The position numbers and the translations under genes are program-made. From a virus, in IMG/VR virus record IMGVR_UViG_3300013132_000219, positions 1 to 26,830 of that record: 26,830 bases of DNA; one strand, 5' to 3'. Shown here one piece after another: positions 1 to 26,830 of the stretch; the first letter of the stretch is position 1; each line of letters begins with the position of its first letter. The notes beneath the pieces were generated by a model. The model had not been told where the DNA came from, searched no databases, and was given only the letters and a program-made list of their open reading frames with translations.

Positions 1-927
1 CAAGTTTTGTCAGGCACGACCCCGTTGTTCACGGGACGGATCACGGATATAGACGTTGAATACTCGTTTGATCTCAGCACGGTGACGATCACGGCGGCAG
101 ACGACTTCGTGTTGATCGCGAACACGTCGATCGGTTCTGCGTTCACGCCGAGCGCGGAGTTGTCGGGAACGCGCGTCACCAGCATCCTTGACTTGCCCGA
201 AGTCGACTATCCGTTGACGACACGCGACATCGACGCGGGTGTTTCGACGGTCGGCGCATATCAAGTCGGTGCGAACACGAACGCCGCCGCCTACCTTCAA
301 CGCGTCGCACAAGCCGAACAAGGGCTGTTCTTCTGCGCCGCGAACGGCGACTTGACGTTCACGGATCGCGTCACGTCGGTGTTCGCGACAAGCGTCGCGA
401 CGTTCGCGGACAACGGATCGGACATCAAATATCAAGGGATAGAAACAATCTATGATCAGAAGTTCTTGTTCAATCGTGTTCAAGTGACACGTGAAGGCGG
501 CACGGTTCAGGCGGCTGACGATGCGACATCGCAAACCGAGTACGGGATCGCGACGTTGACGATCGACAACTCGTTGTTGAGTAGTGACACGGCATCGTTG
601 ACGTTGGCGACCAAATTGCTTGACATCTACAAACAACCCGCCTACCGTTTCGACAACATTCAGTTGGTCGTTTCCGCATTGACAGAAAGTAATCGAAACG
701 CCGTGTTGGCGATCGAAATGGGTGATGTCGTCACCGTGACACGAACGTTCGCGACGGGTAGCCCCGCATCAGTTTCGGACGACTACGGGGTCGAACGCAT
801 AACACACCAAGTGTTGCCCGATCGACATGTCGTGACGCTCGGTTTATACGTCGCCGACATCGTGTTCCCATTCGAATTGGACGACGCAACGTTCGGCGTG
901 TTGGATGCCGACAACGCCTTGACCTGA
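1..927 (+). CDS. minor tail protein, C-terminal part (5'-truncated)
   Basis: The reading frame is open to the left edge of the window, so the true start lies outside; a TTG at 7 is only an internal codon. About 308 residues are visible. The sequence is rich in Thr, Val, Asp and Ser with alternating beta-strand-like stretches and no membrane segment, which suits a virion tail protein. The last third (around residues 215-300) has repeated hydrophobic strands such as AIEMGDVVTVTR and RHVVTLGLYVAD, typical of the C-terminal beta domains of actinophage minor tail proteins. It sits directly upstream of a run of small structural-type genes and the lysis module. No enzymatic motif was found. The assignment to tail is by context and composition, not by a diagnostic motif. 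Confidence 0.6.
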   Translation, partial: QVLSGTTPLFTGRITDIDVEYSFDLSTVTITAADDFVLIANTSIGSAFTPSAELSGTRVTSILDLPEVDYPLTTRDIDAGVSTVGAYQVGANTNAAAYLQRVAQAEQGLFFCAANGDLTFTDRVTSVFATSVATFADNGSDIKYQGIETIYDQKFLFNRVQVTREGGTVQAADDATSQTEYGIATLTIDNSLLSSDTASLTLATKLLDIYKQPAYRFDNIQLVVSALTESNRNAVLAIEMGDVVTVTRTFATGSPASVSDDYGVERITHQVLPDRHVVTLGLYVADIVFPFELDDATFGVLDADNALT

Positions 928-944
928 GTGGTAGGATTGTAGGC

Positions 945-1223
945 ATGGCAGGTGCAGGGTCAAAGTTATTTGTAGCGGGCGACGTGCTGACAGCCGCGCA
1001 AGTCAACACGTTTCTTATGGATCAGACGATCATGCGGTTCGCGACAACGACCGCGCGCGACAACGCGTTCGGTGGTGCAGGCGAAGCGACGCTCGCCGAA
1101 GGAATGTTCGCGTATATTGACGCAGACGACACGCTCTACTACTACTCTGGATCATCGTGGTCGAAGTACGGCATCAACAACGACTCCGATCAACTAGTGT
1201 TGGGCGCGGCACTATTCGCGTGA
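945..1223 (+). CDS. small phage structural-type protein, unknown function
   Basis: A 92-residue protein beginning MAGAGSKLFVAGDVLTAAQ. This N-terminus (fxxGdvLtAaqvN) recurs in short proteins of tail-module regions of environmental phages, where it is usually annotated as hypothetical or tail-fibre associated. A middle section with DDTLYYYSGSSW is like the short beta hairpins of virion trimerisation or fibre domains. There is no signal peptide or transmembrane segment. The ATG at 945 is preceded by the hexamer TAGGAT 7 bases upstream and no Shine-Dalgarno, so a leaderless start is possible. It lies between the minor tail gene and another small structural-type gene. Confidence 0.6.
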   Translation: MAGAGSKLFVAGDVLTAAQVNTFLMDQTIMRFATTTARDNAFGGAGEATLAEGMFAYIDADDTLYYYSGSSWSKYGINNDSDQLVLGAALFA

Positions 1224-1235
1224 AGGATCAACAAC

Positions 1236-1598
1236 ATGGCAACGTATAGCAAGATCAAACTCGGCGGTTCGACGGACGGGCGAATGATCAAAGTCGCGGC
1301 GACCGCAACAGCAGGCACGACGATCCACACGGGTTCATCGACCGCGACAACGATCGATGAAGTATGGCTCTACGCGGTCAACTCGGACACGACCGATCGC
1401 AAGTTGACGATTGAGTACGGTGGTACGTCATCACCTGACGACTTGATCGAACAAACGATCACCGCCGAGTCGGGATTGGTTCTTGTTGTCGCGGGTTTGA
1501 TCATCGTCGGCAACGCGACCCCGTTGATCATTCGTGCGTTTGCCGCAACAACGAACGTCATCAACATCGCAGGATATGTCAATCGAATTACGGCATAG
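1236..1598 (+). CDS. small beta-rich structural-type protein, unknown function
   Basis: A 120-residue protein rich in Thr, Ala, Ile and Gly with strand-like runs throughout (TIDEVWLYAVNS, KLTIEYGG, GLVLVVAGLIIVG, VINIAGYVNRI). The hydrophobic stretch near residues 80-92 could look like a membrane segment, but it sits in a beta-rich, polar protein and is more likely buried strands of a virion decoration or tail protein. The start follows the previous gene by 12 bases, with a weak GAAGGATC just upstream of the ATG. I do not recognise a named family. Confidence 0.55.
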   Translation: MATYSKIKLGGSTDGRMIKVAATATAGTTIHTGSSTATTIDEVWLYAVNSDTTDRKLTIEYGGTSSPDDLIEQTITAESGLVLVVAGLIIVGNATPLIIRAFAATTNVINIAGYVNRITA

Positions 1599-1608
1599 GC
1601 TTTAAGCG

Positions 1609-2529
1609 ATGTCCAGATACGGTCTGCGCACACTTGTTGGCGACAACAGAAAAGTCACGAGTCTAGGAAAGAAACCTGCGGCTGGTATCGGTGTCGTTCA
1701 GGGCTACGGCGTGGCGACGGGCGGTTCGTCGTCTAGCATCACCGTTTCAAGTCAGAACTATACGCTTCTGACTTTTACGAGTGACGGCACTTTGACCGTT
1801 TCTTCGAGTGGTTTGTTTGATTATTACATCGTCGCAGGCGGAGGGTGCGGCGGCGCAAACGGAGCCAGTAATACTTCAGGCGGTGGCGGCGGTGCGGGCG
1901 GTGTTTTGACAGGCACAGCATATTTTGACGCCAATCAAACGATTGACATTGGCGCAGGTGGCACAGGTTCAACCACAACGGGTTCGGCGACTATGGGTTT
2001 GTGTTCGACTATCGGTTCAGGTTTGGGTGCTTTGAGTGCGGCGGGTGGCGGTCGTGGTAGCGCATACAACCAAGATTTGACTGTTCAGGCAGGTGGTTCA
2101 GGCGGTGGTGGCATTTTGGCGAATGGCGGAAATCTTTCGGGCGGTCCAAGTGTCGCCGACGCAATACAAGGTCACGCAGGCGGCGCAGGTCTTGGTGCAA
2201 TAAATGTCGGTGCAGGCGGTGGTGGCGGTGCAGGCGGTGTTGGTGCGAGCATGGTTTCAGGCACTACGGGTGCAAATGGTGGTGCAGGTGTTGATGTTTC
2301 AGCCTTTCTTGGTCAGGCAGCGAACACGACAAAGGTTGCGGGCGGCGGCGGCGGCGGCGGTCTGGTAGGCGGGTCGGCAACAGAGGGCGGCGGTGCGGGC
2401 GGGTCAAACGCCGCAGGAAACAACGGCACGGCAAACACGGGCGGCGGTGGCGGCGGTGGTGCATACGGCGCATCTAGGGCAGGCGGCAACGGTGGGTCAG
2501 GCGTGGTGTATATCAGGTTTAAGGTTTGA
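1609..2529 (+). CDS. glycine-rich tail/adhesin protein
   Basis: A 306-residue protein. Residues 1-40 form a short N-terminal part. At about 45-75 is a strand-rich segment (YTLLTFTSDGTLTVSSSG followed by DYYIVAGGG) matching the start of the glycine-rich domains seen in phage tail proteins. From about 75 to the end come long runs of Gly, Ala, Ser and Asn, including two poly-Gly tracts, ending in GGSGVVYIRFKV. Such domains resemble Gly-rich tail-tip adhesins (known from T-even gp38), which bind host surface receptors, so receptor binding is the inferred role. The gene has a composition unlike its neighbours: I see no GATC in it, although that word is very frequent elsewhere in the window. It overlaps the next gene at TGATG. 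Confidence 0.72.
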   Translation: MSRYGLRTLVGDNRKVTSLGKKPAAGIGVVQGYGVATGGSSSSITVSSQNYTLLTFTSDGTLTVSSSGLFDYYIVAGGGCGGANGASNTSGGGGGAGGVLTGTAYFDANQTIDIGAGGTGSTTTGSATMGLCSTIGSGLGALSAAGGGRGSAYNQDLTVQAGGSGGGGILANGGNLSGGPSVADAIQGHAGGAGLGAINVGAGGGGGAGGVGASMVSGTTGANGGAGVDVSAFLGQAANTTKVAGGGGGGGLVGGSATEGGGAGGSNAAGNNGTANTGGGGGGGAYGASRAGGNGGSGVVYIRFKV

Positions 2530-2846
2530 TGATGAGCGCACAATACTTTGCACAAATTGACGACAACAACATCGTCACCGATGTTCATGTTGTTCAACAA
2601 GAGTTTCTTGAAGCGAACCCTGAGCGTTATACGGGTCGCTGGGTTGAAACATTCTTTGACACGGCAGGCAAAACTTACGCAGGCATCGGGTTCGAATACT
2701 TGGAAGCGGAACAAGACTTCAGACCACAACAGCCGTATCCTTCGTGGACTTGGGCGAACAAGATTTGGAATCCGCCGACACCGTATCCGTCAGACGGCGG
2801 TTTGTATCGTTGGAATGAAGCAGAACTTGAGTGGGTCGCTATCTAA
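2529..2846 (+). CDS. small tail-associated protein (YFAQIDxNNIV type)
   Basis: A 105-residue protein starting MMSAQYFAQIDDNNIVTDVHVVQQEF. This opening is a recurring module in phage tail and fibre regions (YFAqIdenniVtnviVv), usually followed, as here, by a Trp/Tyr/Pro-rich C-terminus (PSWTWANKIWNPPTPYPSDGG, YRWNEAELEW). I place the start at the ATG at 2529 overlapping the upstream TGA; a TTG three bases earlier and a second ATG at 2532 are alternatives. It is translationally coupled to the glycine-rich protein and shares its GATC-free composition, so the two probably arrived together. A chaperone or fibre-tip role is possible but not shown. Confidence 0.65.
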   Translation: MMSAQYFAQIDDNNIVTDVHVVQQEFLEANPERYTGRWVETFFDTAGKTYAGIGFEYLEAEQDFRPQQPYPSWTWANKIWNPPTPYPSDGGLYRWNEAELEWVAI

Positions 2847-2861
2847 CTAGGTGCGTCGATC

Positions 2862-3026
2862 ATGGTCGAATGTTTGAAATGTCGTGTTGTCGTGCGACAC
2901 GATGTTCGACGTGTTGTCGGTTGCGGTTGCGATCCCGACAGCCCGACTTGGGTATATGTCGAACCGAACGGTGATGTCAAAGGTTTCAGTCAGTCGAAAT
3001 GGCGAACTATCGATGACGGTCAATAA
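2862..3026 (+). CDS. 54-residue Cys-containing small protein
   Basis: A short ORF beginning MVECLKCRVVVRHDVRR and ending WRTIDDGQ. It has a CxxC at residues 4-7 and a CGC at 21-23, a layout compatible with one small zinc-binding knuckle. The remaining sequence (DSPTWVYVEPNGDV) looks like a beta hairpin. It fills the gap between the tail genes and the holin-like gene, uses the same codon style as the lysis module (GATC returns here) and has no competing ORF. Function unknown. Confidence 0.5.
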   Translation: MVECLKCRVVVRHDVRRVVGCGCDPDSPTWVYVEPNGDVKGFSQSKWRTIDDGQ

Positions 3027-3063
3027 ATTGAAGGCTAATGTTTGATCAACAGAAAGCGAGAAC

Positions 3064-3261
3064 ATGGTCATGTCATTGAACGAGAAACAAAGGGCGATGA
3101 TTGCGTCTTATTTGCGAAGTGTTGTCGGCGCGGTGTGCGCTGTTGTCGCGACGGGCAACTATTCGATCGATGATCTTGCGAAGGCGGCTGTCGCCGCCGT
3201 GTTGCCGCCATTGTTGCGTTGGGCGAACTCGAACGATCCTTCGTTTGGTCGCGGATCGTGA
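3064..3261 (+). CDS. holin-like small membrane protein
   Basis: A 65-residue protein with a short charged N-terminus (MSLNEKQR), a hydrophobic segment around residues 11-30 (IASYLRSVVGAVCAVVATG) and a second, less hydrophobic amphipathic stretch (AKAAVAAVLPPLLRWAN) before a polar tail. It precedes the endolysin and overlaps it by GTGA, the usual holin-endolysin arrangement. In holins these segments form holes in the cytoplasmic membrane at the time of lysis. An ATG two codons downstream (3070) is an alternative start. The family is not certain; context carries most of the weight. Confidence 0.6.
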   Translation: MVMSLNEKQRAMIASYLRSVVGAVCAVVATGNYSIDDLAKAAVAAVLPPLLRWANSNDPSFGRGS

Positions 3262-3755
3262 AGGCGCGACGATACACAGGGACGATCGACGGGATCGCGA
3301 AAGGTCGACGTGCGGGCATGACCGCATGGATCGACAACGTGATCAAGTTGGGCGGCGGCACAATTTGGAACAATGGCGACTTCGTCGTGCGCAATCAAAG
3401 GGGCAAGGATGCGTTGAGTGTTCATGCGACGGGTCGCGCGGTCGACTTGTCGTTTCGTCACGTGCAACAACGCGGGTTGGGTGTCAAAGTTGACGGTCGC
3501 AAAGGCGCGATCAAGGTCATGCGCACATTGATCGCAAACGCGGACGACATCGGACTTGAATTGATCCTTGACTATTTCCCGCAACCGTTCGGGCGCGGAT
3601 GGCGTTGCGATCGACGCGATTGGATACGGTATGACGTTGCGACGATCGCGGGCGCGCCTAACGGCGACTGGTTTCATTGCGAAATAAGCCCGCGCTTCGC
3701 GGACGATGCCGAGTTGGTCAACAAGGCATTCGCGTCGTTGCGTCAGATAACCTGA
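3258..3755 (+). CDS. endolysin, peptidase M15-like
   Basis: A 165-residue protein using the GTG at 3258, which overlaps the upstream stop codon (GTGA). Key residues match the M15/VanY-type zinc peptidase fold: SVHATGRAVD supplies His56 and Asp63, and GDWFHCEI near the C-terminus supplies the third metal ligand, His140. Such enzymes cut peptide stems or cross-links in peptidoglycan, releasing progeny. There is no signal peptide, so it should depend on the adjacent holin. No cell-wall-binding domain is visible, which makes this a single-domain lysin. The alternative upstream TTG at 3219 would run deep into the holin gene and is less likely. Confidence 0.8.
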   Translation: MKARRYTGTIDGIAKGRRAGMTAWIDNVIKLGGGTIWNNGDFVVRNQRGKDALSVHATGRAVDLSFRHVQQRGLGVKVDGRKGAIKVMRTLIANADDIGLELILDYFPQPFGRGWRCDRRDWIRYDVATIAGAPNGDWFHCEISPRFADDAELVNKAFASLRQIT

Positions 3756-3760
3756 ATGTC

Positions 3761-3988
3761 GTGGAAACGTCAATCGTCGTCGCGATCATCACGGGGACGT
3801 TCGCGATCATCGTCGCGTTGATCAACAAGTTCAGACAAGAGAATCACGACGACCACGCCAGCACCATATTGGAATTGCGCAAGGTCGGGCGACAAGTTGA
3901 ACGTGTCGGCGACAAAGTCGATCGTCACATTGAATGGCACGCGCAAAGGGGGAATGTTGGCGGGTCTGTTGAACGAGATCAAGACTGA
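3761..3988 (+). CDS. one-TM membrane protein with C-terminal coiled coil (possible second holin or lysis protein)
   Basis: A 75-residue product from the GTG at 3761, a few bases after the endolysin stop. Residues 5-23 form one clear membrane segment (IVVAIITGTFAIIVALIN). Residues 30-62 are charged with heptad-like spacing (ILELRKVGRQVERVGDKVDRHIEW), suggesting a short coiled coil. Small bitopic proteins of this build commonly sit next to endolysins and act as holins, antiholins or spanin-like factors. The final part overlaps the start of the next gene by 35 bases in another frame. An upstream in-frame extension exists inside the lysin gene but lacks a convincing start. Confidence 0.6.
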   Translation: METSIVVAIITGTFAIIVALINKFRQENHDDHASTILELRKVGRQVERVGDKVDRHIEWHAQRGNVGGSVERDQD

Positions 3989-4196
3989 ACCGACGCACAA
4001 CGGGGGGGTCAAACGTAGACGGATCGAACAGATCGCGGATCGTCTTGACGACGATGATCGTGTCGACTTCATGACCGCGCTCGACGACCACAACGTCCCA
4101 GCGGTTGCGATCGTGCGCGTCATGCAACGTCGCGGATTGCCGATATCCGAAACGGTTATATCGAACTATCGTCGCGGATTGTATGTCGATCGGTGA
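3954..4196 (+). CDS. small HTH-like protein
   Basis: An 80-residue protein starting at the ATG at 3954, just after a purine-rich AAAGGGGGA. The C-terminal half reads HNVPAVAIVRVMQRRGLPISETVISNYRRG, which has the spacing of a helix-turn-helix recognising DNA (helix, turn at RGLPIS, second helix ETVISNYRR). The middle is acidic (RLDDDDRVDFMTAL). It overlaps the lysis membrane gene and the following phosphoesterase gene, so the three are probably co-translated. A small-terminase-like or regulatory role is possible, but a separate P27-type TerS is present at 21154, making regulation more likely. Confidence 0.55.
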   Translation: MLAGLLNEIKTEPTHNGGVKRRRIEQIADRLDDDDRVDFMTALDDHNVPAVAIVRVMQRRGLPISETVISNYRRGLYVDR

Positions 4197-5247
4197 CGAA
4201 TTGCGTGACGAACGACTGTTCGACACGAACGTCGAACTTGCGCGCGCGCGACGCGAACGCGACACGGCGACGAAAGAAGTCGCCCGACTGACCCAACAAG
4301 TCGAGTCGATGCAACGCGCGTTGACGTTCATCGAGAATGTCGAGCGTCAACATTTGCAGACGATCGAATGGGCGAAACCCGACAAACCGACGCGCAAGAC
4401 TGCGGCGACGTTGATGTTGATGTTGTCCGACCTGCATCTCGACGAAGTCGTCGAACCTAACGAAGTCGAAGGTTTGAACGCTTACAACCGAACGATCGCG
4501 CGCATGAGATTGGAACGTTGGTGTGCGAACGTCGTCAAACTGTCGCGTCACTATCTCGCGGGCATGAAGTATGACGGTTGTGTCGTCATGTTGGGCGGGG
4601 ACATATTCTCGGGCGACATTCATGAAGAATTGACGGAAACGAACGAAGACACGATGTTGGGATCGTTCATGTTCTGGACGGAACAGATCGCGAGTGCGCT
4701 CGACATGTTGGGCGGCGAGTTTCGACGCGTGCATGTCGCGGGGGTCGTTGGTAATCACGGGCGCACGTCGCGCAAACCGCGCGCCAAGTTGCGTGCGCGC
4801 ACAAACTTCGATTGGTTGCTCGCCAAACAACTGCAACGTCACTTCATCGACGACAAACGTTTCACGTTCAACGTTCCCGAAGCGACTGATGCGATCGTGC
4901 AGGTGTATGACTCGACGCATTTGTTGAGTCACGGTGATCAAACGAGTGGTGGTGGTGGGATTGGTGGCATCTATCCGCCGATCATGCGGATGCGTGCGCG
5001 CAAGGCGCAACGATTCTTGGCGACGGGTCAAACGTTCGACACGTTATGGATCGGGCATTGGCATCAGTATTTGCCTTCACCGTCGTTGATCGTGAACGGA
5101 TCGATGAAGGGCGTGGACGAGTATTCTTACGTCAACAACTTCGGGTTCGAGCAACCGCAACAGGCGTTGGCGATTGTCGCGCCGAACAAAGGCATCACGT
5201 TGCAAGCCCCGATCTTCTGCGCTGACCGCAAGAAGGAAGGTTGGTGA
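4183..5247 (+). CDS. calcineurin-like metallophosphoesterase
   Basis: A 354-residue protein. An N-terminal charged helix (about 15-60) looks coiled-coil. The metallophosphoesterase core follows with all the classic blocks in order: SDLHLDE (Asp83, His85), GGDIFSGD, GNHGR, LLSHGDQ and GHWHQ. These residues hold two metal ions and hydrolyse phosphomonoesters or phosphodiesters. Phage copies are usually thought to act on nucleic acid or nucleotides, but the substrate cannot be read from sequence. The start is the ATG at 4183, overlapping the stop of the HTH gene; a longer upstream frame lies inside that gene and is Cys/Arg-rich noise. It ends the plus-strand lysis-side operon. Confidence 0.83.
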   Translation: MSIGDELRDERLFDTNVELARARRERDTATKEVARLTQQVESMQRALTFIENVERQHLQTIEWAKPDKPTRKTAATLMLMLSDLHLDEVVEPNEVEGLNAYNRTIARMRLERWCANVVKLSRHYLAGMKYDGCVVMLGGDIFSGDIHEELTETNEDTMLGSFMFWTEQIASALDMLGGEFRRVHVAGVVGNHGRTSRKPRAKLRARTNFDWLLAKQLQRHFIDDKRFTFNVPEATDAIVQVYDSTHLLSHGDQTSGGGGIGGIYPPIMRMRARKAQRFLATGQTFDTLWIGHWHQYLPSPSLIVNGSMKGVDEYSYVNNFGFEQPQQALAIVAPNKGITLQAPIFCADRKKEGW

Positions 5248-5298
5248 GATGATGCGCGACGTAGCAGGCGCGCTCTTGGTTGGGGAGTATGACGACAA

Positions 5299-5357
5299 GG
5301 GGGCGGGGGGTTTGACGCGTCAGACGCGTTCTGACACGCCTATGCGACCCCGCTACG
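5299..5357 (+). repeat. 59-bp direct repeat, copy 1
   Basis: Starts with a G-rich block (five G, C, six G), then TTTGACGC and ends TATGCGACCCCGCTACG. It matches copy 2 at 5762-5820 at 53 of 59 positions without gaps. This copy also contains a perfect inverted repeat GTCAGA-CGCGT-TCTGAC. It lies directly upstream of the small gene at 5361, so it may carry its promoter. Confidence 0.85.
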
Positions 5358-5360
5358 AGC

Positions 5361-5624
5361 ATGGGTCGGGTTGGTAAGGTTGGTAACGTGATCGAACGCA
5401 CCAAGGTGTTGATCGTTTGGCATGACGCACATTCGGAAGGCGACGGGTGGTGTGATGTCGACGACATCGACGACGAACCGTGTGTCGTCGAAACGGTCGG
5501 TTGGTTGTTGCGTGATCGCAAACAGGGACATGTCGTCGTCGCGCAATCGATCACGAACATCGATCAGGTCGACTCGTTGTTGTGCATCCCGATCCACATG
5601 ATCCGTTCGATGCGTGTAGTATGA
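5361..5624 (+). CDS. small protein of unknown function, repeat-flanked
   Basis: An 87-residue acidic protein if the ATG at 5361 is used; a GTG at 5388 (IERTKVLIVWHDAHSEGD...) is an equally good or better start, as the hexamer TAAGGT lies 7 bases before it. The body has the pattern WHDA-x-S...GWCDVDDI..EPCVVETVGWLLRDRKQGHVVVAQSI, then a strand ending IPIHMIRSMRVV. Short proteins of this shape, a single beta barrel-like domain, occur widely in phages and mobile elements with no known role. It stands alone between the lysis-side operon and the minus-strand genes and is bracketed by two 59-bp direct repeats, so it looks like an independently mobile or transcribed cassette. Confidence 0.65.
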   Translation: MGRVGKVGNVIERTKVLIVWHDAHSEGDGWCDVDDIDDEPCVVETVGWLLRDRKQGHVVVAQSITNIDQVDSLLCIPIHMIRSMRVV

Positions 5625-5680
5625 ACGTCGCGTTGATCACGCGTTGAGTTGCGGTACTCCCCTTCCCCACTCGCGCGTCG

Positions 5681-5711
5681 GCGATGCGTCGGCGGTTTGT
5701 CGGCGCATCGC
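5681..5711 (+). terminator. hairpin between convergent genes (possible bidirectional terminator)
   Basis: GCGATGCG at 5681-5688 pairs with CGCATCGC at 5704-5711 across a 15-base loop that is itself GC-rich. It sits between the plus-strand gene ending at 5624 and the minus-strand gene ending at 5830. No T tract follows on either strand, so intrinsic termination is inferred from position and stem only. Confidence 0.45.
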
Positions 5712-5740
5712 TGAACGCATCACACGACGGGCGTTCGATC

Positions 5741-5773
5741 GGGCGGGGGGTGTCATCATGGGGGGGCGGGGGG
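5741..5773 (+). other. G-rich tract, G-quadruplex candidate
   Basis: Four or more G runs of at least three bases lie within 33 bases (GGGCGGGGGG, then TGTCATCAT, then GGGGGGGCGGGGGG). It is non-coding and overlaps the start of repeat copy 2. Such spacing is compatible with a G-quadruplex on the plus strand, although the 9-base loop is long. Confidence 0.4.
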
Positions 5774-5820
5774 TTTGACGCAAGCGACGCGATCTGACGC
5801 GCCTATGCGACCCCGCTACG
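5762..5820 (+). repeat. 59-bp direct repeat, copy 2
   Basis: Same orientation and length as copy 1 (5299-5357), offset by 463 bases. The differences are four adjacent bases in the middle plus two single changes. It ends nine bases before the SprT-like stop codon. The pair brackets the small gene at 5361-5624. Confidence 0.85.
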
Positions 5821-5829
5821 GGCGCGGTG

Positions 5830-6570
5830 TCAATCGGGTTCAGGTTCGGTTGGTTTCGCGAACTCGGCGCGAACGATGTCGTGGATCTGATATTCGATGA
5901 TCCAATCGACTTCGTATCCGTATCGCGTGACCTTCGAGAAGTCGACGATGATCCCGAACCGTCGTTCGGTCAACCATTTGAGTGCGACATAGAACGCGCG
6001 GTCATGATCCCGATACCCTGCGCAATGGACTATCTCATGCGCCAACGTTTCCCATGACACGCATGGCGTGATCGTGATGCGATGTTCGCTGATGTGCGCC
6101 CACGACGCGCCCCGAGTCCACGTGCGACCTTCGCGGTCGACGTTCCAATTCTTCTGTTTGAGTTCGACCTTCGGTGGGTCGAGTCGTTCCGATCTCGATC
6201 GCGCGACTTGCGACTTCGGCAAGGTCGTCGGCATGTTCGACAACAGTTTCCAAAGGCGCGACGTTTCGCGTTCGATGTTCATGTCGAACTCGCCGACCTT
6301 CGACCATTTGCGTTGTGCGACCTGACGCGGTGCGTTCGATGCGCGTTCTTTGCGCGCCCGATCCCGTTCGCGTGTCTTGCGTTCGCGTTCGCGTCGCGCG
6401 GCATCGCGCGCGGTGCGTCGCGCGTCGAGCGCGGGCGCGACACGTTCGACGAGTACGCCCGCCTTCGACGAACACGGCAGACAGTATCGACGGACATCGT
6501 TGCGACGCGGGCGGGTCGGTGCGAGCAACCCGTGACCGCACGTGAGACACTTCCAACGTGTTTGTTTCAT
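5830..6570 (-). CDS. SprT-like zinc metallopeptidase with N-terminal zinc finger
   Basis: A 246-residue protein on the minus strand. Residues 8-35 carry two CxxC knuckles (CLTCGHG and YCLPCSS), a treble-clef-like zinc finger. Residues 45-85 are an extremely Arg/Ala-rich linker. The C-terminal domain has the HExxH signature as HEIVH at 178-182 followed by CAGYRDHDRAF with a further His189, as in SprT/Spartan-like peptidases. Related cellular enzymes degrade proteins cross-linked to DNA. The start is two bases after the stop of the upstream HTH gene, so the two form a minus-strand operon. A role in clearing host DNA-bound proteins or in phage DNA metabolism is inference. Confidence 0.7.
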   Translation of the reverse strand: MKQTRWKCLTCGHGLLAPTRPRRNDVRRYCLPCSSKAGVLVERVAPALDARRTARDAARRERERKTRERDRARKERASNAPRQVAQRKWSKVGEFDMNIERETSRLWKLLSNMPTTLPKSQVARSRSERLDPPKVELKQKNWNVDREGRTWTRGASWAHISEHRITITPCVSWETLAHEIVHCAGYRDHDRAFYVALKWLTERRFGIIVDFSKVTRYGYEVDWIIEYQIHDIVRAEFAKPTEPEPD

Positions 6571-6571
6571 G

Positions 6572-6979
6572 TCACCCGTCCTTCCCGTGTCGTCGATCGG
6601 CGTTCGGGTCGCGTACTTCGAACGTGCGTCCGTCCGCCTTGCGCAAGATGTCGGGTCGGTCGACCGTCATCGACCTGACCGCCGACTCAGGCACGTCCGC
6701 CGCCTGCGCGATGTCTTTGACCGTCATCGTTTCGAACACGTTGTCGGTTGCCCATTTGATTAACTTGTCTCGTGCGTTGATGCGACCTTTGAAGTAGCAC
6801 CCGTCTTGATACGCCCACCCGTCGCTCAGTTTGGCGTTGCTGATCATGTCACGCATCTTGTCTCGCGGCACGATTGATCGTGTCGCGATCGTGACATGAC
6901 AACACCACACGGGCAACCCATGTGCGTCGATCGCGTGCGCGACTTCTCGCGTCGCTTGATCGATGTCGTTGATATTCAT
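6572..6979 (-). CDS. putative DNA-binding protein with C-terminal HTH
   Basis: A 135-residue protein on the minus strand. Residues 1-75 are a mixed domain with CYFKGRINARDKLIKWATDN. Residues 83-110 read MTVKDIAQAADVPESAVRSMTVDRPDI, a typical helix-turn-helix (helix KDIAQAA, turn, recognition helix ESAVRSM). It is the first gene of the minus-strand operon and its start faces the intergenic region with inverted repeats at 6980-7060. It is therefore a candidate regulator of its own promoter and of the divergent recombination operon, as in the switch regions of many phages. There is no proof that it is a repressor. Confidence 0.6.
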   Translation of the reverse strand: MNINDIDQATREVAHAIDAHGLPVWCCHVTIATRSIVPRDKMRDMISNAKLSDGWAYQDGCYFKGRINARDKLIKWATDNVFETMTVKDIAQAADVPESAVRSMTVDRPDILRKADGRTFEVRDPNADRRHGKDG

Positions 6980-6996
6980 TCCCCTTGTTCCCTTCT

Positions 6997-7012
6997 GTCA
7001 ACATTTGTTGAC
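6997..7012. promoter_or_regulatory. palindromic operator candidate
   Basis: GTCAACA-TT-TGTTGAC is a perfect 7-base inverted repeat with a 2-base centre. It lies between the predicted minus-strand -10 and the start of the HTH gene. A looser TGTTG-ACGA-CAACA repeat overlaps it at 7006-7019, and another GTCAAC half-site occurs at 7034-7039, so several dimer sites may be present. Confidence 0.5.
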
Positions 7013-7018
7013 GACAAC

Positions 7019-7027
7019 ATTGTAGCA
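7019..7027 (-). promoter_or_regulatory. extended -10 element (minus strand)
   Basis: Read on the minus strand this is TGCTACAAT, a TGn extended -10 with a good hexamer (TACAAT). A TTGACA lies only 8 bases upstream, too close to be its -35. The start codon of the HTH gene is about 40 bases downstream, leaving a short leader that contains the operator-like palindrome. Confidence 0.45.
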
Positions 7028-7166
7028 CACCTTGTCAACTCGGGTATGTTGCGCAATCGTCTAACTTGACGGTTTGTGGTCGGTAATCTCGACATTCGAC
7101 AACATCATCGCGAAACCGTGCAACACCCATGTGTCAACGTGATCGCACAACAACAAAGGGGACAAC

Positions 7167-8129
7167 ATGCAAGTGATACACAAACCGCGACACGGTTCGA
7201 TCGAATGGTTGCAACTGCGACATCGCGACTTCTCGGGACGATGCACGTTCGGCGCAAGTGACGCGCCCGCGTTGATGAACGCGTCGCAATTCATGTCGCG
7301 CGCCGATCTGTGGCACGCGAAGCGCAACGAACCGACGTTCAGCGAAACAACACCCGCGATGCATTTCGGGAACATCGTCGAACCCGTCTTGATCGACGAA
7401 CTCGGACGACGTTTGGGCATCAAGATGACCACGCCCCAAAGCATGTACCGCGAACATCGTTTCACCGTGACGCTCGACGCGCTCGGCATCGACGATGACG
7501 CGGACAACGTCACCGTGATCGGTGAAGTCAAGACGACGCGTCGTCACCGCATCACGAACGTCGACGACATACCGCACGAATATCTTTGGCAATGTTGGGC
7601 GCAAATGTTGGTCGTCGATCGACCTTGCTATTTGATCGTCCTTGATCGTGACATGAACATCACGCATCACGCGATCCCGCGCAACGATCAAGCGTTCGAC
7701 ACGTTGATCCGCGAGTCTGAAACGTTGGGCAAAGCGATCGACGAACACGACGAACGCGTCGCCGAAACGATGATCGACGCGTTGGACGCGGAACAGATCG
7801 CGAACGTGTGGAAACCGCAACCGATCGTTCGCGAATTGACAATCGACGAACATTCGTGGGTTCGCGACCTAGCCGACGCTCGCGACCTGAAGAAACAAGC
7901 CGAAACGATCGAGAAGGCGGCGCGCGACCATATCGCCCGCGTCATGCTCGACGCTGAGATCGCCACGTTGAACGGTCAAACAGTCCTGACTTGGAAAGAA
8001 CAAGCGGGACGTGACACGCTCGACGTTGCGTCGTTGCGACAGGATCATCCTGACCTTGTCGCGACGTATACCAAACAACAACAACCTATCCGCGTCATGC
8101 GGATCAACACGAAGGGGAACAATCAATGA
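7167..8129 (+). CDS. YqaJ-type viral recombinase (lambda exonuclease family)
   Basis: A 320-residue protein. The order of motifs fits the YqaJ/lambda-exo family of PD-(D/E)XK nucleases: GASDAPALM near residues 29-37, FGNIVEPVLIDEL around 68-80, TLDALG near 102 and the catalytic IGEVKTT near 118-124, followed by YLWQCWAQMLV. Members degrade the 5' strand of double-stranded DNA ends to give 3' tails for single-strand annealing. Residues after 215 form a charged helical C-terminal region. It is the first gene of a plus-strand operon, with a strong Shine-Dalgarno (AAAGGGGACAAC), and overlaps the next gene, its likely annealing partner, by 4 bases. Confidence 0.85.
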   Translation: MQVIHKPRHGSIEWLQLRHRDFSGRCTFGASDAPALMNASQFMSRADLWHAKRNEPTFSETTPAMHFGNIVEPVLIDELGRRLGIKMTTPQSMYREHRFTVTLDALGIDDDADNVTVIGEVKTTRRHRITNVDDIPHEYLWQCWAQMLVVDRPCYLIVLDRDMNITHHAIPRNDQAFDTLIRESETLGKAIDEHDERVAETMIDALDAEQIANVWKPQPIVRELTIDEHSWVRDLADARDLKKQAETIEKAARDHIARVMLDAEIATLNGQTVLTWKEQAGRDTLDVASLRQDHPDLVATYTKQQQPIRVMRINTKGNNQ

Positions 8130-8752
8130 CATTCGACCTATCCAACTACGTTGATGTCGCGACGCGCATCAAACAACTTCGGGCGAAACATCCCGACGCG
8201 GTGTTGCGACCCGCGAACCCAGACGAACCGTTCCGTGTCGTCGAGATCGGTGGGCGCGAGTTCATCATCTATGTCGCCGCCTGCTATCGATCACCCGACG
8301 ACAAGATGCCCGCGATCGCGGTCGCGGCTGAACCCGTCATCGGTGCGTCGTCGTTCACGCGGAACAGCGAAGTCATGAACGCCGAAACGTCGGCGTGGGG
8401 TCGTGCGATCATGGCGGCACTCGCGGTCGACGAACCGCATGTCGCGAGCCGTGACGAAGTCGTCAACAGGCGCAACGACGAACAACCGAGAGACAACGTT
8501 GTTCATCAATCGTTCACGCAAACGAACGAAATTGATCAAGTCAAGTCGGAACACCCGTCGTCGAAGGTTCGACAACTCGGCGCGGTCGCGTCACAGAAAC
8601 AGATGAACTTGTTGCACAAACTCGCCCGCGAACGTCAAGTCGCGTCGATCGAACAACACGCGTCCGATGTCGTCGGGCGTGATGTCGCGTCGTTGTCGTC
8701 GTTGACGAGCAAAGAAGCGTCGCGCGTGATCGAGTCGTTGATGCAATCATGA
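8126..8752 (+). CDS. single-strand annealing-type recombination protein (Erf-like)
   Basis: A 208-residue protein. The N-terminal domain ends with SSFTRNSEVMNAETSAWGRAIMAAL, closely resembling the R.sE.mNAETSA.GRAl motif found in phage single-strand-annealing proteins and their relatives. A polar linker follows (about 120-150), then ASQKQMNLLHKLARERQV, a small helical C-terminal domain common in these proteins. It directly follows and overlaps the YqaJ exonuclease, the classic exonuclease/annealase pairing for phage recombination. The exact family (Erf, Rad52-like or other) cannot be fixed by eye. Confidence 0.65.
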   Translation: MTFDLSNYVDVATRIKQLRAKHPDAVLRPANPDEPFRVVEIGGREFIIYVAACYRSPDDKMPAIAVAAEPVIGASSFTRNSEVMNAETSAWGRAIMAALAVDEPHVASRDEVVNRRNDEQPRDNVVHQSFTQTNEIDQVKSEHPSSKVRQLGAVASQKQMNLLHKLARERQVASIEQHASDVVGRDVASLSSLTSKEASRVIESLMQS

Positions 8753-9234
8753 CGAGCGACGAATATCGCACGTGGGAAACCGTCGATCATTTGATAGGCG
8801 AGAAACATGCCGCCAATCGTTTGGCGAGACAATGGGAAGGCGCGTGCGTCACGACATCGCAGTTCGCGCCGTTTGATCGTGTGTTGATGCGCGCGGACGG
8901 TCACACGGCGGCGATTGTCGAGATCAAAGTGCGGCATTACCCGATCGAATACTTTGCGGCGCACCGTTTCATGTTGTCTTACCACAAAGTCAAGACGTTG
9001 AAGGCGATCGCGAAACAACGTGACTGTGTCGCGCTCGTAATGGTCGCCTGCACGGACGACGACTTTGTCATCGACTTGCGCGACGAGACGGGCATGTCGA
9101 TCGAACGACGCGTCACGTGGGGCAATCACGCCGACTCGCGCACGGGCGAAAGGTTGAAACACGTCGAAGATGTTTGTTTGTTCACGGGCGGTCGTTTCGT
9201 ACCGTTGTGGGCGATGCGATCATTGTTGACATGA
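8749..9234 (+). CDS. PD-(D/E)XK-like nuclease, putative
   Basis: A 161-residue protein. The region around residues 45-62 (FDRVLMRADGHTAAIVEIKVR) has the D...ExK arrangement of PD-(D/E)XK nucleases: an Asp after a helix, then the hydrophobic strand IVEIK. Later segments (MLSYHKVKTLKAIAKQRDCVALVMVAC) fit the helix-strand that follows in that fold. It overlaps its neighbours by ATGA on both sides within the recombination operon. It may process recombination or replication intermediates; a restriction-like or resolvase role cannot be separated. Confidence 0.5.
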   Translation: MTSDEYRTWETVDHLIGEKHAANRLARQWEGACVTTSQFAPFDRVLMRADGHTAAIVEIKVRHYPIEYFAAHRFMLSYHKVKTLKAIAKQRDCVALVMVACTDDDFVIDLRDETGMSIERRVTWGNHADSRTGERLKHVEDVCLFTGGRFVPLWAMRSLLT

Positions 9235-9476
9235 TCGACACGTGGTTCGAACGTGCGGCGTGTCGCGGGGTGAACAGCAACGTGTTCTTTCCACAGAGTC
9301 GACGTTTCACGGCGACGACATGGGCGCAGGCGCGCGTTTATTGTGCGCGGTGCGTCGTCAGGCAACAATGTTTGGATTTCGCGTTGCAACAACAACAATC
9401 GGAAGACATGTGGGGGATGTTCGGCGGTATGACACCGAGCGAGCGTCGCAAATTGCGACGAGTTAAGGTGACATGA
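9231..9476 (+). CDS. WhiB-family iron-sulfur transcription factor
   Basis: An 81-residue protein from the ATG at 9231 (overlapping the upstream stop). Four conserved Cys are at 11, 38, 41 and 47 (ACRG, then YCARCVVRQQC), the C...CxxCxxxxxC pattern that holds a [4Fe-4S] cluster. The turn GMFGGM matches the GVWGG element, and the basic C-terminus SERRKLRR is the DNA-contacting tail. WhiB proteins are confined to actinobacteria and their phages and work with the principal sigma factor. Phage copies can redirect host genes, cell division or superinfection. This is the best host indicator in the window. Confidence 0.88.
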   Translation: MIDTWFERAACRGVNSNVFFPQSRRFTATTWAQARVYCARCVVRQQCLDFALQQQQSEDMWGMFGGMTPSERRKLRRVKVT

Positions 9477-9808
9477 TGATCGACGACAACTTCGATGACA
9501 TCATCAGTCAATTCAACGACATGTCGCGCGGCATCGGCATACCGCACAACGACACGAACGACGCGATCGTCGCCATGCTCTACGAGTACGTCGTCGACTA
9601 CGAGACAACCGCGAAATGGATCGCGGGTTGCGTGTTGGTCGCGCTCGACAAAGTCGGGCGAACGCGCGGCGATCTTCTCGACGCGTTGACGATGATCCAA
9701 TCGTTGCCACCGCACGAACTCGCGATCGTGACGTTCGAGAATTTGAACGCGTTGTTGTCGGCGTTTGAAACGAAGGACGGTCGTCATGCTCGACGAAAGA
9801 AAGGGTGA
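9473..9808 (+). CDS. hypothetical helical protein
   Basis: A 111-residue acidic, mostly helical protein (MMIDDNFDDIISQFNDMSRG ... ENLNALLSAFETKDG) ending in a basic tail HARRKKG. The segment TTAKWIAGCVLVALDKVGRTRGDLLDALTMIQSLP lacks the length of a membrane span and looks like a helical bundle. It overlaps WhiB upstream by ATGA and the nuclease-like gene downstream by 23 bases. No family recognised. Confidence 0.6.
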   Translation: MMIDDNFDDIISQFNDMSRGIGIPHNDTNDAIVAMLYEYVVDYETTAKWIAGCVLVALDKVGRTRGDLLDALTMIQSLPPHELAIVTFENLNALLSAFETKDGRHARRKKG

Positions 9809-10253
9809 CTGTCAAGGTCGGCGTGATCGTTGCATGTTGGGCGACGCATGCCCGAAGTTCGGGACGTTGGGTCGTGCGGCACGCGACGGGAAACGACGCG
9901 TCAAAGGTTGCGGTGATCCCGTCGCGCGCGGCAAACGTAATCGCGCGAAAGGCGACAGCAAGGCGCGACGTGCGCGCAAAGTGTTGGGCATCACGGGTGT
10001 CAATTCGCGACACGAAGAACATTGGGGTGGCGCGTTTCGTGTCGAAGTCAAGTCGGGTGCGCAGGTGTCGCCTGTGATCACGCGCTACAAGTCGGCGCGT
10101 GCGCAAAGCGAAGCGTCACGTGCGATCGGTGACATTCGACAGTTCGTGCTTGTTTGCATGGGTGACAACGAACGTTCGGGCGTTGCGGTCGTCGAACTCG
10201 AAGTGTTGGCACAGTTGGTCGCGTTGGCGCGCGACACGGGGCATCTCGACTGA
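9786..10253 (+). CDS. phage resolvase-like PD-(D/E)XK nuclease
   Basis: A 155-residue protein from the ATG at 9786. The N-terminus has Cys at CQ...CMLGDAC and CGDPVARGKRNRAKGDSKARRARK, a basic nucleic-acid-binding segment. The core SRHEEHWGGAFRVEVKSGAQVSPVITRY contains an ExK strand (VEVKSG near residue 88), with the upstream Glu pair as possible metal ligands. ARAQSEASRAIGDIRQFVLVCM then completes a nuclease-like alpha/beta fold. Proteins with this GGA-RVEVKSG core are common next to replication genes in actinophages and are often called Holliday-junction-resolvase-like. That function is inferred from the fold. Confidence 0.6.
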   Translation: MLDERKGDCQGRRDRCMLGDACPKFGTLGRAARDGKRRVKGCGDPVARGKRNRAKGDSKARRARKVLGITGVNSRHEEHWGGAFRVEVKSGAQVSPVITRYKSARAQSEASRAIGDIRQFVLVCMGDNERSGVAVVELEVLAQLVALARDTGHLD

Positions 10254-10275
10254 TCGATCGAACAAAGGGGACTGA

Positions 10276-11052
10276 ATGAGTATCAAATGGATGACGTGGG
10301 TTTGGCAGTCGTCGCCTTACACGGGCGAACGTTTGTTGTTGCATCTCGCGCTTGCCGACTTCGCGAACGACGAAGGTGTTTGTTTCCCGAGTCATCACAC
10401 GTTGGCGCGCAAGGCGCGATGTTCGACATCGTGGGTGTCGCAAACGATGAAACAAATGATCAAAGACGACATGATCGAAGTCGTCGAACGTGCGGGCAAC
10501 GGGCGCGGAAAGGTCGGTCGATACCGATTGACGAAAGGTGGTATTGAGTCAGACCTAACGGACGCGATAGGTGTGACTGTGACCGCGAATAGGTCGCACT
10601 TCGGGGGTGATGACACATTAATGATGAACCGTCATGAACCGTCAGACACGTTCGACGTGTTGTGGAAGGCGTATCCGAAGAAGGTCGCGAAGGGTGCGGC
10701 GCGACGAGCGTTCGATCGTTTGATGCAACAACCCGACCCGCCGACGATCGACGCTTTGTTGCAAGCGGTGACACGATACGCGTCGAACATTCGTGACTTG
10801 CAATACTGCGCGCATTTGTCGACATGGTTGAACGCGGAACGTTGGTTAGATGAACAACACGTTGATGTCGTTGTTGCGCACGCCGATCCCGCGATCGAGT
10901 TGGCACGCAGTATGGGCGCGGCAATGGCACACGCGGGCAGAACGCAAGACGAACTACTAACATCGATAGAACACTTATCAACGGCAGAACAACAAGCCGC
11001 AGTCGCGCAACATGCGCACACTCTCGAAACACGACGAAACGGAAGCAGGTAG
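10276..11052 (+). CDS. replication initiation protein with N-terminal winged HTH
   Basis: A 258-residue protein with Shine-Dalgarno AAAGGGGACTGA. Residues 1-90 form a winged helix: SIKWMTWVWQSSPYTGERLLLHLALADFANDEGVCFPSHHTLARKARCSTSWVSQTMKQMIKDDMIEV. This layout occurs in phage replisome organisers and in plasmid initiators. After a variable linker, DTFDVLWKAYPKKVAKGAARRAFDRL and YCAHLSTWLNAERWLDE form the second conserved domain that such proteins share with DnaT/DnaD-like helicase-loading partners. It probably binds the phage origin and recruits the host replisome. No obvious iterons are seen inside the gene. Confidence 0.72.
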   Translation: MSIKWMTWVWQSSPYTGERLLLHLALADFANDEGVCFPSHHTLARKARCSTSWVSQTMKQMIKDDMIEVVERAGNGRGKVGRYRLTKGGIESDLTDAIGVTVTANRSHFGGDDTLMMNRHEPSDTFDVLWKAYPKKVAKGAARRAFDRLMQQPDPPTIDALLQAVTRYASNIRDLQYCAHLSTWLNAERWLDEQHVDVVVAHADPAIELARSMGAAMAHAGRTQDELLTSIEHLSTAEQQAAVAQHAHTLETRRNGSR

Positions 11053-11056
11053 ACGA

Positions 11057-11587
11057 ATGGCAAAGTTGCGTCATTTGATCGTTGCGATCATCGTTGGGGG
11101 CGTGATTGTTGCGTTGCCCGTCAACGCGCGCGCACCGATCACGACTTCGACGACTTCGACGACTTCGACGACATCGACGACATCGACGACATCGACGACA
11201 TTGCCGATCGTGCGTGTACCCCCCGACGCACGATGCGGGCAATGGTGGACGATTGCGCAACATGTCGGGTTCGACGAGTCGATGATGTTGACGCTCGACG
11301 ACATCATGCACACGGAGTCGAGATGCGACCCGTCACAAATAAACGCGACCGACCCGAACGACGGAAGCGTCGGGTTGACGCAGATCAACCGTTTCTGGTG
11401 TCTACCGTCGAAGTATTACGCAAACGGCTATCTGCAAACGGTCGGCGTGTTGACATCATGCGAACAACTGTTTGACCCGATCGTCAACCTTCGCGCAACG
11501 TTCGCTTTGGTCGAATACTCGCGATCAGTTGGTCTTTGCGCATGGGAACAATGGGCGTGGGTCGAAATACCGTGTCAGAACGATTGA
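11057..11587 (+). CDS. secreted lytic transglycosylase-like protein
   Basis: A 176-residue protein from the ATG at 11057. Residues 6-22 are a hydrophobic signal or anchor (LIVAIIVGGVIVALP) ending at NARA, a plausible signal peptidase site. Residues 29-49 are Thr-Thr-Ser repeats encoded by seven 9-base units. The rest is a lysozyme-like (SLT) domain: HTESRCDP with the catalytic Glu, NDGSVGLTQINRFW, and CEQLFDPIVNLRATFALVEYS. It should cleave glycan strands of peptidoglycan outside the membrane. It lies in the early operon, far from the holin-endolysin cassette, and carries its own export signal, which argues for a role other than canonical lysis. Confidence 0.75.
   Translation: MAKLRHLIVAIIVGGVIVALPVNARAPITTSTTSTTSTTSTTSTTSTTLPIVRVPPDARCGQWWTIAQHVGFDESMMLTLDDIMHTESRCDPSQINATDPNDGSVGLTQINRFWCLPSKYYANGYLQTVGVLTSCEQLFDPIVNLRATFALVEYSRSVGLCAWEQWAWVEIPCQND
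11141..11203 (+). repeat. seven 9-bp tandem repeats (Thr-Thr-Ser linker)
   Basis: Three copies of ACGACTTCG, three of ACGACATCG and a final ACGACATTG, all in frame inside the lytic transglycosylase gene. They encode the polar linker between the signal segment and the catalytic domain. The blockwise change in the sixth base shows stepwise expansion, so copy number is likely to vary between relatives. Confidence 0.9.
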
Positions 11588-11637
11588 GAAGGCGCGTGTT
11601 GCGTCGAAACGTGCGTCGTGTTGCATTAGGCGAGAAC

Positions 11638-11661
11638 GGCGGTCTGAACGCTTAGAACGCC
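11638..11661 (+). terminator. hairpin after the replication operon
   Basis: GGCGGTCT pairs with AGAACGCC (seven of eight pairs) around the loop GAACGCTT. It follows the stop at 11587 by about 50 bases and precedes the promoter at 11701. There is no T tract, so termination is a positional inference. Confidence 0.4.
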
Positions 11662-11700
11662 TGAGATAGAAATGGTGCGCAAACTGTCAAATGAACATGG

Positions 11701-11729
11701 TTGACAGATTGCGCAACTATCACTACAAT
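11701..11729 (+). promoter_or_regulatory. consensus sigma-70/SigA-type promoter
   Basis: TTGACA at 11701-11706, a 17-base spacer and TACAAT at 11724-11729. This is the best promoter match in the window. It is 42 bases upstream of the ATG at 11771 and should drive the block of small genes 11771-13710 and perhaps the genes beyond. The spacer contains TTGCGCAA, a palindrome that could serve as an operator. Confidence 0.75.
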
Positions 11730-11735
11730 TTACAC

Positions 11736-11753
11736 GTCGGCAATAATACCGAC
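11736..11753 (+). promoter_or_regulatory. inverted repeat at the transcript start
   Basis: GTCGG-CAATAATA-CCGAC lies about 7-24 bases after the -10, so it would be at the 5' end of the mRNA. It could protect the transcript or be an operator. It is followed by the Shine-Dalgarno GAAGGGGACAAC and the ATG at 11771. Confidence 0.45.
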
Positions 11754-11770
11754 CTAACGAAGGGGACAAC

Positions 11771-11935
11771 ATGACAACAATCAACGAACTGCGAATAGCC
11801 GCAGAACGACGACATGAAGAAGTATGCGACATGCACTTCGATCATTCCGTGATGACCCGTGACGGCATCTGCTCAGAATGCGCAGACGACTATCACGAAG
11901 CACTCATCATGCGCCGCACGAAGAAAGGTGCGTGA
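11771..11935 (+). CDS. 54-residue Cys-containing small protein
   Basis: Starts MTTINELRIAAERRHEEV, has CDMHFDHSVMTRDGICSEC in the middle and ends RRTKKGA. The Cys/His spacing (CxxH...CxxC) suggests a single small zinc-binding site. It is the first gene after the consensus promoter and has the strongest Shine-Dalgarno of the block (GAAGGGGACAAC). Its position suggests an early-expressed small effector; function unknown. Confidence 0.65.
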   Translation: MTTINELRIAAERRHEEVCDMHFDHSVMTRDGICSECADDYHEALIMRRTKKGA

Positions 11936-11936
11936 C

Positions 11937-12176
11937 ATGAACGATTACGAAGTAAGCATCGCGAACGATCGCGGTGTGATCGTGTATGAAGGACACAAGA
12001 TCACCTACAAGCCCACATTCATGGGCGACGGTATGGCGTATCAATGGATATTGCGCGACACACCGCGATCATTCGTCGTCATGCAACACGCAACGATCGA
12101 AGAAGCGTTTGCGATGATCGACAAGTACGAACAAGGGTTGTTCGCGCACGGGCTGACAAAGGTGGACGAGTCATGA
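11937..12176 (+). CDS. hypothetical small protein
   Basis: A 79-residue protein beginning MNDYEVSIANDRGVIVYEGH. The early part is strand-rich (beta hairpins), followed by HATIEEAFAMIDKYEQGLFAHG, an amphipathic helix. The start is one base after the upstream stop, and the end overlaps the next gene by ATGA. It is soluble, with no recognised family. Confidence 0.6.
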   Translation: MNDYEVSIANDRGVIVYEGHKITYKPTFMGDGMAYQWILRDTPRSFVVMQHATIEEAFAMIDKYEQGLFAHGLTKVDES

Positions 12177-12397
12177 CATTCGCGATCAACGTCGTCGACT
12201 TCAAGCAAGGCGACGGTTTCGTTCACACGTTCGGCAAGAAGTCACCACGCGCACGCACGCGAAGGTTGTTGACGGTCAAAGACGTGTCACACGCCTACAA
12301 GTTCAACACGCGCATCGAAGCCGAGAAGGTCGCACGTCGCATCAACGACGCGTTCATCGACGCATCGTTCGAGTTGGAAGTTGTTGAATTGACATGA
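12173..12397 (+). CDS. hypothetical small protein
   Basis: A 74-residue protein starting MTFAINVVDFKQGDGFVHTF, followed by a basic loop (GKKSPRARTRR) and VKDVSHAYKFNTRIEAEKVARRINDAF, an amphipathic helix typical of small phage modulators. It overlaps neighbours at both ends by 4 bases, so it is translationally coupled. I do not recognise its family. Confidence 0.6.
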   Translation: MTFAINVVDFKQGDGFVHTFGKKSPRARTRRLLTVKDVSHAYKFNTRIEAEKVARRINDAFIDASFELEVVELT

Positions 12398-12744
12398 ACG
12401 ACATCGCAACGCTCGACATGGTGCGCACGATTGCGGTCACCGAAATGCAGAACTACTACGGGACACGGTACGCGGTCACATTGTTGTTGAACGGTCGTCC
12501 GACCGATTGGGACAGTCGCGTTCAACATCATTCGTTCGATCGCGCGAACGCGAATGTGCGACGTTTCGCCAAGACGATTGAAGAACAGTTTGCAAAGATC
12601 GTCGCAGTCGATGACATCAACGCGCGAAACGTGTGTACTGGCGCGTCGTTGTGGGATTACGTGTTTGACGTGTCTGACAATCCAAACGTGCGCGCGCGAA
12701 CGTTGCGTTGCTGTTTCGACGATCATAGACGGGTCGTGTCATGA
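12394..12744 (+). CDS. hypothetical protein
   Basis: A 116-residue protein starting MNDIATLDMVRTIAVTEMQNYYGTRYAVTLLLNGRP. It has a strand-turn-strand followed by a helix (FAKTIEEQFAKIVAVDD), then a Cys-containing C-terminus (RTLRCCFDDHRR). It is coupled by 4-base overlaps on both sides in the small-gene block. No family recognised. Confidence 0.58.
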   Translation: MNDIATLDMVRTIAVTEMQNYYGTRYAVTLLLNGRPTDWDSRVQHHSFDRANANVRRFAKTIEEQFAKIVAVDDINARNVCTGASLWDYVFDVSDNPNVRARTLRCCFDDHRRVVS

Positions 12745-12944
12745 CATCGACACAACTTGACATCGAGATCATCGAACGACCGACATGGTCGACGAAAGGC
12801 GCGTACTTTGCGCGTTTGCATAACCGCACAACAAACACGCACGACGATTGCTCGCACACTCATTCACGACGCGACCTAGCGCATCGATGCGGAATCAAGA
12901 TGATCGCACAATTAATCAACAACAACGAAAGGGAACAACAATGA
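12741..12944 (+). CDS. hypothetical small protein, His/Thr-rich
   Basis: A 67-residue protein with YFARLHNRTTNTHDDCSHTHSRRDLAHRCG, rich in His and with two Cys, so metal binding is possible but not canonical. It ends IAQLINNNEREQQ. The start overlaps the previous stop and its own stop overlaps the next ATG (ATGA). Function unknown. Confidence 0.5.
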   Translation: MTSTQLDIEIIERPTWSTKGAYFARLHNRTTNTHDDCSHTHSRRDLAHRCGIKMIAQLINNNEREQQ

Positions 12945-13177
12945 AAGAAATGGGATCAATGACCGACAAAGAAATTGAACTATGCGACATGGTGTTCGAC
13001 GCGATCGAAGAAGGCAACGCCTTGACGATTGAAACGTCACGACACATCTACGAAGATTGTGCCGTGTTGAAGACGACCGAAGAAGTCGTCACCGTCAGTT
13101 GGTTGGATATCGTCAAAGGTCGCGAACGCGAGTTGGACATCGAATGGGACGACATCATCAAAGTTGAGATTTACTGA
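12941..13177 (+). CDS. hypothetical acidic protein
   Basis: A 78-residue protein starting MKEMGSMTDKEIELCDMVFDAIEEGNAL, strongly acidic. The second half (EEVVTVSWLDIVKGRERELDIEWDDIIKVEIY) is strand-rich. The Shine-Dalgarno CGAAAGGGAACAACA precedes the ATG. Strong negative charge in a small early-type phage protein could mean DNA mimicry or binding to a basic host protein, but this is speculation. Confidence 0.6.
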   Translation: MKEMGSMTDKEIELCDMVFDAIEEGNALTIETSRHIYEDCAVLKTTEEVVTVSWLDIVKGRERELDIEWDDIIKVEIY

Positions 13178-13178
13178 C

Positions 13179-13343
13179 ATGACTTGGGCTGACTTCACGT
13201 CGTTGATGCTTTGTTCGTTCGCGTTCTTTCTTGTCGGTCGACTGTGGGAACACGAAAGAAACGAAAGAGAAGCAGAACGTCGCGCGGCACGTCGTCGCGC
13301 GTTCAACGCAAAGAAAGGACAACGTTTCAATGAATCTAGATGA
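13179..13343 (+). CDS. 54-residue single-pass membrane protein
   Basis: Starts MTWADFTSLMLCSFAFFLVGRLW, a membrane segment covering residues 4-22, then a highly charged cytoplasmic-type tail (EHERNEREAERRAARRRAFNAKKG). It begins one base after the previous stop and overlaps the next gene by 14 bases. Short bitopic proteins with basic tails in early regions sometimes act in superinfection exclusion or membrane remodelling; that role is only a possibility here. Confidence 0.6.
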   Translation: MTWADFTSLMLCSFAFFLVGRLWEHERNEREAERRAARRRAFNAKKGQRFNESR

Positions 13344-13710
13344 CGAGTATGTCGCGATCTTTGTATCGCGTCGACAGTTGATCACGATACTAGAAGCGAT
13401 CGACGCGATGATCGACGACGCGTCGCAAGCATGGGTTGACGTGTCAGACGACGACATACCGACACATAGACAGGTCGATGTTCGCGACATCAACGTCGAC
13501 GACTTGTGCGACGATCATTTCAAAGGCATCGCGTCGCAACAACAACGCGTCGACGACCTGCAAAGTTTGTTCGACAATGTGTTGTCGTCCGACGAACAAC
13601 TGCAAACGTGGGGTCGCAATTTGATCGCCGTGTCGTTGCACGAACTGTCGCACGACGAAGAAACGACGCAAACGAACAACGAAGGTAAGTTGCACGACAA
13701 TGACGAATGA
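13330..13710 (+). CDS. hypothetical acidic helical protein
   Basis: A 126-residue protein from the ATG at 13330, with AAAGGACAAC upstream. It opens MNLDDEYVAIFVSRRQLITILEAIDAMIDD and is very rich in Asp, Gln and Val, predicted mostly helical (SQQQRVDDLQSLFDNVLSSDEQLQ looks coiled-coil). It ends TNNEGKLHDNDE, overlapping the next ATG. No recognised family. Confidence 0.58.
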   Translation: MNLDDEYVAIFVSRRQLITILEAIDAMIDDASQAWVDVSDDDIPTHRQVDVRDINVDDLCDDHFKGIASQQQRVDDLQSLFDNVLSSDEQLQTWGRNLIAVSLHELSHDEETTQTNNEGKLHDNDE

Positions 13711-13915
13711 AACGATCAAACCTTTGAACATCACGGATATCGATTGCCCTGATTGCGGCGTGCAAAGTGGGCATTGGTGCGAACGTCATGGGCAAGTGTT
13801 GGGCGGTCGACTTCTTGCGTGCGTAGGTCGTTCGCGCGAAGTTTCACGCCTTAACAAGATCGCGTCGACAACCGTCGACACGCAGAACAACGAAGGGAAC
13901 AACAATGACAACTGA
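13700..13915 (+). CDS. small zinc-finger protein
   Basis: A 71-residue protein. MTNETIKPLNITDIDCPDCGVQSGHWCERHGQVLGGRLLACVGR contains CxxC...C...H and a later Cys, the layout of the CP.C.a..G..C small zinc fingers common in actinobacteria and their phages. The first twelve residues resemble the N-terminus of the next protein (8 of 12 identical), and the DNA around both starts is similar, so the start region looks duplicated. It overlaps the next gene by 11 bases. Confidence 0.6.
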   Translation: MTNETIKPLNITDIDCPDCGVQSGHWCERHGQVLGGRLLACVGRSREVSRLNKIASTTVDTQNNEGNNNDN

Positions 13916-14906
13916 AACAATCAAACATTTGAACACGCAAGTGTTGATCGGGTTCACCGATCAACGCGGGACTGCGTGGCATTACAAGAAAGACGAACAA
14001 GGCGACGAACCCAATCACTACGCGGGCGCGATACCTGTCGACGACGTGTTGCGACGTTTGTTCGCGTGGCACGCGGTCGAACTGCCGATGTTCGTGCGCA
14101 CGCCTGACGGTATGAACGTCGAAGTACCGAACCGCAAGGCGATCGTGCGCGACGACACGTTCGACGTGTTGGGCGTACCGTCGAAGGCGTATCTTCCGCA
14201 TCAGTACGACGAATGGTTGTTGAAGAATGTCGGCAACGTCATCGACGACGATCTCGCGATCGGTTCGGCTGGCGTGTTGAAGAACGGCGCGATTGCGTGG
14301 GTTCAGATCGAGATGCCAGAGAACATGAAGGTCGAAGGTGTCGAGTTTCGACCGCATCTGCTCGCGACGACATCGTTCAACGGCGAGATCGCGACGCTCT
14401 ACAAACGCACCTGCACGATCGTTGTTTGCGACAACACGCGCGCGCGCGCATTGCGTGAAACGTCGGAAGAATTGCGCGTCAAACACACGTCGGGAAGCAT
14501 GTTGCGGTTGAACGACGCGCGACAAGCGTTGAACATCGTGCATGAGTTGGGCGACGACTTCGCCGCCGAGATTAAAGAGTTGATGTCGATGAAGGTGTCG
14601 GATCGTCACTTTGATCGTTTGTTGAACGTGTTTGCGCCCGCGACCGATGCGGATAGTCGACAACTTCAAACACGCGCGGAAAGCACACGCAACACGCTTC
14701 GCCAAATGTGGCAAACCGACGTTCGTTGCGCGCCTTTCAGAAACACGGGTTTCGGGGTTGTGCAAACGATCAACACGTGGCGGCAACATATCAAACCGAC
14801 CCGCAACGGTCGATCGACGATCGAACGCTCGATGATCGACACGTTGACGGGCGTGACTGAAGCGTCCGACCGTGAAGTCGTCGACATGCTGGTCGGTGTC
14901 GCGTGA
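13905..14906 (+). CDS. DUF932 / phage-plasmid-like protein
   Basis: A 333-residue protein matching the overall pattern of the DUF932 (phage/plasmid-like) family: AGAIPVDDVLRRLFAWHAVELP early, then VLGVPSKAYLPHQYDEWLLKNVGNVIDDDLAIGSAG. The family's core follows (LLATTSFNGEIATLYKRTCTIVVCDNTRARAL), then a helical C-terminus with NTLRQMWQTD and TINTWRQHI. Members are common in phages and plasmids of actinobacteria, lie near recombination genes and have no settled biochemical role. The Shine-Dalgarno GAAGGGAACAACA is good. Confidence 0.75.
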   Translation: MTTETIKHLNTQVLIGFTDQRGTAWHYKKDEQGDEPNHYAGAIPVDDVLRRLFAWHAVELPMFVRTPDGMNVEVPNRKAIVRDDTFDVLGVPSKAYLPHQYDEWLLKNVGNVIDDDLAIGSAGVLKNGAIAWVQIEMPENMKVEGVEFRPHLLATTSFNGEIATLYKRTCTIVVCDNTRARALRETSEELRVKHTSGSMLRLNDARQALNIVHELGDDFAAEIKELMSMKVSDRHFDRLLNVFAPATDADSRQLQTRAESTRNTLRQMWQTDVRCAPFRNTGFGVVQTINTWRQHIKPTRNGRSTIERSMIDTLTGVTEASDREVVDMLVGVA

Positions 14907-14954
14907 ACGAATTGTCAAGTATGCTTCTCGAACCCTACAAAGGCTTCGGGAAGC

Positions 14955-15107
14955 GTGACGGACAAAGACATCATCAATGCAATAGGCTTCTTACGGCGCA
15001 TCTCGGTCGGTCGATTAGACGAACAACGTTTGATCGACACCGTTGAAGCGTTAGAAAGAGAATTAGAGAAACGACGACATGACCGACGCAAACATCGCAA
15101 CACGTAA
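14955..15107 (+). CDS. 50-residue helical small protein
   Basis: Starts at GTG with a purine-rich CGGGAAGC immediately upstream: TDKDIINAIGFLRRISVGRLDEQRLIDTVEALERELEKRRHD. The last 25 residues are an amphipathic helix with heptad spacing. It overlaps the start of the PAPS-reductase-like gene by 29 bases. An alternative GTG at 14903 gives a shorter, poorer protein in another frame. Confidence rests on the protein-like helix pattern and position. Confidence 0.5.
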   Translation: MTDKDIINAIGFLRRISVGRLDEQRLIDTVEALERELEKRRHDRRKHRNT

Positions 15108-15918
15108 GCCGTTGCGCTTCTTATCGCTCGGTGCTGGGGTGCAAAGCACGACGTTGTTGTTGATGATGTTGCACGATGTCATTGAACCTGCCGATCATGT
15201 CATCTTTGCCGATACGGGTTGGGAACCGAAAGCGGTGTATGAACATCTACATCGTTTGAAGCAGTTGATGTCGCAAGCGAACATGCCGTTTCACGTTGTG
15301 TCGATCGGCAACATTCGTCAAGATACATTGACACCGAATAAGCGTGTCGCATCGATGCCGTTGTTCATGTTGTCGTCTGAAGGCAAGAAAGGCATGGTTC
15401 GTCGCCAATGCACAAAGGGCTACAAGATTGAGCCGTTGTTGCGTAAGCAACGCGAACTTGTCGGACTTGCCAAAGGTGAGCGCAACAAACATCACCTTGC
15501 AACGACGATCATTGGAATTTCGTTCGATGAGAGCGAGAGAATGCGCGACGCGTCGTTTCCGTGGTTGCGGAATGACTATCCATTGATCGATCGTCGCATG
15601 ACTCGACAAGATTGTGTTGATTGGTGTTTGTCGCATGGATACGAAACACCGCCGCGTTCAGCCTGCATCGGTTGTCCTTTCAAGAGTGATGATGAATGGC
15701 GACGACTGCGACAAGAAACCCCCGACGAGTTTGCCGATGCGGTCGACTTTGACCGTCAACTGCGCAATCTAAACAATCCATTGAGCAACGCGATTACGTC
15801 AATTCCGTACTTGCATCGTGCAAGAATCCCACTTGATCAAGTTGACTTACGTAATGCAAGTGAACTAGGTCAGGACAGTTTGTTCGATCAAGAGTGCCAA
15901 GGAATGTGCGGCGTATGA
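15079..15918 (+). CDS. PAPS reductase-like / N-type ATP pyrophosphatase family protein
   Basis: A 279-residue protein. Residues 15-27 (LSLGAGVQSTTLLLM) are a variant PP-loop: the usual SGGxxS is GAGVQS. FADTGWEPKAVYEHL is the next conserved block, with RRQCTKGYKIEPL near 113 and ACIGCPF near 198. This is the signature of the phage PAPS-reductase-like proteins, which adenylate a substrate using ATP; the Cys pair CIGC could bind metal or carry sulfur. True sulfate reduction is unlikely in a phage. Related proteins act in DNA phosphorothioation (DndC) and in nucleotide modification, and here it sits directly before the 7-deazaguanine genes. Substrate unknown. Confidence 0.7.
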   Translation: MTDANIATRKPLRFLSLGAGVQSTTLLLMMLHDVIEPADHVIFADTGWEPKAVYEHLHRLKQLMSQANMPFHVVSIGNIRQDTLTPNKRVASMPLFMLSSEGKKGMVRRQCTKGYKIEPLLRKQRELVGLAKGERNKHHLATTIIGISFDESERMRDASFPWLRNDYPLIDRRMTRQDCVDWCLSHGYETPPRSACIGCPFKSDDEWRRLRQETPDEFADAVDFDRQLRNLNNPLSNAITSIPYLHRARIPLDQVDLRNASELGQDSLFDQECQGMCGV

Positions 15919-16151
15919 CCGACGCAAACAGCGCGATCGCTGAGATCATCATGTGGCAGTCACGCGTTCAAGACCTTGAAACGTCGAATGAACGCCTGCG
16001 CGAAGAACGCGACTCGTTGCTGTCGACGATCGTGTCGTTGAACAACCGTGAACGCGTGTTGTTGACGCGTTTGACCGAATTAGACAACACGGTTCAACGC
16101 ATGTCGCGCGAGATGTCGCGGCATCGTGCGGACGGTGAGTTGTACCCTTGA
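15915..16151 (+). CDS. small coiled-coil protein
   Basis: A 78-residue protein from the ATG at 15915, overlapping the upstream stop (ATGA). From residue 10 on it is one continuous coiled coil (MWQSRVQDLETSNERLREERDSLL, RVLLTRLTELDNTVQRMSREM) with clear Leu/Val heptads. There is no membrane segment. It may be an oligomerisation partner of the neighbouring PAPS-reductase-like or Gp88 proteins. Function unknown. Confidence 0.6.
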   Translation: MTDANSAIAEIIMWQSRVQDLETSNERLREERDSLLSTIVSLNNRERVLLTRLTELDNTVQRMSREMSRHRADGELYP

Positions 16152-16152
16152 C

Positions 16153-16905
16153 ATGGCGTTGTTGACGCAGAACAGCGAACTGCGACCGCACGGCATCCAC
16201 AATTTCACGATCCCCGCGTGGTTCGTTCGATTGGACGACGGGTCAATCTTCAAGACGTGTCCGAACGCGGGTGCGTGCGCGCAAGTGTGCTACGCGCGGA
16301 ACGGAACTTACTTGTTCTCGAACGTCATGGCGGCGCACATGCGCAACCTTCGCATGATCATCGACACGCCCGACAAATGGCAAGACGCGATCACGAACGA
16401 ACTGCGACAACGACGTTTCCGACCGACGAACAAGGCGCGTGACGCGATCGAAGGGCTGAACATCGACGACTTGGACGAATGGTTGCGCAAATGGTGGGAT
16501 CAAGGTGGGAAGGCGGTGCGCATCCATGACAGCGGCGACTTCTTCGCAGAATGGTATCTGCATCGCTGGTTTGATATCGCAACAAACACGCCCGACGTGC
16601 TGTTCTACGCATATACGAAAGAAGTCGCGATGTTGCGCAAACAACGACATGTCCCCGTCAACTTCCGTTTCGTGTTCTCGACGGGCGGTTTGCAGGACGA
16701 CTTGATCGGCGATGATCGTCATGCCGATGTCTTTCCGAATGAACGCGCAATCACGGACGCAGGGTATGTCAGTCAAGACGCGAACGACTTGTTGTGCGTG
16801 TTGTTGTCGACGAACAAGATCGGTATTCCAGCGAACAACATCAAGCATTTCAACAAATTGATCGACGGGCGCAGATTCTCGGAACTGCGTATAAGGCGCG
16901 GCTGA
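16153..16905 (+). CDS. Gp88-family protein, candidate DpdA-type guanine transglycosylase
   Basis: A 250-residue protein from the ATG at 16153. It starts MALLTQNSELRPHGIHNFTIPAWF, then KTCPNAGACAQVCYARNGTYLF with Cys36, Cys42 and Cys46, which could bind a metal or Fe-S centre. RIHDSGDFF follows near residues 123-130, then DVLFYAYTKEV, HADVFP and GIPANNIKHFNKLIDGRRF. These are the hallmarks of the phage gene product 88 family. From memory, some Gp88-like proteins have been reassigned as DpdA2, which exchanges guanine in DNA for preQ0 or related bases; this needs checking. Its neighbours queF, a deazaguanine transporter and queC support that role. Otherwise it is an uncharacterised phage enzyme. 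Confidence 0.68.
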   Translation: MALLTQNSELRPHGIHNFTIPAWFVRLDDGSIFKTCPNAGACAQVCYARNGTYLFSNVMAAHMRNLRMIIDTPDKWQDAITNELRQRRFRPTNKARDAIEGLNIDDLDEWLRKWWDQGGKAVRIHDSGDFFAEWYLHRWFDIATNTPDVLFYAYTKEVAMLRKQRHVPVNFRFVFSTGGLQDDLIGDDRHADVFPNERAITDAGYVSQDANDLLCVLLSTNKIGIPANNIKHFNKLIDGRRFSELRIRRG

Positions 16906-16986
16906 AACACCCCCTGTCGACACCAAGGGTGACGGGGTTGAACGCGTCTGCGCGCCTGCTGACGCGTCTGCTAGCCTTGTAGACAC
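16906..16986 (+). promoter_or_regulatory. intergenic region with inverted repeat and possible leaderless promoter
   Basis: An 81-base gap. ACGCGTC (around 16942) and GACGCGT (around 16960) are inverted copies about 12 bases apart. TAGCCT at 16972-16977 fits a TAnnnT -10 and lies 9 bases before the ATG at 16987, with no Shine-Dalgarno. Transcription of the ParB-fusion gene may start here and be leaderless. Confidence 0.4.
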
Positions 16987-18198
16987 ATGAAGGGCAACAT
17001 CAGAACCGAGATTCAGTCGTTGGCGGTGTCGATTGACGACTTGCGCGAACATCCCGAGAACGTGCGGCAAGGCGATGTCGGTGCGATCAGCGAAAGTTTG
17101 TCGTTTCACGGACAGTACCGTCCGATCGTCGTGCAACGTTCGACGAACTTCGTGTTGGCGGGCAATCACACTTTGAAGGCGGCGCGCGCGCTGGGTTGGT
17201 CGCATGTCGCGGCGACGTTCGTTGATTGCAATGACGATCGCGCTTTGCGCATCTTGTTGATCGACAACAGAACGAACGATCTTGCGTCCTATGACGAACC
17301 CGCGTTGATCGATGCGTTGAAACGAGTGCATGAAACCGACGAAGGGCTGTTGGGTACTGCGTTTGACCCGTCTGCGCTCGACGAAATGATCGCCGCGCTC
17401 GGCTTAAATGAACCCGACACCGACATTCCGTCGTCGCGAACGTTGCCCCTTGACATGATCTTCACGCAAACGTTGTTAGGATTGTGTTGTGTCGCGGTTG
17501 CAAGCGGATTGAAGTACGGCAAACAGTCAGGGAAAGAAGTTTGCGGAAACTACCATGTTCACGCGCGTCACACGTTGACGTTCTTGGACAACGATTGGCA
17601 CGACTATCGACACGACAAACATGTCGCGGAAACCGCGCAGTTTCGCCCGAAATATGTGACGACGCGCGACCTTGTGACCCGCGATCAAGCAAAGCGGTTC
17701 GGTATCGAGTATCAATCGATCGAACAAACGATCGAACAAGCAGACGAACTTGCGCAACACGCGGAGAACGTCATTCTGATCCCGAAATATGACTGCATCG
17801 ACGAATTGCCCGATCGTTTCATGTTGGGATACTCGATTCCGACTTCGCACGGCGGCACACCTTTGCCAATCGAACGGTTTGCGGGTCGACGAGTGCATTT
17901 GCTCGGGGGTTCTTGGAAGAAACAGATGTCCTATCTCGCCGCGATGAAAGACGACGTTGTTTCGATCGACAACAACTATTTGTCGTCGGAAGCAAGGTGG
18001 GGGTGTTTCACGTATCCAGACGGGCGCACCGCGACCGTTCGCGACCTAGGCATCACGAATGAACCCTACAAAGATCATTGCCCGTTGTTCATCGCCGCGA
18101 TCATCTCGATCAACAGCATCGCGAACGCGGTCAAACTGATCTTTGACGACGGATACCAACTTGAAGTCGACGACGATGATGTTGCACCCCGCGATTGA
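16987..18198 (+). CDS. ParB-domain protein fused to a tRNA-guanine transglycosylase-like (DpdA-type) domain
   Basis: A 403-residue two-domain protein. Residues 12-105 are a ParB/Srx-type domain: HPENVRQGD, LSFHGQYRPIVVQ and GNHTLKAAR at 59-67, the phage/methylase-type version of the ParB box. From about 150 a second domain has GLKYGKQSG (about 173), DNDWHDY (about 200), VILIPKYDCIDELP (about 263), GYSIPTSHGGTPLP (281-294), VHLLGGS and VVSIDNNY. The spacing of a PKYD strand, a GYS-PTSxGGTP loop and a HLLGG strand suits the TIM barrel of guanine transglycosylases such as DpdA. Activity would be base exchange in DNA. It has a possible leaderless start and sits between the Gp88 and queF genes. 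Confidence 0.62.
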   Translation: MKGNIRTEIQSLAVSIDDLREHPENVRQGDVGAISESLSFHGQYRPIVVQRSTNFVLAGNHTLKAARALGWSHVAATFVDCNDDRALRILLIDNRTNDLASYDEPALIDALKRVHETDEGLLGTAFDPSALDEMIAALGLNEPDTDIPSSRTLPLDMIFTQTLLGLCCVAVASGLKYGKQSGKEVCGNYHVHARHTLTFLDNDWHDYRHDKHVAETAQFRPKYVTTRDLVTRDQAKRFGIEYQSIEQTIEQADELAQHAENVILIPKYDCIDELPDRFMLGYSIPTSHGGTPLPIERFAGRRVHLLGGSWKKQMSYLAAMKDDVVSIDNNYLSSEARWGCFTYPDGRTATVRDLGITNEPYKDHCPLFIAAIISINSIANAVKLIFDDGYQLEVDDDDVAPRD

Positions 18199-18206
18199 AC
18201 GCGGTA

Positions 18207-18230
18207 GGTTAGACGCTTAAACACCTAACC
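18207..18230 (+). terminator. hairpin between ParB-fusion gene and queF
   Basis: GGTTAG at 18207-18212 pairs with CTAACC at 18225-18230 across a 12-base loop containing ACGCTTA, the same core seen in the loop of the hairpin at 11638. It may be a weak terminator or processing site; TTGAAC (18195) and TAAACA 17 bases later could alternatively make a weak promoter for queF. Confidence 0.3.
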
Positions 18231-18263
18231 GAAACTCATCGAGTCAACCGAAACAAGGTCAAC

Positions 18264-18647
18264 ATGTCAACAAACGTTCTTGGGGCGATCGTTCAACACG
18301 CTGTCGAACGCCTTGACATCATCCCGTTCGCAACCGACGCGCTCGCACAAGTCGAGTTTGTGACCCATGAACTCGCGTCAATTTGTCCCGTCACCAATCA
18401 ACCCGACATTTCGACGGTCGTGATCACCTACGAACCCGACGATTGCATCATCGAAAGCAAGTCGTTGAAATTGTATCTGTGGGGGTTTCGTGACAAAGGC
18501 ATCTTCTGTGAAGCGATCGCGACAACAATCGCGACACGCATCTTCGTTGATGCACACCCGAACAACGTTGTCGTGACAGTTAAACAACAAGCACGCGGGG
18601 GCATCGTCACGACCGCAACCGCCCAAATGACAAAGGAGACATCATGA
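18264..18647 (+). CDS. queF: QueF-type NADPH-dependent 7-cyano-7-deazaguanine (preQ0) reductase
   Basis: A 127-residue protein of the short (type I) QueF build, T-fold. ICPVTNQPD places the nucleophile Cys41, which forms a thioimide with the nitrile of preQ0, and Asp48. ESKSLKLYL at 64-72 is the family's NADPH-binding motif, so this is a reductase type and not the amidating QueF-like type, which lacks it. The usual substrate-contacting His-Glu pair (FHE) appears here as FCE (Cys82-Glu83), an unusual change. It would convert preQ0 to preQ1. It is followed without a gap by the transporter gene (4-base overlap). Partner genes point to DNA modification with preQ1 and not to tRNA queuosine. Confidence 0.83.
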   Translation: MSTNVLGAIVQHAVERLDIIPFATDALAQVEFVTHELASICPVTNQPDISTVVITYEPDDCIIESKSLKLYLWGFRDKGIFCEAIATTIATRIFVDAHPNNVVVTVKQQARGGIVTTATAQMTKETS

Positions 18648-19189
18648 ACTATCCAAGAAAGGCGTACTTATACGCAACGGGGTATGTGGCAAGCGTCGTT
18701 CTCGCGAACCTGACGTTGCACATATTTGTCGAACTGCCGTTGCTCGGCGTGTTCACGTTCGGAACATTGTTCTTCGCGTTCACATTCACGTTCCGCGATC
18801 GAGTGCATCACCTAGCAAACAGCAAAGCGTTCGTCTACGCAACGATCGGCGTGACCGTCATCGCGAACATCATCGCCGCCTACCTGACTGGCACGCCTTG
18901 GCGTTTCATCATCGCATCGTTCATCGCGATCGCACTTGCCGAAACAGCAGACACCGAGATCTACCACGCGTTTAGACGCAAGACATGGTTGACTCGCGTG
19001 TTGACATCGAACGCGGTTGCAGTTCCCGTCGATACCGCCGTGTTCGTGCTACTCGCCTTCTACGGCAACGAAAGCAACAAGATCATGTGGCAGATATTCC
19101 AGAACGATGTCTTGTGGAAGTTCGCAATCGCAACAACAATCGCCGTGAACATCAGCAAACGCGCCCAAGATGCCTACGCGTCAACGTGA
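18644..19189 (+). CDS. VUT/YhhQ-family queuosine-precursor transporter
   Basis: A 181-residue integral membrane protein with five to six hydrophobic segments (about 12-30, 35-50, 62-82, 86-102, 122-142, 155-170). The FRDRVHH loop and the IALAETADTEIYHAFR segment carry the polar residues typical of the Vut_1 (DUF165, YhhQ) family, whose members import preQ0/preQ1. Shine-Dalgarno AAAGGAGACATC. It overlaps queF by ATGA and is followed by an unknown gene, so it is expressed with the reductase. In a phage, its plausible job is to raise the intracellular supply of deazaguanine base during infection, placed in the cytoplasmic membrane of the host. Confidence 0.8.
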   Translation: MNYPRKAYLYATGYVASVVLANLTLHIFVELPLLGVFTFGTLFFAFTFTFRDRVHHLANSKAFVYATIGVTVIANIIAAYLTGTPWRFIIASFIAIALAETADTEIYHAFRRKTWLTRVLTSNAVAVPVDTAVFVLLAFYGNESNKIMWQIFQNDVLWKFAIATTIAVNISKRAQDAYAST

Positions 19190-19192
19190 TCG

Positions 19193-19849
19193 ATGAGCAA
19201 CTTCTTAAACATCAACATCCCTTACTTCTTTGCAAACCTTGACAGCGCGTTCTTGTATGACCGCGACCCGTCGCCAACAAACGACATGGTTCCCGTCGAA
19301 GTGTTCATGTTCACGTCGATCCCGCAACGTTGCGGAATGTTCTCGGTAATGACCGAATGGGGGTCGCAACATGCGCGAGTCCCGATCCATTACCTGACGA
19401 GCATGAACGTCGAACAACCGACCGCCTACCCGCTTGATTGGATCGAACTATGGGACTCGGTTTCGTACTATGCGTCCGTCAACATCATCGACTATTGCAA
19501 GAACCGCGCGGCAATGATCTGGTTGAAGGATCACACGCAACACAAAGCCCGCTACATGTTCACGATCGACTGGTGTCTCGGGCAACAATACTTGAGTGGC
19601 TACGGCGAGTACGCGGCGGGTCACAAGAACGGACACGTGTTCGAAGGCGAAGGCGGACAGTATTTCATCCAGCCGAACAATCGCGTCCTTTGGTTAGACG
19701 GCGGTTCGTGGATCACGAAACAACTTGTCAAACCTGATTGGCGTGTGTTCAGTCAAGAGTTCTCGTGCGAACACACGGGATCACGTTGGGTCAGCGAGTC
19801 CGACGACGAACTTTACTTCTACACGTTCAAAGAACGACCCAACACATGA
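19193..19849 (+). CDS. uncharacterised protein in the deazaguanine operon
   Basis: A 218-residue soluble protein I do not recognise. It opens MSNFLNINIPYFFANLDSAF and is rich in aromatic residues (Trp, Tyr, Phe). It has scattered Cys (RCGMF, DYCKN, WCLGQQ, FSCEH) without a clear metal-binding cluster. A central stretch reads YMFTIDWCLGQQYLSGYGEYAAGHKNGHVFEGEGGQYF. The start is three bases after the transporter stop, and its own stop overlaps the start of queC (ATGA). Such tight packing between the transporter and queC suggests a role in handling or further modifying the deazaguanine, but no reaction can be named. Confidence 0.65.
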   Translation: MSNFLNINIPYFFANLDSAFLYDRDPSPTNDMVPVEVFMFTSIPQRCGMFSVMTEWGSQHARVPIHYLTSMNVEQPTAYPLDWIELWDSVSYYASVNIIDYCKNRAAMIWLKDHTQHKARYMFTIDWCLGQQYLSGYGEYAAGHKNGHVFEGEGGQYFIQPNNRVLWLDGGSWITKQLVKPDWRVFSQEFSCEHTGSRWVSESDDELYFYTFKERPNT

Positions 19850-20598
19850 ACATCGTTGTGATCGTGTCGGGCGGCATGGACTCAGTCACGCTCGCCCATT
19901 TGTTGAAACATGAAGGACAAGACGTTCGCCTTGTGTCATTCGACTATGGGCAACGTCATCGGAAAGAACTGTCGTTTGCGCAACAATGCGCCCGCGACCT
20001 GCACGCCCGACACGACATCATCGACTTGACGAACATCAGTCGTTTGATCTCACGATCCGCATTGACATCGAACGACATCGACGTGCCAGACGGTCATTAC
20101 GCCGAAGACACGATGCGTCAAACAATCGTCCCGCACCGCAACGGAATCATGGCGGCGATCGCGATTGGTATTGCAGTCAACGAACATTGCGATCATGTCG
20201 CATTAGGTATCCATGCAGGCGACCACTACATCTACCCTGACTGTCGACCGATGTTCGCGACAACACTTGAACAACACGCAAAGGTCGCCAACGCGGGCTT
20301 CTTGCCCGATCACTTCACGATCATGACACCGTTCGTGAACATGACAAAGGCTGAGATCGTCGCACAAGGCGCAACGATCGGCGTGCCTTACGAACGAACG
20401 TGGTCATGCTACAAAGGTGGCGACGTGCATTGCGGCGCGTGCGGAACATGCTTCGAACGACGAGAAGCATTCAACGACGCGAACGTTATCGATCCGACTA
20501 ACTACATGACGCTTCCGCATTACGATGACCCACGTGCCGATCATGCGTCCTTGTCTCAACTGTCGAACATTGACAACGAACATCACTCGATGTCCTGA
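19846..20598 (+). CDS. queC: QueC, 7-cyano-7-deazaguanine (preQ0) synthase
   Basis: A 250-residue protein from the ATG at 19846, inside the stop of the previous gene. The PP-loop SGGMDS is at 8-13, followed by FDYGQRHRKEL. VPHRNGIMAAIAIGIA and GIHAGDHYIYPDCRP are conserved QueC blocks. The C-terminal zinc site is complete as C-x7-C-x2-C-x2-C (SCYKGGDVHCGACGTCFERREAF). QueC uses ATP and ammonia to turn 7-carboxy-7-deazaguanine into preQ0. FolE, QueD and QueE, which make the substrate, are not in this window. The product feeds QueF and the transglycosylase candidates upstream. A longer frame starting at a TTG (19738) is not needed. Confidence 0.92.
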   Translation: MNIVVIVSGGMDSVTLAHLLKHEGQDVRLVSFDYGQRHRKELSFAQQCARDLHARHDIIDLTNISRLISRSALTSNDIDVPDGHYAEDTMRQTIVPHRNGIMAAIAIGIAVNEHCDHVALGIHAGDHYIYPDCRPMFATTLEQHAKVANAGFLPDHFTIMTPFVNMTKAEIVAQGATIGVPYERTWSCYKGGDVHCGACGTCFERREAFNDANVIDPTNYMTLPHYDDPRADHASLSQLSNIDNEHHSMS

Positions 20599-20884
20599 AT
20601 GTCAAGCACAACGAGACAAGTTGTATCAAGGCGACTACCGACAACAAGCCGCGATCGTGCGAACGACCGCGACCGTGTGCTGGTTATGCGGTGAAGGCGA
20701 ACGACCCGACGACCCATTCACCGCCGACCACGTCATCCCAAACAACACAACAAGCGAACTTCGCGCCGCACATCGATCCTGCAACAGTTCACGCAAAGAC
20801 CTTCCCGCACACGTTCATCGAACACGCAACACACGACGACGAATGAACCCACGTCAACCCAATTCACCCACGTCAAAGACCTAG
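20543..20884 (+). CDS. HNH endonuclease
   Basis: A 113-residue protein. CLNC...CPEC at residues 4-18 and CWLCGEG form the zinc-binding Cys pairs. The HNH core is ADHVIPNNTTSELRAAHRSCNSSR with the D-H dyad, the Asn and the final H...CN. HNH proteins next to terminase are required for packaging-linked DNA cleavage in several HK97-like phages. The ATG at 20543 is preferred over 20525 because it starts directly before MRPCLNC, the usual N-terminus; both overlap queC. The last 13 residues are encoded within the beginning of the tandem-repeat region. Confidence 0.82.
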   Translation: MRPCLNCRTLTTNITRCPECQAQRDKLYQGDYRQQAAIVRTTATVCWLCGEGERPDDPFTADHVIPNNTTSELRAAHRSCNSSRKDLPAHVHRTRNTRRRMNPRQPNSPTSKT

Positions 20885-21030
20885 ATTGACTGAGATTGCC
20901 TAGGTACGATCAAGAATGACAATCAACCCACGTCAACCCACGTCAACCCACGTCAAAGACCTAGATTCAGTTAGATTGCCTAGAATAGAGCAAGAATGAC
21001 GATCAACCCACGTCAACCCACCCGCCAACC
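20871..21030 (+). repeat. 80-bp imperfect tandem repeat with embedded 10-bp units (packaging-site candidate)
   Basis: Two copies of an 80-base unit beginning CGTCAAAGACCTAG (20871 and 20951), each with ATTGCCTAG in the middle and CAAGAATGAC near base 40. They end in runs of the decamer CGTCAACCCA. Further decamers precede the first copy inside the HNH gene's 3' end. The second copy degenerates after about 70 bases into a C-rich stretch. The rest of the gap to terS (21031-21153) is pyrimidine-rich and shows no gene I trust. Confidence 0.8.
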
Positions 21031-21151
21031 CCACCCCCCCGCGTTTCTTCCGACGCAACTACCCCCAGCGACACCGACCGACCTTCTCTCTCATCGCCGC
21101 GAAATAACGACATTTCCCGCCTACGATGTCGAGTCGTCAAAGGCTGATTGA
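20996..21151 (+). CDS. possible 51-residue Pro/Thr-rich ORF in the repeat region (doubtful)
   Basis: An ATG inside the second 80-base repeat, 9 bases after TAGAAT, opens a frame running MTINPRQPTRQPHPPAFLP ... VESSKAD to a stop three bases before the terS ATG. The protein is Pro-rich and low-complexity, and the DNA looks like non-coding C-rich sequence. It is listed because of its position and the matching repeat start; I lean towards non-coding. Confidence 0.2.
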   Translation: MTINPRQPTRQPHPPAFLPTQLPPATPTDLLSHRREITTFPAYDVESSKAD

Positions 21152-21153
21152 TC

Positions 21154-21630
21154 ATGGGCGGCAAACGTTCGGGCAGGCGACCCAAACCCGTAGAACAGAA
21201 ACTGCGTCTAGGTAATTTAGGCAAACGCAAATTGCCTACGCGTGCCGACATCATCGCGTTGCCTTCTTTGACATCGAACATTCCCGAACCGCATCGTGCG
21301 CTCGGCACGCACGGTCGGGCGTTGTGGGATCGCGTTTGGTCGTCGGGTGCGGCGTGGTTGCGTCCCGCGCTTGACGGCGATCTTGTTCTAATGGCGTGCG
21401 AGATGACGGACGAACGTCAACAGTTGCGATCGATCGTGTTCACACGTGACGGGGCGTGGCGTGAACGTCGCGCATTGCGCGAAATTGATCGACAGATCAC
21501 TAGCATGTTGTCGCAGATCGGTTTCTCACCTACCGATCGCGCCACATTAGGAATAGGGGAACACAAACAACATGAGTTCAACGACATTCGACGAAGGATC
21601 GAAGCGAAACGCGCTATTGCCAACGAATAG
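21154..21630 (+). CDS. terS: terminase small subunit, P27 family
   Basis: A 158-residue protein from the ATG at 21154. The N-terminus MGGKRSGRRPKPVEQKLRLGNLGKRKLP matches the P27-type TerS opening (basic, then lxGNxGKRxL). It is followed by EPHRALGTHGRALWDRVWSSG, ALDGDLVLMACEMTDERQQL and a C-terminal helix with SMLSQIGFSPTDRATLG. TerS recognises the packaging site and stimulates the large subunit. It overlaps terL by 59 bases. The repeat region immediately upstream is a natural candidate binding site. Confidence 0.82.
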   Translation: MGGKRSGRRPKPVEQKLRLGNLGKRKLPTRADIIALPSLTSNIPEPHRALGTHGRALWDRVWSSGAAWLRPALDGDLVLMACEMTDERQQLRSIVFTRDGAWRERRALREIDRQITSMLSQIGFSPTDRATLGIGEHKQHEFNDIRRRIEAKRAIANE

Positions 21631-23080
21631 GTGGCGACCCGCATATTTCACACCGCGACGTTCGTCGTTGACTGACGGGGACGAGATCATCGAGTTCGCG
21701 GCACGACATTTCACGGTGATCAAAGGTTTCAAAGCGGGTCAACCTTTGATGTTCACGCCTTGGCAGAAGTGGTTGTTGCGTGCATTGTTTGAACGTGACG
21801 CACAGACGAAACGGTTGCGCTATCGTCGCGCGTTGATCGGTTTGCCACGCAAACAAGGCAAGTCGTTGATGTTGTCGACGGTCGCTGTCTACGGGATGAT
21901 CACGGGTGAGTCGGGCGCGGAGATTTATGTTGTCGCGGGCGATCGCGAACAAGCGCGCATCATATTCAACGAAAGCAAACAACAGATCCTTGGTAGTGCG
22001 ATGTTGTCGAGCGAATGCAAGGTCTATCGTGACGCGATCGAGATGCCGCGCTTTGGTTCGGTGTTTCGTGTGTTGTCGAGCGAGTTCAAAGGGCAGGCGG
22101 GATTGAATCCGTCGCTGGTGCTGTTCGACGAGTTGTGGAATCAATCAACAGCAGATCTCTATGACCAAATGACTTTGGGTTCGGGTGCGCGTGTCGAACC
22201 GTTGGTTGTGTCGATCACGACCGCGGGATACGACTTGGACACGGTTGCGGGTCGTTTGTATCAGTACGGGAAACAATGCGCGGCGGGTGAACTTGATGAT
22301 CCGACGTTCGGCATGTGGTGGTGGGAAGCGTCGAATGATTGCGACGTGTCGAACGAACATGAATGGGCGATCGCAAACCCGAACCTGCGTCTAGGTTTGA
22401 TCGATGTCGAAGATATGCGCACGGCGGTGAAACAAACAGACGAAGCCGCGTTCCGTAGGTGGCGGCTCAATCAATGGGTGCGCGCACAAGAGTCATGGTT
22501 GCCCGCAGGGGCGTGGCAACAATGTTTCGACGTTCGATCGTTGCGCGACGACCTTCCCGTGTTCGTCGGTGTTGACATGGCGTTAAAGCACGACTCGATC
22601 GCGGTCGTGATCGCACAACCCCAAGACGATGTCGTTGTCATACGTGCGCGCATCTGGCAACCGCAGGATGAAGGCGTTGACGTTGCGGGTGTTGAGATGC
22701 ATTTGCGCGCGTTGCATCGCGAGTTCAACGTTCGAGAGTTCGTCTATGATCCCGCCTATTTCCAACGTTCGGCGGAAGCGTTAAGCGACGACGGGTTGCC
22801 TATGGTCGAATATCCGCAGTCGTCGCAACGAATGATCCCAGCGTGCGGCAACGCCTATGACATGATCGTGAACAAGCGTGTCACGCACGACGGATCGCCT
22901 ACGTTCACGGATCAAGTGTTGAGTGCCGCGCAACGAATGACCGATCAAGGTTGGCGTTTGTCGAAAGGCAAGTCGCGACGCAAGATCGACGCGTGCATTG
23001 CATTGGTCATGGCGTTGGATCGGGCGACATCGCGGCAAACGTCGACTGTTGCGCCTAGTATTGTGCAGGTATGGCAATAG
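21572..23080 (+). CDS. terL: terminase large subunit
   Basis: A 502-residue packaging motor, full length. Residues 60-68 hold the adenine-binding FTPWQKWLL; the Walker A-like motif is GLPRKQGKS at 90-98. Walker B is LVLFDE near 181-186, with the coupling motif around SITTAGYD. The RNase H-like nuclease domain has FVGVDMALKHDS, FVYDPAYF and RKIDACIALVMA, supplying the acidic metal ligands. It acts at the portal vertex to translocate and cut concatemeric DNA. The start inside terS is an ATG at 21572. The order HNH-terS-terL-portal-protease-capsid is the standard HK97-like arrangement. Confidence 0.93.
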   Translation: MSSTTFDEGSKRNALLPTNRWRPAYFTPRRSSLTDGDEIIEFAARHFTVIKGFKAGQPLMFTPWQKWLLRALFERDAQTKRLRYRRALIGLPRKQGKSLMLSTVAVYGMITGESGAEIYVVAGDREQARIIFNESKQQILGSAMLSSECKVYRDAIEMPRFGSVFRVLSSEFKGQAGLNPSLVLFDELWNQSTADLYDQMTLGSGARVEPLVVSITTAGYDLDTVAGRLYQYGKQCAAGELDDPTFGMWWWEASNDCDVSNEHEWAIANPNLRLGLIDVEDMRTAVKQTDEAAFRRWRLNQWVRAQESWLPAGAWQQCFDVRSLRDDLPVFVGVDMALKHDSIAVVIAQPQDDVVVIRARIWQPQDEGVDVAGVEMHLRALHREFNVREFVYDPAYFQRSAEALSDDGLPMVEYPQSSQRMIPACGNAYDMIVNKRVTHDGSPTFTDQVLSAAQRMTDQGWRLSKGKSRRKIDACIALVMALDRATSRQTSTVAPSIVQVWQ

Positions 23081-23217
23081 ACCGCGATCAAGTCACCACC
23101 GTTTCCGAGATTGTCGGCGGCGTTCTGCTGACGATCGGCGCGGGTTTGTTCGCGATCCCCGCAGGTTTGATCGTTGCTGGCGCGTGTTTCATCGTGTTGG
23201 GTTGGGCTAATTCATGA
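23071..23217 (+). CDS. 48-residue membrane protein between terL and portal
   Basis: Starts at an ATG overlapping the end of terL: MAIDRDQVTTVSEIVGGVLL, then TIGAGLFAIPAGLIVAGACFIVLGW. Residues 12-45 form two short or one long hydrophobic segment rich in Gly, Ala and Ile. Its stop overlaps the portal ATG. Small hydrophobic ORFs at this place occur in many actinophages with unknown function. TAGTAT lies 9 bases before its start. Confidence 0.65.
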   Translation: MAIDRDQVTTVSEIVGGVLLTIGAGLFAIPAGLIVAGACFIVLGWANS

Positions 23218-24383
23218 GTTTGATCCGTCGCATCGTCGAACGTCGCGCCTTGCCGACATCGATCGACCCTTATCAGATCACGGCGCGCCCGTTCTATCCC
23301 AACTACTCGGGCGAAATTGTCACCGAGTTGACCGCGTTCGCGTCGACCGCCGTGATGTCAGCCGTGTCCCTTCTCGCGGATTCTGTCGCGACAATGCCGC
23401 TTGAACTGACGCGTCAACGCGCGGGACGGGTCGAGAAACTCGCAACACCAAGCGTTCTGATCAAACCGAACGCACATCAAACGATGTTCGAGTTCGTGCA
23501 TCAAACGATGCTGTGTCTCGCGTTGCATGGATGCGCCTACATCTACGCGCCGCGACGTGCAGGCGAGTTGCCCGCCGAGATGCGCGTGTTGCATCCGAAC
23601 CTAGTGAAGAAGGCGATCATGTCAGATGACGGGGCTTCTTACGTCTACACGATCGGCAAGTTCGAGTATTCAAGCGACGATGTTCGCGCGGTTCATTGGA
23701 TCTTGTTGCCCAATCAAGTGCGTGCTGTTTCGCCTTTGGAAGCGATGCGCAACACGATCGGGATTGGTTTGGCAATGGATCGTTTCTTGGCGCAGTTCTA
23801 CGGTGAAGGCGCGACCCCGTCGAGCGTGCTTGAAACGGAAACGACAATCACGCCCGAGCAAGCGCAGGTGTTGCGCGATACGTGGTCGGATGCGCACACT
23901 CAACGTCGTCGACCCGCCGTGTTGACGGGCGGGTTGAAGTGGCGATCGATCACGACGAGCGCGGCTGACGCGCAGATGCTTGAACATCGAGAAGCGGTGG
24001 TGCGTGACATTGCGCGCGCGTATCGCATCCCGCTTCACATGATCAACGGGTCGGGCGGCAATTCGCAAACCTATCAGAACATCGAAAGCGCGGGAACGAA
24101 CTTTGTGCGATACACCCTTCTACCGTTCATGCGTCGCATTGAAGACAGCATCAGCGAGATGCTTCCGTTGACGCAACGTGTCAGGTTCAACGCGGACGAG
24201 TTCATGCGCGCCGACGTGTTGACACGCGTTCAAGCGCAACAAGTGCAGATCATGTCGGGAACATTGTCACCGAACGAAGCACGTCAACTAGAGAACCGTG
24301 AACCTTACGAAGGCGGGGACGTGTTCATGACACCGACATCGCAACAAGTCGTCGGCAACGACGCGATCCCGCCCGAGCGTTAA
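23214..24383 (+). CDS. HK97-family portal protein
   Basis: A 389-residue protein. Residues 35-70 (STAVMSAVSLLADSVATMPLEL) are the conserved portal entry (v..av.llAdsvAslP). HPNLVKKAIMSDDGASYVY, the VHWILLPNQVRAVSPLEAMRNTIGI block near 160-185, FYGEGATPSSVLETE and IARAYRIPLHMINGSGGNSQTYQNIESA near 265-295 are all standard HK97 portal motifs. It forms the dodecameric ring at the head vertex. Length is normal for the family. It overlaps the small membrane gene and is followed by the protease. Confidence 0.93.
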   Translation: MSLIRRIVERRALPTSIDPYQITARPFYPNYSGEIVTELTAFASTAVMSAVSLLADSVATMPLELTRQRAGRVEKLATPSVLIKPNAHQTMFEFVHQTMLCLALHGCAYIYAPRRAGELPAEMRVLHPNLVKKAIMSDDGASYVYTIGKFEYSSDDVRAVHWILLPNQVRAVSPLEAMRNTIGIGLAMDRFLAQFYGEGATPSSVLETETTITPEQAQVLRDTWSDAHTQRRRPAVLTGGLKWRSITTSAADAQMLEHREAVVRDIARAYRIPLHMINGSGGNSQTYQNIESAGTNFVRYTLLPFMRRIEDSISEMLPLTQRVRFNADEFMRADVLTRVQAQQVQIMSGTLSPNEARQLENREPYEGGDVFMTPTSQQVVGNDAIPPER

Positions 24384-24385
24384 TC

Positions 24386-25585
24386 ATGCCGTTCGGGATC
24401 TCGCAAAGTCAAGAAGATTGCGACGGTTGGGCGACCGTGAAACAAGAAGCAGACGGGTCGTTTGTGACCGTCGCATGTCACGACACGAAAGAAGGCGCGG
24501 TTGATCAGATGTTGGCGATATCGTTCAACGAAGAGATCGAACCGTTGGGACAAGTCGACAAGTCAAACGACGACGACGACACGATCGAGAAACGCGACAC
24601 CCCGTCACTCGTTGCGCCCGCGTTCATGGCGGCTTCGGCACGACGCGGATTGAAGTTGCACGAACAAGGACATTCGGGTGACGGGTTGATGCCCGCGACC
24701 GTGCGCGACGCGACACGCATGGCGAACAACGAACCGTTGTCGGAAGATAAGTGGCGCAGGATCGCGCCTTGGATTGCGCGACATATCGTCGACCTTGACG
24801 CTGTTCAAGGCGATGAGATCACGGCGGGGCTTGTGTCGATGTTGTTGTGGGGTGGCGGATCATCGAAGGCGAGCGCGCGACGTGCGCAAGATTACGCGGC
24901 GCGCATCGTTGAACGACTTGACGACGATCAACGCACAACAAACGTCGACATTTCAAGTAGTATGCTTGACATCATGACGCAAGATGCACGTTGGTGTTCG
25001 ATAGGCGACGATGAACGTCGCATCGCCTACACGACGATCGCCGTGCGACAAATGCAAGAAGAAGGCACGACTCTTTACGGATATGCGGCGGTGTTTGACT
25101 CGCCGAGCGAACCGATGCCGTTTGTCGAATATGTGAAGCGCGGGGCGTTCGCAAAGACTTTGGAGAACGGTGCAGACGTTCGTTTGTTGATCGACCATGA
25201 AGGTGTCCCGCTTGCACGAACAACGTCGGGAACGTTGCGATTGCATGAAGACGAGCGCGGACTCGCGGTTGCGGCTGACCTTGACCCGAACAACCCAGAC
25301 GCGCAACGTGTCATGTCGGCGTTGAAACGCGGGGACATGTCCCAAATGTCGTTCGCGTTTCGTTCGGTCAAAGACAAGTTCTCGGACGATCGCATGGTGC
25401 GCGAACTTGAACAAGTCGACTTGTTTGACGTAAGCGTAGTGACGTTTCCCGCCTACGAACGCACGGTCGCCGAAATAAGGTCAAGACAGTTGCAACCCGA
25501 CACGGCATCAGTTAACCTAGTCCCGCAGACGATCGGTGTGAACGTGCGACGAGCGCAACTAGCAATCGAACGATTGAAGTTCTAA
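24386..25585 (+). CDS. HK97-family prohead protease with N-terminal extension
   Basis: A 399-residue protein, roughly twice the usual length. Residues 1-60 contain DCDGWATVKQEADGSFVTVACHDTKEGAVDQM. Residues 75-180 form a helical domain (RRGLKLHEQGHSGDGLMPATVRDA ... DEITAGLVSMLLWGGG). The protease begins near 205: GYAAVFDSPSEPMPFVEYVKRGAF, the catalytic His in LLIDHEG, the catalytic Ser in MSQMSFAFRSVKD, and the acidic LEQVDLFDVSVVTFPAYERT. It cleaves the scaffolding delta region of the capsid protein during maturation. An internal ATG at 24975 could give the protease domain alone. Confidence 0.9.
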   Translation: MPFGISQSQEDCDGWATVKQEADGSFVTVACHDTKEGAVDQMLAISFNEEIEPLGQVDKSNDDDDTIEKRDTPSLVAPAFMAASARRGLKLHEQGHSGDGLMPATVRDATRMANNEPLSEDKWRRIAPWIARHIVDLDAVQGDEITAGLVSMLLWGGGSSKASARRAQDYAARIVERLDDDQRTTNVDISSSMLDIMTQDARWCSIGDDERRIAYTTIAVRQMQEEGTTLYGYAAVFDSPSEPMPFVEYVKRGAFAKTLENGADVRLLIDHEGVPLARTTSGTLRLHEDERGLAVAADLDPNNPDAQRVMSALKRGDMSQMSFAFRSVKDKFSDDRMVRELEQVDLFDVSVVTFPAYERTVAEIRSRQLQPDTASVNLVPQTIGVNVRRAQLAIERLKF

Positions 25586-25602
25586 TTGAAAGGAACAATG
25601 AC

Positions 25603-26830
25603 ATGACATACTCGGACACACTTCGCGAGAAACGCGACGCTTTGATTGCGCACGGAGAAAGCATCGTTTCGCAGGCTGTTGTCGACTCGCGCGACATCAC
25701 CGAAGACGAGAACAAGACGATCGCCGACACGCTCGATGCCGTCACCGAACTTGACGAACAAATCCGTCGTCACAGCGAACTTGAACAGCGCACAGCGCAA
25801 GCCGCCGAAACACGCAAGGCGAACAAAGTCGAACAAGCGGTCACAACAGTCAAGAGTGAACCGCGCACTTACAATCCACAAAGCGAGAATTCGTTTATTC
25901 GCGACGCGTTCGCCGCGCAGTTCAGCAACGACTTCGCCGCCAAGGATCGCCTTGCGCGTCACATGAACGAAGAGCGCATCGAGCGTCGCGATGTCACGTC
26001 AACGAACTTCGCAGGACTTCTTGTTCCGCAGTTCTTGACCGATCTCGCCGCACCGTTCGCGCGCGCGGGTCGTCCCGTCGCTGATCGTGCGCGCAAGCAT
26101 CAGTTGCCAGACGCAGGTCTGACAATTTCGATCTCGAAGGTGACGACGGGTTCAGCCGTTGCGTCACAATCCGAAGGTGCGGCAGTTCAAGAAACGAACA
26201 TGGACGACACCAAACTCGACTTGTCCGTGATCACGGTTGCGGGTCAGCAGAACGTGTCACGTCAAGCCCTTGAACGCGGGACGAACATCGACACGCTTGT
26301 CATGGCAGATCTTGTATCGGCGTACCACACGAAGGTCGACGACTTGGTCGTCGCTGAACTGTTCTCGTCTGCTGGTCAAGCAGTCACCTACACCGACGAG
26401 TCACCGACCGTCGCTGAGTTGTACCCGAAGATCGCTGATGCGGTGCAGAAGGTACAAACGACCTTCTTCGCTGGTCCTAACGCGATCATCATGCACCCGC
26501 GACGACTCGCCTTCATCTTGGCGGCTGTCGACACCACGAACCGACCGCTTGCCCTGCCCGCGCCGAACTTCAACAGCGTCGCGAATGGTGCTGGCGCACC
26601 GCAGTACGGCAACTCGGGCTACACGATCATGGGCTTGCCCGTGATCACCGACGCGAACGTCGCGACGAACAAAGGTTCAGGCACGAACCAAGACACGATT
26701 TATGTCGGCAACATGCAAGAGTTGCACTTGTGGGAACAAGGCAACGGCGACCCGATGATGTTGCGCTTCGAACAGCCGAAGGCGGCAGAACTCGATGTCA
26801 CGATGATCGTCTACGGGTACACCTGCTTTA
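25603..26830 (+). CDS. major capsid protein, HK97 fold (3'-truncated)
   Basis: Open to the right edge; 409 residues visible. Shine-Dalgarno AAAGGAA precedes the ATG at 25603 (the ATG five bases earlier is followed at once by a stop). Residues 1-70 form a charged coiled coil, the delta/scaffold domain (DENKTIADTLDAVTELDEQIRRHSEL). The HK97 core follows with STNFAGLLVPQFLTD, SVITVAGQQNVSRQALERG, HTKVDDLVVAELFSS, NAIIMHPRRLAFI and GLPVITDANV. The end is near, since the last visible part already matches the C-terminal P-domain strands. It would form the icosahedral shell after cleavage by the upstream protease. Confidence 0.92.
   Translation, partial: MTYSDTLREKRDALIAHGESIVSQAVVDSRDITEDENKTIADTLDAVTELDEQIRRHSELEQRTAQAAETRKANKVEQAVTTVKSEPRTYNPQSENSFIRDAFAAQFSNDFAAKDRLARHMNEERIERRDVTSTNFAGLLVPQFLTDLAAPFARAGRPVADRARKHQLPDAGLTISISKVTTGSAVASQSEGAAVQETNMDDTKLDLSVITVAGQQNVSRQALERGTNIDTLVMADLVSAYHTKVDDLVVAELFSSAGQAVTYTDESPTVAELYPKIADAVQKVQTTFFAGPNAIIMHPRRLAFILAAVDTTNRPLALPAPNFNSVANGAGAPQYGNSGYTIMGLPVITDANVATNKGSGTNQDTIYVGNMQELHLWEQGNGDPMMLRFEQPKAAELDVTMIVYGYTCF

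Follow-up and report, generated by a model that had tools for sequence, protein, structure and literature searches.

The central question raised by this locus is whether the 7-deazaguanine genes of a phage serve the modification of its own DNA and, if so, which protein would insert the base and where that base would come from. The window analysed here is the entire IMG/VR contig IMGVR_UViG_3300013132_000219 (26,830 bp), and the genome is therefore a fragment. The contig begins in tail genes and stops in capsid genes, with the terminase, portal and protease genes also at its right end. We consider the window to come from a small phage that probably infects an actinobacterium, a host suggested by its terminase, which is nearest to the one in Pontimonas phage phiPsal1. 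The island lies between the replication genes and the terminase (Table 1) in the order GP88, ParB_N-DUF6610, QueF, VUT/COG1738 transporter, phrog_3704 and QueC, with 4-bp ATGA overlaps at the QueF/transporter and phrog_3704/QueC junctions, and the HNH nuclease gene that bounds it keeps the same position in relatives. Pfam, PHROG and NCBIfam matches confirmed the gene families of the 7-deazaguanine island that the original prediction had placed at 16153-20598; QueC, QueF, the transporter and the named neighbours are all present, and the operon holds one further gene that had been overlooked, the phrog_3704 ORF at 19193-19849. Our verdict on the gene set is a DNA 7-deazaguanine island of the salvage type, with preQ1 as the probable base. 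We put at roughly three in four the probability that the island serves to modify the DNA of the phage itself, with the ParB_N-DUF6610 protein as DNA guanine transglycosylase and with a base that is salvaged rather than made.

Table 1. Features of the island and its right-hand boundary (window coordinates)
Feature	Coordinates	Strand	Support
GP88 family protein	16153..16905	+	PF17338 E 3e-42; AF2 pLDDT 95.9, no PDB fold match
ParB_N + DUF6610, complete ORF	16987-18198	+	
ParB_N domain, presumed DNA adapter/targeting domain	16987..17430	+	PF02195 1.9e-4; phrog_723 2e-38
DUF6610 domain, predicted DNA guanine transglycosylase	17437..18195	+	PF20314 5.9e-36; AF2 pLDDT 93.3; Foldseek
QueF, NADPH-dependent preQ0 to preQ1 reductase, short QueF-II type	18264..18647	+	PF14489 7e-20; TIGR03139; motifs
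VUT/COG1738 queuosine-precursor importer, short divergent form	18644..19189	+	PF02592 above cut-off; phrog_4899 8e-29
phrog_3704 protein, 218 aa	19193..19849	+	phrog_3704 3e-37; no Pfam match
QueC, 7-carboxy-7-deazaguanine (CDG) to preQ0	19846..20598	+	PF06508 9e-63; TIGR00364; motifs
HNH nuclease gene, island boundary before terS/terL	20525..20884	+	weak PF01844 / phrog_338 matches

The two pathway enzymes are well supported by curated scores and motifs. QueF reaches 96.5 bits against the NCBIfam equivalog TIGR03139, 'preQ(1) synthase' (cut-off 86.9), and carries CPVTNQPD at residue 41 and the predicted ESKSLK at residue 64; this score, the catalytic Cys and Asp and the ESKSLK motif together mark a QueF-II preQ1 synthase. 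The HE pair reads C82-E83 in the window, with Cys82 where many QueF proteins have His, at a position that varies among relatives. QueC scores 190.8 bits against TIGR00364 (cut-off 150.3) and contains SGGxDS (as SGGMDS), YxQxHxxE (YGQRHRKE), VPxRN (VPHRN), YPDC and the zinc motif (CYKGGDVHCGACGTC), in agreement with the complete PP-loop and zinc Cys set claimed for it. The first Cys pair of the zinc motif is spaced by 7 residues, not 8. As had been anticipated, the presence of QueF points to preQ1, and not only preQ0, as the base.

The ParB-fused protein is linked to the TGTs by structure only. Its ParB_N domain falls under the Pfam cut-off (2e-4) and matches the PHROG ParB family at 2e-38, while the DUF6610 domain matched neither PF01702 nor a PHROG TGT, had no sequence-level relative among solved structures in hhalign and PDB profile searches, and did not align with mycobacteriophage DpdA when sequence profiles were compared in hhalign. 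Where these sequence methods failed, an AlphaFold model built from 71 sequences (pLDDT 93.3, pTM 0.90) retrieved by Foldseek almost exclusively TGTs (bacterial, archaeal, human and mouse) plus DpdA 7ui4, with probabilities of about 0.97-1.00, modest E-values (about 1e-3) and TM-scores of 0.4-0.6, although the count of TGT matches overstates the support because most entries are one bacterial enzyme. The structure 7ui4 is that of a DNA preQ0 insertase. The best named matches in a viral structure library were an uncultured phage ParB protein, the HCTV-1 homologue and phage queuine tRNA-ribosyltransferases.

This observation is further strengthened by conservation, as D201, D228, S283, H304, G307, G308, Q313 and D328 are invariant in the 71 sequences and K267 is kept in 69/71; we regard D201, D228, K267, S283, H304 and D328 as candidate functional residues. 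In TGTs, barrel strands 3, 4 and 8 each end in an aspartate, two of them acting in binding or as acid/base and one as the nucleophile, and in DUF6610 the same strands end in D201, D228 and D328, so that by strand order we take them to be equivalent to TGT D102, D156 and D280. The domain thus shows the barrel fold and the conserved aspartates of the TGT/DpdA superfamily without a sequence match, and the zinc-binding Cys motif of tRNA TGTs (CxC..C) is absent from the domain sequence. On this modelled fold, the protein is most likely TGT-like, and we predict it to be a DNA guanine transglycosylase, in line with the earlier description of the ParB-fused neighbour; the TGT-like fold proposed for both neighbours was found in this one and not in GP88.

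An alignment search, in place of the single-protein search that gave only one, recovered 79 viral loci with DUF6610 relatives, and the comparison of their gene contexts reveals a sharp division between importing and synthesizing arrangements. The importer, QueF, QueC or QueD is present in 28/35 ParB-DUF6610 records, against 0/80 control loci for phrog_3704 and 4/51 and 4/67 for GP88. Of 37 records (the 35 plus L187 and L245), most of them fragments like the window contig, 11 carry QueD, 17 carry the importer and none carries both (Fisher p 2e-4 for all records and 2e-6 for those >=15 kb, relatedness being ignored; L171 and L228 are apparently one provirus, and L008 and L172 one contig). This exclusion is not universal, because HCTV-1 and the GP88 phage L123 have both genes, neither with the ParB fusion. 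In the tree, 16 proteins group together (support 98/91), of which 15 adjoin an importer and one has none of these genes. The importer with both QueF and QueC recurs in the window, L150, L168 and L179, a distribution that needs four changes on the tree, and no QueD, FolE or QueE was found in any of these records; the importer and QueF, but no nearby QueC, are seen in L178 and in L227, a Peptococcaceae locus. The syntenic locus L257 reads GP88, ParB-DUF6610, QueF, QueC, QueD, QueE and FolE, followed by TerS/TerL-like ORFs, and the window has its transporter and phrog_3704 where L257 has QueD, QueE and FolE. These three genes had no match anywhere on the 26,830-bp contig, but the contig is incomplete, and they could be located in structural-gene sequence that it lacks.

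The remaining two genes of the island show no such linkage. The GP88 model is confident and has no fold match in the PDB (best E 0.14, none <0.1); the protein carries an invariant C36-x5-C42-x3-C46 motif, and its relatives are encoded in at least 565 viral stretches, where Que genes are rare neighbours. We rejected GP88 as a transglycosylase, since it lacks a TGT fold and occurs commonly in phages that have no Que genes, and conclude that it is a backbone phage gene. The phrog_3704 family, annotated 'PurM' or 'ferredoxin' in cyanophages, has 80 relatives with neither a Que nor a VUT gene nearby; it was therefore rejected as a pathway member and is probably a passenger in the operon.

Comparison with known systems places the DUF6610 domain beside measured DNA modification. 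The Druskaviridae HVTV-1 and HCTV-1 resemble the window in carrying DUF6610 (gp69 and gp64) in a cluster with Que genes, beside FolE, QueE, QueD, QueC and QueF; they differ in being archaeal viruses with full synthesis genes and without the ParB_N fusion. In HVTV-1, where gp69 (PF20314 2.7e-56) adjoins FolE inside the preQ0 cluster, dPreQ1 was measured in the DNA (PMC6884629) at about 30% of G (PMC8306585), and Hutinet et al. (2019) noted no known DpdA (PMC6884629). Mycobacterium phages Funsized, Rinkes and Knocker share with the window the order ParB-DUF6610, QueF, QueC within gp1-gp7. Unlike the window, they encode an additional, separate DpdA-like transglycosylase, with no importer seen nearby, and Funsized and Rinkes also encode QueD, QueE and FolE; because both proteins occur in these phages, DUF6610 need not be the sole or the catalytic transglycosylase there. 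DpdA and DpdA2 (phages 9g, CAjan, nt-1 and Dp-1; PDB 7ui4) share with DUF6610 the TGT fold and the proposed reaction, whereas DUF6610 is shorter, is fused here to ParB_N and has no sequence similarity to the mycobacteriophage DpdA tested. Cui et al. (2023, NAR) reportedly named a subfamily, DpdA4, as 'specific to archaeal viruses', and this may be the DUF6610 family; our literature search on DUF6610, DpdA4 or DpdA3 (in this sense) found no paper.

The transporter belongs to Pfam Vut_1 (PF02592, 51.9 bits, cut-off 27.2) and thus to the family of the COG1738/QPTR (YhhQ) preQ0/preQ1 transporters, but it is short, stays below the cut-off of TIGR00697, queuosine precursor transporter (37.9 bits, 1.5e-9, against 50.95), and replaces FolE, QueD and QueE in the operon. 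Its relative in L008 clears that cut-off with 100.2 bits, and the window form had no tblastn match among named phages. Phages with YhhQ are already on record, and Hutinet et al. tied the gene to no phage group (PMC6884629); unlike that picture, the linkage is sharp inside the ParB-DUF6610 family. The combination originally called unusual is accordingly only partly so: phage or archaeal virus genomes that pair an importer with QueF and with genes for preQ0 had been noted before (PMC6884629), as in HCTV-1, which has a YhhQ-type transporter as well (PMC8651126), and the unusual point here is that FolE, QueD and QueE are missing, their place being taken by the importer. Known cargoes of the family are preQ0, preQ1 and queuine (PMC11130926); CDG import is not reported there, and we found no other report of it. 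Since the known cargoes would make QueC unnecessary, CDG would come either from the host or by import through this branch of the transporter family.

Taken together, these results are consistent with a pathway in which a precursor would enter through the transporter or come from the host, QueC would convert CDG to preQ0, and QueF would reduce preQ0 to preQ1, the likeliest inserted base. The ParB_N domain may bring the transglycosylase to DNA, where the DUF6610 barrel would remove selected guanines and insert the 7-deazaguanine, with Asp328 as putative nucleophile, Asp201 as acid/base, and Asp228 and its neighbours holding the base; the likely gain for the phage would be restriction resistance. 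Because FolE, QueD and QueE are off the contig and an importer and QueC are present, the base would be taken up from the medium or drawn from the pool of the host, rather than synthesized from GTP in a phage pathway.

One alternative shares this chemistry and takes the base from a host pathway, the host making CDG or preQ0, phage QueC and QueF boosting the last steps and the transporter being an accessory. It is a possibility that we take seriously at well under even odds: QueC needs CDG, whose import PMC11130926 does not report for this family, and two host genomes with importer-type copies carry their own QueD and TGT, yet an accessory is hard to reconcile with ten DUF6610 records that have the importer without QueF, QueC or QueD, or with the complete separation of QueD and importer in the 37 records. 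Somewhat doubtful is also the strictest form of salvage, in which scavenged base reaches the ParB-linked transglycosylase through the importer and, of the downstream enzymes, the phage retains only those required by the imported compound; an importer alone would then imply a ready base, an importer with QueF preQ0, and the set in the window 7-carboxy-7-deazaguanine.

Other readings question the link to phage DNA. DUF6610 could use its TGT-like fold for another job, whether as glycosylase, as DNA-bound accessory or as an enzyme acting on tRNA, and the standalone proteins (L182-L225), mostly without nearby Que genes, and the second, motif-less copies in L178 and L179 would suit this; against the invariant aspartates and the dPreQ1 of HVTV-1, a virus without known DpdA, we consider it unlikely. 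Slightly less credible still is a metabolic role in which importer and Que genes increase the queuosine content of host tRNA, ParB-DUF6610 being unrelated, as proposed earlier for phages with Que genes and without DpdA (PMC6884629, PMC9837993). Against this, DUF6610 itself shows the TGT fold and constantly accompanies these genes; in the close relative L249, a ParB_N 64% identical to that of the window is fused to a DNA methyltransferase (N6_N4_Mtase) in the equivalent slot; and the Streptomyces genome that harbours the full-synthesis copy L228 lacks a TGT gene as well as any other QueD, so that this cluster cannot serve tRNA queuosine there. The originally proposed pairing of GP88 with the ParB fusion as two cooperating base-exchange enzymes is highly improbable: GP88 adjoins the fusion in the window and in L257, and Que genes are found near it in eight loci (L113, L123, L126, L136, L178, L179, L245 and L303), but its model matches no TGT, most GP88 loci lack Que genes, and only 2/79 DUF6610 loci have GP88 nearby. 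We therefore tie DUF6610 to DNA modification on the basis of its Que context, the dPreQ1 of HVTV-1, the methyltransferase fusion of L249 and the TGT-free Streptomyces genome of L228.

These findings assign a testable predicted activity to DUF6610, so far classed as a domain of unknown function, and would extend the DNA 7-deazaguanine transglycosylases to a ParB-linked branch in bacteriophages. The recurring importer, QueC and QueF state makes the cargo of the transporter directly testable. Overall, our analysis suggests that phages may guard their genomes with an imported rather than a self-made base, and restriction resistance could therefore depend on what neighbouring microbes release.

At residues 82-83 of the window QueF (18507-18512), Cys-Glu occupies the position where QueF usually has His-Glu. 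Most of its relatives likewise place Cys, Ala, Gly or Asn before the Glu, and the His is retained in the haloviruses HVTV-1 and HCTV-1 and in two further comparison viral records, L178 and L179. Close relatives of the nearby phrog_3704 protein were found in 80 viral loci (L009-L088; 68-84% identity), and cyanophage versions of this protein carry the label "PurM" or "phosphoribosylaminoimidazole synthetase". Given that the protein comprises only ~218 aa and that a Pfam search of the window copy returned no match, the "PurM" label looks doubtful. Beyond the island, AACCCACGTCAA-like units are repeated in non-coding sequence between the HNH gene and terS (window ~20850-21030).

Coordinates of features in the window and in two comparison records
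Feature	Record	Position	Remark
PAPS-reductase-like protein (phrog_424)	window	15079-15918	upstream of island
phrog_3704 protein	window	19193-19849	
Second ParB protein	L178	8416-9573	adjoins ParB-DUF6610 gene
Second ParB protein	L179	8714-9847	adjoins ParB-DUF6610 gene

With 25% identity and an hhalign E of 5e-7, the second ParB protein of L178 and L179 can be recognised as a distant copy of DUF6610 from which the motifs have been lost, an arrangement of motif-bearing and motif-less copies that is reminiscent of the catalytic/non-catalytic pair of eukaryotic TGT. Two standalone DUF6610 genes were also observed in a single 70-kb viral record, L187 (2497-3210 and 7926-8678), the second directly after an importer and QueF. 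Moreover, the cultured Mycobacterium phages Funsized, Rinkes and Knocker (L006, L140 and L144) encode both ParB-DUF6610 and a separate DpdA-like transglycosylase, suggesting that two base-exchange enzymes may coexist in these phages.
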